From contig LVAT01000017.1 in NCBI GenBank assembly GCA_001604135.1, forward strand, positions 1 through 64,000: DNA of 64,000 nucleotides, read 5' to 3'. The DNA is from Clostridiales bacterium Firm_14 (GTDB lineage: Bacteria; Bacillota; Clostridia; Saccharofermentanales; Saccharofermentanaceae). The notes below the pieces were generated by a model, which saw only the letters and a list, made by a program, of their open reading frames with translations, made no database searches and had not been told where the DNA came from. Positions 1-64,000 of the stretch are shown in pieces. Within the stretch, counting starts at the first letter, position 1, and each line of letters opens with the position of its first letter. Made by a program: the position numbers and the translations under genes.

Positions 1-840
1 ACCGCGAAAGGCAAAACATATGACGAATGGAAAGCCGAACGCGAAGGAAAGTACACAATACGAGGCACGATCCGTGAAGATATCGATTATGCGATCCGAC
101 TCTCCAGTTCATGGAACGATTTTGCCGAAATGATGCATGAACTCGGATACGAGTTTAAGTTCTTCGGGAAGAATCATGAGCCGTTAAAATGTCCGGGATT
201 AAAACCGCCTGATGCAAAGGGTTATTTCAGATTCAGGAATCTCGGTCCTGATTATGATACTGATGCCATTTACAGAAGGATTATCAAGAACACATTAACT
301 CCGGGCATTCAGTTTCATCCTCAAAACAAGATCGATATCAAGGAGTGGGATCCTCCAGCGCAGAAATTAGCACCCAAGCCTCATTTGTTCAGATGGTACT
401 GTTTCAAACTATATACGTTTGTCAGCAGTCCGCGAAAACGGAAAGAACACATCTCTATGTATATCCGCGAAGATATCCGTAAGTTAGATCACTATATCGA
501 GATGTTGGATTTCATCTGCAAACACGAGGTGTACGACAAGCGGCCAATATCCGAAGTAAAAGCCGGGTATAACAAGCAGCTCGAAGCTTTGCAGGAAAAG
601 AAGAACGAACGATATTCATGGCTGAGATATCACGAGAAAAACGGGCATCAATCATTCGTCACCAGCCTCAAACGTGAAATAAAAGAGATCTCGCAAGAGA
701 TGGCAGATATCCGGCATGAACTCAAAATATGTGATGACTGCTACATATCGACCGATGAGGTGTTGGAACATGCCGAAAGACTTCAACAACAGCTTCAGTC
801 ACAACAAAAACAAAGAAGCCGTGGCGGTCGAGCAAGATAA
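1..840 (+). CDS. Relaxase/mobilization nuclease, C-terminal part (5' truncated by window edge)
   Basis: Frame 1 is open from base 1 (TAKGKTYDEWKAEREGKYTIRGTIREDIDYAIRLSSSWNDFAEMMHELGYEFKF...), typical of the C-terminal part of Firmicutes MobA/VirD2-like relaxases, followed by coiled-coil tail. Confidence 0.75.
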   Translation, partial: TAKGKTYDEWKAEREGKYTIRGTIREDIDYAIRLSSSWNDFAEMMHELGYEFKFFGKNHEPLKCPGLKPPDAKGYFRFRNLGPDYDTDAIYRRIIKNTLTPGIQFHPQNKIDIKEWDPPAQKLAPKPHLFRWYCFKLYTFVSSPRKRKEHISMYIREDIRKLDHYIEMLDFICKHEVYDKRPISEVKAGYNKQLEALQEKKNERYSWLRYHEKNGHQSFVTSLKREIKEISQEMADIRHELKICDDCYISTDEVLEHAERLQQQLQSQQKQRSRGGRAR

Positions 841-860
841 AACAAGGAGTTATCGTATAT

Positions 861-2018
861 ATGAAAAAACAATTTAAACCGCTTACGGTAGATACCGTAA
901 AGAATCTTGCTGAAAAGGAATTCGAAAGCATCGATCCCCTGATCGATCACTTTCTTCCGGGCAAAGGTTTATATCTTCTTTGCGGCAGCGCAAAAGTCGG
1001 TAAGTCATGGATGGCACTTCAAATTGCCTTGTGTATCAGCACAGGTATGAACCTTTGGAATTACGACACCAAAAAGAAAGATGTGTTATATCTCTGCCTA
1101 GAAGATGGCGAGAAAAGGCTGCAGGACCGCTTGTTCAGTATTGCTAATGAATGCCCAAAAGAATTAATGTATAGCACGGATGCTGCTCCAATCGGCGGCG
1201 GCCTGGAAGAACAACTTGAAGATGCGCTTAAAGATCATCCGGATATCGGTCTGTTCATCATAGACACACTTGCTGCTATCCGTTGCGAACAGAACAAAGC
1301 AGATATTAACACCAAGAATCCTTATCAGGGGGATTACAACACTATCAACCCTCTTCACAAGTTCTGTGAAGATCATAATGTCACGATCTTGCTTATTCAT
1401 CACACCCGCAAGATGAGATCGATTGACCCGTTCGATGATATCTTGGGTACTAATGGTCTGTTCGGAGCATCCGATGGTGCATTCATTATGCGCAAAGAAT
1501 CTTCTGATACGGATGTTAAACTTCATATTCGCAGCCGCGATATGGAAGAACGTGTTCTCACGATCAGATTCAACAGTACACTCAGCCACTGGGAACTTGT
1601 CAAAGAGAATACACCCATTGAAGATGCATTTCAGGCAGATGATGATCTCAGAAAAGCGCTCGATTACCTGAAAGAACACGAAGCCTTTCATGGCACTGCT
1701 ACGGAGTTCTGTAATCTGATAAAAGCCAGCAAAAAGCTGCAATCAATAAGCGGAAAACTCTGGAACAGAAAGAACGAGCTTGCAAAAATGGGATTCCGTT
1801 TTGCCAGAGAACACAAGCGTGACGGCACATATCTGAGCTTTGAAAAAATCGATCAATTCCCTCAGAAGACTCATAACACCGAAGAAGGAGGATGCTATCC
1901 GTTTGATCTCATACTCTGTGGCAACATAATCGAACTGAATCAACACTGTGGCAATAAAGCCGTCACATCATCACAGTCGTCACATATCATCTCATATTCA
2001 GAAAGGAACTTATCATGA
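861..2018 (+). CDS. AAA family ATPase, RepA/RecA-like helicase of a mobile element
   Basis: Walker A GSAKVGKSW, Walker B LFIIDTLAAI, LLIHHTRK; follows relaxase. Confidence 0.8.
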   Translation: MKKQFKPLTVDTVKNLAEKEFESIDPLIDHFLPGKGLYLLCGSAKVGKSWMALQIALCISTGMNLWNYDTKKKDVLYLCLEDGEKRLQDRLFSIANECPKELMYSTDAAPIGGGLEEQLEDALKDHPDIGLFIIDTLAAIRCEQNKADINTKNPYQGDYNTINPLHKFCEDHNVTILLIHHTRKMRSIDPFDDILGTNGLFGASDGAFIMRKESSDTDVKLHIRSRDMEERVLTIRFNSTLSHWELVKENTPIEDAFQADDDLRKALDYLKEHEAFHGTATEFCNLIKASKKLQSISGKLWNRKNELAKMGFRFAREHKRDGTYLSFEKIDQFPQKTHNTEEGGCYPFDLILCGNIIELNQHCGNKAVTSSQSSHIISYSERNLS

Positions 2019-2353
2019 AAGACAAAGATAACATCAACATCATTATTGACCAGCAGCTCACACCTGTAGTAAAAAGCGAGAACTGTGCAGCTTACCTGGC
2101 TGAAGTATTGAAGTCTGCTCCAGCTAAAGAAACCACCAAACATAACGAGACCAAAGAAGTCGACCTCAACCAGCTAAAAGAGAAAAAACTCTTGAGCGTC
2201 ACAGAGGCATCAAAGCTTTTCGGAATAGGAATGAACCGAATCAGAGAGCTTACTAATGACAAAGAATGTCCCTTTGTCATCTGGATTGGATCTCACAGAA
2301 GAATCAAGAGAGAAGAATTCGATAAATTCCTCAAAGGGCGTCAGTCCGCCTGA
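2015..2353 (+). CDS. Excisionase-family / helix-turn-helix DNA-binding protein
   Basis: LLSVTEASKLFGIGMNRIRELTNDKECPFVIWIGSHRRIKREEFDKFL matches Tn916 Xis-like wHTH pattern; overlaps upstream stop (ATGA). Confidence 0.8.
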   Translation: MKDKDNINIIIDQQLTPVVKSENCAAYLAEVLKSAPAKETTKHNETKEVDLNQLKEKKLLSVTEASKLFGIGMNRIRELTNDKECPFVIWIGSHRRIKREEFDKFLKGRQSA

Positions 2354-2377
2354 CAAAAAGATGTTTTTTCAGCAGGT

Positions 2378-2395
2378 GTTACCAAATTGTTACCA
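2378..2395. repeat. GTTACCA direct repeat, two copies with 11-bp period
   Basis: gttaccaaattgttacca between xis and tRNA. Confidence 0.6.
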
Positions 2396-2440
2396 TTTTC
2401 GCGATTTTTGCCCTTTTTGAGGTCTCGAGACTAAAAAAGA

Positions 2441-2474
2441 AAAACCCTTGAAACGCAATGTTTTCAAGGGTTTT
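2441..2474 (-). terminator. Intrinsic terminator of tRNA-Thr, possibly bidirectional
   Basis: aaaacccttgaaa-N8-tttcaagggtttt followed by U-rich tract on minus strand. Confidence 0.8.
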
Positions 2475-2479
2475 GGTCT

Positions 2480-2555
2480 TGGAGCCATTTGTGGGACTCG
2501 AACCCACGACCTGCTGATTACAAATCAGCTGCTCTACCAACTGAGCTAAGATGGC
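2480..2555 (-). tRNA. tRNA-Thr (anticodon UGU), CCA encoded
   Basis: GCCATCTTAGCTCAGTTGGTAGAGCAGCTGATTTGTAATCAGCAGGTCGTGGGTTCGAGTCCCACAAATGGCTCCA; D, anticodon and T arms all fold; loop TTTGTAA. Confidence 0.95.
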
Positions 2556-2572
2556 GTCCTTTAGCACGGAAG

Positions 2573-2601
2573 ATTATAACTAATCGTTTATTCAAAGTCA
2601 A
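2573..2601 (-). promoter_or_regulatory. Sigma70-type promoter of tRNA-Thr
   Basis: TTGACT - 17 bp - TATAAT on minus strand, just upstream of tRNA 5' end. Confidence 0.8.
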
Positions 2602-2701
2602 ATACGAATTTTACTTTTTTTAACAGATTTTTATTTTTTCGCGTAATGAGAGCAAAACTATTGGGGTATAATTGCTATATAAGGTCTTTTCGGGGGTTTT
2701 T

Positions 2702-3661
2702 ATGGCGATAATAACTATCTCAAGACAGAACGGGAGTCTCGGAGATGAGATTGCCGATGCTCTTGCTTCACGCCTCGGAACGATCGTCGTATCGCGCAAG
2801 TACGCGCTTGATAATTTCTTCGGTGAGATTAATCCAGGTACTTTGGACAGACTTAATGAGAGTGCCAAGTTCTTCGACCTGACCCTTCCCGGCAGCGACA
2901 GGACTTATGCTGATATTCTGGTCGAGCGTATCCGCGCCCTTGCGTCAGAATCCAAAGATAAGGACCTCATAATACTCGGCATGGGCGGAAGCGTTCTGCT
3001 CTCCGGGTTCCCCGGTGCCATTCACGTCAGAGTTACAGCAAGTGAGACGACAAGGCTCAATACGATCGCGAAGAAATACCGCATTACTACGGACGAGGCC
3101 AGCGAAGTCCTCGATATCGGTGACCGCAAGCACAGGAAGTTCGTAAGGACCGTTTACGGCAAGGATATTACTTCTCCCGAGCAGTTCGACCTTATCCTTA
3201 ACACAGACCGTTTAAGCGTTGACGAGTGCGTTGACGCTATCGCAGAGCTTGCAAGAAAGCACGATCTCAGGGTCAAACTCTCAGAATCCAACGATTCTTC
3301 CAACACTATCGATCACCAGACAAGAAATATCGCTTTCAAGAATGAGACCGAAGAGGAATTTGCGAGGATCTTGAGCCTTTATAACATCGAGTGGCTCTAT
3401 GAACCCAAGACGTTCCCGGTCGAATGGGATGCCGAAGGCAATGTCACGATGGCGATCTCCCCTGATTTCTATCTGCCGAAGTTCAATCTCTACCTTGAGC
3501 TTACGACGATGGACCAGCGTTATGTTACGAAGAAGAATAAGAAGATGCGTCTTGTAAAAGAGCTCTATCCCGGTACGAATATCCGTATCGTTTATAAGAA
3601 AGATTTCAACGAACTAGTCGACCGCCTGAAGATGTTCGGCGGTGTTGGCGATAATTCTTAA
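2702..3661 (+). CDS. Cytidylate kinase-like protein with C-terminal PD-(D/E)XK nuclease-like domain
   Basis: N-term MAIITISRQNGSLGDEIADALASRLG...HVRVTASETTR...FDLILNTDRL (cytidylate kinase-like); C-term SPDFYLPKFNLYLELTTMDQRYVTKKNKKMRLVKELYPGTNIRIVYKKDF (restriction-endonuclease-like). Confidence 0.65.
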   Translation: MAIITISRQNGSLGDEIADALASRLGTIVVSRKYALDNFFGEINPGTLDRLNESAKFFDLTLPGSDRTYADILVERIRALASESKDKDLIILGMGGSVLLSGFPGAIHVRVTASETTRLNTIAKKYRITTDEASEVLDIGDRKHRKFVRTVYGKDITSPEQFDLILNTDRLSVDECVDAIAELARKHDLRVKLSESNDSSNTIDHQTRNIAFKNETEEEFARILSLYNIEWLYEPKTFPVEWDAEGNVTMAISPDFYLPKFNLYLELTTMDQRYVTKKNKKMRLVKELYPGTNIRIVYKKDFNELVDRLKMFGGVGDNS

Positions 3662-3673
3662 GGAGGTCATTAA

Positions 3674-4219
3674 GTGGCTAATCTCGAAGAAGCTCTTAAT
3701 ACCGAGCGTGTTGTTTACAGCGAAGAAACCATCCAGAACAGGATAAAGGAATTAGGCAGACAAATCACCGAAGACTACAAGGATAAGGAACTCATCGTCA
3801 TCGGCGTAATCAAGGGTTCTCTTTATTTCCTGTCCGACCTTACCAGAGCTATCGATCTTCCAATCAAGATCGATATGGTCGGCTTCTCGAGCATTCCTGA
3901 CACGACCTCGAAAACAGGAATCGTCCGCATCACCAAGGATATCGACATCGATATCACTGACAAGCACGTTCTTGTAGTTGAAGATGTAATTAGGACAGGT
4001 CTTACAACTGCTTATATCATCCAAAATCTCGAAATGAAAAAGCCTAAGGACATCACGCTTTGTTCGATGCTCCTTAACCCTGACAGGCTCTTAATGACGA
4101 TACCGGTCAAATACTACGGCTTTGAGATCAACGACCAGTGGCTTGCAGGTTACGGCCTTGACCGAAACGAGATAGGCAGAAATCTTCCTTATATCGCTCA
4201 GATACCTAAGCAGAAATAA
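3674..4219 (+). CDS. hpt: Hypoxanthine phosphoribosyltransferase (GTG start)
   Basis: VVEDVIRTGLT PRPP-binding motif; full-length PRTase homology. Confidence 0.9.
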   Translation: MANLEEALNTERVVYSEETIQNRIKELGRQITEDYKDKELIVIGVIKGSLYFLSDLTRAIDLPIKIDMVGFSSIPDTTSKTGIVRITKDIDIDITDKHVLVVEDVIRTGLTTAYIIQNLEMKKPKDITLCSMLLNPDRLLMTIPVKYYGFEINDQWLAGYGLDRNEIGRNLPYIAQIPKQK

Positions 4220-4229
4220 AAACTTAAGC

Positions 4230-4965
4230 AAAAGAAAAATCCCGATGACCTAGATCATCGGGATTTCCTTTCGCTCCAACGAACCAAATTAGATTACTTA
4301 CAAAGATCACGCATTCACGCTCATCTTCTTACCGCTCTTCCGTCCTACCAAAAGGCCCTTTCCTAACCACTACCCGAGCTTTATGTGATATCGTTACAAC
4401 TAATCGATTGCTGCAACCCTCAATCACACCGTGCATCTCATGTCTCCATTCACCGAACACTACGCTATTCGATTGTGGTCTGCTCCCTCCACCTTGCGGT
4501 ATCGCTTGCAGTTCGACAGCCTATCCGGCTACTCGGTTTGCACGAACCGGTGTAACATCCGCTGCGGCTCCGGTTCTTTCCTGTCGATGGTGACATCTCA
4601 CCTACTCGCGGTCCCGAATACCGAATCAACTAATTGTTACAACCTGTGGCTTGCATGACTACGTCACCTTCAACCACTCGCTCGTCACTCCCTCAGTTCT
4701 CGTCTCGGACTTTGTATCAACCTTCGATTGTTGTCTCCGGCTTCGTTTCTTCGGCTTCGCCATAAGTTCTTTCCAACTCTGGTTCTTCCCTGCGCCTGCT
4801 CGACAATTGCTTCGGGCGGCCTCCCTCGGATCTGGAAGTTATCGCTTCCGTATTCCTTGGAGCTAGCCTAATAATACTTGCTGGCTATGGAGTTCGCAAT
4901 ATTGCAGAAGATACCAAATGAAAATCATTTGGTTGTGCAATCTGCACAATACTTGGTATATCAAA
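4230..4965 (-). ncRNA. Candidate large structured noncoding RNA (~730 nt), class unknown
   Basis: No plausible CDS on either strand, minus strand purine-rich, many local hairpins (e.g. CGGTT-tgcacg-AACCG, GGTGA-catc-TCACC, GGAAG-ttatcg-CTTCC, TTGTGCA-atc-TGCACAA as read on +), ends in a minus-strand intrinsic terminator. Confidence 0.6.
4238..4265 (-). terminator. Intrinsic terminator (U-tract on minus strand; may also serve hpt)
   Basis: aatcccgatga-cctaga-tcatcgggatt; minus-strand continuation TTTCTTTTGCTT. Confidence 0.8.
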
Positions 4966-5028
4966 GTGTTGCCATTTTATGAAGAATGGCTTAAAAGCAT
5001 TGATTTATATGATATTTGGATTACAAAC

Positions 5029-5526
5029 TCAGAAAAGATCTGAAACTGAATTTATGCCTGCTTTGGCAAGCAAACTGATGACCAGCATGATAATTCCGGC
5101 CATAAGAACTCCAAGAACAACAGCCTTAGTCGTCTTCTTCGCATCGAAGTCGAGCATGGAAGCTGCAAGCGTTCCTGTCCAGGCGCCTGTGCCGGGGAGC
5201 GGGATTCCTACGAAAAGCATAAGCGCAATAAAAGCACCGTTCTTCTTTGACTTGGCTGTAAGCTTTTGTCCGGCCTTCTCGCCTTTCTGGAGGAACCACT
5301 TAAAGATTCCGCTTCCGTGCTTGAGCTTGGAACCCCAGATGAGGACTTTTCTGGCGAACAGATATATAAAAGGAACAGGGATCATGTTGCCGACGACGCA
5401 GACTGCAAGAGTTATATATTCATTCAATCCGAAATATGTGACTCCAATCGGAACAGCTCCACGGAGCTCGATTATCGGAACCATAGAAATAAAAAAGACC
5501 AGAATGTACTTAACTATTGTCGGCAT
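5029..5526 (-). CDS. Small multidrug export protein family (COG2426) membrane protein
   Basis: MVPIIELRGAVPIGVTYFG...GIPLPGTGAWTGTLAASML motifs. Confidence 0.85.
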   Translation of the reverse strand: MPTIVKYILVFFISMVPIIELRGAVPIGVTYFGLNEYITLAVCVVGNMIPVPFIYLFARKVLIWGSKLKHGSGIFKWFLQKGEKAGQKLTAKSKKNGAFIALMLFVGIPLPGTGAWTGTLAASMLDFDAKKTTKAVVLGVLMAGIIMLVISLLAKAGINSVSDLF

Positions 5527-5586
5527 ATACGTCCCTCCACACCGCAATAATTTAACACATAACGGTCAAAAAAACCAAATAATTGA

Positions 5587-5958
5587 TCAGATGACTTTAT
5601 TCTTATTAAGATAAGACCTTATCTCATCTCTCATGTGATACATTTTCTGCACACTGTTCTCGAGAAAATAGTAGTGCATTACATATCCGATCGTAAGGCC
5701 GAAGAATATCAGTACCAGGAGTATTCCAGCGATAAGGAATTCAGAAGGAAGCACGAACAGGCAGAAGATCTCGAAGAGAAGCCAGGACGCGAAAGCCAGC
5801 GTTACCATGAGGTGGATAAGTCTCTCGTGCTGGAAATAAGAGATCTTTGTCTCAAACTCGGAGAGCATCTCCTTTGTCTTTTCATAAGGAGCATTCTTCA
5901 TCTCTTCATCAATATATTTCTGTACGGCATTCATCGTCACTAAAACATATTTCTTCAT
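5587..5958 (-). CDS. Hypothetical membrane protein
   Basis: ORF between neighbours on same strand, two predicted TM helices. Confidence 0.6.
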   Translation of the reverse strand: MKKYVLVTMNAVQKYIDEEMKNAPYEKTKEMLSEFETKISYFQHERLIHLMVTLAFASWLLFEIFCLFVLPSEFLIAGILLVLIFFGLTIGYVMHYYFLENSVQKMYHMRDEIRSYLNKNKVI

Positions 5959-6824
5959 GAGAAGAACCTCCGGTTGATGTAATTTATTACCGCTCTCTTA
6001 TTCATCGTCCATACCGGAGCTATCAGGATCTTCTTGGGCCCGTCTCCGGTAAACCTGTGGACGACAGCATTTTCAGGCAAAAGCTTTAATGCATCTTCCA
6101 CAATATCAAAATACTCTTCCATTCCGAGTATCTCAACTTTATTTTCACGGTAAAGCTTTTCTAAAGGCGTATTTTCGAGCACATAAAGACACGTGAATTT
6201 ATAACCGTCACTGCCTGAATCCACAGCAAGTTTTACCGTGTCCATCATCATCTCACGCGTCTCGCCGGGAAGGCCGAAAATAATATGCGTAATGACATTT
6301 GCTCCAATGTCCTTAAGTTTTATTACTGCTTCCGTATATTCTTCCGTCAAATAACAGCGGTTAATAAGTTCCGCCGTTTCATCACTTGCTGTCTGAAGTC
6401 CGAGCTCCACAAAGAGAGGCATCTTCTTCGCCTGACGGAAAAGCACTTCCATTATTGCAGAACTCAGACAGTCGGGCCTTGTCGCTATGGATACAGCTTC
6501 AATACCTTGTACCGAAGAAGCTTCAGAAAGAACCTTTGCGAGAAATTCGGGTTCACAGTATGTGTTAGTAAAACTTTGAAAATATGCTATATATCCGGCA
6601 TCGGAACCGGCCTTATGCCTGACCTGGTCCATAGCCTCGTAAATCTGATTTTTGACTGAATAACCCGAGGCTGCAAACTCGCCGGAACCGCCTTCAGAGC
6701 AGAAGATGCATCCGCCCGTGCCTTTGCTCCCGTCTCTGTTGGGACAGGTAACATTAAGAGATATCGAAGCTTTGTACATCTTGTGACCGAATGTCTCGCG
6801 GAAATACCGGTTCGCGGTGATCAT
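5955..6824 (-). CDS. TIGR01212-type radical SAM protein (YhcC-like)
   Basis: CPNRDGSKGTGGCIFC cluster motif, YFQSFTNTY. Confidence 0.9.
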   Translation of the reverse strand: MITANRYFRETFGHKMYKASISLNVTCPNRDGSKGTGGCIFCSEGGSGEFAASGYSVKNQIYEAMDQVRHKAGSDAGYIAYFQSFTNTYCEPEFLAKVLSEASSVQGIEAVSIATRPDCLSSAIMEVLFRQAKKMPLFVELGLQTASDETAELINRCYLTEEYTEAVIKLKDIGANVITHIIFGLPGETREMMMDTVKLAVDSGSDGYKFTCLYVLENTPLEKLYRENKVEILGMEEYFDIVEDALKLLPENAVVHRFTGDGPKKILIAPVWTMNKRAVINYINRRFFS

Positions 6825-8068
6825 CAGAATTCGTCCTCCGGATGGAATGGATCCATTACTATCTTAGCAGCTTTATTCTCTTTTGACGCGGATTCCGCTT
6901 CGGCGGCACTCTTTATCACGCTCGTTCCGTAGCGCCTGTTAATGTCATCGATCGCTTTATTGAGCTTCTCATCGCGTTCGCTCTTTTTGGCTTCTGTGAA
7001 GAGTGATAACTGCTCGCCGCAGTCCGGCCTTACGAGCTTGGTGCATCTTACACCGATGCTCCTGACGCCTTTGTTCCAGTCGTAAGAACCCTTGAAAAGG
7101 TCTCTCGCGGCTTTGTAAATGTCTTTCGCATCATCGGTCGCCCTATATAAGATCCCCTGCTTTTCATAGATACCGAGATCCCTGTCCCTTACGGTTATCT
7201 GGACGACGGTACCCTTCAGACCGTGTTTGCGAAGTCTCTCGGCAACGCTCTCGGAAAGCATGTGGAGAGTCCTCTCGATCTGCCTGTCAGATGTCATGTC
7301 CTCTGCTGTCGTGGTGGAATTCCCTACTGATTTGGGAATGCGCTTATAACCGGACACCGCTACCGGTGCATCGTCCAATCCGTTTGCATATTCCCACAAA
7401 GCCACGCCGGCCTTCCCCAGGTAACGGCTTATGAATTCGCCGTCAGTCTTCGCGAGGTCGCCTATGGTCTTCACGTTGATCTTGGAGAGCTTGTCTGTTG
7501 TGTGACGTCCTACGAAAAGAAGGTCTGATACCGGCATTGGCCAGATCTTCTCCTGCCAGTTCGCATCGGTAAAGACCGTCGTCGCATCAGGCTTCTTATA
7601 GTCGCTTCCGAGCTTTGCAAAGACCTTGTTAAAGCTAATGCCGACAGAACAAGTGAGCTTGAACTCGTCCTTAACGCGGTTCCTTATCTCAAGAGCGATC
7701 TGTTCTGCCTCATCGTAATCCGCGGCGATGCCGGTCATGTCGAGCCAGCACTCATCAAGGCCGAACGGCTCGACCTTGTCCGTATATTCCGAATACATCT
7801 CGCGGAGCTTCTTGGAATAGAATTCGTATTTCTCATGATGCGCATCGACGAGCACCAGATCAGGACATTTTGCCTTAGCCTGCCAGATGGCTTCGGCGGT
7901 CTTGATGCCGTATTTCTTGGCAGGTTCGTTCTTGGCAAGGATTATTCCGTGCCTGACCTTCGCATCGCCCGCAACGGCCATCGGAACGTTCCTGAGCTCC
8001 GGTCTGGAGATCATCTCGACTGATGCGAAATAGCAGTTCTGATCAATGTGAAAAATGATACGTTTCAT
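6824..8068 (-). CDS. dinB: DNA polymerase IV (Y-family)
   Basis: IIFHIDQNCYFASVE, GLDECWLDMT, CSVGISFNKVFAKLGSDYKKPDA. Confidence 0.92.
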   Translation of the reverse strand: MKRIIFHIDQNCYFASVEMISRPELRNVPMAVAGDAKVRHGIILAKNEPAKKYGIKTAEAIWQAKAKCPDLVLVDAHHEKYEFYSKKLREMYSEYTDKVEPFGLDECWLDMTGIAADYDEAEQIALEIRNRVKDEFKLTCSVGISFNKVFAKLGSDYKKPDATTVFTDANWQEKIWPMPVSDLLFVGRHTTDKLSKINVKTIGDLAKTDGEFISRYLGKAGVALWEYANGLDDAPVAVSGYKRIPKSVGNSTTTAEDMTSDRQIERTLHMLSESVAERLRKHGLKGTVVQITVRDRDLGIYEKQGILYRATDDAKDIYKAARDLFKGSYDWNKGVRSIGVRCTKLVRPDCGEQLSLFTEAKKSERDEKLNKAIDDINRRYGTSVIKSAAEAESASKENKAAKIVMDPFHPEDEF

Positions 8069-8216
8069 GGCATTTATGGTACCACAAACCGAACATATTT
8101 TCTATATTCTGCGCACTTGCACTTAAAATTGTCAAATATTATCTGTAACTTATTGCAATTGACTATATAAAATCACTTTGACGTGTTGTATACTATACTA
8201 GTGAAAAATCAAAAAA

Positions 8217-8269
8217 TCACAATTATGTAAAACAGCAATCCGGTGTCTCGCTATTGCAGATAATTGTGA
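8217..8269 (+). promoter_or_regulatory. Nested inverted repeats in the leader of the response regulator gene
   Basis: TCACAATTAT...ATAATTGTGA (10 bp) enclosing GCAAT...ATTGC, ~40 bp upstream of start. Confidence 0.6.
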
Positions 8270-8309
8270 TCAGAAGAAGGAAAAAATAATAACTGGGGAG
8301 GATTTTTTA

Positions 8310-9020
8310 ATGGCAAAGCAAAAAGTATTCCTTGTAGATGACGACAGCGACATCTTAGTCCTTAACCGTGATTTCCTCGAGAGCGAAGGATATGATGTAG
8401 TAACGGCAACTTCCTGTGCTGAAGCACTCGAGAAGATCAAGCTTCACAGTTTCTCATGCATCGTGCTGGATGTAATGCTTCCTGACGGAAGCGCTTTTGA
8501 TCTCGCACCCAAGATCAAAGAGTACACAGACTGTCCTATCATCTTCCTTACTGCAAAGGATCAGCAGGAAGACGTTATCAACGGATTTAAGGTCGGCGCT
8601 GATGACTACATCACAAAGCCTTATTCCCTTCCTGAGTTGAGCCTCAGAATCAACGTTCATATTAAGCGTAACATGAAGAGCGAGGGTTTCCTTGTAGAGT
8701 ATCCGCCGCTCCGCATCAACATCAAGACACGTGAGGTTACTCTTAAGGAGAAGCCTTTACATCTTACAAACCGTGAGTTCGATATTCTTTGCCTCCTGGC
8801 TGAGACACCTAACGTTATCGTTCCTTTCACAAGGATCTATTCCCACGTTTGGGGTGACGATTCTCCGTGCGATAACCACCTCGTAATGGTTAACATCTCT
8901 TACCTCAGAAAGAAGATGGAGAAGATCGCACCCGAGATCACATTTGTTAAGACCGAGTGGGGTATCGGATATTCCTTCGCTTATCCGCCGGTTAAGAACA
9001 GCATGAACACTCAGTTCTGA
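8310..9020 (+). CDS. Response regulator transcription factor, OmpR/PhoB family
   Basis: Receiver (VDDD, LDVMLPDG, K) plus winged helix; RBS ggggagg. Confidence 0.92.
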   Translation: MAKQKVFLVDDDSDILVLNRDFLESEGYDVVTATSCAEALEKIKLHSFSCIVLDVMLPDGSAFDLAPKIKEYTDCPIIFLTAKDQQEDVINGFKVGADDYITKPYSLPELSLRINVHIKRNMKSEGFLVEYPPLRINIKTREVTLKEKPLHLTNREFDILCLLAETPNVIVPFTRIYSHVWGDDSPCDNHLVMVNISYLRKKMEKIAPEITFVKTEWGIGYSFAYPPVKNSMNTQF

Positions 9021-9097
9021 TTTTATTAAAAACTATTAATTGAATGCGGGGCTTAAACAGTCCCGCTTCATCATTTTTCGGGATACAAGAATAGCAA

Positions 9098-11356
9098 ATG
9101 GCACAGTATAAGCACAGCAGATTGGGAAGCCTCAGATTTCCGGGTTCTGATTCGCACAACAGGACCTTCAGCGGTACCATGCTGGCCTTTGTTTTCGCGC
9201 TGCTCTTAGTACTTGTCATCGCAGGAATAATCAGCATCGGGATCACCTTCACTACCGATTCCGTACCCGTATATAACGAAGACAGGGGAACGCTCATATT
9301 AAGCGACACTCTTGCCTTGGACGGTCCTTACAGCAGCCACGTAACAGGCGGCTGGACATTCGTTCCGAACGTTACTCCCGAGACCGCCAAGACAAGTCTC
9401 ACAAACGCGCTTAATACCAGTCACGAAGGTCCCAATTACTGGATTTCTTCTGTGCTGACAAATCACAAGCCTTATGCGGAGACCGTCGGCATCCGCGATA
9501 CATGGAAGGGCTGGTACGACTATAATTCCACCGCACAATGGTTCAACACAAAGAACGTACCCGATAGCCAGCACTTCATGATAGATGGCAGAGAGTGTGT
9601 AAGCGCGGCTTATGTCGGACATTTCGAGTGCAGCAAAGACATCAGCTCATTATCGCTGACATTCCATAAATTCAACGGAACCGCATGGATCTACTGCAAC
9701 GGCGAATTCGTCCAGAAGATAGGCGACAGGACTCCCGTGTTCAACCTCAAGGCATTCGCAGATTACTGCACGCTCTTACCGGAGGACGGCAAGCTGGATC
9801 TTGTTATCGTGATAACATGCACACCACAGGTATCCAATCCCGGCCTTCTCTCAGAGCCCATCATTGAGACCCGGGTCGCCAACGACGTCCGCACCGTAAT
9901 TACGGCAGGCCATTTTGCCATCGTTACGCTGCTTCTCTTTGTAGCTATCGGCGTAGGTTCCAACATCATCCTCGGAGCTCTCAGGAACAAGAAACTCTTC
10001 TTCGCCTTCTTTGTCAGCTTCATGGCGATCCTGTTCTACTATCTTGATGACTGCCGCTTTATCTCCGTGGACAGCCACATAAGAGCCGACATCAGATTCG
10101 TTCTTCTGGTAGTAGCCTCATCAGCTGCCTTCGTAGAGAATACACAGTTCTTCTACGGATCAAAACCGCAGAAAAAATTCTGGATGCTTAATAAAGTTCA
10201 TCACATCGTTGTTGCTGTCGGCATATCGCTTCTTATCGCCTACTTCATCTGTGATATCGGCTTCGGAAAGCTCGCTCCCGAATTCGTGGCACTGCTTTAC
10301 TGTGTAGCAACAGTACTCCTCTCGATCTTCATCAACCTGTTCTTCTACAACAAGGAAAACCAGAGGATACTTCTCTGGGCACTGATGTTCAGTCTCATGT
10401 TCTTTATCCTCTATCTCTCGATCCTCCTGGACAGCATGATCGTCTATACGATCCCGACATACAGTATGATCTTCGTAGTCTTCACGTTCATAGCGGAGAT
10501 CTCACTGGTATCGTCCTACATTACCCAGCAGCGTGAACTCTCGAGGAGCGCCGCAGTATTAAAGCGTCAGGTAAGAGAAAAGACTGTATTCATCTCCGAG
10601 ATCAACCGCGACCTCGTGCTTACGAATAAGCGCCTTTTGGAGGGTGAGGCAGCCAGAAAGAACGTATTGAGCAACGTGTCACACGACTTAAGGACGCCTA
10701 TTACCGCCATCAGAGGTTACGCCGAACTCATGCTCTCGGCACAGGACAACTTAAGTCTCGAGCAGCGCAATTCTTACTTAAGCAATATCGTAAGAAGATC
10801 TGAACAGATGGAGAGGATCGTAGCAGACATCATGGAGCTCACCAGAATGGAATCCTCCGACTCCGATTTCCACTTCACTTCAGTATCCATATCCGAGATG
10901 CTCGACGAGTTGGTGGTAATGTATTCGATGGATCTCGAAGATACGGAAAAGCACCTGTCATTAGAGATACCTCCGATGGATTCCCTCATCGTAAAGGCAG
11001 ACCCCGCAAAGTTCTCGCGCATTTTCGAGAATCTCATCTCAAATGCGATCAACTATACAGGACCTCAGGCAGAGATCAAAATAAAGGCTTGGAGAACCGG
11101 AGACCTCTCCCACATATCCACGCAGAAGATCCATGTATCGGTAGAAGACAACGGTATCGGAATTCCGGAACAGGATATCCCCAGGATCTTCGACCGTTTC
11201 TACAGAGCGCATAACTCCGGCGTCAACATCAAGGGAACCGGCTTAGGCCTTGCAATCGTTAAGCTCATCTGCGACAAGCACGACGCAGAGATAAAGGTTA
11301 CGAGCAAACTCGGTGAAGGCACGACCTTCGAGATAATAATCAACGCTTCTTATTGA
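9098..11356 (+). CDS. Sensor histidine kinase with N-terminal extracytoplasmic domain and multi-TM module (7TMR-DISM-like)
   Basis: H-box NVSHDLRTPITAIRGYAELML, N-box NLISNAINYT, G-boxes; ~8 TM segments. Confidence 0.9.
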   Translation: MAQYKHSRLGSLRFPGSDSHNRTFSGTMLAFVFALLLVLVIAGIISIGITFTTDSVPVYNEDRGTLILSDTLALDGPYSSHVTGGWTFVPNVTPETAKTSLTNALNTSHEGPNYWISSVLTNHKPYAETVGIRDTWKGWYDYNSTAQWFNTKNVPDSQHFMIDGRECVSAAYVGHFECSKDISSLSLTFHKFNGTAWIYCNGEFVQKIGDRTPVFNLKAFADYCTLLPEDGKLDLVIVITCTPQVSNPGLLSEPIIETRVANDVRTVITAGHFAIVTLLLFVAIGVGSNIILGALRNKKLFFAFFVSFMAILFYYLDDCRFISVDSHIRADIRFVLLVVASSAAFVENTQFFYGSKPQKKFWMLNKVHHIVVAVGISLLIAYFICDIGFGKLAPEFVALLYCVATVLLSIFINLFFYNKENQRILLWALMFSLMFFILYLSILLDSMIVYTIPTYSMIFVVFTFIAEISLVSSYITQQRELSRSAAVLKRQVREKTVFISEINRDLVLTNKRLLEGEAARKNVLSNVSHDLRTPITAIRGYAELMLSAQDNLSLEQRNSYLSNIVRRSEQMERIVADIMELTRMESSDSDFHFTSVSISEMLDELVVMYSMDLEDTEKHLSLEIPPMDSLIVKADPAKFSRIFENLISNAINYTGPQAEIKIKAWRTGDLSHISTQKIHVSVEDNGIGIPEQDIPRIFDRFYRAHNSGVNIKGTGLGLAIVKLICDKHDAEIKVTSKLGEGTTFEIIINASY

Positions 11357-11390
11357 TAGCAACCGGCATCTCTTATTCAGGCAAAACAAA

Positions 11391-11412
11391 AGGCATCTCA
11401 GACGAGATGCCT
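11391..11412. terminator. Bidirectional intrinsic terminator between convergent genes
   Basis: aggcatctc-agac-gagatgcct. Confidence 0.7.
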
Positions 11413-11440
11413 TCGTTATCTTAGCGTTGAACCGGAAATA

Positions 11441-11644
11441 TCAGCCCTTGGACTGGAAGTAGTTGTTGATCTCTTCTACGAGAGCATCGCAATCCATACC
11501 GTGAACCATGCAAGCTTCTTCGATTGTCTCGCCTGAAGCAAGTGCACAGCCGAGGCAGTGAAGGCCGGAAGCCATAAGGATAGGCGCAATGCCTTCATCC
11601 TGCATTACTACATCTCCGATAATTGTATCTTTAGTAACTATCAT
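11441..11644 (-). CDS. DUF1858 / hybrid-cluster-protein-associated redox disulfide domain protein
   Basis: MIVTKDTIIGDVVMQDEGIAPILMASGLHCLGCALASGETIEEACMVHG. Confidence 0.9.
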   Translation of the reverse strand: MIVTKDTIIGDVVMQDEGIAPILMASGLHCLGCALASGETIEEACMVHGMDCDALVEEINNYFQSKG

Positions 11645-11841
11645 ATATATATCCTCCGATTGGTTTTTTGCACCACAATCATACACTATCAGTTCAAATA
11701 AATCTTGTATCAAAACGACATTAATTAATAATTGCCATCATATTCATTTAGTCAGTCCGGTTAATGCCGGTAAGCCTGTCATTCAATTCCTTTGATAGCC
11801 AAAATTATTCAAACATTTTTGTTATTTTTGTTTAAAAACTA

Positions 11842-11870
11842 TTGACATCTTTTTTACTTAAATCAATAAT
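11842..11870 (+). promoter_or_regulatory. Putative promoter of HU gene
   Basis: TTGACA - 17 bp - AATAAT. Confidence 0.55.
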
Positions 11871-11922
11871 GAAATTACTATAAAATTAAGCCTTTTCAGC
11901 GGCTAATACAGGAGGAAACCAC

Positions 11923-12216
11923 ATGAACAAGTCACAGCTTATTGACAAGATTGCAAAAGATGCAGGCCTCAGCAAGAAAGATGCAGAAGCAGCTCTCAAG
12001 GCTACCCTCGGTGCTATTGAAGGTGCTCTCGTAAAGAATGACAAGGTTGTTCTCGTAGGCTTCGGTACATTCAAGACAAAGAAGCTCGCTGCAAGAAGCG
12101 GCCGCAACCCTGCTACAGGCGACAAGATTAAGATCGCTGCATCTACTGTTCCTACATTCAAGGCAGGAAAGTCACTCAAGGATAAGGTTAACGCTAAGAA
12201 GGGTAAGAAGAAGTAA
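11923..12216 (+). CDS. hup: HU family DNA-binding protein
   Basis: [25 protein letters not shown]...[29 protein letters not shown] aggagg. Confidence 0.95.
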
Positions 12217-12240
12217 TTCTTATATAAACTTAGTTTCCGA

Positions 12241-12262
12241 AGGCTCCGTTTCCACGGAGCCT
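12241..12262 (+). terminator. Intrinsic terminator of HU gene
   Basis: aggctccgt-ttcc-acggagcct followed by TTTTT. Confidence 0.85.
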
Positions 12263-12265
12263 TTT

Positions 12266-12805
12266 TTATTCCAAAGGATCCCTGTAGCCTAATCTTCTCT
12301 CTATCCTTGTTCCCATGCATCGCAGAGCTGACCTGCTTCTCATGTCCTTAAGCGCGCTCTTTGATATCGAATACCTGACATCCCTTTCGCATTGTTCGAT
12401 CGAAAGGCCGTATTCCTTCCCGGTATCGCAGTATATGGATTTCATGGTCGTCGGCAGCGGAATGCCCTTGATATATGAATCGAAAAGGACCCTGTACAGC
12501 AATACCGTGCCGATCAGCGACATGTCGAATCCGTACTCTCTTAAGACGGACTTAACACACATGTCTATATATGCTTCTTCCTTACCCTGTGCAGTCTTCT
12601 TGTTGGGGCTTAATGATGTCACCTTGCCGGCAGCCTCTTTCCTGTTGCGGCGGCCGTCGACTATGTAATGCATTATTCCCTGCTCATCTTCGACAGAAAT
12701 AAAACCGTTATCGTTCAGCAGCGAATTGATGTTCTCCAAAAGGCTCAAGTCGCTGCATACGACAGACATCTCCACCTTGCCTCTTCTGATAGCCGTGTTC
12801 TCCAT
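12266..12805 (-). CDS. Protein with Spo0A C-terminal-like DNA-binding domain (no receiver domain)
   Basis: YGFDMSLIGTVLLYRVLFDSYIKGIPLPTTMKSIYCDTGKEYGLSIEQCERDVRYSISKSA resembles Spo0A-C helix pattern. Confidence 0.6.
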   Translation of the reverse strand: MENTAIRRGKVEMSVVCSDLSLLENINSLLNDNGFISVEDEQGIMHYIVDGRRNRKEAAGKVTSLSPNKKTAQGKEEAYIDMCVKSVLREYGFDMSLIGTVLLYRVLFDSYIKGIPLPTTMKSIYCDTGKEYGLSIEQCERDVRYSISKSALKDMRSRSALRCMGTRIERRLGYRDPLE

Positions 12806-12915
12806 GGTCGTCTACCTCCTTGGTGTTTTAATGAGAGTTTACGACCTGAAAATGCGCTTGTGGGGGTAAGTTGTTCCAAAATGAAAAAAACGGCCTCAAA
12901 ATGAGACTTTTTGGC

Positions 12916-12941
12916 AAAAATTGAGACTAGTCTCAATTTTT
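12916..12941. promoter_or_regulatory. 26-bp perfect palindrome
   Basis: AAAAATTGAGACTAGTCTCAATTTTT. Confidence 0.7.
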
Positions 12942-13375
12942 CAATTATCTTTTGAAGTGTTTGCGGGGTCGTTCTGGTCAGATTCTTCAGCTCTTGTTAC
13001 CTCAACGGTAAACGAAGAATATGGCGTGGACTTAACTCTTACGTTATCGCCCTCGACCAATTTGTTGTGTATAGGATTCAGATAGTAGTGCTGCCCGTTG
13101 ACGACGAAGTAATTCTTCATGAAGCCTATCTTCTCAACAGTACCGGAGTTGTAGTAGTAAGTGCCGTTGATGAGACTGTTGATATCCATAAGCCTCGGAG
13201 CCGTATAGAAAACGATGTAAAGGACGGAAGCGAGAGCGAAGATGATCGGGAAGAAATAGAAAATGACATGCTTAGTCTTTTTGGTCTTATTGCGGCTTGC
13301 GGCAACACAGGTAAGAACGACAAAGATTCCCGTAATTACCAGATGCATAGCCAGATTAGCAATAAAATAACGCAT
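12941..13375 (-). CDS. Hypothetical membrane protein with C-terminal beta-rich domain
   Basis: Two N-terminal TM helices followed by SGTVEKIGFMKNYFVVNGQHYYLNP. Confidence 0.65.
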   Translation of the reverse strand: MRYFIANLAMHLVITGIFVVLTCVAASRNKTKKTKHVIFYFFPIIFALASVLYIVFYTAPRLMDINSLINGTYYYNSGTVEKIGFMKNYFVVNGQHYYLNPIHNKLVEGDNVRVKSTPYSSFTVEVTRAEESDQNDPANTSKDN

Positions 13376-13384
13376 GCTTATTTT

Positions 13385-13984
13385 TTACTCCGCATATTCT
13401 TCTTCAGGTATCACCGCTATGAAATCAGCGCTGATATCGTGTCCGTCAGACGGTACGTCAGAACATATCTGGAATTCATAGCAGATGCCGAGCAGATATG
13501 GTCCCTTAGAGCCTAAGCCTCCGATAAAGCGGTCGTAATAACCGCCGCCGGCACCAAGCCTCGTACCTTCTTCATTATATGCAAGTGCCGGGAGCACTAC
13601 AACATCAATATCTTTGGGGTCTACAGGAGCCTTAGCTGCAGCAGGTTCTTTTATGCCAAGTGAAGATACTTCGAACTCCGAATCATCCAGGCTTTGGCAG
13701 TCACAGAAGACCATCCCGTCATCACTTATCCTTGGGAAACAGCAGTTGATGCCCTTAGACATGAAGAAACGCGCAAGCGAATCCACCGGAACCTCTCCGT
13801 CAAATGCTCTGTAGAGCGCGATCCTCTTTGCATTCTTAATCGTCTTTACGAGCTCTGCATCGCCTATCGCGCTGATGAATTCAGGAAGGCTCTTATCTAT
13901 TGCAGATAAAGTCTTTGAAGACAGTTCGCGTCTTCTTCTCTTTATCTCTTTTCTGATCTTCTTTTTCTCTTCATCGATATTCAT
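13385..13984 (-). CDS. 5-formyltetrahydrofolate cyclo-ligase
   Basis: Ends YNEEGTRLGAGGGYYDRF, typical of MTHFS family. Confidence 0.9.
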   Translation of the reverse strand: MNIDEEKKKIRKEIKRRRRELSSKTLSAIDKSLPEFISAIGDAELVKTIKNAKRIALYRAFDGEVPVDSLARFFMSKGINCCFPRISDDGMVFCDCQSLDDSEFEVSSLGIKEPAAAKAPVDPKDIDVVVLPALAYNEEGTRLGAGGGYYDRFIGGLGSKGPYLLGICYEFQICSDVPSDGHDISADFIAVIPEEEYAE

Positions 13985-13989
13985 ATGAC

Positions 13990-16029
13990 TTAACCCTTGG
14001 CGATCATGTCCTTAAGTTCTTCGAGTCCTATGATCGGTACGCCCAGTTCTCTTGCCTTTCTTTCCTTGGATCCGGCATCAGCACCCATGAGGAGATAAGA
14101 TGTCTTCTTTGATACCGAGGAAACGGGCTTGCCGCCGTTGCTCTCGATCAGGTTCTCAGCTTCGCTCCTGCTCATGCCTTCAAGAGTTCCGGTGATGCAG
14201 AATGTAAGGCCAGCCAGAGCGGTTCCCTGAACTTCGCTCTCTTCCCTGGCGAAGTTTAATCCGAGAGCCTTGAGGCGCTCTAAGAGCTCCTTGTTTCCTT
14301 CATCGTGGAAGAAATTGTAGATTCCTTCAGCTGAGATCTCGCCGATATCCTGTACGGCAACGAGCGACTCCTTGTCAGCTTCCGCGATCTTGTCAATGGA
14401 ACCGAATGTCCTAATAAGTTCTTTTGCAGTTGCCTTGCCTACGCCGGGGATACCGAGACCTGCAAGGACCTTGTCGGCGGGTGTTTCTTTTCGAGCGTCC
14501 TCAATTGCGCTCAAGAGCTTGTCAGTATTCTTTTCGAGGCCTAAGAGCTTATTCTCTATAAGCTCATCCCTCTTGTCCTTGAGTTCGAAAACATCGGCGA
14601 TGTCTTTGATGTACTTTTCTTCGGTTAGCTTTCTGATGTACTCGGTGCCGAATCCCTTGATGTCCATGCAGTCACGGGATACGAAGTTAACGATGCGGTT
14701 AACGAGCGTTCCGGGGCACATGAGGTTTACGCATTTAAGGTCGACGCCGCCCTCATCCCTGACGAGTCTGTGGCCGCAGACAGGGCAGTTTTCCGGCATC
14801 TTGTAAGGCTCCCAGTCAGAAGGCCTCTTGTCTTTGTTTACATCCTTTACCTTAGGAATGATCTCGCCTGACTTATAAACGAGGATCGTGTCACCGATGC
14901 CAAGTCCCAGCTGATCGATGAAGTCCTGGTTATGGAGTGTCGCACGGGAAACCATCGTGCCGCAGAGGCTTATGGGTTCGAATACCGCAACCGGAGTTAC
15001 CCTGCCCGTTCTTCCTGTGTTGACCTCAACATCAAGAAGGCGTGTCTCCTTTACTTCCGGCGGATACTTATACGCTATGGCCCATCTTGGGAACTTGATC
15101 GTATTGCCGAGCTTCGATCTCTCGGAAAGATTATTGAGCTTAACTACAGCGCCGTCGATATCGTACTCAAGGTCGCCTCTCATCTCGCCGATCTTCCGGA
15201 TAGCATCCCATACTTCATCGGCAGTCCTGCACTTAAAGCACTGCTCGATTACTTTGACGCCGTTACGCTTAAGATATTCGTATCCTTCAAGGTGCGTGTT
15301 GAATGTGACGCCCTTTGTCTCCTGTACATTGAAAATGAAGAGAGACAATCCTCTCTCCTTTGTTATTCTCGTGTCGATCTGCCTTAAGGTACCTGCAGCG
15401 CAGTTTCTGGGATTTGCGAATGTCTTCTTTCCCTCTTCCTCAGCCTTCGCGTTAACGGCTTCGAAAGCCTTCCTGGTCATGTAGACTTCGCCTCTGATCT
15501 CGATATAAGGAACAGGCTCCTTGAACTGTCTTACGACATCAGGGATCTGCTTCGCATTCATCGTAACGTCTTCGCCTTCGGTAATGCCGTCGCCTCTTGT
15601 TACGGCGAGCTTCAGCTCACCATTCTCATAACGGAGAGCCATCGAGAGACCGTCGATCTTAGTCTCTACAAGGAACTCTGCTTCATCCCCGAATTCTTCC
15701 TTCATGGAGTTGACGAATTCGTAAACGTCTTCCTTCTCGAAAACGTCCTGAAGACTTAACATGGGAACATTGTGCTTTACGAGGATTCCCTTCTCAGCCT
15801 TCCAGCCGACTCTCTGAGACGGAGAATTCGGAACTATCCAGTCAGGATGCTCCTTCTCGATCTCTTTAAGCCTGTTGTTCATGGTATCGTACTCGTAGTC
15901 TGATATCTCAGGCTCGTCCTGGGCATAGTAGAGCTCGGCAAAGTGATTGAGTTTCTTTACGAGATCAAGGTATTCGTTCTTCTCCTGGTCAGCATTTGCC
16001 AGGCTCGAAAACAGATCCATCTGTTCCAT
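13990..16029 (-). CDS. ligA: NAD-dependent DNA ligase
   Basis: ETKIDGLSMALRYENG, zinc finger CPVCGHRLVRDEGGVDLKCVNLMCPG, BRCT C-term. Confidence 0.95.
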   Translation of the reverse strand: MEQMDLFSSLANADQEKNEYLDLVKKLNHFAELYYAQDEPEISDYEYDTMNNRLKEIEKEHPDWIVPNSPSQRVGWKAEKGILVKHNVPMLSLQDVFEKEDVYEFVNSMKEEFGDEAEFLVETKIDGLSMALRYENGELKLAVTRGDGITEGEDVTMNAKQIPDVVRQFKEPVPYIEIRGEVYMTRKAFEAVNAKAEEEGKKTFANPRNCAAGTLRQIDTRITKERGLSLFIFNVQETKGVTFNTHLEGYEYLKRNGVKVIEQCFKCRTADEVWDAIRKIGEMRGDLEYDIDGAVVKLNNLSERSKLGNTIKFPRWAIAYKYPPEVKETRLLDVEVNTGRTGRVTPVAVFEPISLCGTMVSRATLHNQDFIDQLGLGIGDTILVYKSGEIIPKVKDVNKDKRPSDWEPYKMPENCPVCGHRLVRDEGGVDLKCVNLMCPGTLVNRIVNFVSRDCMDIKGFGTEYIRKLTEEKYIKDIADVFELKDKRDELIENKLLGLEKNTDKLLSAIEDARKETPADKVLAGLGIPGVGKATAKELIRTFGSIDKIAEADKESLVAVQDIGEISAEGIYNFFHDEGNKELLERLKALGLNFAREESEVQGTALAGLTFCITGTLEGMSRSEAENLIESNGGKPVSSVSKKTSYLLMGADAGSKERKARELGVPIIGLEELKDMIAKG

Positions 16030-16030
16030 A

Positions 16031-16660
16031 TCATTTCCTCCTGCCGATAGTAGCAAGATATATTATCGGAAGAACCGCAAAAGCCATAAGAAATAATCCC
16101 CATACAAGTTCAGGGATGCCTGCGATGCCCGCAAAGCCGGAAGTAATATCCATGTCATTATATCTTGTAATATAGAGGATCTTCTCTGCTACAGTGCCCA
16201 GCTTCGCTATTGGAACGAATACGAGGGCATTTACAAGCGCTATGGCCAGAGAATAAGTGTAGGTATCCGTAAACCACTTAAGGCCCTTCTCGAACTTCAG
16301 TATATAGAAAGCAAGCGCCACTGCGGCAGGGACCGCGAGGCTTATCGCATCACCTACTGCCAGCGAGCGTCTCATGAAGGCCTTAACCAGAAGCATCGCG
16401 ATAAATACGACAGATATCGCGCACGGGATAAATACGCCGAGCTTGGTAGGTTCGAACTTCTGCATCAGTATTATCACCGATACAACTACCACATATAAAA
16501 CAATGGAAGCGAAGATGCCGTTTATCCCTACACCGTTACAGGCATAGTGGACAGCTCTCGCAATAAAGCGCGCAAAAATATGGAAGGGCTCTGTAATCAG
16601 AGTCCCCCACAAAAACAGCATTAATATTGAAATAATACCCGCTCGTTCTTCGCTTCTCAT
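16031..16660 (-). CDS. Hypothetical multi-pass membrane protein
   Basis: ~6 TM helices; abuts ligA. Confidence 0.65.
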   Translation of the reverse strand: MRSEERAGIISILMLFLWGTLITEPFHIFARFIARAVHYACNGVGINGIFASIVLYVVVVSVIILMQKFEPTKLGVFIPCAISVVFIAMLLVKAFMRRSLAVGDAISLAVPAAVALAFYILKFEKGLKWFTDTYTYSLAIALVNALVFVPIAKLGTVAEKILYITRYNDMDITSGFAGIAGIPELVWGLFLMAFAVLPIIYLATIGRRK

Positions 16661-16727
16661 ACTGAATCATGACGCATGATGACGCGCCCTAATCAAATTC
16701 AATAAACAAACTGCCCTTAACGGCTAA

Positions 16728-16970
16728 TTACTCGTCGAGAGAAGTGAAGTCGCCGTCTTCAAGGTAAGCCTTGAGAGTATTGTATTCTTCGAAATCAAGA
16801 GAAATACCCTTGCCTACCTTCTCATGGTTCGGGCCCCAGTCACGGATGTCAAGCTTCGGCTTACCGTTATTCCACTTAACGATATTAAGCTCACGCTGCC
16901 AGCCGGACTTATTCTCCTTGAGAATACCGATCTGCTGAACGATCTCATATGTGATTTCTGTCTTAGGCAT
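16728..16970 (-). CDS. YdbC/PC4-like ssDNA-binding protein
   Basis: KSGWQRELNIVKWNNGKPKLDIRDWGPNHEKVGKGISL. Confidence 0.9.
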   Translation of the reverse strand: MPKTEITYEIVQQIGILKENKSGWQRELNIVKWNNGKPKLDIRDWGPNHEKVGKGISLDFEEYNTLKAYLEDGDFTSLDE

Positions 16971-17073
16971 CCTAAATTCCTCCTATGAAATACATTTTCA
17001 ATTGTATGAATTATAACACACGTTTGGCGCCTGCATATTATATAATTAAGAAAAAAGGAGATTAGCAGGGTCA

Positions 17074-17967
17074 ATGGACATCTTTTTGACGGTTTTACTG
17101 ATATTGGCAGCATTAATTCTGCTATATGTCCTATGGTGTTTGGCAGAACCTTTCTTCCTCGTTAACGACAAGGTCCTGATGGAAAAACACGACATAAGCA
17201 AGGATCCTGTCAGCAAAAATACGATCAGGAAGATCCCCTTTGCTCCCAAGAGCCCTTCAGGATCGCCTGATCTCCGCTTATTCTTCTTCTCTGACATCCA
17301 TACGGAATGGTGTCCTGTAACTGCAGGGCGCCTCAGCAAGGCCATCAGGAAGGCTCACGCAGAAGGCGGACTTGATGCCGTATTATTCGGCGGCGACATT
17401 ATCACTTATCCTGAGAATTCCGCCAAAGGCTATAAATACTTAAATGATGTAAGTGCATGCTGCAAGGAACTGGGCATCCCCTTCTACGGGATCTCCGGAA
17501 ACCACGACTGCACGCTCAAGGACGCGCCTCTAAGATCAGGTTTTACTAGCCTTGATTCTGTGGCCGTTACTCTCACATCGCGTAAAAGCGGCGCCAAGGC
17601 TTACCTCACCGGCGTTCCTGATTCCGGGAAGCTCAACCGCGTCTGGCAGGAAAAGCTCGTTTGCGGCAGCGAATATCCCGTTATCCTTGCAGCTCACGAT
17701 CCTGATGCATTCTTACACTTATCGCCTGATTCCAGACCGTCTTACATGCTCTCAGGCCATTTCCACGGCGGTCAGATGAAGCTTCCCTTCAGATTCGAGT
17801 TCAACGTATTGAGAACAAAGGATAGATTCCCTAAGCTTGGCGTTATCCAGGGACATTTCGACATAAACGGAACAGACACATTCATCTCAAGAGGCGTCGG
17901 CTGCGGCATCCTCCCGTTCAGGATATTCTCCGCGCCCGAAGCTACTGTGGTAGAGATCTGTCTGTAA
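17074..17967 (+). CDS. Metallophosphoesterase
   Basis: FFSDIHTEW, GGDIIT, GISGNHDC, AAHDPDAF, SGHFHGGQ. Confidence 0.9.
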   Translation: MDIFLTVLLILAALILLYVLWCLAEPFFLVNDKVLMEKHDISKDPVSKNTIRKIPFAPKSPSGSPDLRLFFFSDIHTEWCPVTAGRLSKAIRKAHAEGGLDAVLFGGDIITYPENSAKGYKYLNDVSACCKELGIPFYGISGNHDCTLKDAPLRSGFTSLDSVAVTLTSRKSGAKAYLTGVPDSGKLNRVWQEKLVCGSEYPVILAAHDPDAFLHLSPDSRPSYMLSGHFHGGQMKLPFRFEFNVLRTKDRFPKLGVIQGHFDINGTDTFISRGVGCGILPFRIFSAPEATVVEICL

Positions 17968-18061
17968 AGTCAGCAAGTCAGGCTTTTCGCGCGCGTACGC
18001 GTTTTTAACATATATTAATAAATAAAGTAAATCCATTTCTTCGTTCACCCGGAGCGAAAAT

Positions 18062-18185
18062 TGCAAAGGGTCGAATCGTACGTTTTTCGATGCCCAAAAG
18101 GTACGATATAAGGGTTTGCACCGTGCAAAGGGCAAAATCGTGCTCTTTTCGGGGGCAAATGCGTACGATTTTGGTGTTTGCAGTT
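18062..18185. repeat. Two tandem 62-bp imperfect repeats, each with nested inverted repeats
   Basis: Unit 1 TGCAAA-N7-ATCGTAC-N19-GTACGAT-N7-TTTGCA; unit 2 same layout; ~42/62 identical in ungapped hand alignment. Confidence 0.65.
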
Positions 18186-18263
18186 TTTGCTAAAATCCTT
18201 GCCGGAATCTCTGCTGATTCAGCAAAAACAGCAGACCCATCCCCAGCAAAAAAGAATAAAAAA

Positions 18264-18287
18264 GAGGCGCCTCATAAGAGACGCCTC
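18264..18287 (-). terminator. Intrinsic terminator of gap
   Basis: gaggcg...cgcctc with U-tract on minus strand. Confidence 0.8.
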
Positions 18288-18314
18288 CATTAATCAGTTT
18301 CTTAAAGTCAGCTA

Positions 18315-19349
18315 TTAGCCGAGCTCTGCGAAGTACTTGATTGTTCTTACCATCTGAGATGTGTAAGAATTCTCGTTGTCGTACCAAGCAACAACCTGTA
18401 CGAGGGAGTTGCCGTCATCCATCTTGGAAACCATTGTCTGGTTAGCATCGAAGAGGGAACCGAATCTCATACCAACGATGTCAGAAGAAACGAGCTTCTC
18501 TTCTGTGTAGCCGAAAGACTCGTTTGTAGCAGCCTTCATAGCAGCGTTGATGCCGTCAACTGTAACGTCACCCTTAACTACAGCGTGAAGGATTGTTGTA
18601 GAACCTGTGAATGTAGGAACTCTCTGAGCAGCACCGATGAGCTTGCCGTTGAGCTCAGGGATAACAAGGCCGATAGCCTTAGCAGCGCCTGTAGAGTTAG
18701 GTACGATGTTAGCAGCACCAGCTCTTGCTCTCTGGAGGTCACCCTTTCTCTGAGGACCGTCAAGGATCATCTGGTCGCCTGTGTAAGCGTGAACTGTTGT
18801 CATGATACCGCTCTGGATAGCTGCATAGTCATTGAGAGCCTTTGTCATAGGAGCAAGGCAGTTTGTTGTGCAGGAAGCAGCAGAGATGATCTTGTCGTCA
18901 GCTGTGAGTGTTGTGTGGTTAACGTTGTAAACGATTGTAGGGAGATCGTTTCCTGCAGGAGCAGAGATAACAACCTTCTTAGCACCAGCATTGATGTGAG
19001 CCTGTGCCTTTTCCTTAGATGTGTAGAAACCGGAGCACTCGAGAACTACGTCAACACCGAGCTCGCCCCAAGGACAATTGTTTGCATCGGGTTCCTTGTA
19101 GATCTTAAGCAACTTGCCGTCAACTGTGATTGTGTTAGCCTCGTCGTCAGATGTAACTGTGTGCTTATTCTCGCCGAATACACCAGCATATCCGCCCTGA
19201 GCTGTGTCATACTTGAGAAGGTGAGCGAGCATGGAAGGCTTTGTAAGATCGTTGATAGCTACAATCTCATAACCCTCTGCACCGAACATCTGTCTGAAAG
19301 CAAGACGACCGATACGACCGAAACCGTTAATCGCAACTTTTACTGCCAT
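18315..19349 (-). CDS. gap: Glyceraldehyde-3-phosphate dehydrogenase, type I
   Basis: [25 protein letters not shown]. Confidence 0.97.
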
Positions 19350-19542
19350 ATTGAATTCCTCCTAAATTCCCTTAACCGGGATTATTAAACTTTTATAGTG
19401 CTCTATGGTCTGCACCTTAAGAATTCTACTCCACTGAAAAGGGGTTTTCCACAGAATTTTTGTCATTAGAATGTAAATTTTAATTAAAAAAGGGCATATT
19501 GCCCCCATTTTCCCTCAAACGATTTTTGCTTCACTTATCGCG

Positions 19543-19551
19543 TGATATAAT
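19543..19551 (+). promoter_or_regulatory. Putative extended -10 promoter element
   Basis: TGATATAAT upstream of the 19580 gene. Confidence 0.5.
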
Positions 19552-19579
19552 TTTACAAATATCAAACGGAGTTTAGAAC

Positions 19580-21073
19580 ATGACAGACCCTCAACTTGTC
19601 AAAAACAAGCTGCCCAAATGGCTCAAATACATAATTCTCCTGTTTCCCTTTGTGATCGCTTGTTTTCAGCTTCGCACTCTGGACAATGACTTCTATTTTC
19701 TCTATCCGACGGGCGAATATATCCTCAAAAACGGCTTCCCCCACACGGATTTCCTCTCGATGCATGCTGACATGAAGCTCGTTTTGCAGCAGTGGCTCAG
19801 CACGGTGATCTTCTATCTGACATATTCACGTCTGGGCATTATCGGCCTTTCCGTGCTCCTTTACATCTGCTACGCGCTTATTTGCTTCCTCACATATAAG
19901 ACGATCAGGCTCATAACCAAAAACGAACTCGTCGCGGCAGTGCTTTCCGCGGTTATAGATATCCTTATCTTCAACCCCTTCATTGTCACAAGACCCCAGA
20001 TCTTCACTTATGTGATCCTTCTTCTTGATATCTGGCTGCTCGAAAAGCACTCGCAGACCAAACAATACAAGTACCTTATCGGCATCCCGCTGTTATCTCT
20101 CGCACAGATCAACCTCCACGCTTCGATGTGGCCCATGCTGTTCGTATTCATGCTTCCCTACATTGCCGGCGCGATCCCCGTTAAGATCAAGTCGTTCAAG
20201 CTTGAAGCGGAAGGCAGCCTCATAGGGCTCTTTGCAGCGCTGGCTGCAGGCACTGCCGTAGGTTTCCTTAATCCTTACGGACTTGATAACGTGATCTATC
20301 TGACGTCCTCATACGGACAGAACAAGTTAAGCGAGACAATAGCAGAGATGCGTCCTGCCGACATCAGCACGCATTACGGAAAGATAATGATCGTTCTTGC
20401 AATTCTGCTCGGTGTGATCGGCTTTTTTATCAGGAATAAGAAGTTCTCGGTAAGATTCTTCTGCCTGTTCATGGGAACCCTTCTTCTGGGACTCATGCAC
20501 AGAAAGGGAATTCCTTATTTTGTCATTTTCGGAACCATTGCATTCTCATATGTGCTTAAGGATGTCGAAGTTAAGGTCCCTGCGAAACTTAAGGACAAGA
20601 TAACGGGGCGCACAGAGGCTTTGGCGGCGGTCATACTGATACTCATAACGGTATCGGTAAGTGCATATAACCTTTATAAATCGATTGAAGCCGTTCCCGG
20701 TCAGAGAGCTCATTACGAGCGCCTGGACGATGTCATTGAGATATTGAACAAGAGCGAAGAACCCGTTGTCCTTTATGCCAATTTCAATGACGGCCAGTAT
20801 CTGGAATATAAGGGGTACCACCCTTACATCGACGGCAGAGCGGAACTGTTCTTATGGCAGAACAACGAAGATTATGAATATATAGGCGAATACTACGATC
20901 TCAGATCCGCACACATGTACTACCGTGATTTCACGGACAGATATCAGTTCAATTACCTGATCTTAGGCGAGAACAGCGACAGATATCTTCTGGAGTCGCT
21001 CTCACATGACGATGATTTCGAACTGGCTTACGAAGAAGGCGGAGTGCTCCTTTTTGTGAGAAAACAGCCCTGA
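19580..21073 (+). CDS. Multi-pass membrane protein (GT-C glycosyltransferase-like)
   Basis: ~12 hydrophobic segments, C-terminal soluble region YANFNDGQYLEYKGYHPYIDGRAELF. Confidence 0.65.
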   Translation: MTDPQLVKNKLPKWLKYIILLFPFVIACFQLRTLDNDFYFLYPTGEYILKNGFPHTDFLSMHADMKLVLQQWLSTVIFYLTYSRLGIIGLSVLLYICYALICFLTYKTIRLITKNELVAAVLSAVIDILIFNPFIVTRPQIFTYVILLLDIWLLEKHSQTKQYKYLIGIPLLSLAQINLHASMWPMLFVFMLPYIAGAIPVKIKSFKLEAEGSLIGLFAALAAGTAVGFLNPYGLDNVIYLTSSYGQNKLSETIAEMRPADISTHYGKIMIVLAILLGVIGFFIRNKKFSVRFFCLFMGTLLLGLMHRKGIPYFVIFGTIAFSYVLKDVEVKVPAKLKDKITGRTEALAAVILILITVSVSAYNLYKSIEAVPGQRAHYERLDDVIEILNKSEEPVVLYANFNDGQYLEYKGYHPYIDGRAELFLWQNNEDYEYIGEYYDLRSAHMYYRDFTDRYQFNYLILGENSDRYLLESLSHDDDFELAYEEGGVLLFVRKQP

Positions 21074-21769
21074 TCAGTTAACGCTGCCGACGAGTCTTAT
21101 CTTGGGCCTGTCAGGTCTCTGTTCGAATGCAAAAGCACATATCAGGGCCATCAGCGCGCCTGCAAGATCGAAATGAGAGACAAGCGCGCAGCCGCCACCG
21201 ATGTCATTTACATACTTATCGCCAAGACGCACCTTCGGATATCCCATGGAAAACCCTACGTCGATAAAAGGGATCTTCGCATGCATGACTTCCCTGACAT
21301 TCTTGTTCTCAACAAAAAAAGTACGCTTATCCGTAACTACGATCCCGGTCTTGCCGTGGATCAGAATGCCGTCATCGTAATAAAGGACGATGCGCTCTTC
21401 AGGAAGGAGTTTACGTGAAAGCCTTCCGGCAATGCCCTTGAGCTTCTCTTCGCGGACCCCGTATGCGGAGACATCATCAAAGTCCATGAGATACTCACGC
21501 ATATAAGCTTCTATCCTTGAGGATGTCTCATAATCGTTTAATGTCCTGATAAATGACTTAACGACTTCATTGCAGGCATTGTTCTTGCGGATACTCTCGA
21601 TGTCCCAATCGTAAATAAACCAGTCCGGGTTTACGGGCTGATCTCCTATCTCGTTCTTGGTGATCTCATCAAGCGGGAATTCGCTTCCGCAATAAGAACA
21701 AACGAGTCTTTTCCTGTTTTTTGCAAGCGCAAGCTTTCCCGAGCAGTTGGGACATTTATTGAGTTCCAT
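21074..21769 (-). CDS. Zinc-ribbon domain protein of unknown function
   Basis: N-term CPNCSGKLALAKNRKRLVCSYCG. Confidence 0.7.
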   Translation of the reverse strand: MELNKCPNCSGKLALAKNRKRLVCSYCGSEFPLDEITKNEIGDQPVNPDWFIYDWDIESIRKNNACNEVVKSFIRTLNDYETSSRIEAYMREYLMDFDDVSAYGVREEKLKGIAGRLSRKLLPEERIVLYYDDGILIHGKTGIVVTDKRTFFVENKNVREVMHAKIPFIDVGFSMGYPKVRLGDKYVNDIGGGCALVSHFDLAGALMALICAFAFEQRPDRPKIRLVGSVN

Positions 21770-21786
21770 ATTTACCGTTCCTGAAA

Positions 21787-22434
21787 TTAAAGATTTGCTA
21801 CGACTCTCTTGATCGTGATCCCCTGATCGGCGAATTTCTGCTCGAATTCCGTGCGGATATTCTCCTCATTCCATTCGCTGTTATGAAGGTCTCTTGTAAC
21901 ATCGGTAAGCGTAAAGCCCATGGCTTCAAGCTCACCTAATGAGAAATCGAAAAGGTCGTCATTATCGGTCTTGAATTCGATGGCTCCGCCGTCTCTCATC
22001 ATGACCTTGTATTTTGCGAGGAAGTCTCTGTAAGTAAGACGTCTCTTGGGCTTGTTCTGTCTTGTCCAGGGATCGGAGAAATTCAGGAATATCCTGTTTA
22101 CTTCATTCTCAGCGAAATAATTCTCGATGATGCCTGCATCGCCTCTGATAAAGAAGAGATTGGGGATCTCAAGTTCATGTGCCTTCTCGATGGCAGCCAG
22201 AGTTACGGATGCATCCCTCTCCATTGCGATGTAGAGGACTTCCGGATGTCTTAATGCCATCTCGGTGCAGAATTTGCCCTTGCCGCAGCCGATCTCAAGC
22301 CAGACGGGAACATCTTCAGCAAAGCCGCATGCTTCTCTCCACCTTCCGCGGTTTAACATGGGCGCATCAAACCAGCGCTCATGACATTTTTCCATGCGCG
22401 CAGGAATATTGCGCTTGGTTCTCATTCTAGCCAT
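21787..22434 (-). CDS. trmB: tRNA (guanine-N7-)-methyltransferase
   Basis: EIGCGKGKFCTEMA, FLNFSDPWTRQNKPKRRL. Confidence 0.93.
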   Translation of the reverse strand: MARMRTKRNIPARMEKCHERWFDAPMLNRGRWREACGFAEDVPVWLEIGCGKGKFCTEMALRHPEVLYIAMERDASVTLAAIEKAHELEIPNLFFIRGDAGIIENYFAENEVNRIFLNFSDPWTRQNKPKRRLTYRDFLAKYKVMMRDGGAIEFKTDNDDLFDFSLGELEAMGFTLTDVTRDLHNSEWNEENIRTEFEQKFADQGITIKRVVANL

Positions 22435-22438
22435 AGGA

Positions 22439-22780
22439 TCAGATAAGCTTCTCCGTAAGTTCTGCGCCGGCGATAACGTGGAAATGAACGTGCATAACGG
22501 TCTGTCCTGCACCTTCGCCGCAGTTATTGATCGTTCTGTAAGCGCCGCTTACGCCCTTGATCTTTGCCACCTCAGCGATAGCCTTGGTGATCTCTGCTGA
22601 ATAGAGAGCTCCCTCAGGATCTGATGCCAGCTCGTTCATGTCTGCGAAATGCTTTTTCGGAACAACAAGAACGTGCACAGGTGCAACGGGGTTTATATCA
22701 TTGAAGCAAAGAACGTAATCGTTCTCATATACTTTGTTTGACGGGATCTTTCCGGCAACTATATCACAAAAAATGCACAT
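22439..22780 (-). CDS. HIT family protein
   Basis: GQTVMHVHFHVI triad. Confidence 0.95.
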   Translation of the reverse strand: MCIFCDIVAGKIPSNKVYENDYVLCFNDINPVAPVHVLVVPKKHFADMNELASDPEGALYSAEITKAIAEVAKIKGVSGAYRTINNCGEGAGQTVMHVHFHVIAGAELTEKLI

Positions 22781-22792
22781 GGTCTTTCTCCT

Positions 22793-25477
22793 TTATGCGT
22801 TAACCTGCGAAGCCAATACTTCCTCTGCCTTAGCGAGTGCGTCAGCGAGCTTGGATACATCCTTACCGCCTGCCTGAGCCATGTCGGGACGTCCGCCGCC
22901 GCCACCGCCTGCGACCTTTGCAGCTTCCTTGATGATGTTGCCGCAGTGAACGCCCTTCTCGTTAGCTGACTTTGTAGCCATAGCCGTGAAAAGGAGCTTG
23001 TCACCACCGTTTGCAGCAAGGAATACTACGCCGCATTCGAGCTTGTCACGGATCTTGTCAGCCGTATCTCTTAATGCTGCAGCGTCTGCCGCATCGCAGG
23101 AAGCGATAACAGCCTTAACGCCGCCGATATCCTTAGCGGATGAGACTGCACTGTCAGCAAATGAACCTGCCTTAGCCTTCTCGATCTCAGCGATCTCCTT
23201 CTCGAGAGTCTTAACCTCTGCGTGGAGAGCTTCGATCCTCTCAACGATCTTATCCTTGGGAGTCTTAAGAGCAGCTGCCGCATCGCTGATGAGGCTTCTG
23301 TCCTCCTTGCTCATCTCATAGCACTTAACACCGGTAACAGCTTCGATTCTTCTGATGCCTGCAGCGATACCGGACTCTGAAACGATCCTGAACTGTCCGA
23401 TCTGAGCGCTGTTTGAAAGGTGCGTACCACCACAGAACTCGAGATCGAAAGGATCTGAGAAGTCACCTACTGCAACGACTCTTACGACTTCACCGTACTT
23501 CTCGCCGAAGATAGCCGTAGCGCCGAGCTTCTTGGCTTCCTCAATACCGAGGACCTTTGTCTCAACAGGAAGTGCCTGGAGAACAACGTCGTTTACCATC
23601 TCTTCAACCTTGGAGATCTCCTCGGCAGTCATTGCCTGGAAGTGGTTGAAGTCGAATCTTAATCTGTCGCTGCCGACATAAGAACCTGCCTGCTCAACCT
23701 GAGGTCCCAATACCTTCTGGAGTGCAGATAACAGGATATGTGTAGCTGTATGGTTTCTTGCAATTGAAAGTCTAGTCTTCTTATCGACTTCGATGCTTAC
23801 TGTAGAACCGCTTGTAAGCGTACCCTTAACAACTTTGAGTGTATGGAGGTACTTGCCTGCAGCATCCTTATCGACAGAGATAACGTCTGCTTCAAAATCT
23901 GATGTATAGATCTTACCTTCATCGTGGATCTGACCGCCCATCGTAGCGTAGAGAACCGTCTTGTCGCAGATGGCGATGATGTCGTCGCCTTCGCCTGCGC
24001 TCTCAACAGTCTGGAGATTGCCGTTCTCGTCAGCCTTAAGGATGTAGATGACCTTAGCATCACACTTAAGGTTATCGTAGCCATCGTATTCTGTAGCATT
24101 GGAATCTTTGGACACTTCCTCAGGCACTGCGCTAACGCTGAGAGCGAGGTCGTCCTTGGACTTGGTTGCTGCTCTTGCGGTTTCCTTCTGCTTTTCCATA
24201 GCAGCCTTGAAGCCTTCCTCGTCAACCTTGAGGCCTTCTTCGGAAGCCATCTCGACAGTAAGCTCTATAGGGAATCCGAATGTATCGTAGAGATAGAAAG
24301 CGGAATCACCGTCGATCTCGCCTGAAGCGGACTTCTCGGCAAGGATCTTCTTGAATTCCTTGATGCCGTTCTCGAGAGTGCTCTCGAATCTTGCAATCTC
24401 CTTGTCGAGTTCGTTAAGGATGAACTCTCTGTTCTTTGCAAGAAGCGGATAACTGTCATCGTAAACGCTGTCGATATAGATCTTGGCAAGGCCAAGGATC
24501 TGCTCTGTTGACATGCCGAGTGTTCTTGCGTGTCTTACGGCACGTCTGATAAGTCTTCTGAGAACGTATCCTGCGCCTGCATTTGAAGGAACGAGCTTTG
24601 CAGCGTCGCCAATGAGCATAACGCTTGTACGGATATGGTCTGCGAGGACTCTCATAGATCTTGTGAGCTTCTCGTCTGAATCGTACTTAACGCCTGAAGC
24701 GTTCTCAATAAAAGCAATAGCGTCCGTAAAGAGGTCTGTCTTGTAAACGTCCTTTGTTCCGTTAAGGAAAGCAAGGATTCTCTCAAGACCCCAGCCTGTA
24801 TCAACGTTCTTCTGCTTTAAGGGTGTGAGGTGACCGTCCTGGTGCTTCTCATACTGCATGAAAACGTCGTTGCCGATCTCAGTGTACTTGCCGCAGGAGC
24901 ATCCGGGGCCGCAGTTAGGGCCGCAGTCAGGAACGTCAGCGATATAGAACATCTCGCTGTCAGGACCGCAGGGACCGTACTCTAATCCCCACCAGTTGTC
25001 GTCTGCACCAAGATAGTAGATGTTCTCGGGCTTGAATCCGGAAGCGATCCTGAACTGAGCGCCTTCCTCATCTCTCGGAGCATTCTCATCGCCTGCAAAT
25101 ACTGTTGCTGCAAGGTGATCCCTGTCGAAACCGAAAACACCGGTAAGGAGTTCGTAACTCCACTTGCATCTGTCTTCCTTGAAGTAGTCACCAAGGCTCC
25201 AGCTGCCCATCATCTCGAAGAATGTAACGTGGCTTCTGTCACCTACTGAATCGATATCATTTGTACGAACGCAGCCCTGAACATTGCAAAGTCTTGTTCC
25301 CAAAGGGTGCTTTTCGCCGAGAAGATAAGGCATCAAAGGCTGCATGCCGGCAACATTGAATAAAACGCCTGTTGAACCGTCAGATACTAATGATACGGCA
25401 CCTACATCTACATGACCTCTCTCTATGTAGAATTCCTTCCAGGTCTTTCTGAGCTCTTTTGAAGTAAATTGTCTCAT
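22793..25477 (-). CDS. alaS: Alanyl-tRNA synthetase
   Basis: FNVAGMQPLMPYLLGEKHP, HTATHILLSAL, CGGTHLSN. Confidence 0.97.
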   Translation of the reverse strand: MRQFTSKELRKTWKEFYIERGHVDVGAVSLVSDGSTGVLFNVAGMQPLMPYLLGEKHPLGTRLCNVQGCVRTNDIDSVGDRSHVTFFEMMGSWSLGDYFKEDRCKWSYELLTGVFGFDRDHLAATVFAGDENAPRDEEGAQFRIASGFKPENIYYLGADDNWWGLEYGPCGPDSEMFYIADVPDCGPNCGPGCSCGKYTEIGNDVFMQYEKHQDGHLTPLKQKNVDTGWGLERILAFLNGTKDVYKTDLFTDAIAFIENASGVKYDSDEKLTRSMRVLADHIRTSVMLIGDAAKLVPSNAGAGYVLRRLIRRAVRHARTLGMSTEQILGLAKIYIDSVYDDSYPLLAKNREFILNELDKEIARFESTLENGIKEFKKILAEKSASGEIDGDSAFYLYDTFGFPIELTVEMASEEGLKVDEEGFKAAMEKQKETARAATKSKDDLALSVSAVPEEVSKDSNATEYDGYDNLKCDAKVIYILKADENGNLQTVESAGEGDDIIAICDKTVLYATMGGQIHDEGKIYTSDFEADVISVDKDAAGKYLHTLKVVKGTLTSGSTVSIEVDKKTRLSIARNHTATHILLSALQKVLGPQVEQAGSYVGSDRLRFDFNHFQAMTAEEISKVEEMVNDVVLQALPVETKVLGIEEAKKLGATAIFGEKYGEVVRVVAVGDFSDPFDLEFCGGTHLSNSAQIGQFRIVSESGIAAGIRRIEAVTGVKCYEMSKEDRSLISDAAAALKTPKDKIVERIEALHAEVKTLEKEIAEIEKAKAGSFADSAVSSAKDIGGVKAVIASCDAADAAALRDTADKIRDKLECGVVFLAANGGDKLLFTAMATKSANEKGVHCGNIIKEAAKVAGGGGGGRPDMAQAGGKDVSKLADALAKAEEVLASQVNA

Positions 25478-25554
25478 CGGTGCTACTACTCCTTAATAAT
25501 AATAAAACTGAGAAATTATAAATCGTTTGATTTCGCTTTGCAATCAGGATTAGA

Positions 25555-26649
25555 TCAGAGCTTTTCAAGTTTTGCCGACCTGGCCGCCTTCTTAATGTAT
25601 TCGGCATAAGCTTTGCACACTTCCTCATTGTCGATCTCGATGTTAACGCCTTCGAATGTCGAGAGTTCGAAAAGATCCGTATAGAGCGTCGGAGCCAGGC
25701 CCGTCGTCACGCTGATCTTCAAAATACCCTTATCGAGCTTGGTGTCATCAGCGATCCTTACCTTGTCGCTTACCTTGGAGCTGAACGCGCCGTATGCCTT
25801 CAGCACATCTTTGCGTGTAAGGCCGTTTATCGTGATCCCAAGCTGGATCATCCTGCTGCTCGAAAAGGCTGACAGCGAGTTGTTGATGAAGTCCTTAAGC
25901 TCCTGATTCCTCATCCTGTCGTTCTTGTAATCGACATAAAGGCGCTTGTCTTCAAGGACCGAGATGGAAGCTATGCGGTCTACCCTGTAACGCCTCAAGG
26001 CCTTTGAGAGAGCGTGATCTCTCTCGAGATCCTTAGCTTCTTCGTTATCGATCGCAATAAGGTAATAGCAGTTGTTTTCCCAGTCCAGGGCCATCGGCGA
26101 GACTACCTTGTCGGTCTTTTCCGTAAGGCTCTTTCCGAGCATATAACCGTAAGAGATCTTAAGCGCGCTGCTCATCTCTATTCCGCTTCTTATGTTGTTT
26201 AAGAGGAGGATGCTCTTCCTGTCCATCTTCTCGTAGTGCGGGTAGAGCGCCCTGTTCTGATATCCTTCGGGGAAGTATGTCGGGAACATCTTGATGATCT
26301 TCTCGCAGAGATCAGAATCGACGAATGTCGTCGTGCTGATCGCATCGACAATGAGTCTTGCCTCATCGATCAGTATCTCGTCTTTGAGCTCATTTCGCTT
26401 ATATTTCTTGCCTTCGGAGAAGATCCATTCGCTGTCCTTCGTCTGGCCTGATTTCTGCACATATTCGTTGATCTTGCTGATGTCGGCATAGATGGATTTG
26501 CGCTCGAAAGTGGTGCCCGTAACCTCTTCGAGATACGAGATCAGTTCGCTTACGGATACCGCCTCTTTACCGCCTTCGGCACTGACCTGGTTCTTGAAAT
26601 AATCGTAAATGAACAAGATCTTGAGTTTTGATAATTCACTGTTAGCCAT
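25555..26649 (-). CDS. WYL domain-containing transcriptional regulator
   Basis: N-term wHTH, VVSPMALDWENNCYYLIAID...YRVDRIASI. Confidence 0.85.
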   Translation of the reverse strand: MANSELSKLKILFIYDYFKNQVSAEGGKEAVSVSELISYLEEVTGTTFERKSIYADISKINEYVQKSGQTKDSEWIFSEGKKYKRNELKDEILIDEARLIVDAISTTTFVDSDLCEKIIKMFPTYFPEGYQNRALYPHYEKMDRKSILLLNNIRSGIEMSSALKISYGYMLGKSLTEKTDKVVSPMALDWENNCYYLIAIDNEEAKDLERDHALSKALRRYRVDRIASISVLEDKRLYVDYKNDRMRNQELKDFINNSLSAFSSSRMIQLGITINGLTRKDVLKAYGAFSSKVSDKVRIADDTKLDKGILKISVTTGLAPTLYTDLFELSTFEGVNIEIDNEEVCKAYAEYIKKAARSAKLEKL

Positions 26650-26896
26650 AAGTCCACCTCCGAAGGTAATTTTCGATGCAATAATAGTACCATTATATGT
26701 ACTTATAGTTAAGCGCGATCACGGGCAGCGGCAAGCTCCACAATCAAGGTTACGTTTGTTCGAAAAACCTCATACTCATTGGCAATCGTTCAGCCGGCCT
26801 TCAGAAACCCTTAAAAAACACTCATTTTATCCCCAAAACAGCCCCTGACCGTGATAGAATGGTAAGCACTTTTATAATTTAGAGGGTGTATTTAAA

Positions 26897-28159
26897 GTGA
26901 GAACTGTTAAAGATCTCGGCTTTGCGGTGCCGGACATTCTTATTCCGCAAAAAGGAACAGACTTCAAAAAATGGGCAGTAATTGCCTGCGACCAATACAC
27001 ATCAGAGCCCGAATACTGGGCAAGCTGTGAAAACGAAGTAGGAGACGCTCCTTCCACATTAAATCTCGTTCTTCCCGAAGTTTATCTCGGAACGGAAAAA
27101 GAGACAGAGAAGCTCGGCTCCATTGCAAAAACAGCAAGAAAATACTTAGACGAAGGCATTCTTACAAGCCTGGGAACAGGTTTCATCTTAGTTGACAGAG
27201 CTACAGAACTCCACCCTTCGAGAAAGGGCCTCATGGCTGCAATCGACCTCGAGGGCTACAGCTTCGAACCCGGCAACAAGAACATATGCAGAGCAACTGA
27301 GGGAACTGTCCTCTCAAGGATCCCGCCCAGAGTAAGGATCAGGGCAAATTCGCCTCTCGAGCTCCCTCACATCATGATCCTCATCGATGACCCCAAGGGC
27401 TTAACGATCGAGAAGGCTTTTGACATGGCAGCAGAAGAGGGCTTAGAGCCTTTGTACGATACAGATCTCATGTTAGGTTCAGGCCACATCAGGGGCACAT
27501 TCATCCCTGACGGCACACCTGTCGCAGAATCAATAATCTCAGGGCTCTCGGCGCTTAAGGCAGCTAACTCTGACGGGCTCTTATTCCTGGTAGGCGACGG
27601 CAACCATTCACTGGCTTCCGCAAAGGCTCACTGGGAGAACATCAGAGAGAACTTATCTGACGAAGAGAAGCTTAACCACCCTGCCAGATATGCACTTGCA
27701 GAGATCGTAAACATTCACGACAAGGGACTTGATTTCGAGCCCATCCACCGTGTTATCTTCAATATTTCAGGCGAGGAATTCATCGCCAAGGCAACAGAAT
27801 ATTTCAAGGACAACGGCATCGAGATCAACGGTTCTGACGACGGCAAACAGACATTCGTTGTCGTAACGGAAGGCGCGGAAGACGTTAAGGTCTCTCTTGC
27901 CAACCCGCCCCACACACTCGCTGTAGGTTCAGTTCAGATGATGATTGACGCTCTGGGCCTTGAATGTGATTACATCCACGGCGAAGACTCCGTAAGAAAG
28001 CTTGCTACTGCAGGCAATACGGGCGTCCTCGTTCCCGCAATAAGCAAAGATACCTTCTTCGGCACGGTCGAGAAGGAAGGCGTATTCCCCAGAAAGACAT
28101 TCTCAATGGGCGAAGCATTCGAAAAGAGATTCTATCTTGAGGCAAAGAAGATCGAATAA
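26897..28159 (+). CDS. DUF1015 family protein
   Basis: DILIPQKGTDFKKWAVIACDQYTSEPEYW, LFLVGDGNHSLASAKAHWE; GTG start. Confidence 0.85.
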   Translation: MRTVKDLGFAVPDILIPQKGTDFKKWAVIACDQYTSEPEYWASCENEVGDAPSTLNLVLPEVYLGTEKETEKLGSIAKTARKYLDEGILTSLGTGFILVDRATELHPSRKGLMAAIDLEGYSFEPGNKNICRATEGTVLSRIPPRVRIRANSPLELPHIMILIDDPKGLTIEKAFDMAAEEGLEPLYDTDLMLGSGHIRGTFIPDGTPVAESIISGLSALKAANSDGLLFLVGDGNHSLASAKAHWENIRENLSDEEKLNHPARYALAEIVNIHDKGLDFEPIHRVIFNISGEEFIAKATEYFKDNGIEINGSDDGKQTFVVVTEGAEDVKVSLANPPHTLAVGSVQMMIDALGLECDYIHGEDSVRKLATAGNTGVLVPAISKDTFFGTVEKEGVFPRKTFSMGEAFEKRFYLEAKKIE

Positions 28160-29310
28160 TGGATCCTGAGAACGAATCGTTAAATGAGAAGAAAACAGTC
28201 TGCATCATAGGATCCGGTCTCTCGGGTCTTACATGCGGCATGAAGCTTGCAAAGGCAGGCTTCAATGTTACTGTCGTTGAGGAGCTTGCTTCTCCCGGCG
28301 GTCTTCTTGCTTATACCAGGATCGGAAGAGAATATTTAGAGCTCCTTCCCCACCATTTGAGAAAGAGCGATAAGGCTTTGCTCGCGCTCTCGAAAGAGAT
28401 GGGCGTTGACGATAAGATCTCCTGGTTCGATTCGGCATGGTCAGGCAAAGCATCACATCGCAAGGTCGGTTACTACGAAGGCGGTTTTGCATGCCTCATC
28501 TCAAGCCTCATGCAGGCCATCACGGATCACGGCGGACACATCTGCTATTCAACGACAGTTGCCGAGATCGCGAGACTCGGAAACGGAATGTACCGCACCA
28601 GCTGCATCCTCTCGAACTCCACGAGAGTCGTTATCGACAGCGCTTATGTCATTTTTACCGGTTCCTGCAGAACATTCGTAAATGTAAGCCACGGTCTTCC
28701 CATCCCCATGGATGACAGAGACATCCTAATGAACGTCACCTACAGTGCGAAGATCACTGCCATGATGGTCATGAAGCACGAGATATCGCAGATGTTCTAT
28801 CAGGTTCCGCCTAAGGATTCGGGACTCCCGTTCAAGTCGATAATCAACCACACGAGTGCATTCGGCGAGCGTAATTACGGCGGAGCTGTCGTTTATCTCG
28901 TAGGCTCCTGCTCGATCACTGACGCGCTCTGGATCGACTCTGACGCAGAGATCATGCTCAAGTATTTTGCAGGACTGCGTAAGCTCTATCCTTCGCTCCG
29001 CAAATCCGATGTAAAATCATGGCGTCTCACCAAGACCAGATATGCGATCACGACTCAGTACCCTGAGATCGATCTTACAAATCCCTGCGAGAATCTCTAT
29101 GTATGCTCAACGGGACTTACCAAGTTTGCTACCAACGATACGCCCGAGAACCATATGGACTCGGTCGTAGGTCTTGCCGGGAAGATCAGTGCCGAGATCA
29201 TCAGATCTTATGAGGAATCACTTGTAAGGAATACTGAAGGTGCTCCCGTAACTGAGCTTAATACCCAGGAAATAATCACAAAAGATTCTTTTGAAGGAGT
29301 TCTGTCATGA
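28159..29310 (+). CDS. NAD(P)/FAD-dependent oxidoreductase (amine oxidase/UGM-like)
   Basis: VCIIGSGLSGLTCGMKLAKAGFNVTVVEE. Confidence 0.85.
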   Translation: MDPENESLNEKKTVCIIGSGLSGLTCGMKLAKAGFNVTVVEELASPGGLLAYTRIGREYLELLPHHLRKSDKALLALSKEMGVDDKISWFDSAWSGKASHRKVGYYEGGFACLISSLMQAITDHGGHICYSTTVAEIARLGNGMYRTSCILSNSTRVVIDSAYVIFTGSCRTFVNVSHGLPIPMDDRDILMNVTYSAKITAMMVMKHEISQMFYQVPPKDSGLPFKSIINHTSAFGERNYGGAVVYLVGSCSITDALWIDSDAEIMLKYFAGLRKLYPSLRKSDVKSWRLTKTRYAITTQYPEIDLTNPCENLYVCSTGLTKFATNDTPENHMDSVVGLAGKISAEIIRSYEESLVRNTEGAPVTELNTQEIITKDSFEGVLS

Positions 29311-31976
29311 GTAAGGTTTTCGAGGATTCAAGATTCAGTCCTACATCACCTTTGCGTTATTTCTTATTCTTATTGCCTTTTGCAATAGCAACGATGCTCG
29401 GTGTCTTCACCATGAGGAGCAAGGATACCGCGCCCTGCCTCTGGTGGGCATTTTTCCTCATGCTTCTGGGAATCGTTACTTTGCCTCTCGCAACCAAACT
29501 CTGGGAGAATTTCTCATCAGGAGGCTTTTTCCTGTCACAGGCTATGGGCCTCATATTTACCAGCCTTATATTGTGGACACTGATCCACATAAAGATATTC
29601 AGATTAAATGTCCTCTGCATCTTCCTGTCTGCACTGATAGTCGGCCTATGCTGCTATATTCCGAAAACATTCAGGCAGTCCCTTATTAAGAAACTTAACA
29701 GCCAGGGATTCGTTGAAGCTGCAGTGGCAGAAGAGACCGTATTCCTCGTGATCTTCATCCTAATGTGCTATTTCAAGGGCTTCCTGCCTGACATCAACGG
29801 CCAGGAAAAGTTCATGGACTACGGCTTCATAATGTCGATGTTAAGAAACGACAAGCTCCCTGCAAATGACATCTGGCTTTCCGGATATTCGATCAATTAC
29901 TACTATTTCGGCCAGTACATCTGGGCAGTCGTCATCAAGGCAACCGGCGTCAACACAGGCATCGGATACAATCTCGCAATGTGCTCTGCTACTGCAATCC
30001 CGTTCGCAATGAGCTTTGCCATCGGCAAATTCCTTATCGAAGCTTCCTCCATGAGAGGCTTCATGGATAACAAGATCGTTAAATACGTTGCAGGCTTATT
30101 TACAGGCTGCGCTGTCTCACTCTGGGGCAATTCCCACTCTTTCTTCTATGATGAGGACAGCCTCGGAAACAGCCTTCTTTCCGTATTCAGGAACTGGGGG
30201 ATCAACGTCGGCAAAACTGACGGTTTCTTCTATCCTGACAGTACGAGATATATCGGCTGGAATCCTGAGGTAGCGACAAACGGCGGCGACCACACGATCC
30301 ACGAATTCCCTTTCTATTCTTATCTTGTAGGAGACCTTCACGCGCACGTCATCTCGATGATGATCGTCCTTCTCATAACGGCGATTTTGCTGTCGCTCAT
30401 AAGCTCCGTCAAGCTCCCTTCGAGAGAGGAATCCAATGTTGTGATGACCCTTGATAACTTAGGCGGTGATCATTCGAGATTAGTTCCGGAAGTTAAATCG
30501 ACGTTAAGTCTCCACCTTGTTCTGGTCGCTATCCTCTTAGGCTGCGCCCAGATGACGAACTACTGGGATTTCCTGATCTACTTTATTTACAGCGCAATGG
30601 CTCTCCTGATCGTAAACACGATCAAGACGCCTAAGTTTGTTGATCCTGCGGGTATCTTCGTATTCCTTGTTAATGTCGGAGGAATACTCCTTATCTACCT
30701 CTCACAGGGCAGCAATCCGCTTGTTCTTTACGCTCTTGAAGCAGTCTTGATGGTAGCTGCATTCCTGTTCTGTGTAGTCAGCCCTTCAGCACTTCCCAGA
30801 ACATCATTCCAGATGAGCTTCCTGTTCACTTTCGCTACGCTGACAGCGCTTCCGTTCAACCTGAACTTTGACATGATCTCCAATTCGCTTGGCAAGGTCA
30901 AGAACACTTCACCGCTGTACCAGCTCTACATTCTGTACGGAACACACTTTATCATCTGCGTTACATTCTTTATCATCGTTTTCGCGACAAAGAATTACAG
31001 GTATGTCTCTTCCGCAAAGGCCAAGAAGCTTAACGGCACGATCCCTGTAATAGGCAATGAGAACACTTACACGAACCCTGTCCAGGCATTCTTTGCAAGA
31101 AGGAATCTCATCGATATCTTCACATGCGGAATGACCGTTGTCGGCCTCATGATGATCACCGCACCTGAGATCTTCTATGTAAGAGACATCTATACTTCAG
31201 GATATCTGCGTTCGAATACGATGTTCAAATTCTGCTTTGCAGCATTCATCATCCTCTCGATCGCGATGATCTATGCCGTAATAAGACTCTTATGGTTCGT
31301 AAACAAACAGGGAAAATACTCCAGCGCTTTGTTTGCGTTAGCGATCGTATTCGCGATCATGCTCTTCGTTCCGGCTCATTACACAATGGCTTCTCTGAAG
31401 CAGCGCTGCGGAGAACAGCTTAAGAAGGAAGATTACAAGACTCTTGACGGTACTGCATATCTCAATTACCACGCTTCAAGCCAGGTGTCCGAGAACTATG
31501 GCGGAAACCTCATGTCATACAAGTACTGCATCGACTGGTTCAACTCCGAGGTGAAAGGTGACCCTGTCATCTGCGAAGCTTACGGCGACAGCTACACTGA
31601 CAACTGCATTATCTCCGCTTATACGGGGCTTCCCACGGTATTCGGATGGCAGACACACGAGTGGCTCTGGAGATACCATGGAATCGTCGATGAGGAACAG
31701 GATCTTCTCGTTTCCGATCCTGACCATGACGTATTTAAGCTTTACATTGATCCGAGACATGCAGATGTAAACACGATATACTTCAGCGAATCACCTGAAG
31801 TGATCCAGGAAATAATCGATAAGTATCAGATCGAATATATCGTTATCGGTGACATGGAGCGTTTCAAGTTCGGCTACGACAATACTTATGTAATCTCAAT
31901 GCTTGGTACGCCGGTCTATTCTTACGACACGCTCACGGTCTATAAAGTAACGCCGAGAGCTGTGGCATCAGCCTGA
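29307..31976 (+). CDS. DUF2298-type multi-pass membrane protein (Chlor_Arch_YYY family)
   Basis: YSINYYYFGQYIWAV, HEFPFYSYLVGDLHAHVISM, many TM helices. Confidence 0.85.
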   Translation: MSKVFEDSRFSPTSPLRYFLFLLPFAIATMLGVFTMRSKDTAPCLWWAFFLMLLGIVTLPLATKLWENFSSGGFFLSQAMGLIFTSLILWTLIHIKIFRLNVLCIFLSALIVGLCCYIPKTFRQSLIKKLNSQGFVEAAVAEETVFLVIFILMCYFKGFLPDINGQEKFMDYGFIMSMLRNDKLPANDIWLSGYSINYYYFGQYIWAVVIKATGVNTGIGYNLAMCSATAIPFAMSFAIGKFLIEASSMRGFMDNKIVKYVAGLFTGCAVSLWGNSHSFFYDEDSLGNSLLSVFRNWGINVGKTDGFFYPDSTRYIGWNPEVATNGGDHTIHEFPFYSYLVGDLHAHVISMMIVLLITAILLSLISSVKLPSREESNVVMTLDNLGGDHSRLVPEVKSTLSLHLVLVAILLGCAQMTNYWDFLIYFIYSAMALLIVNTIKTPKFVDPAGIFVFLVNVGGILLIYLSQGSNPLVLYALEAVLMVAAFLFCVVSPSALPRTSFQMSFLFTFATLTALPFNLNFDMISNSLGKVKNTSPLYQLYILYGTHFIICVTFFIIVFATKNYRYVSSAKAKKLNGTIPVIGNENTYTNPVQAFFARRNLIDIFTCGMTVVGLMMITAPEIFYVRDIYTSGYLRSNTMFKFCFAAFIILSIAMIYAVIRLLWFVNKQGKYSSALFALAIVFAIMLFVPAHYTMASLKQRCGEQLKKEDYKTLDGTAYLNYHASSQVSENYGGNLMSYKYCIDWFNSEVKGDPVICEAYGDSYTDNCIISAYTGLPTVFGWQTHEWLWRYHGIVDEEQDLLVSDPDHDVFKLYIDPRHADVNTIYFSESPEVIQEIIDKYQIEYIVIGDMERFKFGYDNTYVISMLGTPVYSYDTLTVYKVTPRAVASA

Positions 31977-32540
31977 TCATACTGAAGGCAGTTCTTCAAC
32001 CGGATCGATCTTAATGGCAGAGGGCTTCGTGCCCTCTCCTTCATCATAGGTCAATTCACCGCACACAAGAGCTATCGGGCACTTTATCCTGCTTCCGTAT
32101 TTGCCGTCTCCTGCGAGGGGGTGCTTTCTCGAACTGAACTGCGTTCTTATCTGATGAGTGCGTCCGGTATCAAGCATGACCGCTACATAGGACAGATCCT
32201 TTTCCTCGTTATATCTTAGGACCTTATAGCTTAATCTGGCTTCCTTAACGCCTTTTCTCATACGCTTTACGGGGAATGTGCGGTTGCTTCTCGAATCGTG
32301 GAAAAGAAGGTCTTCCATAACGCCTTCATCTGCTTCAAGCCTGCCCTGGCAGACACAATAATATCTCTTATCCAGTATTCTTATTCTCTTACCGGAATCA
32401 GCAGCCGCAATGACACCGGGAACAGGAACATCAAGCCTTGTAAGGCATGCCATACCGGGAGGAGCGATCTTCTCGCTGTCCTCTCCCCTCTCCTTATAAA
32501 GGATCTGATATCCTTTGCCTTCGAATAAGATCTTTGCCAT
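31977..32540 (-). CDS. RluA-like pseudouridine synthase
   Basis: LTRLDVPVPGVI, LDTGRTHQIRTQFSSRKHPLAGDGKYG. Confidence 0.9.
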   Translation of the reverse strand: MAKILFEGKGYQILYKERGEDSEKIAPPGMACLTRLDVPVPGVIAAADSGKRIRILDKRYYCVCQGRLEADEGVMEDLLFHDSRSNRTFPVKRMRKGVKEARLSYKVLRYNEEKDLSYVAVMLDTGRTHQIRTQFSSRKHPLAGDGKYGSRIKCPIALVCGELTYDEGEGTKPSAIKIDPVEELPSV

Positions 32541-32543
32541 ATT

Positions 32544-33623
32544 TCAACAGATGAACATCGATATGTTCTCGCGCCCTCCGTCAAGGAATACTTCGACGGT
32601 GCCGACATCTTCTATTACGCTTATTTCGGGGCATTCCCTGTACGCCTTGTCAAACAGCGTGTGCCCTTCGAAAGAAACCCTTAATCTGCCTGAAGCATAG
32701 CTTACGAATCTGCTTTCCTTTATCTGCCTGTTCTTAAGATCTTGGACGGGTGCAAGGCATGCTTCGCCATTTCTTGATAAGAATATTTCCCTGGGAAGGC
32801 TTATTGCCGATGAGTTCATCTTCATAGAGAACATCCACGCCATTAATATCTTCCTGCCCTCAGGGTCTTCGCAGGTTACCGGATTAAAGAAGTCATTTCC
32901 GATATCGACCGGTCTAAAAGGATCTTTCTCGTCGTCGAAAACAAAAGCCTTTCCGTCATAATCGCCCGTGGCAAACAAGACTTTGACAGGCATGTGCTTT
33001 TCGCTCTGGATGATGAAGACCCATTTGCCGTCTGCTTCGACCAGCTGGGGAACTTCAATGACGCTGCCAAATCTTCCGTCAACAAGGAGTTCACCCGTAT
33101 AATTCCAGTTTGTAAGGTCTGATGACTCATACTGAAGGACTCTTGCGATTCCGTCTTTACCGGCACCTACCAGCATTCTGAAAGAGTTCTTGTAACGGAA
33201 TACAAACGGCTCCCTGAACTTGCCTCCATCCTCAAAAGGTGAGGTTAAGACAGGATTTCCGGAGCACTTTGTAAAGCAGATCCCGTCCTCGGAATAAGCG
33301 GCGCAGATAACTTCGCTGCCGTCTGACAAAGTCGCGTTATAAAACAGCCAGAGCCTGCCTCCATCTGCTAACGCTGAGCCGGAATTGCAGCACATCTCAT
33401 CTTCAGGGCTTATCGCCACGGCGCATTCATCCCATGAGATGAGGTCTTCTGATGTCGCGTGGCCCCAGTGCATCAGTCCGTATCTCGGAAGATACGGATT
33501 AAGCTGGAAGAATAAGTGGTATTTATCTTTAAAATAAACAAGACCGCAGGGATTACCCAGCCAACCTTCTTTTCTCGAATAATGGTATTTCACCGGTCTA
33601 ACCTCTGCGGCCTGAAAATTCAA
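32544..33623 (-). CDS. Glycoside hydrolase family 32 (sucrose/fructan hydrolase-like)
   Basis: GWLGNPCGLVYFKDKYHLFFQLNPY, FREPFVF, ECPEISVIEDVGTVEVFLDGG. Confidence 0.88.
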   Translation of the reverse strand: MNFQAAEVRPVKYHYSRKEGWLGNPCGLVYFKDKYHLFFQLNPYLPRYGLMHWGHATSEDLISWDECAVAISPEDEMCCNSGSALADGGRLWLFYNATLSDGSEVICAAYSEDGICFTKCSGNPVLTSPFEDGGKFREPFVFRYKNSFRMLVGAGKDGIARVLQYESSDLTNWNYTGELLVDGRFGSVIEVPQLVEADGKWVFIIQSEKHMPVKVLFATGDYDGKAFVFDDEKDPFRPVDIGNDFFNPVTCEDPEGRKILMAWMFSMKMNSSAISLPREIFLSRNGEACLAPVQDLKNRQIKESRFVSYASGRLRVSFEGHTLFDKAYRECPEISVIEDVGTVEVFLDGGRENISMFIC

Positions 33624-33635
33624 TTGTGTAATGCT

Positions 33636-35261
33636 TTAATCAGCGAGCTCCAAGAGCGATACCTTGAGAACGCCCTCAGCCTTGGAAAGCTCGTCGATGA
33701 TCTCCTGGGATACAGGCTGGTCGATCGCAACGAAAGCCTGAGCATGCGGATTGTCGGAACCGTCCTGGTTCTTTCTTCCCCAATGCATGGAAGCGATGTT
33801 GATGTTGTGGCTTCCGAGAACCGTAGCGATCCTTCCGATAACGCCCGGAACGTCGTTGTTCTTAAGAGCGAGAACCGTGTCAGACAGAGGGCAGTTCATC
33901 TCATAACCGAAGAAGGAAACGATAACCTCTGTGTCAGGTCCGAATACCGTACCGTTGATCTTAAGCTCTCTGCCGTCCTCAGTAACGAACTTAACGTTGA
34001 TGAGGTTATTGTACTTCTGGATGGACTCTGTCTTAGTCTCAACGACTTCGATGCCTGTCTCAGCCATGCACTCCTGAGCATTTACGTAAGATACGTGATC
34101 GTTGCCCATACCCTTCAAAAGGCCCATCATGAGGGAGAGTGTAATGATACCTGTGCCGGAGCTCTCAGCAAGCTCGCCTCTGTATCTTACTTCTACCTTG
34201 GTAATAGGCGTAGCTTCAGCCTGGAAGTACATACGGCCGATCTTCTCAGCGAGTGAGCAGTAAGGCTTGATGTCTTCTATGCTGCCGGAGAACTGGGGCA
34301 TATTGATAGCTGCAACGAGTTCGCCCTTCAGTGCGCCGTCGATGAGCTCAACGATTCCCTGACCTACCTTAGCTGTAGCCTCAACAGTGGAAGCTCCAAG
34401 GTGAGGTGTGATGTAGCAGTGAGGAGCGTGGAGGAGAACGTTATCGTACTCCTGCTCGCCGGGTGCCTTATTGTAAGAAGGCTCCTTATCGAAAACGTCG
34501 ATCGCAGCTGCAGCTACCTGACCGTCAGCCAGAGCGTCAGCGAGATCCTGCTCGTTTACGAGACCGCCTCTTGCAGCATTAACGATCCTTACGCCTCTCT
34601 TGCACTTATAGAGCTGCTCCTTGGAAAGGATACCGTATGTTTCCTTTGTCTTAGGTGTATGAAGCGTGATGAGGTCGCACTGGGGAAGGAGCTCGTCAAG
34701 AGTCTTGCATCTTGTAACTCCGAGCTTGTCGAACTTCTCCTGGGGAACATAAGGATCGTAAGCAATAACGTTCATGCCTACACCCTTAAGCTTTCTGGAT
34801 ACGATGGAACCGATACGGCCCAAACCGATAACACCTGCTGTCTTTCCTTCGAGCTCGATTCCTACCCAGTTGCCGCGTCTGAAGTCGCCGTTGTGAACGC
34901 CTTCGTTTGCTGTGCAGAGGTTACGGAAAATGGAGAATGCGTGCCCTACTGCGAGCTCGCCTGCTGCCATGTTGTTAGCTGTAGGTGTGTTAAGTGCGAT
35001 AACGCCGTGCTCTGTACAAGCCTTAACGTCGATGTTGTCGATGCCTGTTCCGGCTCTGCCTACTGCCTTGAGGCAGTCTGCATTATTCAAAAGTGTCTCA
35101 TTGATCTTTGTTGCTGATCTTACGATGATAGCGTCAAAGCCCTTGATGTACTGTTCGATCTCTTCCTGAGAATGGCCTAAGTACTCTTCTACTTCATAGC
35201 CTCTGTCTCTCAAGTACTGAACGCTCTCTTCAGCAATGCTCTCTGTGATAAGGATCTTCAT
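33636..35261 (-). CDS. serA: D-3-phosphoglycerate dehydrogenase with ACT domain
   Basis: GRAGTGIDNIDV, VIGLGRIGSIVSRKLKG, C-term GVIGRIATVLGSHNINIASMHWGR. Confidence 0.95.
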   Translation of the reverse strand: MKILITESIAEESVQYLRDRGYEVEEYLGHSQEEIEQYIKGFDAIIVRSATKINETLLNNADCLKAVGRAGTGIDNIDVKACTEHGVIALNTPTANNMAAGELAVGHAFSIFRNLCTANEGVHNGDFRRGNWVGIELEGKTAGVIGLGRIGSIVSRKLKGVGMNVIAYDPYVPQEKFDKLGVTRCKTLDELLPQCDLITLHTPKTKETYGILSKEQLYKCKRGVRIVNAARGGLVNEQDLADALADGQVAAAAIDVFDKEPSYNKAPGEQEYDNVLLHAPHCYITPHLGASTVEATAKVGQGIVELIDGALKGELVAAINMPQFSGSIEDIKPYCSLAEKIGRMYFQAEATPITKVEVRYRGELAESSGTGIITLSLMMGLLKGMGNDHVSYVNAQECMAETGIEVVETKTESIQKYNNLINVKFVTEDGRELKINGTVFGPDTEVIVSFFGYEMNCPLSDTVLALKNNDVPGVIGRIATVLGSHNINIASMHWGRKNQDGSDNPHAQAFVAIDQPVSQEIIDELSKAEGVLKVSLLELAD

Positions 35262-35299
35262 TTTCGGTTCCCCCCGTTTATATTATGCGTTATTTAATT

Positions 35300-36385
35300 T
35301 CAAGCTTTTGCCTTAAGCTCATCGATCGTGGCCTTAAGGTCACTTAAGTAAGTCTTAAGTTCTTCTTCTGTAAGATCACCCATGTGAGCGATCCTGAAGG
35401 TCTTGTCCTTCAACGGACCATAACCGTTGCTCATGAGGTAACCCTTCTCGCCCATGGCCTTGATGAGGTCGGATGTAGCGATTCCCGTTGTGTTTGTTAC
35501 GCAGGTAACTGTAACGGAAAGGTTCTCGGGATTGGAATAGAGCTCACAATTCTCTCTTGCCCAGTCCTGAGCGATCTTAGCAAGTCTTACGTGCTTCTGA
35601 TATCTGTTCTCAACGCCCTCGGCGAGGATCTTGTCGAGCTGGTAATCAAGAGCGAACATATGTGACTCGGAAGGTGTTGAAGGATACTGATAGGGCTTCT
35701 CCTTAACGAACTTAACGAGTTCCAAGTAGTCGAAGTAAAGACCTCTGTTCTCTACTGTCTCAGCCTTCTTGATGGCCTTGTCTGATACGGAAGCGATAGC
35801 CATTCCCGGAGGGAGTCCCAAGCACTTCTGTGTTGATGTGATGCATACGTCGATGCCGAGCTCATCTACAGGGATATAATCGCCTGCCATTGAAGAAACA
35901 GCGTCAACACATACGATGACATCGGGATATTTCTTGTAAACCTCAGCAAGCTTATCCATGGGATTGTGGATGCCTGTTGATGTCTCGTTCTGTGTGATCG
36001 TGATAAGGTCATACTTGCCTGTTGAGAGTGCAGCTTCGAGCATCTCAGGTGTTGTAGGCTGACCGAGCTCTGATTCGAAAAGATCTGCTGCGATGCCGTT
36101 GGATGTGCACATCTTGTGCCATCTCTTGCCGAAAGCGCCGATCGAGAAAACGGCTGCTCTGGATTTAGTAAAGCTTCTTACGGCACCTTCCATAAGACCA
36201 CTGCCTGATGACGTTGATAAAACGATAGTGTTATTTGTCATCATTACCTTCTGGAGCTTCTCGGATATCGACTGCTGAAGAGCGGACATTTCCTTTGTTC
36301 TGTGTCCGATCATCGGTGTAGACATCTTCTCCAGTACATCCTGCGAAACCTCGATAGGTCCAGGTATGAACAGTTTCTTATGCAT
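35300..36385 (-). CDS. Class V pyridoxal-phosphate aminotransferase (alanine-glyoxylate/phosphoserine aminotransferase type)
   Basis: FIPGPIEVSQDVLEKMSTPMIGHRTKE, CITSTQKCLGLPPGMA; adjacent to serA. Confidence 0.9.
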   Translation of the reverse strand: MHKKLFIPGPIEVSQDVLEKMSTPMIGHRTKEMSALQQSISEKLQKVMMTNNTIVLSTSSGSGLMEGAVRSFTKSRAAVFSIGAFGKRWHKMCTSNGIAADLFESELGQPTTPEMLEAALSTGKYDLITITQNETSTGIHNPMDKLAEVYKKYPDVIVCVDAVSSMAGDYIPVDELGIDVCITSTQKCLGLPPGMAIASVSDKAIKKAETVENRGLYFDYLELVKFVKEKPYQYPSTPSESHMFALDYQLDKILAEGVENRYQKHVRLAKIAQDWARENCELYSNPENLSVTVTCVTNTTGIATSDLIKAMGEKGYLMSNGYGPLKDKTFRIAHMGDLTEEELKTYLSDLKATIDELKAKA

Positions 36386-36490
36386 GTTAAAAACCCTCTT
36401 TTCGCGCGTTATTATTAGAGCAATAGCATTATATACTTGAATCTTACTTTTTTGTTACAAAATGAGTTGACTAAATAGCCAAAAAACAAG

Positions 36491-36519
36491 CCGCCTGCCG
36501 TGAAATACACAGCAGGCGG
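36491..36519 (-). terminator. Intrinsic terminator
   Basis: ccgcctgc...gcaggcgg with T-rich tract on minus strand. Confidence 0.8.
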
Positions 36520-36557
36520 TCTGATTGTTTTATGTAATGATTTTCGCTTGAGGGCGA

Positions 36558-39500
36558 TCAGGTGAGGTGGATGGAACTGTTAACCTCTGCCTGAGTGGTT
36601 GTCGTAGCGGATGTATCACCACCGCCTGAAGACGTTCCGCCTGCGTTCCATGTGATCGGAATCTCACCTGTTACTACTCCGAGAGGAGGTAAGAGGAGCT
36701 TATCTCCGGGGCTAGGATTGGAATAAGAAGCAGGGTCAAGCTTGTTGTAGATGATGATCGTCTTGATCCTCTGGTCGCTGTTATCCTTGATGTCGATTCC
36801 GTATACGTAATGGAATACGTCCCACCATGTTCTGTATCCGATATATTCTGAGAAGCAGAAGTAACCGATAGGAGCAGAAGGATCCGGCAGCGTAGCCTGT
36901 GTAGTGGTTGTTGTTGCGATCGTTGTGCTTGTCTCTGTCTCGGACGGTACGCTTGACTCGACAGGCTTCTTGCCCTTGCTGCAGCCCTTAGCGATGAGGG
37001 AGATTACAACGATGATGCAGATAACGAGGATCGCAAGGAAAGCAATGAACATATAACCGTTGCGGTTGAGCTTCATCTTCTTTCCGCCGCCGTTGCCGCT
37101 ACCGCCGCTCTTGCCTGCAGCAGGTGCCGGGCTGCGGGGTGCGCTGTTCTGAGGCTTGCTGTTGTTATTCGGGCCTGCACCGGAAGGTCTGTAGGATGTC
37201 TGTCCGGGATTTGTATACTGAGCCTGCTGAACAGGATCGGGCATTGCGGAAGGCTGGGGCTCAGCAGGTGCACTGCTGTAACCGAATGTCTGCTCGCCGC
37301 CGAATACCTGGCCGCTGTCATCAACACCGAGAATGTTATTGAACCACTCTTCATCTAAGGATGATGAAGACGACGCAGATGCCTGAGGCTGTGCATACTC
37401 ATCGCCGAAGCCCTGCTGAGGCTGTGCCGAATAGTCGTTGTATCCACCCTGAGGTACATCCTGCTGATAGTACTGACCGGCATTGGGATCCTGCTGCTGA
37501 TATCCCTCCCGGGGATATTCGCCAAATCCGTTCTGAGGAGCCTGGTCGTAACCCGGAGCGTATCCGTTGCCAGCATTTCCGTATTCAGGATATCCGTTGT
37601 TATCCATGGGTACACCTCCCTGCATATCTACAGTCTGATTACCATATCCGTATGTGCCATAGCTGCTCTGATCAGCAGTAGAGAATGCTTCCGCGCCGTA
37701 AGGCTGATAAGGCGGTACCTCCGGAGAAGTTTCCGTTCCTGCATAATCCCCATATACAGAAGCATTGTTGAAAGGTTCAGAGATATTCTGTTCTGATCCG
37801 ACAGCATTGACCGGATTATTGTAATTATCTGAATCGTAGAGCGGCATCTGAGGGATGTCATCTGCCTTAGCCTTGGGGCCTTCCTCTGCGCCTGTAGCGA
37901 AAGTAGCTTCGCCGAACGGGAGGATGATGTCATCCTGTGAAGGTGCAACAACTCCTGCCTGAGGGATTACCTCTTCGATAACGGGAGCAGCGGGCGCAAC
38001 AGGTGCTGCGGGAGCTGCTTCAGGAGCCTTAGCTTCGGGCTTCTCTACTTCAGGGAAATCAACATCGAGCTTGTCCTCTTCCTTGAGTTCAGGCTTGTCT
38101 TCGTTGATCTCATATTCGGGTACGGGAATCGAAGAAACTTCTTCGGAAGGAACAGGCTCAGCCTTGGGAGCTACATCCTCACCGAATACGAGAGGTGCAG
38201 TATTCTTGAGTTCCTGTGCGCTGTTCTTGCCATAAGGATCGAATGTGTCTTCTGCACTGGCGGTAACATCAGAGGAACCTGCGTCCACCTTTACCTCGCC
38301 GGGTGCGAAAACGATCTCTTCAGGCTTATTTACTACTGCCGGTGCCGGAGGAACAACTACGGGTGCTTCAGGAATTACCGGAGCAACGGGTGCAACGGGA
38401 ATTACGGGAGCTGCAGGTGCTGCTACGGGAACGACAATCTCTTCCTTAAGGTCTGAGATCAGAGTCTCCTTTGCTACGCCCTTGTTGGAATCGTTGATTG
38501 CCTGTGCGAGGATTCCGGAACCGCCTGCGCTGAACAGGAGAGAATTGATGTCGGTTACCGGCTTCGTCGGAGAATCATCAGAAGCATCGGGTGTAAACTC
38601 TGTCTTCGAAACAGTCTCCATGGCGGGAGCCTTCTCGGGCTCTGCTGCCTTAGGCTCTGACGATACTACTGCATCATCGATATTGAAAACGAACGGAGAC
38701 TCGGCAGCAGCTTCTTCAGCCTTTGCAACAGCAGCGGAATCGCTCTGTGCTGCTTCCTTCATCTCGCCGAAGATCTTCTTCATTGCGTCCTCTGCCGAAA
38801 GCTCCTCAACGGGTTCCTTCTTATCAGGGAACTCTGGAGCATCATCAGGGATCTTCTGTGCTTCAGCCTGGATCTTGTCGCCGAATGAGATGCTGCCGTC
38901 AGCGGGTACAGCGTCTGTATCGGGAATAACAACGGGAGCGTCAGGTGTGAGGCTTACAAATCCTGCATCTGCGATGGCCTTGGCTGCTGCGCCTACCATG
39001 CCGCCTTCTACCGTAGACTCCAATATCTCGTGGCTCTCGCTGTCGTAATCGTCCTTCTTCTTCTTTCTGCCGAAGAGGCCTCTCTTCTCTTCCTTCGTAA
39101 CGCTCTCAACGAATGAGATGGAGATCTGCATAGGTGTGTTGGGCATTCTTGCGGAAGCCTGTGTAAGGATAAGGCCTGCAGCATCACACTGGTCTTCGGC
39201 ATCCGTGAGGATCCTTAAGATCTCCCTCTGGCCCAATGCATCGTAGATCGCCTTGTTGCAAAGGATGATGCAGTCATCAGGAGTGAGTGTGAAGAAGTTT
39301 GACCAGAGAGCATTAGCTGTCTTGGATGAGCAATAATACTGGAAGTCGCCGACTCTGTTGCCGTAAGCATCGATGGGCTCCATCGGGATGCCTGCGTCTG
39401 TCAGAGGGAACATCGTGTCGTCTCTGTATAAGAATGCGAGACCGCCGCCGATAGTAACTGCGAAAGCCTCGGAATCTCTTACGATAACGCCGGAGAAATA

Positions 39501-39854
39501 AGGATCTCTGACTTCGTTATCCATGAGCTTTGTAGTACCTGCAACTTCAACTGCGGTCGACAGGAACTTCTCGATCATGGCGTCGATCTCTTTATGACCA
39601 CTCTTTACTTCGTTGCAAAGGCCGCGGAGCTGAGGTTCAAACGGCGGGATCGTACCGGGTTCGAATCCTTCAATGGTGGGATGGGTAAACAAAGAGAAGA
39701 AGAAGCCTCTCTCATCTTTGTCGATTGTAATATCAGCCTGTCTGGTCTCTCTCTTTCCGCAGAGTCTGCCGTCAAGATAGAAAGCATCAGTAAGCGAGCT
39801 GGAAGGAAAATAACGCGCTGTAAGCGTGCTTGCAAGCCTTGTTAAGGTAGCCAT
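36558..39854 (-). CDS. PP2C-like (degenerate) domain + long disordered region + TM helix + LysM-like C-terminus
   Basis: N-term PP2C-like pattern (FAVTIGGGLAFLYRDDTMFPLT, DDCIILCNKAIYDALGQREI), P/A/E- and Q/Y/G-rich middle, TM YMFIAFLAILVICIIVVISLIA, C-term WWDVFHYVYGIDIKDNSDQRIKTIIIYNKLDPASYSNPSPGDKLLLPP. Confidence 0.7.
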   Translation of the reverse strand: MATLTRLASTLTARYFPSSSLTDAFYLDGRLCGKRETRQADITIDKDERGFFFSLFTHPTIEGFEPGTIPPFEPQLRGLCNEVKSGHKEIDAMIEKFLSTAVEVAGTTKLMDNEVRDPYFSGVIVRDSEAFAVTIGGGLAFLYRDDTMFPLTDAGIPMEPIDAYGNRVGDFQYYCSSKTANALWSNFFTLTPDDCIILCNKAIYDALGQREILRILTDAEDQCDAAGLILTQASARMPNTPMQISISFVESVTKEEKRGLFGRKKKKDDYDSESHEILESTVEGGMVGAAAKAIADAGFVSLTPDAPVVIPDTDAVPADGSISFGDKIQAEAQKIPDDAPEFPDKKEPVEELSAEDAMKKIFGEMKEAAQSDSAAVAKAEEAAAESPFVFNIDDAVVSSEPKAAEPEKAPAMETVSKTEFTPDASDDSPTKPVTDINSLLFSAGGSGILAQAINDSNKGVAKETLISDLKEEIVVPVAAPAAPVIPVAPVAPVIPEAPVVVPPAPAVVNKPEEIVFAPGEVKVDAGSSDVTASAEDTFDPYGKNSAQELKNTAPLVFGEDVAPKAEPVPSEEVSSIPVPEYEINEDKPELKEEDKLDVDFPEVEKPEAKAPEAAPAAPVAPAAPVIEEVIPQAGVVAPSQDDIILPFGEATFATGAEEGPKAKADDIPQMPLYDSDNYNNPVNAVGSEQNISEPFNNASVYGDYAGTETSPEVPPYQPYGAEAFSTADQSSYGTYGYGNQTVDMQGGVPMDNNGYPEYGNAGNGYAPGYDQAPQNGFGEYPREGYQQQDPNAGQYYQQDVPQGGYNDYSAQPQQGFGDEYAQPQASASSSSSLDEEWFNNILGVDDSGQVFGGEQTFGYSSAPAEPQPSAMPDPVQQAQYTNPGQTSYRPSGAGPNNNSKPQNSAPRSPAPAAGKSGGSGNGGGKKMKLNRNGYMFIAFLAILVICIIVVISLIAKGCSKGKKPVESSVPSETETSTTIATTTTTQATLPDPSAPIGYFCFSEYIGYRTWWDVFHYVYGIDIKDNSDQRIKTIIIYNKLDPASYSNPSPGDKLLLPPLGVVTGEIPITWNAGGTSSGGGDTSATTTTQAEVNSSIHLT

Positions 39855-39968
39855 GAGCCGTCCTCCGTATAAATATTCAGGTTAATTATAACACAACGAT
39901 TATTTTCTCAATCATTTTATATAAAATTTAATTAAATAGTAATTTTCGCGAAAAGCCCGTAAAATAAA

Positions 39969-40008
39969 GCCCCGCGGGCTGTATCTTTATTCAGGATACC
40001 CGCGGGGC
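39969..40008 (-). terminator. Intrinsic terminator
   Basis: gccccgcggg...cccgcggggc downstream of DUF885 gene. Confidence 0.8.
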
Positions 40009-40033
40009 GTTTGGTGTAATTCTGTGGCAATGA

Positions 40034-42013
40034 TCAGCTTAAGAGCTTTTCCATGTTCTTTCTGATCTGAGGGAACGTTCCGGTCAAGGAATCAAGATAT
40101 GCCGTATGTATCTCTTTTTCCGACTTATTCGGGAACTTCGCACGCATGTCATCCATGGTCTGCAGTGTCCAGACGTAGCCCATTCCGTACTTTGCATAGT
40201 AGGCCGGATCAGTGACGATCAGTGTGTAGAACTTCTTGAATGACTTCTCAGTAACGGAGAAACCGAACTGCTTGAAATAATCAACGCACTGCTTCAAAGA
40301 CCAGTTCTCAACATGAATGCCGTAATCGATCCTGGTGCTGACAAGGAGCGAGAGGTTTGATTCGTAGCTTACAAGCTTCATTGCATCTGTAACGCCGTTG
40401 CCGGAGAAATACCTCATCGAGTAGTTCTCGACATAAACTGCCCAGCCTTCGTTATAGCCTATGGATGTGGACAGATACATGTAAGGATGGTTCGTGTGTG
40501 ATCTCGAATAAAGCGACTGGAACATGTGTCCGGGGTATGCTTCATGCGCTACCGTAACACCGAAATCCTTATCGCTATCAGCACTCTTCTTGTTAATGAT
40601 GATCAGATTAGCATTGAAATTGTCCAGATGGAAACCGAGATAAGCTGCCGGCGAGAAGTTCTCTTCGAACACCTTCGGAACATCCATCGTGTAATACTCG
40701 TGAGGAGGGATCTCAGGGAAATCACTCTTTACCGCGGAACGGAGGAAATCGAGGTTCTGCTCCAGAGAACCCTTGGAATACTGGTGTTTCATATATTCCG
40801 AATACCAGCCTTGGCCGTTGGTCACGATGCTCGTGTAATCGTCGTAAACGAACTTGATCCTCTTTTCAAGAGTGTCAATGCTCTCCTGAACAGTTACGGG
40901 ATTGTTGGTCGTAAGTCTTGTGAGCATTGCGTAGTAAGCATCTCCGCCCTTGAACGCACAAAGTCCCTGGTCTTTTCCGCCGGACCCCTTAAGATTCCTC
41001 ATCCTTCTCGCGCACTCCTCGAATTCAGGGAATGCAACTTCCTTCATGGCCTTTTCGTGCTCTTTTATAAGCCTGCTCTTGTCACTTGCAGAAAGCCCCT
41101 TGATGTTGTCCAGGCGCTCTTCGAATGATGCGTAAAGGAAGCAGTCATTCTTCTGCTTTACCAGGTTATCGAATGATTTGGCAGCCTCTTCGTAACTGTC
41201 GTCGGAAGAAGCAAACCCGAGCTTAGCCCTTGTCTCCTCGTACTCGCACATCAGGTCATAATATCTGTCAAGATCCTTAACGAGATCGATGTACTTCTCT
41301 GCATCCTCGACCGTATCGAAAGTATAAACATCCAGGATGAACAGCACTTCGGACTGGGGGCCTACAAGATAATTGAAGATCATCGTGTAGTATTCGAATG
41401 CCGTGTAAGAGTATCCGTAAATGGATTCTTCGACATCATAAACAAGCTTGTCATAACAGAGCCTGTCATCGCCCTGAAGAGAGTTGTAATCGATCGTTAA
41501 GAGCCTGTCTAACTGCTGCTGATAGAACTGCTTTTCTGCAGGATACTGGTCGATCGAAGTGAAATCGCCCCATGTCGCATCCTTAATGTCGAATCCGAAC
41601 TTTGACGGGTTCTCGAAAAGGATCTCCACATCGGCATAGCTGTCGATCTCATGATGAAGGATATCGTATTCGATCTCAGAGAGCAGCTTTACTGCGGCGT
41701 TGCCGCTTACCGTTCCCGGTGCGTGATCGGGATGCACTTCAGCATAAGTCGCAACATGATCCGGATATGTGAGCTGGTCTGCCGTAACGGTGCCGCCCGA
41801 AGGATCAGCAGAAGGAACCGTTGACGGATCAGCCGTAGGATCTGTTGTAGGATCGGTCAGATACGTCGGGTCAGAATACCCGTGCTCGATCTTGTTGCCT
41901 TTGTCGGTCTCTCTGCCGCTGTGTCTGGGAGCACCTCCGGCACAGCCTGCAAGGGACATTACTAATGCAGCGCAGCACACAAGCGCTGTCAGCTTAATTG
42001 ATTTCTTTTTCAT
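40034..42013 (-). CDS. DUF885 family lipoprotein (putative metallopeptidase-like)
   Basis: Lipobox LAGCAGG; VTVAHEAYPGHMFQSLY HExxH-like motif. Confidence 0.88.
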   Translation of the reverse strand: MKKKSIKLTALVCCAALVMSLAGCAGGAPRHSGRETDKGNKIEHGYSDPTYLTDPTTDPTADPSTVPSADPSGGTVTADQLTYPDHVATYAEVHPDHAPGTVSGNAAVKLLSEIEYDILHHEIDSYADVEILFENPSKFGFDIKDATWGDFTSIDQYPAEKQFYQQQLDRLLTIDYNSLQGDDRLCYDKLVYDVEESIYGYSYTAFEYYTMIFNYLVGPQSEVLFILDVYTFDTVEDAEKYIDLVKDLDRYYDLMCEYEETRAKLGFASSDDSYEEAAKSFDNLVKQKNDCFLYASFEERLDNIKGLSASDKSRLIKEHEKAMKEVAFPEFEECARRMRNLKGSGGKDQGLCAFKGGDAYYAMLTRLTTNNPVTVQESIDTLEKRIKFVYDDYTSIVTNGQGWYSEYMKHQYSKGSLEQNLDFLRSAVKSDFPEIPPHEYYTMDVPKVFEENFSPAAYLGFHLDNFNANLIIINKKSADSDKDFGVTVAHEAYPGHMFQSLYSRSHTNHPYMYLSTSIGYNEGWAVYVENYSMRYFSGNGVTDAMKLVSYESNLSLLVSTRIDYGIHVENWSLKQCVDYFKQFGFSVTEKSFKKFYTLIVTDPAYYAKYGMGYVWTLQTMDDMRAKFPNKSEKEIHTAYLDSLTGTFPQIRKNMEKLLS

Positions 42014-42100
42014 TTATTCATCTCCTCTATCCTTCATCCATAACACACAGCATCTCCCCAAGACGCTGCGAAAATTATATCACGGATTTTTATTGATTTC

Positions 42101-43876
42101 TCACTCAGCCGGTCCCTCAGGCATGGCAAACTCGGAAATGACTTCATTCTGGATCAGTTCGACCTTCTCCTTCACGGCTTCATAATCGATGTCGCCCTTG
42201 GAGTCTCTGGGAAAGCTTGCAAAGAACGTGATCTCGGAAGGTCTCATCGCTTCATGAAGCGTAAGTTCACACTCTGACTTTATGCGGTCCCTTAAGTCCT
42301 CCATCATGGAGTTATCGAAGAAATATTCCTCGTTCGGAACAACGGCCGTGATAAGCATGGAGCCTTCCGGCTTCTCTATTACGACTGAACAAGCTTCGAC
42401 AACGCCTTCCGTCATCTGGACGGCCTCATCGACCTTGCTCGGATAAACGGGATAACTGTTGATCCTCACCTCACGGCTTGTCTTTGCAACAAGGTAGAAC
42501 ATCTTGTTGCCGTCCTGTTTGCCGATATTTCCAGTGAAAAACCATATCCTTCCGTCCGGAAGCTTTCTGTAATTTGCCGCATTGGGTCTCGCATCATCGG
42601 GGAAGGAAGTCTTGATTATCGGTGAGCATACGATTATCTCTCCTTCGGCACCCTCCGGAACGTCAAGTCCCGTCGAAGGATCTGCGATCCTCATGATGAC
42701 TCCCGGAAGCGGGAATCCCAGCAATCTGTCACTTTGCAGATCGGAGGGACCGTACGCGTAAGTCAGAAGCTCGTCGCACCCCGTTACAGAACAGACTGAG
42801 AGTTTCTTTCCCGAAGATCTGGCGATCTCGAACAGCATTGCTTTCTGGCTGCTCGTAAGAAGTCCGCCGCCGACAATGATTCTGTCGACGCTCTTCAGAA
42901 TGTCGGATTTCCCTCCGACTTTATTGATGGATGCGATCGTGCTGGTATAACCGATAAGCACATCAGGCTTATAGCGCCTGATCGCATAGAAGATCTTTTC
43001 CGGATCGTACCACGTAAAGATCAGGACCGTCTGGCCGCACGACAGGATATTGTGGATGCCAACAACGAATCCGAATGAAAAGCAGCTCTCGTTAAGACAG
43101 AGCATCCTCGAAGGCTTTCCGGTCAGGTCTTCATTTGCCTTGAGCACCATTTCCGTCAGATTAGCTGACACATTCATGCTTCTCGCATTTAATTCCGCTG
43201 CCCTGCATTCGGTAGGAACGCTCGGGAAAAGATACAGAGCAGACCTGTTGTTGTCTCTGTCGTGATTCGGTTTTTCCTGTTCGGACTGCGTGTCAAGAAG
43301 GGATACAAATTCTTTCCAATAGACGAGCTTTATGCCCTCAGGAACGTTCTTAGGCTTCGGCATATCGTAACTTGCGATCGGATAGAACCTGACAGTGTAC
43401 TTATATATACCGTCGGACATCTCGCTGTATTTGGCGATAACAACGGTCTTGATACAGGTCTCCTTAAGGACATGTGAATAGTTGAGATACTGGTTGCAGC
43501 TCATCACGCAGAACTTAGCTCCGACGCAGTTGGCATAACCTGCGAAATATTCTGTCGACAGATTCGGAACGCAGAGCGCCGCCGAAGCGCCGATCTTATC
43601 GAGCGCATAAACGCTTATTATGTTCAGGGTATTATTGCCCATTGCGAGCATTACGACATCGCCCTTCTGAACACCGAGATTCTTCCATGCGAAAGCTGCC
43701 TCGTCGATCTTCTCTATCAGTGATGAATAAAGGATCTTCGTCCCGCCGTACTCCAGTGCCACTCTGTCCGGATATCTGGTGCACGATCTCTTTATGCGCA
43801 TGTATAGTGTCTCATCCGTATCAGTAACCGGATTTGCATAATTCTCAGGATAAAAGACACTCCACTGGCTTTCCAA
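42101..43876 (-). CDS. AMP-binding/acyl-CoA synthetase family protein, degenerate motifs
   Basis: Fold-level pattern YPDRVALEYGGTKILYSSL...WFFTGNIGKQDGNKMFYLVAKTSREVRINSYPVYPSKVDEAV. Confidence 0.8.
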   Translation of the reverse strand: MESQWSVFYPENYANPVTDTDETLYMRIKRSCTRYPDRVALEYGGTKILYSSLIEKIDEAAFAWKNLGVQKGDVVMLAMGNNTLNIISVYALDKIGASAALCVPNLSTEYFAGYANCVGAKFCVMSCNQYLNYSHVLKETCIKTVVIAKYSEMSDGIYKYTVRFYPIASYDMPKPKNVPEGIKLVYWKEFVSLLDTQSEQEKPNHDRDNNRSALYLFPSVPTECRAAELNARSMNVSANLTEMVLKANEDLTGKPSRMLCLNESCFSFGFVVGIHNILSCGQTVLIFTWYDPEKIFYAIRRYKPDVLIGYTSTIASINKVGGKSDILKSVDRIIVGGGLLTSSQKAMLFEIARSSGKKLSVCSVTGCDELLTYAYGPSDLQSDRLLGFPLPGVIMRIADPSTGLDVPEGAEGEIIVCSPIIKTSFPDDARPNAANYRKLPDGRIWFFTGNIGKQDGNKMFYLVAKTSREVRINSYPVYPSKVDEAVQMTEGVVEACSVVIEKPEGSMLITAVVPNEEYFFDNSMMEDLRDRIKSECELTLHEAMRPSEITFFASFPRDSKGDIDYEAVKEKVELIQNEVISEFAMPEGPAE

Positions 43877-44088
43877 ATCTATTCTCCGTCACACCATGAA
43901 TCAGCGATGCGAAAACTAAAAGTCCGAACGCGTTTATTATACACTGTCGCGCGCTCATAAATACTGTTTACAACGCAGGCAAGTTATCAGGCAAGCATTT
44001 GTGCATTTGTACGAAAACTTTTTTCGTTATGCAGTAGTTTGCCGGTGTTAAAATGTTCAAAGAATTTTAATCACGAGAGGTATTTGCC

Positions 44089-45270
44089 ATGGATATCAAG
44101 CTCAACACACATTTCCTCGACGTAAAAGAAACATACCTTTTCTCCGACATCGCAAAGCGCGTCAGAAAGTTCCAGGAAGAGAACCCTGACCGTGAGATCA
44201 TCAGGATGGGAATAGGCGACGTAACTCTCCCCCTTCCCGAATCTGTGACTTCCGCAATGGAAGCAGCGGTAAAGGAGATGGCAAGCAAGGACACATTCCA
44301 CGGCTATCCTCCGGAATACGGCTACGACTTCCTGAGGAACGCCATCTCAGATCACTACAAGGATCTCGGCGTAACGGTTGCACCTGAGACAGTTTATGTT
44401 TCAGACGGCGCGAAAAGCGACCTCGGCAACCTTCCCGATGTTTTAGGTGATAACCCCATCATCATTCCCGATCCCGTATATCCTGTTTATGTCGATTCAA
44501 ACCTCATGAACGGCAGAAAGGTATCCTTCGTCGCAGGCAATAAGGAGAATGACTTCCTTCCCCTCCCTCCTGCTGACACAGATATTGAACCTTCCGTAAT
44601 CTACATCTGCTCGCCCAACAACCCGACAGGCGCAGTATACAGCCGTGAAGGTCTCACCGCATGGGTAGACTTCGCACTGAAGACAGGATCGCTCATCATT
44701 TTCGATGCGGCATACGAAGCATTCATCACAGAAGACAAGCCCCATACGATCTACGAGATCCCCGGCGCTGACCTCTGCGCTGTTGAAGTTTCTTCATTCT
44801 CCAAGTTTGCAGGATTCACAGGCGTAAGATGCGGCTGGACTATCGTTCCGGACAGCCTCGAATCTGACGGCATCAAGCTCTCCAAATTCTGGGCAAGACG
44901 CCAGGCTACAAAGTTCAACGGCGTTTCCTACGTAACCCAGAAAGGCGCTGCTGCTTCACTTTCAGGACAGGGCCTTGCAGACTGCAAAGCAAACATCGCT
45001 TACTACAAGCGCAACGCTAAAGCCCTTGCAGAAGTATTCACGGCAAAAGGCATCTACTTTACGGGCGGCGTAAACTCACCTTACATCTGGCTCGAGTGTC
45101 CTGATAACATGGGAAGCTGGGAATTCTTCGACATGCTCCTTAACCGCTTCGGCATCGTAGGAACACCCGGCGAAGGCTTCGGCGAGAATGGCGCAGGCTA
45201 CTTCCGCCTTACTGCTTTCGGTTCTTACGAGAACACATTGAAGGCTTGCGAGTTCTTCAAGACACTGTAA
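44089..45270 (+). CDS. dapL: LL-diaminopimelate aminotransferase
   Basis: MGIGDVTLPLPESV, ICSPNNPTGAVY, SFSKFAGFTGVRCGW. Confidence 0.9.
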   Translation: MDIKLNTHFLDVKETYLFSDIAKRVRKFQEENPDREIIRMGIGDVTLPLPESVTSAMEAAVKEMASKDTFHGYPPEYGYDFLRNAISDHYKDLGVTVAPETVYVSDGAKSDLGNLPDVLGDNPIIIPDPVYPVYVDSNLMNGRKVSFVAGNKENDFLPLPPADTDIEPSVIYICSPNNPTGAVYSREGLTAWVDFALKTGSLIIFDAAYEAFITEDKPHTIYEIPGADLCAVEVSSFSKFAGFTGVRCGWTIVPDSLESDGIKLSKFWARRQATKFNGVSYVTQKGAAASLSGQGLADCKANIAYYKRNAKALAEVFTAKGIYFTGGVNSPYIWLECPDNMGSWEFFDMLLNRFGIVGTPGEGFGENGAGYFRLTAFGSYENTLKACEFFKTL

Positions 45271-45297
45271 GATCCGCACATAAACAAGTTCATAAAG

Positions 45298-45329
45298 GGC
45301 CGGTTCAAAAGAGCGCAAAAGAGCCGGCC
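45298..45329 (+). terminator. Intrinsic terminator of dapL
   Basis: ggccggttc...gagccggcc followed by gTTTTTg. Confidence 0.75.
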
Positions 45330-45399
45330 GTTTTTGTCCCATTAATAGAAGTCCGCCTTTGTTATAATGCAGGTAAATAAGATATGGACGGATAAGACT

Positions 45400-46818
45400 A
45401 TGGCTAAGAAGACAACTTTTTTCTGTAAGGAATGCGGTTACGAGACGTCCGGCTGGATGGGCAAATGTCCTGCCTGCGGCATGTTCAACACCTTTGTCGA
45501 AGCGCCTTCCGAGAAGGCTCCTGCCAAGGCTAAGACAGACTCGCCTGCTTTTGCCGCCAACCAGTATTCCTGGACGGATTCCGCTGTTACCGTAAGGCTC
45601 AGCGAAGCAGGCAAGGAGAATTACAAGAGACATTCTACTGGGATCCCCAGCCTTGACGTTCTCTTCGGAGGCGGCATCACGGAAGGATCCGTAACGCTCG
45701 TTGCGGGTGAACCCGGCATCGGCAAGTCGACGATCCTCATGCAGCTTGCGGATTCTTACAAGGCAGAAGGAGAGATCCTTTATATCTCAGGCGAGGAGTC
45801 CCCTGCCCAGATCGGCATGAGAGCTTCAAGACTCAAGATAAAGCGGGACATCTTAGTCTGCGGCGAGACGAGATTTGAAGCGATCGCAGAGCAGCTTAAG
45901 ACATATAAGCCCTGCCTTGCGATCATTGACTCGATACAGACGCTTTATTCCGAGCAGGTTGCGGGAACACCGGGCGGCGTTGCGCAGATCAGGGAAGTTG
46001 CAGCAGGCCTCATCCGCATTGCAAAGACTAATAACATTACGATAATCATGGTCGGACACATCGCAAAAGACGGCTCCATTGCAGGTCCTAAGACGATCGA
46101 ACACATGGTCGATACCGTGCTCGGATTTGAAGGCGATGCCACAGGCGGATACAGGATCATAAGATCTGCAAAGAACAGATTCGGAAGATCCAATGAGATA
46201 TGCTTTTTCGAGATGGGAGAGACAGGACTTATCCCGGTAGACAGTTCGAAGGCTTTGCTCGTTGCAGGAAGGCCTCTTAACAGTCCCGGATCGGTCCTTA
46301 CATCAACACTCGAAGGCAATGACGCGCTGACCATAGAGGTCCAGGCGCTCTGCACCGAGAGCGTTTATCCCAATCCGCAGAGAATGACATCCGGCCCTGA
46401 GAGAGGCAGAGTCCTCATGCTCCTTGCAGTCTGCGAGAAGCTATTAAAGCTCGGCTTAACGTCGAAGGACTGCTTCGTGAATGTCATCGGAGGTCTTAAG
46501 GTCTCTGACCCCGCGACCGATCTTGCTGTCTGCATGGCGACTGTATCTTCTGCAAGAGGCGTCAGCGTCAGGCCCAACACGCTTATACTCGGCGAGGTCG
46601 GATTGTCAGGCGAGATCAGGCCGGTCTCAAGGATACTGAAGAGATGCCTGGCATCCGCAAGACTCGGTATCACGACGGTCGTGCTTCCCGGCAGCTCAAA
46701 GGACGCGCTCGAGAAGGAACTCGCTAATGCATCTGCAGATGTTTTCGCTGGCAATCCCGTTCCGGAATTCATATATGCGGACAATCTTAAGGAAGCTGCT
46801 GATATACTGTTCTCATAA
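45400..46818 (+). CDS. radA: DNA repair protein RadA
   Basis: CKECGYETSGWMGKCPAC, GEPGIGKST, KNRFG. Confidence 0.95.
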   Translation: MAKKTTFFCKECGYETSGWMGKCPACGMFNTFVEAPSEKAPAKAKTDSPAFAANQYSWTDSAVTVRLSEAGKENYKRHSTGIPSLDVLFGGGITEGSVTLVAGEPGIGKSTILMQLADSYKAEGEILYISGEESPAQIGMRASRLKIKRDILVCGETRFEAIAEQLKTYKPCLAIIDSIQTLYSEQVAGTPGGVAQIREVAAGLIRIAKTNNITIIMVGHIAKDGSIAGPKTIEHMVDTVLGFEGDATGGYRIIRSAKNRFGRSNEICFFEMGETGLIPVDSSKALLVAGRPLNSPGSVLTSTLEGNDALTIEVQALCTESVYPNPQRMTSGPERGRVLMLLAVCEKLLKLGLTSKDCFVNVIGGLKVSDPATDLAVCMATVSSARGVSVRPNTLILGEVGLSGEIRPVSRILKRCLASARLGITTVVLPGSSKDALEKELANASADVFAGNPVPEFIYADNLKEAADILFS

Positions 46819-46832
46819 CAGGAGGTGATCTT

Positions 46833-47582
46833 ATGAGTCGCAAGTGTTATTTTCTGATACCGGCCGCAGGAAGCGGTACGCGCATGGGCGCAGGACAGCC
46901 GAAACTCATGAGGAATGTCGAAGGGCGCCCTGTTATCTTAAGGACTCTGGGTGCGGTCGCTGACGTCGCGAGATGCAATTATGCAGACATGGATTATAAG
47001 ATCGTACTCGTTACGACAAGTGACCTCATAGGGATCCTGCAGGCAATGTGCTCGGAGTATTTTCCTGACCTCAACATAACCTTCACGCTCGGCGGGAACA
47101 CCAGAACGGAATCCGTTTCAAAGGGCCTTAACATGATCGCTGATGCTGACGATGACGACCTCGTGCTCGTTCACGACGGTGCGCGCTGCCTCGTTACTTC
47201 AGAAGAGATCACGGCATGCATCGACGGGCTTAAAGACCATGCGGTATGCGCTTCCGCGGTCCCCGTTAAGAACACGTTGAAGGAAGTCGGTATATTGCCT
47301 TCAGGCGAAGTCAAGGTTATCAGCACTCCTGACAGATCGAAGTTCTATGAGATCCTTACTCCGCAGGGTTTTAAGTTCAAGGACATTGAGACATGCTACA
47401 TGAAGGCAACAGATGACGGCATCACGGCAACTGATGATACCGCATTAGCGACGATGTACGGACTTGATGTTTATCTTACAAAGGGACTTTATTCCAACCT
47501 GAAGATAACGACACCGGAGGATATCGCGATAGCATCGGAGATCATAAGATCAAGAGGCGAGAGCGAACCGTTCCACGATTGA
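46833..47582 (+). CDS. ispD: 2-C-methyl-D-erythritol 4-phosphate cytidylyltransferase
   Basis: IPAAGSGTRMGAGQPK, VLVHDGARCLVT; RBS aggaggtg. Confidence 0.93.
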   Translation: MSRKCYFLIPAAGSGTRMGAGQPKLMRNVEGRPVILRTLGAVADVARCNYADMDYKIVLVTTSDLIGILQAMCSEYFPDLNITFTLGGNTRTESVSKGLNMIADADDDDLVLVHDGARCLVTSEEITACIDGLKDHAVCASAVPVKNTLKEVGILPSGEVKVISTPDRSKFYEILTPQGFKFKDIETCYMKATDDGITATDDTALATMYGLDVYLTKGLYSNLKITTPEDIAIASEIIRSRGESEPFHD

Positions 47583-47586
47583 AACA

Positions 47587-47610
47587 AAAGCCCGCTTGGA
47601 TGCGGGCTTT
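47587..47610. terminator. Bidirectional intrinsic terminator between ispD and ispF
   Basis: aaagcccgc-N6-gcgggcttt. Confidence 0.8.
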
Positions 47611-47615
47611 TTGAT

Positions 47616-48110
47616 TCAGATCTCTTTAGTAAAAGTCAGGATGCAGAATACCTGTATTCCTTCTCCCCTGCCAAAGCCTGTCAGGCCTTCGCCGGTAGTG
47701 GCCGTTATGCCGACTGAAGATACAGGGATCCCCAGTATCGCGCCGATAGATTCCTTCATCTTCGGGATATGGGGCATCAGCTTCGGGCGCAGGCACTCGA
47801 TGGTGACAGAGCAATGAATGATCTTACCGCCGGTAAGATATTCAAGAGCTTTCTCAAGATATACGGAACTGTCCTTAATGCCTTTTTCGAGGCAGATCTT
47901 ATCTGCTTCGCCGCCAAGGATGTTGACACCTGTAAAGCCGGACACCGCATTGGTGATGGCGTGGAAGACGACGTCACCGTCGCTGTTGGCTTCGATGGGC
48001 TTGTCGAACGGAATATCGATTCCGCCGAGCCTGATCAGAGTGTCACCGCAAGGTTCACCGAATCTGTGGCTGTCCTGTCCGATTGTGCTGATAGATACGA
48101 TATTACCCAT
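47616..48110 (-). CDS. ispF: 2-C-methyl-D-erythritol 2,4-cyclodiphosphate synthase
   Basis: GQDSHRFGE, ANSDGDVVFHAITNAV, TTGEGLTGFGRGEGI. Confidence 0.93.
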   Translation of the reverse strand: MGNIVSISTIGQDSHRFGEPCGDTLIRLGGIDIPFDKPIEANSDGDVVFHAITNAVSGFTGVNILGGEADKICLEKGIKDSSVYLEKALEYLTGGKIIHCSVTIECLRPKLMPHIPKMKESIGAILGIPVSSVGITATTGEGLTGFGRGEGIQVFCILTFTKEI

Positions 48111-48122
48111 AAGTAACCACCT

Positions 48123-48647
48123 TTATGCTATGCCGTTCTCCTGAAGCCATGATAACACATCGTTTATCGTCCAATACTCGCGGGAAGTTCCGCCGAAGAC
48201 TTTGTCGGCCTCACCTTTCCTTATCAGGACAAATTCAGGGACTGCTTCGATCTCGTATTTGTCCATCATGTCCTTATATTCCATCGCGTCGAGCATCAGG
48301 ATCGTGAGCTTTCCGTTGTAGTTTACCGCGATATCTTCTACTGCTGCCGTAACCATGGCAGTTCCGTTGTCCATGGAACTGTAGAAATAGATAAGGAGCG
48401 GGCAGCCTGAAGCCTTGAGTCCGTCAAGATCCGTTACCTTGCGGTACTGGATACCGTAGAGCTGGTTACCGTCATCATCCTTCTCGTCTTCTATCGGTTC
48501 ATAGACCATGCAAATGGCGGGGTCGCTGTATGAATAATCGCCCAGATATTCCATCAGGGGATTCTTTTCCTTTGGGGTTGAACAGCCGCAAAGGAATACA
48601 AGCAAAGCCGATATTGCTATGAATAACGTCAGATATCTTTTTTTCAC
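48123..48647 (-). CDS. Thioredoxin-like lipoprotein
   Basis: Lipobox LCGCS; thioredoxin-fold-like YEIEAVPEFVLIRKGE. Confidence 0.7.
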   Translation of the reverse strand: MKKRYLTLFIAISALLVFLCGCSTPKEKNPLMEYLGDYSYSDPAICMVYEPIEDEKDDDGNQLYGIQYRKVTDLDGLKASGCPLLIYFYSSMDNGTAMVTAAVEDIAVNYNGKLTILMLDAMEYKDMMDKYEIEAVPEFVLIRKGEADKVFGGTSREYWTINDVLSWLQENGIA

Positions 48648-49492
48648 TTCTCGATAAGTTCTGCGATCATGTCGACAGTACCGGAAAGAAGATCCGGGCT
48701 GACCTTCTCGGCGTTGCCTGAGTCAACGAGCTTTGTAACTTCAGGATCGAGCGGGAGCTTATCCGTTACCTTGGAACCGATCTCGGCAGCAGACTTCTCG
48801 ATAGTGGAGCCGTCGCCGTAGAGTCTTATCTCATCACCGCAGTGAGGGCACTTGATATAGCTCATGTTTTCGACCATTCCGAGAACGGGAACCTTCATCA
48901 TGGAAGCCATGTTTCTCGCCTTGTTAACGATCATGGAGACCAGATCCTGGCTTGTTGCAACTAAGATAATGCCGTCAACGGGCATGGACTGGAATACCGT
49001 AAGCGGAACGTCGCCTGTTCCCGGCGGCATGTCGATAAGGAGAACATCCAATGTCTCCCAGTTTGTCTGTCCCCAGAACTGCTTTAAGAGTGAAGAAAGA
49101 ACAGGGCCTCTCCAGATGACCGGAGCTTCCTTGTTCTCGAGTACGAGGTTTACGCTGACTGCCTTGATTCCCGTCTTTGTCTCTGCAGGAACGATGAGCT
49201 GGTCGTCAGTACCGCGCAGGTTCTCTGTAAGGCCGAAAGACTGAGGGATCGAAGGGCCGGTGATATCGGCGTCCATGATGCCGACTTTATAGCCTTTTCT
49301 CGCGAGCTGGACTGCGAGGACCGATGTAACAAATGACTTGCCTACACCGCCCTTTCCGCTTGCGACACCGATAACGGTCTTGATCGAGGATCCTTTTGCG
49401 AGAGGATCTTTCTGGATTCCGTTAGCTGACGGGCAGGAATCCTGGGATGTGCAGCCGTTCTTTGACGGGCAAGAATCACATGCTGATGACAT
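48644..49492 (-). CDS. Mrp/NBP35 family P-loop ATPase
   Basis: GVASGKGGVGKSFVT, CPHCGDEIRLYG; Cys-rich N-terminus. Confidence 0.95.
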   Translation of the reverse strand: MSSACDSCPSKNGCTSQDSCPSANGIQKDPLAKGSSIKTVIGVASGKGGVGKSFVTSVLAVQLARKGYKVGIMDADITGPSIPQSFGLTENLRGTDDQLIVPAETKTGIKAVSVNLVLENKEAPVIWRGPVLSSLLKQFWGQTNWETLDVLLIDMPPGTGDVPLTVFQSMPVDGIILVATSQDLVSMIVNKARNMASMMKVPVLGMVENMSYIKCPHCGDEIRLYGDGSTIEKSAAEIGSKVTDKLPLDPEVTKLVDSGNAEKVSPDLLSGTVDMIAELIEK

Positions 49493-49536
49493 AAAAATGC
49501 CTCCTTATATTATGACGCACCTATTATAGTTAACGC

Positions 49537-50508
49537 TTAATCTTTTTTCAAAGCCTGTTCTTCTTCATCGATCTCGAAAAGCTCGTCGTTGCCGCTTTCC
49601 GTTCTTCTCTTGATGAATTTCATTACCGCTGCGCCGGCGTCACTTGATCTGACCATAACAACTTTTACGAGACGCTTCTCGTTATTTTTGAATGATCTTA
49701 CAAGCGATCCGACAGTGTTCATGGCCTGATCCTTGGCAAGCCTTAAGCTCTCCTTCTCGGCTTCCGTGAACTGGTTAGCAAAGGCCTTTTCCTCGGCTCT
49801 GTGCTGAGCCGCGAGTTCTCTTTCCTGACGGCGGTTCTCGTCAATAAGTTTCCTGTACTGTTCATAGTGATTTCTGGTAGGTTCGGATACTGTTACAACA
49901 GTGTCGACCGCGCCATATATCTGCGAACCGATAAGATCAGATACGACCTTCGTGCCGGATACGACCTTTTCCATTGCTTCGAACTTTTTCTTGAAGCCCG
50001 CGATCGTAATTATCGTGGTAACAAGGTCCGTAACAAGAACGGCCGTAAAGAATATGAGGATTCCGATCTTTACGGGGTAATGTATGAGAGCTATGAGGTG
50101 CTTTACGATCGGGTGCAGGACATAGATGCCGAGAGAAGCTGCAATACCCCAGTAAATATAGAATCTCAGGCAGATATAGCCTCTGAAGTTGAGCTTGTAC
50201 TCGGAATAGTCCCACCAGCGCATGTGGAAAGCGTGATAGAGGATAACGCCTGCTATGAGTTCTACGATCGTACATGCGGCAGCCATGCCGAAGAATATTA
50301 TGAAGAAGTTGCTGCTTAAGGGTTCGAAGATCCAGATGGCTGCATAAAAGCCCAGTCCGTATACAGGACAAAGCGGGCCTGCCAGAAAGCCTCTGTTTAT
50401 AAACTTTCCTTCGGTGATCCCGTAGTAGATTACTTCAACGACCCATCCTACGAAGCTATATATGAAGAACATCATGTAGGATTCTATGAACGGATATGGC
50501 AGGCTCAT
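49537..50508 (-). CDS. Putative ABC transporter permease (CmpB-type)
   Basis: YSFVGWVVEVIYYGITEGKFINRGFLAGPLCPVYGLG. Confidence 0.88.
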   Translation of the reverse strand: MSLPYPFIESYMMFFIYSFVGWVVEVIYYGITEGKFINRGFLAGPLCPVYGLGFYAAIWIFEPLSSNFFIIFFGMAAACTIVELIAGVILYHAFHMRWWDYSEYKLNFRGYICLRFYIYWGIAASLGIYVLHPIVKHLIALIHYPVKIGILIFFTAVLVTDLVTTIITIAGFKKKFEAMEKVVSGTKVVSDLIGSQIYGAVDTVVTVSEPTRNHYEQYRKLIDENRRQERELAAQHRAEEKAFANQFTEAEKESLRLAKDQAMNTVGSLVRSFKNNEKRLVKVVMVRSSDAGAAVMKFIKRRTESGNDELFEIDEEEQALKKD

Positions 50509-51116
50509 TCTTTGCGTGACCTCATGACTCTGTAGCCGCCGTCTATCGCAAGCGTCTCGCAGTTGCCGAAGAGCTCTTTCATTTTATCCATAGTGGAAGG
50601 TGCGCCCTGCTTGCGCTGGAGGACGACATAGAGATATCCGCCCGGATTAAGCACGTCATAGGCCTGCTCATAGAAACCGAACACGGTCTTCTTGCCGGCT
50701 CTTACCGGAGGATTTGTAGCTACGATGTCGAAATGCTCATCCCTTACTCCGAAGAGAATATCGCTCGACATGAATCTGCAGTTAACGCCGTTGTTGATCG
50801 CATTTTCCCTTGCGAGCGCAACAGCCCTCGAATTGATGTCCACACCCGTTACGTCAAAGGCCATGAAGCATGACTTGATAACGATACCGACGATGCCGAC
50901 ACCGCACCCCAAGTCAACGAAGCGCTCCATCTTGGGGCCTCTGGACTTGATGTCCTTAACAAGCGTGTCGATCAGAAGATTGGTTCCGAAGTCTACTTCC
51001 TTTCTCGAGAAAACAGATGAATCCGTGGAGAACTCGAAGTTGATCCCGTTCATTCTGTACGGGATCACTTTTCTGTCTGAAGGTGTAGTCGGATTGGGGT
51101 CAAAATATTGTGTCAT
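50505..51116 (-). CDS. Class I SAM methyltransferase (RsmC-like small domain)
   Basis: FVDLGCGVGIVGIV, DIVATNPPVRAGK. Confidence 0.88.
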   Translation of the reverse strand: MTQYFDPNPTTPSDRKVIPYRMNGINFEFSTDSSVFSRKEVDFGTNLLIDTLVKDIKSRGPKMERFVDLGCGVGIVGIVIKSCFMAFDVTGVDINSRAVALARENAINNGVNCRFMSSDILFGVRDEHFDIVATNPPVRAGKKTVFGFYEQAYDVLNPGGYLYVVLQRKQGAPSTMDKMKELFGNCETLAIDGGYRVMRSRKE

Positions 51117-51640
51117 GGTAATTTACTCTTTAATCCTGTCTTTTCGATAACCGCTACGAGCGGCAGTCCTAATACTACTAAAACGGCAGCTTCGCCGCCT
51201 GCTACGGTGAGCATGGTTATTACAACTTCCTGCCACGTTACCGTGTCTAACAAAAGGAACGGGAGATAGCCTCCGACGATGATGCCGTTGCATACAACGG
51301 GCGGAATGATGCCGAGCCATTTGTTCTTCTTTCCGATGAGGTATGAGAGATAACCTGCAAGGAGCGTCGCGACCGTGCCGCCGATGATGTCGACGGGGCC
51401 GAGATTATCCGGATTTAAGAGGTTCGAGATAAGGCATCCCAGAGTAACGCCGGGGATCATGCCCCAGGAGAATATCGGAAACACCGTCATGACCTCAGAG
51501 ATCCTTGCCTGGATCGGGCCGTATGAGATCGGCGCGAGGAAATATGTGAGCACGACGTAGAGCGCGGCAACGATACCGTTGAAAACGATAAATCTTATGA
51601 GCCTTCTGTTCTTTGCCTGTTTTGAAATCGTATCTGTCAT
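51113..51640 (-). CDS. queT: QueT transporter family protein
   Basis: FNGIVAALYVVLTYFLAPISYGPIQARISEVMTVFPIF. Confidence 0.9.
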   Translation of the reverse strand: MTDTISKQAKNRRLIRFIVFNGIVAALYVVLTYFLAPISYGPIQARISEVMTVFPIFSWGMIPGVTLGCLISNLLNPDNLGPVDIIGGTVATLLAGYLSYLIGKKNKWLGIIPPVVCNGIIVGGYLPFLLLDTVTWQEVVITMLTVAGGEAAVLVVLGLPLVAVIEKTGLKSKLP

Positions 51641-51641
51641 A

Positions 51642-52601
51642 TCACATCATTGAGCGGATCGTATCGTTGATCTGGCATATCCTTATGGTTCTGCTCCAAG
51701 GCATCTCGGGAGCCTGGATGAGTCCTTTCGAGATCGCATTGGCGCAGGATTCGAATTCGTATACGTATCCCTTTAAGTAATTCTTGTCTGCTTCGGCTTC
51801 ATCGAGCAACACATCATCAGTCGAATACAGGGATATCTTCCTGTAGTTGTTGATGTTGGTGAACTTGATCTTGCCCCTCTCACCTGTTATCACGCCGTCC
51901 TTGTCGGTATTCGCACACATCGTAACGTAGAAGTTGCCTAAGATGCTGCCGTCATCTGTCTCAAGGGAGTATGTGGTGTCTCTGTCGATGCCTGATGAAT
52001 CTTTTCTTGCAAAGACTCTCGACACCTTAATGTCGTCACCCATGAAAGAGAGTGCGAAGTTCGTCGTGTAAACGCCGAGATCCAGATAGCTTCCGCCGCC
52101 TAACACAGTGCTGTTAAGCCTCGGAACACTCTCGATGTCGTAGCCTAAGTTTGCTGTTACATACTTGACCTGTCCGAGCCTGCCCTTCTCGATCCACTCG
52201 AGCGCTTTCTTATGAAGCGGCAGATAAGATGTCCACATAGCTTCGGCAACAAAAACGCCTCTGTTCTTTGCTTCGAAGAAGATGCTGTCTGCTTCGGCCT
52301 TGCTCATTGCAAAAGGCTTCTCGATCAGGACGTTCTTGTATTCCTTGATACATAAAATGGCATGCTCGTAGTGGTATGTATTGGGTGTTGCAATATAGAC
52401 GAGGTCGATATCAGGAGATTTTACGAGCTTCTCATAGCCTGTAAAAACCTTTGCATCAGGGCAGTGGGCAGCGGCAAACTTCTTTGCCTTGGCTCTTTCT
52501 CTTGATGCAACGCCTTCGATAACTACCTTCTTGTTGCCCTTAAGACTGTCGCAAACTTTTGCAGCAATCGTTCCGCAACCAATGATACCGACTCTAAGCA
52601 T
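51642..52601 (-). CDS. Gfo/Idh/MocA family oxidoreductase
   Basis: VGIIGCGTIAAKV, EKPFAMSKAEAD. Confidence 0.92.
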   Translation of the reverse strand: MLRVGIIGCGTIAAKVCDSLKGNKKVVIEGVASRERAKAKKFAAAHCPDAKVFTGYEKLVKSPDIDLVYIATPNTYHYEHAILCIKEYKNVLIEKPFAMSKAEADSIFFEAKNRGVFVAEAMWTSYLPLHKKALEWIEKGRLGQVKYVTANLGYDIESVPRLNSTVLGGGSYLDLGVYTTNFALSFMGDDIKVSRVFARKDSSGIDRDTTYSLETDDGSILGNFYVTMCANTDKDGVITGERGKIKFTNINNYRKISLYSTDDVLLDEAEADKNYLKGYVYEFESCANAISKGLIQAPEMPWSRTIRICQINDTIRSMM

Positions 52602-52727
52602 ATTTAGACCTCTAAATTATAATATTTAAGCAACTCTCTAATTGTATTGAGGGTTAAGAGGTGTGTCAATCTATGAATTGAACAAGCCTTATCTTATGGA
52701 CATTGAGGCATTCTTGTTTTATTTTTA

Positions 52728-53675
52728 TTGCTAAAGATTTCGAAAAGAGAACGTCCGGTGACCATAGGTATTTTGAATAAGTTATCGCCCAGGAAGAGAG
52801 GCATCGTATACCTCATTTTGTCGTCATTTGCATTTGCATGCATGGCTTTGTTCATTAACCTCGCAGGAGACATGCCCGTCTTCCAGAAGGCCTTCTTCAG
52901 AAATCTCGTTGCGATAATAATGTCTTATACGATCCTTTTCAGATCGCCTGAGAAATTCAAGATAAAGAAAGCTTCTTTCCCCTTTGTACTCATGCGCGCA
53001 TTGTTCGGCACGATAAGCGTTATCTGCAACTTCTACGCGATATCTGCCACGAACATGTCTGATGCAATGATGCTTAACAAGCTCTCGCCTTTCTTTGCGA
53101 TGCTGACGTCGATAATCATCCTTAAGGAAGCTGCTGACGGCTTCCAGTGGGCTTGCATCCTCACAGCTATCGCCGGGGCCGTATTTGTCGTAAAACCGTC
53201 TTTCCTGTTTGGAAACATGGGTGTTGCGGGAGATAACCTCTTCCCTCTGGCAATAGCTCTTATCGGAGGCATCTTTGCAGGGATCGCTTATGCATTCTTA
53301 AGAAAAGCAACGGTCAAGGGAGAAAGAGGGATCATTGTAGTCGCGTTCTTTTCGACATTCTCATGCGTTACCCTGATCCCGTTCATAATCGCCACATATC
53401 AGCCCATAACATGGCTGCAGTTCTTCTACTGCTGCATGACCGGCGTGGCAGCCTGCTTCGGACAGTTATTCATTACTTCCGCATATTCAGCATGCCCTGC
53501 AAAGGAAATATCGATCTACGATTATTCGACCGTAATCTTTACCGCTTTGCTGGGTCTTATCTTCTTAGCTGAGATCCCGGACATGATAAGCATAATCGGA
53601 TACGCCATAATCATCGGCGCATCCGTCATGAATTACCTCTATAACAACAATTACTTGAGATTCAAGAAATCCTGA
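52728..53675 (+). CDS. DMT/EamA family transporter
   Basis: 10 TM pattern, two EamA repeats. Confidence 0.88.
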   Translation: MLKISKRERPVTIGILNKLSPRKRGIVYLILSSFAFACMALFINLAGDMPVFQKAFFRNLVAIIMSYTILFRSPEKFKIKKASFPFVLMRALFGTISVICNFYAISATNMSDAMMLNKLSPFFAMLTSIIILKEAADGFQWACILTAIAGAVFVVKPSFLFGNMGVAGDNLFPLAIALIGGIFAGIAYAFLRKATVKGERGIIVVAFFSTFSCVTLIPFIIATYQPITWLQFFYCCMTGVAACFGQLFITSAYSACPAKEISIYDYSTVIFTALLGLIFLAEIPDMISIIGYAIIIGASVMNYLYNNNYLRFKKS

Positions 53676-54313
53676 ACGTCCTTTAACGAAGGCAGGATAA
53701 CGTCTGCCAGCCCCTTCATCTCATCATCTGGCTGAATGATGTCAGGAACCATTATCGTATAAAGTCCTGATGCCTTGCATGACCTTACTCCGTTAAACGA
53801 ATCTTCGAGTCCCACGCCCTCTTCAGGCTTTACTCCCAAAGCTTCACAGGCCAGTAAGAATATCTCCGGATCAGGCTTGGATCTTGTTACCTGATCACCT
53901 GTTACCAGGGCATCGAAAAAGCCGAGCGCTCCCAAAGGGCCCATCTGTGACGTGACTTCTTCTCTAGAGGATGAAGATGCAATGGCAAGCTTCATTCCTG
54001 CCCTCTTCATTGCGCTTAAAAGCTCGAGCGTATGAGGCTTTAACGGGACCTTGCCGTTATCAGCCAGCTCATTATAGATGACCCGGAGTTCCCTCTCGTA
54101 GGGCTCACCGGGCTCGCCGTAAACCCGCTTAAATTCATCTACCGTGGCCTGTTTGTTCTTTCCGATAACGCTTATTCCGTAGTCACGGATACCGGGAAAG
54201 CCATACTTGTCGCCTATCTGCTCCCAAATAGACAGGACTGTCCTCTCTGAATCGAGGATCAGTCCGTCCATGTCAAAAATCGCTGCTTTATAGTTTCTAT
54301 TGATGCTCTCCAT
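53651..54313 (-). CDS. HAD family hydrolase (beta-phosphoglucomutase-like)
   Basis: AAIFDMDGLILDSERTV, KPDPEIFLLAC, GLEDSFNGV. Confidence 0.92.
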   Translation of the reverse strand: MESINRNYKAAIFDMDGLILDSERTVLSIWEQIGDKYGFPGIRDYGISVIGKNKQATVDEFKRVYGEPGEPYERELRVIYNELADNGKVPLKPHTLELLSAMKRAGMKLAIASSSSREEVTSQMGPLGALGFFDALVTGDQVTRSKPDPEIFLLACEALGVKPEEGVGLEDSFNGVRSCKASGLYTIMVPDIIQPDDEMKGLADVILPSLKDVQDFLNLK

Positions 54314-57300
54314 CAGACCTCCATGGTTCCTTCGAAAACCTTAGCGCAGTTACCTGTCATGTAGACAGTATCATCTGTGTATCTGATGATGAGGTCGCCG
54401 CCCTTAAGGATTACCCTGATATCTTCGCCCTTCTTGCAGAAGCCGTTCTCACATGCTGCGACTACTGTTGCGCATGCGCCTGTTCCGCAGGCCATCGTCT
54501 CGCCTGAGCCTCTCTCCCATACTCTCATCTTGAGTGTATGGTCGTCTATGACTTTGACGAACTCGGTGTTGACTCTCTCAGGGAAGATGTCAGTAGAGTA
54601 TTCGAACTTGGGGCCGATGTTGTTTAGGTCTAAAACATCAACAAGATCGGTGAATACAACGGCATGAGGGTTACCCATTGATACCGCTGTAATGTTATAT
54701 TCATCGCCGTCTATATTTACCGGAACGTTGATCGCTTTGTCTCCGGGGAGCGTGCAGGGGATCTTTGCAGGAACAAGTTCTGCCTTGCCCATGTCGACCT
54801 TAACACGTGCTACGACGCCGCCCAATGTCATGAGCTCTAACGTCTTGATGCCGCTCTTAGTCTCGATCTTCATGTGTCTCTTCTTGTGGCCGCGCTCATC
54901 GTACATGTACTTGGCAACGCATCTTATGGCGTTACCGCACATCATGCCCTCAGAACCGTCAAGATTGAACATGATCATTCTGCAGTCAGCGACCTTCGAA
55001 GGTGCGATCAGGACGATACCGTCACCTCCGACACCGAAGTGTCTGTCACTCATGTAGACAGAAAGTGACTCAGGCGAGGATACCATGCTCTCCATGCAGT
55101 CGATATAGATGTAGTCGTTGCCTGCACCCTGCATCTTGATGAAGTTGATCTTCCTTCTCTTGTCACGCATGTTGTTGATGTCAACGAGCTCTGTGTTGAT
55201 CTCGGAGAAGTGGCTCATGAGTGAATCTGCAAGTGCGTCTGCAGTATCGATAGCCGTAAGGCAGGGGATTCCGAGCATGACTGCTCTTCTTCTGAGTTTT
55301 ACGGAGTCTCTCGCAGGAAGTCTGCCCTTTGCGGATGTCGAGATGATGTAGTTGATCTTGCCGCTCTCAAGAAGCGTCATGGTGTTGTTCTCATCGGACT
55401 CGTGGATCTTGGATACCGCAGTAACTTCCATTCCGGCCTGTCTTAAGGCTTCGGCCGTACCATGTGTCGCATAGAGCTTGAAGCCCATGATATCGAACTT
55501 CTTTGCTATCTCGACGATCTCCATCTTGTCGGAATTTCTTACCGTGATGAATACGCCGCCGCGCTTGTACATCTTGTAGCCAGCTGCCACAAGGCCCTTA
55601 TACAGTGCTTCTGAGAGGTTTCTGCCGACGCCCAATACCTCGCCGGTGGATTTCATTTCAGGTCCTAACTGCGTATCTACGTCAGTGAGCTTCTCGAAGG
55701 AGAATACAGGAACCTTAACAGCCGTATAAGGCGACTGTCTGTAGAAACCTGTACCGTAATCCATGTCAGCAAGAGGCGTGCCGAGGCTTACTTCGATGGC
55801 AACGTCTACCATCGGGATGCCCGTAACCTTGCTCATGTAAGGAACCGTTCTCGATGCTCTCGGGTTGACCTCGATTACATAGATCCTGTTGTCCTTAACG
55901 ATGTACTGGATATTTACGATACCTGTTGACTTAAGTCCGTCGCAGAGAGCGATCGTGGTATCAGCGAGCTTCTTATACATATCGTCGTAGATATGCTTTG
56001 CAGGATACATCGCGATGGAGTCACCGGAGTGGATTCCCGCACGCTCAACGTGCTCCATAAGACCCGGGATAAGTACATCCTTACCGTCGTAGATCGCATC
56101 TACTTCGATCTCCTTGCCCTGGATATACTTGTCGATGAGGACAGGGTTCTCAATGCCCTGGGCAAGGATGATCCTCATGTACTCGTTAACGTCTTCGTCG
56201 TTGAAGGCGATGATCATGTTCTGACCGCCAAGAACGTAAGAAGGTCTTAAGAGTACAGGATATTCAAGTGTATTTGCAGCCTTAAGAGCTTCCTCCAATG
56301 TGAGGACTGAGAAGCCCTTAGGTCTTGCGATTCCGAGTCTCTCTAAGAGTGCGTCGAATCTCTCACGGTCTTCTGCCATGTCGATGGAATCAGCAGATGT
56401 ACCGATGATGTTGACGTTGTTCTCAGATAATGTTTTCGTGAGCTTGATGGCTGTCTGGCCGCCGAATGCAACGACTACACCGAAAGGCTTTTCCTGGCGA
56501 ACGATGTTCATTACGTCTTCAGGTGTCAGAGGCTCGAAATAGAGTCTGTCGCCTGTATCAAAGTCTGTGGATACAGTCTCAGGGTTGTTATTTACGATGA
56601 CAACTCTGTAGCCTAAATTTCTCAAAGCGTGTACGCAGTGAACTGCAGCATAGTCGAACTCGATGCCCTGGCCGATCCTGATCGGGCCTGAACCGAATAC
56701 GATTACGGTCTGCTTGTCCTTATCGCCTGCCTTCTCGAAATCAGCTTCATTCTCGCCGCCTTCCTCAGGTCTGTTGAATGTAGCGTAGAAGTAAGGTGTG
56801 TGTGCTTCGAACTCGCCTGCGCATGTATCAACCATCTTGAACGTCGGCTTGAGCTCATATGTAACGGGCTTGCCTGTGATCCTGGCGATAGCCTTGTCAG
56901 TAAAGCCTAATTTCTTTGCCTTTACGTATTCATCGAAAGAGATGTCTCTTCCGGAGATAGCCTTTTCGAACTCAACAAGATTTCTGATCTTGGAGAGGAA
57001 CCACATGTCGATCTTGGTCTCAGCATTGATCTTCTCGATCTCTACGCCTCTTCTGATCGCTTCAGCAACATAGAAGAGTCTCTCGTCAGTAGGAGTTACG
57101 CAGCGCTCCATGAGGTCTTCGTCTGCTACTTCTTCCATCTTCTTAAGGTGGAGCGTGTCAGCTGAGATCTCTGCGCCTCTTACGGCCTTCATGAGCGCAC
57201 TCTCGAATGAATCGGAGATTGCCATGACTTCGCCCGTTGCCTTCATCTGTGTGCCGAGATTTCTCTTGGCATATACGAACTTGTCGAAAGGCCACTTCGG

Positions 57301-58371
57301 ATACTTAACTGCAACATAATCCAATGCAGGCTCGAAAGCAGCATAAGTGTGGCCTGTTACGGCATTTACGATCTCGTGGAGTCTGTAACCTATAGCGATC
57401 TTTGTAGCAACCTTTGCGATCGGATAACCTGTTGCCTTTGATGCAAGAGCAGATGATCTTGATACTCTCGGGTTAACTTCGATTACCGCATACTCGAATG
57501 AGTTCGGATTAAGCGCGAACTGGCAGTTACAGCCGCCTTCTACGCCCAATGCCTCGATGATGTTAAGTGATGCTGTTCTGAGCATCTGATACTCTTTGTC
57601 GGAGAGCGTTACTGCAGGAGCGATTACTATGGAGTCGCCCGTGTGAACGCCGACGGGGTCTAAGTTCTCCATCGAGCAGACCGTAATAACGTTGCCGTCC
57701 TTATCTCTAATTACTTCGAACTCGATCTCTTTCCAGCCTGCGATTCCGCGCTCGATCAGGACCTGTGTGATAGGAGATAAAGCAAGACCGTTTCTTGCGA
57801 TCTCGTGGAGCTCAGCTTCATCGTTAGCGATACCGCCGCCTGTTCCGCCCAATGTGAAGGCAGGTCTTACGATAACGGGGTAACCGATCTCTTTTGCAAA
57901 ATCCATTGCATCTTCAACTGTCGTTACGACCTTCGAAGGAATGCAGGGCTGGCCGATCGCTTCCATCGTGTCCTTGAACATCTGACGGTCTTCAGCCTTG
58001 TCGATACACTCGGGAGAAGAACCCAGGAGCTTAACGCCGTGGGATTCAAGGAATCCTTCTTTTGCGAGCTGCATGCAGAGCGTAAGCGCTGTCTGTCCGC
58101 CAAGACCTGAGAGGATCGAGTCGGGCTTTTCTGTCTCGATTATTCTCTTAACTGTCGTAAGCGTAAGAGGTTCGATGTAGATCTTATCTGCCATCGACTT
58201 GTCTGTCATGATGGTAGCAGGATTGGAGTTAAGGAGTACGATCTCGATGCCGTCTTCTCTTAATGCTCTGCAGGCCTGTGTACCTGCGTAGTCGAATTCT
58301 GCGGCCTGACCGATTACGATAGGGCCTGAACCGATAACAAGGACTTTACGTATAGTTTTATCGAGCGGCAT
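54313..58371 (-). CDS. carB-dapF: Fused carbamoyl-phosphate synthase large subunit (CarB) - diaminopimelate epimerase (DapF)
   Basis: Single 1352-aa ORF: CarB through the MGS-like allosteric domain, then INFIKMQGAGNDYIYID...CGNAIRC...GSGETMACGTGACAT (DapF with both catalytic Cys motifs). Confidence 0.92.
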   Translation of the reverse strand: MPLDKTIRKVLVIGSGPIVIGQAAEFDYAGTQACRALREDGIEIVLLNSNPATIMTDKSMADKIYIEPLTLTTVKRIIETEKPDSILSGLGGQTALTLCMQLAKEGFLESHGVKLLGSSPECIDKAEDRQMFKDTMEAIGQPCIPSKVVTTVEDAMDFAKEIGYPVIVRPAFTLGGTGGGIANDEAELHEIARNGLALSPITQVLIERGIAGWKEIEFEVIRDKDGNVITVCSMENLDPVGVHTGDSIVIAPAVTLSDKEYQMLRTASLNIIEALGVEGGCNCQFALNPNSFEYAVIEVNPRVSRSSALASKATGYPIAKVATKIAIGYRLHEIVNAVTGHTYAAFEPALDYVAVKYPKWPFDKFVYAKRNLGTQMKATGEVMAISDSFESALMKAVRGAEISADTLHLKKMEEVADEDLMERCVTPTDERLFYVAEAIRRGVEIEKINAETKIDMWFLSKIRNLVEFEKAISGRDISFDEYVKAKKLGFTDKAIARITGKPVTYELKPTFKMVDTCAGEFEAHTPYFYATFNRPEEGGENEADFEKAGDKDKQTVIVFGSGPIRIGQGIEFDYAAVHCVHALRNLGYRVVIVNNNPETVSTDFDTGDRLYFEPLTPEDVMNIVRQEKPFGVVVAFGGQTAIKLTKTLSENNVNIIGTSADSIDMAEDRERFDALLERLGIARPKGFSVLTLEEALKAANTLEYPVLLRPSYVLGGQNMIIAFNDEDVNEYMRIILAQGIENPVLIDKYIQGKEIEVDAIYDGKDVLIPGLMEHVERAGIHSGDSIAMYPAKHIYDDMYKKLADTTIALCDGLKSTGIVNIQYIVKDNRIYVIEVNPRASRTVPYMSKVTGIPMVDVAIEVSLGTPLADMDYGTGFYRQSPYTAVKVPVFSFEKLTDVDTQLGPEMKSTGEVLGVGRNLSEALYKGLVAAGYKMYKRGGVFITVRNSDKMEIVEIAKKFDIMGFKLYATHGTAEALRQAGMEVTAVSKIHESDENNTMTLLESGKINYIISTSAKGRLPARDSVKLRRRAVMLGIPCLTAIDTADALADSLMSHFSEINTELVDINNMRDKRRKINFIKMQGAGNDYIYIDCMESMVSSPESLSVYMSDRHFGVGGDGIVLIAPSKVADCRMIMFNLDGSEGMMCGNAIRCVAKYMYDERGHKKRHMKIETKSGIKTLELMTLGGVVARVKVDMGKAELVPAKIPCTLPGDKAINVPVNIDGDEYNITAVSMGNPHAVVFTDLVDVLDLNNIGPKFEYSTDIFPERVNTEFVKVIDDHTLKMRVWERGSGETMACGTGACATVVAACENGFCKKGEDIRVILKGGDLIIRYTDDTVYMTGNCAKVFEGTMEV

Positions 58372-58372
58372 A

Positions 58373-59452
58373 TTATTTGACCTCCTTGTTTTCCATCATG
58401 CTGATAAAGTCATCGAAAAGGAATTCCGTATCCTTAGGACCGCCACATGCTTCCGGGTGGAACTGCACTGAGTAAGCGGGCTTATCAAGATATCTGATTC
58501 CTTCGTTTGTTCCGTCGTTAACGTTGACGAAGTATTCTTTCGCGATATTGGTATCGATCGAATTGCTCTCGACCTGATAACCGTGGTTTTGTGATGTGAT
58601 GTAGACTCTGCCTGTCTCCAAGTTCTTAACAGGATGGTTAGCTCCTCTGTGTCCGTACTTGAGCTTCGATGTCTTAAAGCCGTGGGCAAGAGCTAAGATC
58701 TGGTGGCCTAAGCAGATTCCCATGATCGGGATGCCGGAATCCTTTAAGACCTTCATGGTCTCGATCGCCTTAGTATTGTCCTCAGGATCTCCGGGGCCGT
58801 TAGAGAGAAAGATTCCGTCAGGCTTTATCTCCATTACCTTTGCCGCATCAGTGTCAGCGGGAAGGAGATGAACTTCACAGGATCTCTTTGCGAGCTCTCT
58901 TGCGATATTGCTCTTGATGCCGAAGTCGAACATTGCAACCTTAAACTTGATTTCTCCTTCAGGTGATACGACCGTCTCTTCGGGTGTTGTGACTTCAGCG
59001 ACCGGATCCTTTATCCTGTAAGCCTTGATCTCATCTATCGAGAACTCGTCGGGACGGTCACAGATCGCGCCGTTCATCGTACCTGATTCTCTGAGGCACT
59101 TTGTAAGTGCTCTCGTGTCGATTCCCTTAAGTCCGGGAATTCCCTGTTCCTTAAGGAAAGTATCAAGATCCGTCTCACATCTGAAGTTCGAAGGAAGATC
59201 GCATACTTCTCTTACGATATAGCCGGAGACATTTACTTTCGAGCTCTCCATATCGGGAGTGATTATTCCGTAGTTGCCTATCAGGGGGAATGTCTGGACA
59301 ACTGCCTGACCCTTATAGCTCGGATCCGTCAGTGTCTCCAAATATGCTGTCATCGCGGTAGTAAAAACTATCTCGGAGATGACACTGCCTGAAGCACCCA
59401 TTGCTTCGCCTTCGTAAACGTTGCCGTTCTCTAATACCAGATAACGTTTCAT
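58373..59452 (-). CDS. carA: Carbamoyl-phosphate synthase small subunit
   Basis: ISEIVFTTAMTAYLETLTDPSYKGQ, GICLGHQILA, FHPEA. Confidence 0.96.
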   Translation of the reverse strand: MKRYLVLENGNVYEGEAMGASGSVISEIVFTTAMTAYLETLTDPSYKGQAVVQTFPLIGNYGIITPDMESSKVNVSGYIVREVCDLPSNFRCETDLDTFLKEQGIPGLKGIDTRALTKCLRESGTMNGAICDRPDEFSIDEIKAYRIKDPVAEVTTPEETVVSPEGEIKFKVAMFDFGIKSNIARELAKRSCEVHLLPADTDAAKVMEIKPDGIFLSNGPGDPEDNTKAIETMKVLKDSGIPIMGICLGHQILALAHGFKTSKLKYGHRGANHPVKNLETGRVYITSQNHGYQVESNSIDTNIAKEYFVNVNDGTNEGIRYLDKPAYSVQFHPEACGGPKDTEFLFDDFISMMENKEVK

Positions 59453-59476
59453 TTCATCATGCCCCCTTTTATAAAA

Positions 59477-59504
59477 AAGGCTTTTCCGTTGGGAGAAAAG
59501 CCTT
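59477..59504 (-). terminator. Intrinsic terminator between thrC and carA
   Basis: Minus strand AAGGCTTTTC-TCCCAAC-GGAAAAGCCTT followed by TTTTAT. Confidence 0.8.
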
Positions 59505-59514
59505 AAAAATCAAA

Positions 59515-61020
59515 TCATCCGAGAAGGATCTTGCGCACCATGCTCATCATCTGTTCCTTCTCGATTACGTCCTTATGTCTTATTTCAAGAGATGGTAATT
59601 CTGAAATAGACTGAGGAATCGTAAGTCCGCTCTCTTCGGCAAGTTCGGCGATGATATCCGGTATGGACTTGTTATCCGAATAACCGGCTCCTCTCAAAGC
59701 GTCCATAACTGCCGGTGCGAACTTGAACGGAGATGCCGTGGACGCAAATACCGTCTTGCTCTCGTCACCTGACCTGGTGTGATATCTTCCGTAGATGTTA
59801 AATCCTACAGCCGTATGAGGATCGATAACGTGATCCGTACGGTCGTATACTTCGAGAATAGTCTTCGATACGCCGGTCTCATCAGCGAAGCCGCCTACGA
59901 AGAGTCTCTGCAAAGACTTCAATGTGTCCTTGTCGACACTGTACTTGCCCTTCTCGAAAAGATCGTTCATCCATTCTGTTACCTTCTGATAATCCTTGTC
60001 CGTAACCTCGAAAAGAAGTCTCTCGAGATTTGAAGAGATAAGGATATCCATTGAAGGCGATGTCGTCTTATAGAACTCTCTGTTGCGGTCGTAGATACCG
60101 GAAGAGAAGAAATCGCAGAGGACTTTATTGCGGTTGGAAGCACAGATAAGCTTTCTTACCGGAATGCCCATCTGCTTTGCAAACCATGCGGCAAGGATGT
60201 TACCGAAGTTGCCCGTAGGAACAACGATATTGAAGGACTCTGTAAGATCCATCTTGCCTTTTCTTATAAGTTCAACATATGAATATACGTAGTAAGCGAT
60301 CTGCGGTGCAAGTCTGCCCCAGTTGATCGAGTTTGCAGAAGAGAGCATGACGTCATGCTCATCAAGGGTAATGGCGAATTCCATGTCACCGAAGATCTGC
60401 TTTACGCCCGTCTGCGCATCATCAAAGCAGCCGTTAACTGCGATTACGTGTGTATTGGATCCGCCCGTTGTCGTCATCTGGAGCTTCTGTGCTTCAGATA
60501 CGCCGCCTGTCGGATAGAATACGATGATCTCAGTTCCGGGAAGATCCTTAAAGCCCTCAAGTGCAGCCTTACCCGTGTCACCCGAAGTAGCAGTAAGGAT
60601 GCAGATCTTCTTATTTGTGCCTGTCTTCTTCGCAGAAGCGGTCATAAGATGAGGGAGAAGCTGGAGTGCTACGTCCTTAAATGCGCACGTAGGTCCGTGC
60701 CAGAGCTCCAAGATATATTCCCTGTCGTTATATTCGTTCATCTGAACGAGAGGAACGGGGTTCTCGCCCCACTTCTCTTCAGCATAAGCCTGCTTTGTAT
60801 ATTCGAGAAGCTCAGCTTCAGTAAAATCTGTAAGGAACTTCGAAAGAACGAATGCGGACAGTTCATAGAACTGCATCGTCTGCATTCTCTCCAAATCTTC
60901 CTGTGTAAGCTGGGGTATTGTCTCAGGCACAAAGAGACCGCCGTCCGGAGCGATGCCTCTGATTATCGCCTCGCTTGAAGAAAACTTTCCTTCATATCCT
61001 CTTGTGCTTATATAGTTCAT
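59515..61020 (-). CDS. thrC: Threonine synthase
   Basis: LWHGPTCAFKDVALQLLPH, TATSGDTGKAALEG. Confidence 0.95.
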   Translation of the reverse strand: MNYISTRGYEGKFSSSEAIIRGIAPDGGLFVPETIPQLTQEDLERMQTMQFYELSAFVLSKFLTDFTEAELLEYTKQAYAEEKWGENPVPLVQMNEYNDREYILELWHGPTCAFKDVALQLLPHLMTASAKKTGTNKKICILTATSGDTGKAALEGFKDLPGTEIIVFYPTGGVSEAQKLQMTTTGGSNTHVIAVNGCFDDAQTGVKQIFGDMEFAITLDEHDVMLSSANSINWGRLAPQIAYYVYSYVELIRKGKMDLTESFNIVVPTGNFGNILAAWFAKQMGIPVRKLICASNRNKVLCDFFSSGIYDRNREFYKTTSPSMDILISSNLERLLFEVTDKDYQKVTEWMNDLFEKGKYSVDKDTLKSLQRLFVGGFADETGVSKTILEVYDRTDHVIDPHTAVGFNIYGRYHTRSGDESKTVFASTASPFKFAPAVMDALRGAGYSDNKSIPDIIAELAEESGLTIPQSISELPSLEIRHKDVIEKEQMMSMVRKILLG

Positions 61021-62009
61021 TATGTCTCTCCTTGAGTCGTTGTCGTTGTCGCTGCCGGATCTACCGTAAATGCCGTCAATTCAGTTGACGTCGTCTCAGT
61101 AGTGGTGGTGGTCGACTCTGTTTCCGACTCGCTTTCTACTTCGATCTTGTGTGCTGCAGTATCCTGCGGCATGTTCGCAGTAGAGTATGTGCCAAAGCTG
61201 GATTCGTAAGCGCTCGCGAGAGCTGAAACCTCAGGATCGTATCTGTTGCGGTAGAACTCCCTGTGCAGGTATTCGAGCCTGTCCTGGGCGTCGCCGCCGG
61301 CTTCGATCTGCTTTACCAGAGGAATAATACCAAATATGATGAGAAGCGTCACTAGTAACATTGACAGAATTACGACGCCTACGACCACCAAACTTTTCAT
61401 TCTCTCTCTGGGAGATTTGATATCCTCAATATCTATTGAATCATCAGGAAGTTCATCAGCTACTCCGCCCGAACGCATCATGATGTCTCTTCTCTCTTTG
61501 GAAGAAGCCATTTGAGGCGGTTCGGAGGTCTTCTGTGCCTTAGTAAGGATGGGTGCCTGGAAGTTTGCTCTTGCAGCAGGAGAAGATCCTGATGCCATCT
61601 GCGCATTCTTGAGCTTTCCTGCGATGTCTGCAGGCGGCAGATCCGGCGGAGGATTCTTGATGTCCTCTCTTACCATTCTTAATGCTTCCTGTGCGATCGA
61701 GAGATACTGCTCTGTCGCAAGCACACCCTGAATGGCGAATACCAGGCTTCCTTCAGCCCTCTTGAACTGGCCTTCCCTCGCAAGGCAGAGGCCGAAGATC
61801 AATGCAGGATCTCCCCACTTCTGATACTGGGCGATCAAGGGCTTTAAGAATATCTGTGCAACGTCAGTGCCTTCGCCCTGACTGTTCTGTAATGCTCTGT
61901 TGTACTGACGGACAATGCGGGCTTTCTCTTCATTGCTCACATCGAAAAGAATGAGACTCGCCTCATTTATAGGCTGTATCATCATGCATAAGCTTAAATA
62001 GTCGTGCAT
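61020..62009 (-). CDS. Hypothetical: helical (TPR-like) cytoplasmic region + single TM + Thr/Glu-rich tail
   Basis: Helical repeats to ~aa 120, TM SLVVVGVVILSMLLVTLLIIFGIIPLV, tail TESTTTTTETTSTELTAFTVDPAATTTTT. Confidence 0.65.
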   Translation of the reverse strand: MHDYLSLCMMIQPINEASLILFDVSNEEKARIVRQYNRALQNSQGEGTDVAQIFLKPLIAQYQKWGDPALIFGLCLAREGQFKRAEGSLVFAIQGVLATEQYLSIAQEALRMVREDIKNPPPDLPPADIAGKLKNAQMASGSSPAARANFQAPILTKAQKTSEPPQMASSKERRDIMMRSGGVADELPDDSIDIEDIKSPRERMKSLVVVGVVILSMLLVTLLIIFGIIPLVKQIEAGGDAQDRLEYLHREFYRNRYDPEVSALASAYESSFGTYSTANMPQDTAAHKIEVESESETESTTTTTETTSTELTAFTVDPAATTTTTQGET

Positions 62010-63394
62010 TCAATCAATCCTTTCAGTGTGGCCCTGATCTGGCCTGCGAGATAAAGCGATCCTGTAGCCAGAATAATCATGCCGTCATCAAGTGATTTGC
62101 AGTATGCAAGTCTCGTGCCTTCGCAGGCATCGGGGACTGCCTCCAAATCGTCGCTGATATTATACACATAATTAATTTTATGTGCGAGAACATCAGCGGG
62201 TTCGCTTCTCGGGTTGTCGGGCGTTACCGTAACCGCGCTCCTGATGTTTATTCCACACGTTTTATAAGCATCAAGGATACCATCAACATCCTTATCGGAC
62301 ATTACGCCCATGAGAAGTCTTACAGGTTTGCCTCTAAGTGAACCTCCGAGCATCTCGTTCATTGTGGCACCAAGGCTGAGCGCTCCCTGTGGATTATGTC
62401 CGCCATCGATAATTATCACGGGATCAAGGCTTAAGAGCTCTGCCCTGCACTTCCATCTGGCAAGTGCGATGCCGTCCTTAATTGCCTCTTCTGCTATTCC
62501 GCACTTCCTGGCAGCTTCGATCGCCGTAATGGCATTTCCTATCTGGTGCTTTCCGTTAAGGGCCGTGCTGTAAACCAAGCCCTCATATGTGAATTCCATC
62601 CTGCCGTCTTCAGTAAAACGCGCGCTGTCATAAGCATTACTGCTGCCCGCAAAGGTAAGCAGGATGCCTTTTTCTTCAGCCTTCGAAATGAGCGTTGCCC
62701 TTACATCGGGCTTCATCTCGTCAGGGAGGATCATGAGATCGGGATCAAAACAAACGGCGGGAGAACCTTCCTTGAAGATTCCTGCCTTCTCGCCCGTTAT
62801 CTCTGAGATCGTATTGCCCAGAACGCCCGTGTGATCAAGACCCATTGCGGTAACGACCGTTACCATGGGATCTTTGATGATATTCGTGGAATCAAGCCTG
62901 CCGCCTAATCCTACTTCAAGGACTGCGACATCGATCTTCTTTTCAGCAAAATAGAGGAAGCATATTGCCGTGATGAGCTCAAATTCGGTAGGCTCATCGC
63001 ACAAGCCTTCCAAGATCATCTTCTCGCGTGCCTTTTTAACCCGGGAAGAATACTTTTCGAGATCTTCTGATGAGATCTCTCCATATGAATCGTCTTTAAC
63101 GTATTTATCAAGTCCTGCTCTGCCGTCGATTATCCTTATCCTCTCTGAAAAACGCTCGAGATAGGGCGATGTGAATACGCCGACCGTTTTATCTGCGGCT
63201 GCCATGATCGATGAGATGAATGTCGCGACAGAACCCTTGCCGTTAGTGCCCGCGATATGGACAGACTTAAAGCTGTTCTGGGGATTTCCAAGGAGCTCCA
63301 TCAGAGTGGTGATTCGTTCAAGTCCGGGTTTGATGCCGAATTTTAATGCTCCTTCCAAAAGCTCCGGCACCTTGTGATCAGGCATCGGCGGCAT
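61994..63394 (-). CDS. folC: Folylpolyglutamate synthase/dihydrofolate synthase
   Basis: VHIAGTNGKGSVATFISSIM, DGGHNPQGA. Confidence 0.93.
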   Translation of the reverse strand: MPPMPDHKVPELLEGALKFGIKPGLERITTLMELLGNPQNSFKSVHIAGTNGKGSVATFISSIMAAADKTVGVFTSPYLERFSERIRIIDGRAGLDKYVKDDSYGEISSEDLEKYSSRVKKAREKMILEGLCDEPTEFELITAICFLYFAEKKIDVAVLEVGLGGRLDSTNIIKDPMVTVVTAMGLDHTGVLGNTISEITGEKAGIFKEGSPAVCFDPDLMILPDEMKPDVRATLISKAEEKGILLTFAGSSNAYDSARFTEDGRMEFTYEGLVYSTALNGKHQIGNAITAIEAARKCGIAEEAIKDGIALARWKCRAELLSLDPVIIIDGGHNPQGALSLGATMNEMLGGSLRGKPVRLLMGVMSDKDVDGILDAYKTCGINIRSAVTVTPDNPRSEPADVLAHKINYVYNISDDLEAVPDACEGTRLAYCKSLDDGMIILATGSLYLAGQIRATLKGLIECTTI

Positions 63395-63992
63395 CCTTCT
63401 CAGAAGCTTCTTCCGTCTTCTGCTCTGTCTTGGCGTTGTAATCGACCATGTCCTTCTTCTTGAAGACCATGAGCTTGCTCATTACATAATTTGCAATGAC
63501 AATGAATACGGAATTTATGAGCTTAACGAGATACTCGTAAGTAAAATCAAATGACTTCGAGAAAATGTGGAATGTCGTCATGGGAGTATCAATGGGCTTG
63601 CCCGTGAGCGCAACGCAGCCCCAGATCATAAGTGAATAAAGACCTAACTCAAGGACCAGGAAAGATATTACTCTCGCGCCTGCAAATGACAGGAGTTCTC
63701 TTGCGATATTACCCTTGGATCTGAATACCGTGATCCTGTTGAGGAAATATGCGACAAGAACTGCAATGATCCAGCATACTATCTGGTTAATGATGAACTT
63801 GAGAGATATCTCTTTGCCGAATACCGTAACAAGCATATCGGCTTTTACGGTCTTATCGAAAATTACATAACAGACCCAGTTAACAACTGTAGTGATACCG
63901 CCGCTTACAAGATACATGAAAAGCTTACGGATCTTTTCCTGCTTTTCCGTAAGATCTTTACCGCCTACAACCAGTGTCTTCAGTTTGCCCAT
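63378..63992 (-). CDS. GtrA family membrane protein
   Basis: FMYLVSGGITTVVNWVCYVIFD, four TM helices. Confidence 0.85.
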   Translation of the reverse strand: MGKLKTLVVGGKDLTEKQEKIRKLFMYLVSGGITTVVNWVCYVIFDKTVKADMLVTVFGKEISLKFIINQIVCWIIAVLVAYFLNRITVFRSKGNIARELLSFAGARVISFLVLELGLYSLMIWGCVALTGKPIDTPMTTFHIFSKSFDFTYEYLVKLINSVFIVIANYVMSKLMVFKKKDMVDYNAKTEQKTEEASEKDAADA

Positions 63993-64000
63993 ATCAATTC

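Follow-up and report, generated by a model that had tools for sequence, protein, structure and literature searches.

Few large structured RNAs are known from bacteria, with OLE, ROOL, GOLLD and raiA among them. The ones that have been studied have brought surprises such as RNA-only cages and membrane ribonucleoproteins (RNPs) (PMC12286853, PMC9723947). OLE, ROOL and GOLLD form particles with proteins or with themselves (PMC12286853). The solved example of ROOL measures 659 nt. ROOL comes from phages and prophages, where it sits close to tRNA islands, and GOLLD RNAs, many of them longer than 800 nt, are phage-linked too (PMC12286853). The genes ole and oapA are nearly always found in tandem (PMC9723947), and in C. 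difficile raiA (ModT) is a trans-acting RNA (PMC11706538). One intergenic region of the window (the whole 64,000-nucleotide stretch of DNA that was analysed) had been flagged in a first-pass annotation as a candidate of this kind, a large structured noncoding RNA on the minus strand. Homologs, covarying helices and strand-specific pairing now support that proposal. We hold with high confidence that positions 4864-4236 of the minus strand carry an independent gene, present in a single copy, whose product is a large and highly structured noncoding RNA of a class not in Rfam, and with very high confidence that its identity is that of a new standalone class of structured noncoding RNA.

The locus, its coding capacity and its strand

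The RNA gene lies between hpt and a gene for a COG2426-type membrane protein, and its setting comprises the following features.

4864-4236 (approximate), minus strand: structured noncoding RNA gene, inferred transcript of ~630 nt, with homologs, noncoding, without a match in Rfam
4863-4273, minus strand: RNA body, 591 nt
4871-4899, minus strand: sigma70-type promoter, with -35 TTGCGA at 4899-4894, a 17-bp spacer and -10 TATTAT at 4876-4871
4235-4268, minus strand: intrinsic terminator, 15-pair stem with UUUUUCUUUU tail, just past the end of the convergent hpt
3674-4219, plus strand: hpt (PF00156), convergent neighbour of the RNA gene
5029-5547, minus strand: COG2426-type membrane-protein gene (PF06695)

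The genome from which the window derives (45 contigs, 3.12 Mb) holds a single copy of the RNA, which scores 305.9 bits with the covariance model R1. Elsewhere in the window, an AAA_25 protein (861-2353) and a Tn916-Xis-like protein (2483-2555) are encoded beside a tRNA gene, an arrangement that resembles what is left of an integrative element.

Neither strand of the RNA region codes for protein. Nine open reading frames (ORFs) of 41-75 aa overlap it, and the initial impression that they are small and implausible holds up, as none is conserved: frameshifts occur in 9-19 and in-frame stops in 3-10 of the 19 close homologs, and codon changes are mostly nonsynonymous (for example, 57 synonymous and 235 nonsynonymous). 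In the same codon test, synonymous changes make up approximately 75-80% in the control genes (1359 synonymous to 312 nonsynonymous in hpt, 1029 to 366 in the COG2426-type gene). At the DNA level, the ORF stretches are 86-93% conserved, compared with 81% for the flanking protein genes.

The minus strand had been described as purine-rich and dense with short hairpins. With 62.8% purine, it has the strongest strand bias among 634 windows of the same size across the 64 kb. The folding stability of the single sequence does exceed that of shuffled sequences, but to a near-equal extent on both strands (z -3.60 and -3.55), and therefore leaves the strand undecided. Comparative data resolve this: a wobble test found 294 G-U cells against 21 C-A cells, with 94.5% of cells paired on the minus and 79.4% on the plus strand, and this excess of G-U over C-A identifies the minus strand as the RNA strand.

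Predicted structure and covariation

The predicted structure is built from a terminal helix (P1), two further long-range helices (P2 and P3) and hairpins within a conserved core.

4850-4863, minus strand: P1, terminal helix, 5' arm, GCUCCAAGGAAUAC
4273-4285, minus strand: P1, 3' arm, GGUUCGUUGGAGC; GGUUCGCUGGAGC in most relatives
4815-4820, minus strand: P2, predicted second long-range helix, 5' strand, GCCGCC
4354-4361, minus strand: P2, 3' strand, AAAGGGCC; P2 is given as GCCGCC with AAAGGGC
4680-4684, minus strand: P3, core-closing helix, 5' strand, CGAGC
4375-4379, minus strand: P3, 3' strand, GCUCG
4646-4677, minus strand: hairpin H4 (GUGGUU...AAGCCAC), inner stem GGUGAC/GUCAU
4580-4611, minus strand: hairpin H5 (CCGCG...GGUGAGAUGUCACC...CGACAGG), near-invariant segment UGAGAUGUC
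4375-4684, minus strand: conserved core, used to build R1

P1, formed by GCUCCAaGGAAUaC with GGUUCGnUGGAGC, closes the whole RNA. Both arms are present in 77/77 full-length genus homologs, a count biased towards finding P1 since the extraction tolerated one mismatch per arm. In the order-wide set, the core pairs of P1 are standard in 86/86 sequences and include one significantly covarying pair (G-C/A-U, E 0.0011). H4, which corresponds to helices 2 and 3 in the pairing analysis of alignment A4 and to the order-wide motif GCGAUUGACGG...ACAAGUCGC, has five pairs that covary significantly (E 0.014 to 1.6e-6), and H5 (helix 8 of the same analysis) has two (E 0.021 and 3.3e-5). P2 is paired over three pairs in 78-82 of 85 sequences with little covariation; P3 shows GC, AU and GU alternatives and is paired in 79-81 of 83-84 sequences, and in 100% of cells in A4. 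Because the central long-range helices are nearly invariant, covariation can lend them little support, and they remain predictions.

A search for homologs followed by a covariation test had been suggested as a check on the candidate, and both gave positive results. Eight of 130 structure pairs covary at E<=0.05, in P1, H4 and H5, and none outside the structure; order-wide, 5/106 pairs are significant, again none outside. The null model, which preserves the phylogeny and the number of substitutions on each branch, is our own re-implementation of the R-scape idea, not R-scape itself. In A4, 94.5% of cells are paired, compared with 86.8% when columns are shuffled, and double (compensatory) changes number 167, compared with 49.3; with slid partners as controls, pairing falls to only 28-45%. 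On the sequence evidence, the RNA can be credited with internal covarying helices, near-invariant blocks, a terminal helix, its own promoter and terminator, and no coding capacity.

Transcript ends, distribution and synteny

The -10 element of the promoter ends six bases ahead of AGCTCC at 4864, which we infer, without expression data, to be the approximate transcription start. The promoter matches the consensus at 9/12 positions, and a single promoter of this quality in the window is at chance level (0.9 expected), so that it is credible because of its conservation rather than from the window sequence alone. It occurs at the equivalent place in 77/77 genus homologs, and across the order the fixed-position promoters of 104 loci score on average 9.32/12, compared with 6.53 in shuffles; a score of at least 9 is reached by 76/104 loci and by 3.2% of shuffles. 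In other genera, the promoter reads TTGACA-N17-TATAAT or TATACT. The strong minus-strand intrinsic terminator noted earlier is confirmed at 4268-4235 with its 15 pairs, and 95/103 homologs have a terminator-like hairpin no more than 70 nt from where the RNA ends. From the conserved promoter and terminator together, we infer a transcript of ~4864-4236; no transcript has been measured, and support for minus-strand transcription is only indirect. In two loci of family f4 (L184 and L185, in genomes G064 and G067), the RNA 5' end and promoter are doubled in tandem, ~500 and 695 nt apart.

Two of the hairpins first ascribed to the RNA, TTGTGCA/TGCACAA (4933-4949) and AAATGA/TCATTT (4913-4933), fall upstream of this conserved promoter and are therefore probably not part of the RNA. 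They belong to two adjacent palindromes at 4913-4949, TTGTGCA-N3-TGCACAA and ACCAAATGA-AAA-TCATTTGGT, which may serve as operators or mark where the COG2426 transcript ends. The TGCACAA half is widely conserved in the genus.

The extent of the family depended on the search model. By blastn, the RNA was found in 53/99 relatives, all of the same genus; R1 detected it in 81/87 genus genomes and, under strict filters, matched no other genus in the order or class sample. A genus-specific RNA was nevertheless a reading that we dropped, since the strict filters had missed the rest of the family. R3, a model that includes divergent genus members and was run with laxer filters, matched 21/22 genomes of the family's other genera, mostly at E 1e-9 to 1e-3, and the matched sequences carry GCGAUUGACGG...ACAAGUCGC, the same two ends at the expected distances, and the promoter. 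The 5'-end motif AGYTCCARGGAATRC extended the search further, matching 118/190 order genomes, with few matches to the reversed control. True loci outside the genus have the exact 3' arm GGTTCGCTGGAGC downstream and a consensus promoter directly upstream, the 3' arm lying 245-440 nt from the 5' end in most families and up to 590 nt from it in genus g28. Each of the order's four families shows both ends and the consensus promoter, as does G201, a genome from another order of the class and the sole real match outside the order; the phylum sample yielded no further true members. Ten further genomes from outside the order, drawn from the class and phylum samples (G192, G448, G496, G345, G300, G553, G388, G545, G219 and G771), have motif matches that lack the 3' arm; these were taken as chance, as were second-copy matches in G001, G025 and G148.

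Most loci outside the genus, including that of G201, share with the window the arrangement of a convergent hpt and a cytidylate-kinase-like gene, which supports common descent. The RNA is vertically inherited through one bacterial order and is also present in one genome of another. Within the genus, neighbouring genes change while the promoter, ends and core of the RNA persist, and the gene for the small membrane protein (PF06695) that adjoins the RNA in the window is absent beside it in many homologs. A gene for a 123-aa protein without a Pfam match (5587-5958 of the window, minus strand) is retained on the upstream side of the RNA across much of the genus, including genomes in which COG2426 is missing there. 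Six genus genomes (G006, G023, G034, G054, G144 and G155), three of them 97-99% complete, gave no clear match, so that the RNA is probably not strictly essential; some lineages can do without it, have lost it or carry a form that escaped recognition. A comparison of the gene content of these six genomes with that of the others could indicate protein partners.

Proposed role, rival explanations and comparison with known RNAs

The locus most likely encodes a structural RNA that acts in trans and is of the same type as OLE, ROOL and raiA, yet forms a new class and is not a member of those families; its function is inferred only. We propose a model in which the RNA would be transcribed from a strong housekeeping-type promoter, fold into one closed multi-helix particle, and act in trans as the scaffold of an RNP or of an RNA-only oligomer, in the manner of OLE, ROOL and raiA/ModT. 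Its partners in the particle might be proteins encoded elsewhere or the RNA itself. A particle-forming structural RNA would be consistent with the closed terminal helix, with the near-invariant segments and with the fact that no protein-coding neighbour is obligatory, and the variation of neighbours around a constant promoter, ends and core argues for a standalone RNA acting in trans. The scaffold mechanism is tentative, and our analysis gives it somewhat less than an even chance; alternatively, the RNA could adjust growth phase, as raiA/ModT does (PMC11706538). A further reading, possible yet rather unlikely, is that the class has its own biochemical activity (as a ribozyme, RNA cage or RNP core) and replaces the role of raiA or OLE in this order, with a fixed closed core in sizes from ~250 nt in some families to ~600 nt in the genus.

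Against known classes, searches with Rfam 15 (4,227 families) returned only sub-threshold chance matches, none of them close to a cut-off, whether with the window or with 38 related loci, among them RNAs down to 245 nt. OLE gave no match at E up to 0.5-5, and the covariance models for ROOL, GOLLD and 6S found none in the RNA; nor did the raiA model (RF03072) in the RNA of the window and related loci. Other candidates were also set aside: RNase P RNA is present elsewhere in the genome as a type A copy (G000:C13:140195-140540, E 1.9e-84), and ARAGORN detected neither tmRNA nor tRNA among 105 homologs. A very divergent member of raiA/ModT, OLE, ROOL, GOLLD or 6S that escaped the models is thus improbable, even if the size and character of the RNA recall OLE and ROOL. 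Since no raiA exceeded the cut-off in the 26 genomes of the order searched, it is conceivable that raiA has been replaced or has diverged enormously; the only real raiA that we found in the class (L198 in G190, from another order), however, lacks the AGCUCCAGGGAAUAC...GGUUCGCUGGAGC ends of the RNA. The first-pass annotation had been unable to place the RNA in ROOL, GOLLD or OLE and had suggested a new class. With HEARO, raiA and all other Rfam families now included without an assignment, a new class is the supported reading. The class is not described in Rfam, and our literature search on RNA motifs and Saccharofermentans, a merely suspected host genus, found no description; an earlier one outside Rfam is possible, for example among the supplement-only candidates of a large screen (PMC8040213).

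An element acting in cis, whether it regulates the convergent hpt (as an antisense RNA or at the 3' end) or serves as the leader of a neighbouring gene, is less probable still. In most genomes the RNA is oriented towards the 3' end of hpt, an arrangement that recurs in other families and in another order, and the RNA's terminator lies just past the hpt stop codon. However, the RNA stops short of the hpt coding region, and in several genus lineages hpt is absent beside it, the downstream genes there being unrelated and on the same strand, with the RNA equally conserved; having its own terminator, it is not a leader.

There is only a slight chance that the RNA belongs to a mobile element or phage, like ROOL and GOLLD, which are usually phage-borne (PMC12286853), or like a transposon guide RNA. 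At a distance of 2 kb there is a possible remnant of an integrative element, but the RNA is single-copy at an old chromosomal site, mobile-element genes were not recognised adjacent to it, and neither the 50,697 phage nor the 72,556 plasmid records searched (viral contigs not included) gave a match. A decayed protein gene, to which small ORFs on both strands might point but of which no sign was found, and chance hairpins can be practically dismissed, given that the ORFs are broken in close relatives and that covariation and sequence conservation exceed the controls.

The class has more than 100 members in one order, in natural short and long versions of 245 to 620 nt. Together with the sharp ends and the consensus promoter, this size series opens the class to structure determination as well as to probing and deletion tests, and it allows one to ask which parts constitute the functional core.

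Returning to the trans-acting structural RNA that we favour, its resemblances to known systems are partial in each case. Like GOLLD, it is large and ornate, with conserved and variable regions, but it has no match to Rfam. It shares with ROOL a similar size, a standalone and complex character and the lack of a known protein partner, whereas it occupies a fixed chromosomal site by hpt, without a phage or plasmid homolog found, and does not meet the ROOL/GOLLD trait of a phage or prophage location near tRNA islands. OLE is likewise an ornate, single-copy chromosomal RNA of Bacillota of ~600 nt with near-invariant blocks, and in the window our RNA also adjoins a membrane-protein gene (COG2426); in contrast to OLE, this gene is not obligatory beside it, and the RNA has its own ends and its location at hpt. 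Although it differs from raiA (ModT) in length (245-620 nt compared with 209 model positions), in its ends and in having no match to the raiA model, both are standalone structured RNAs of Bacillota, and raiA is a plausible functional analogue.
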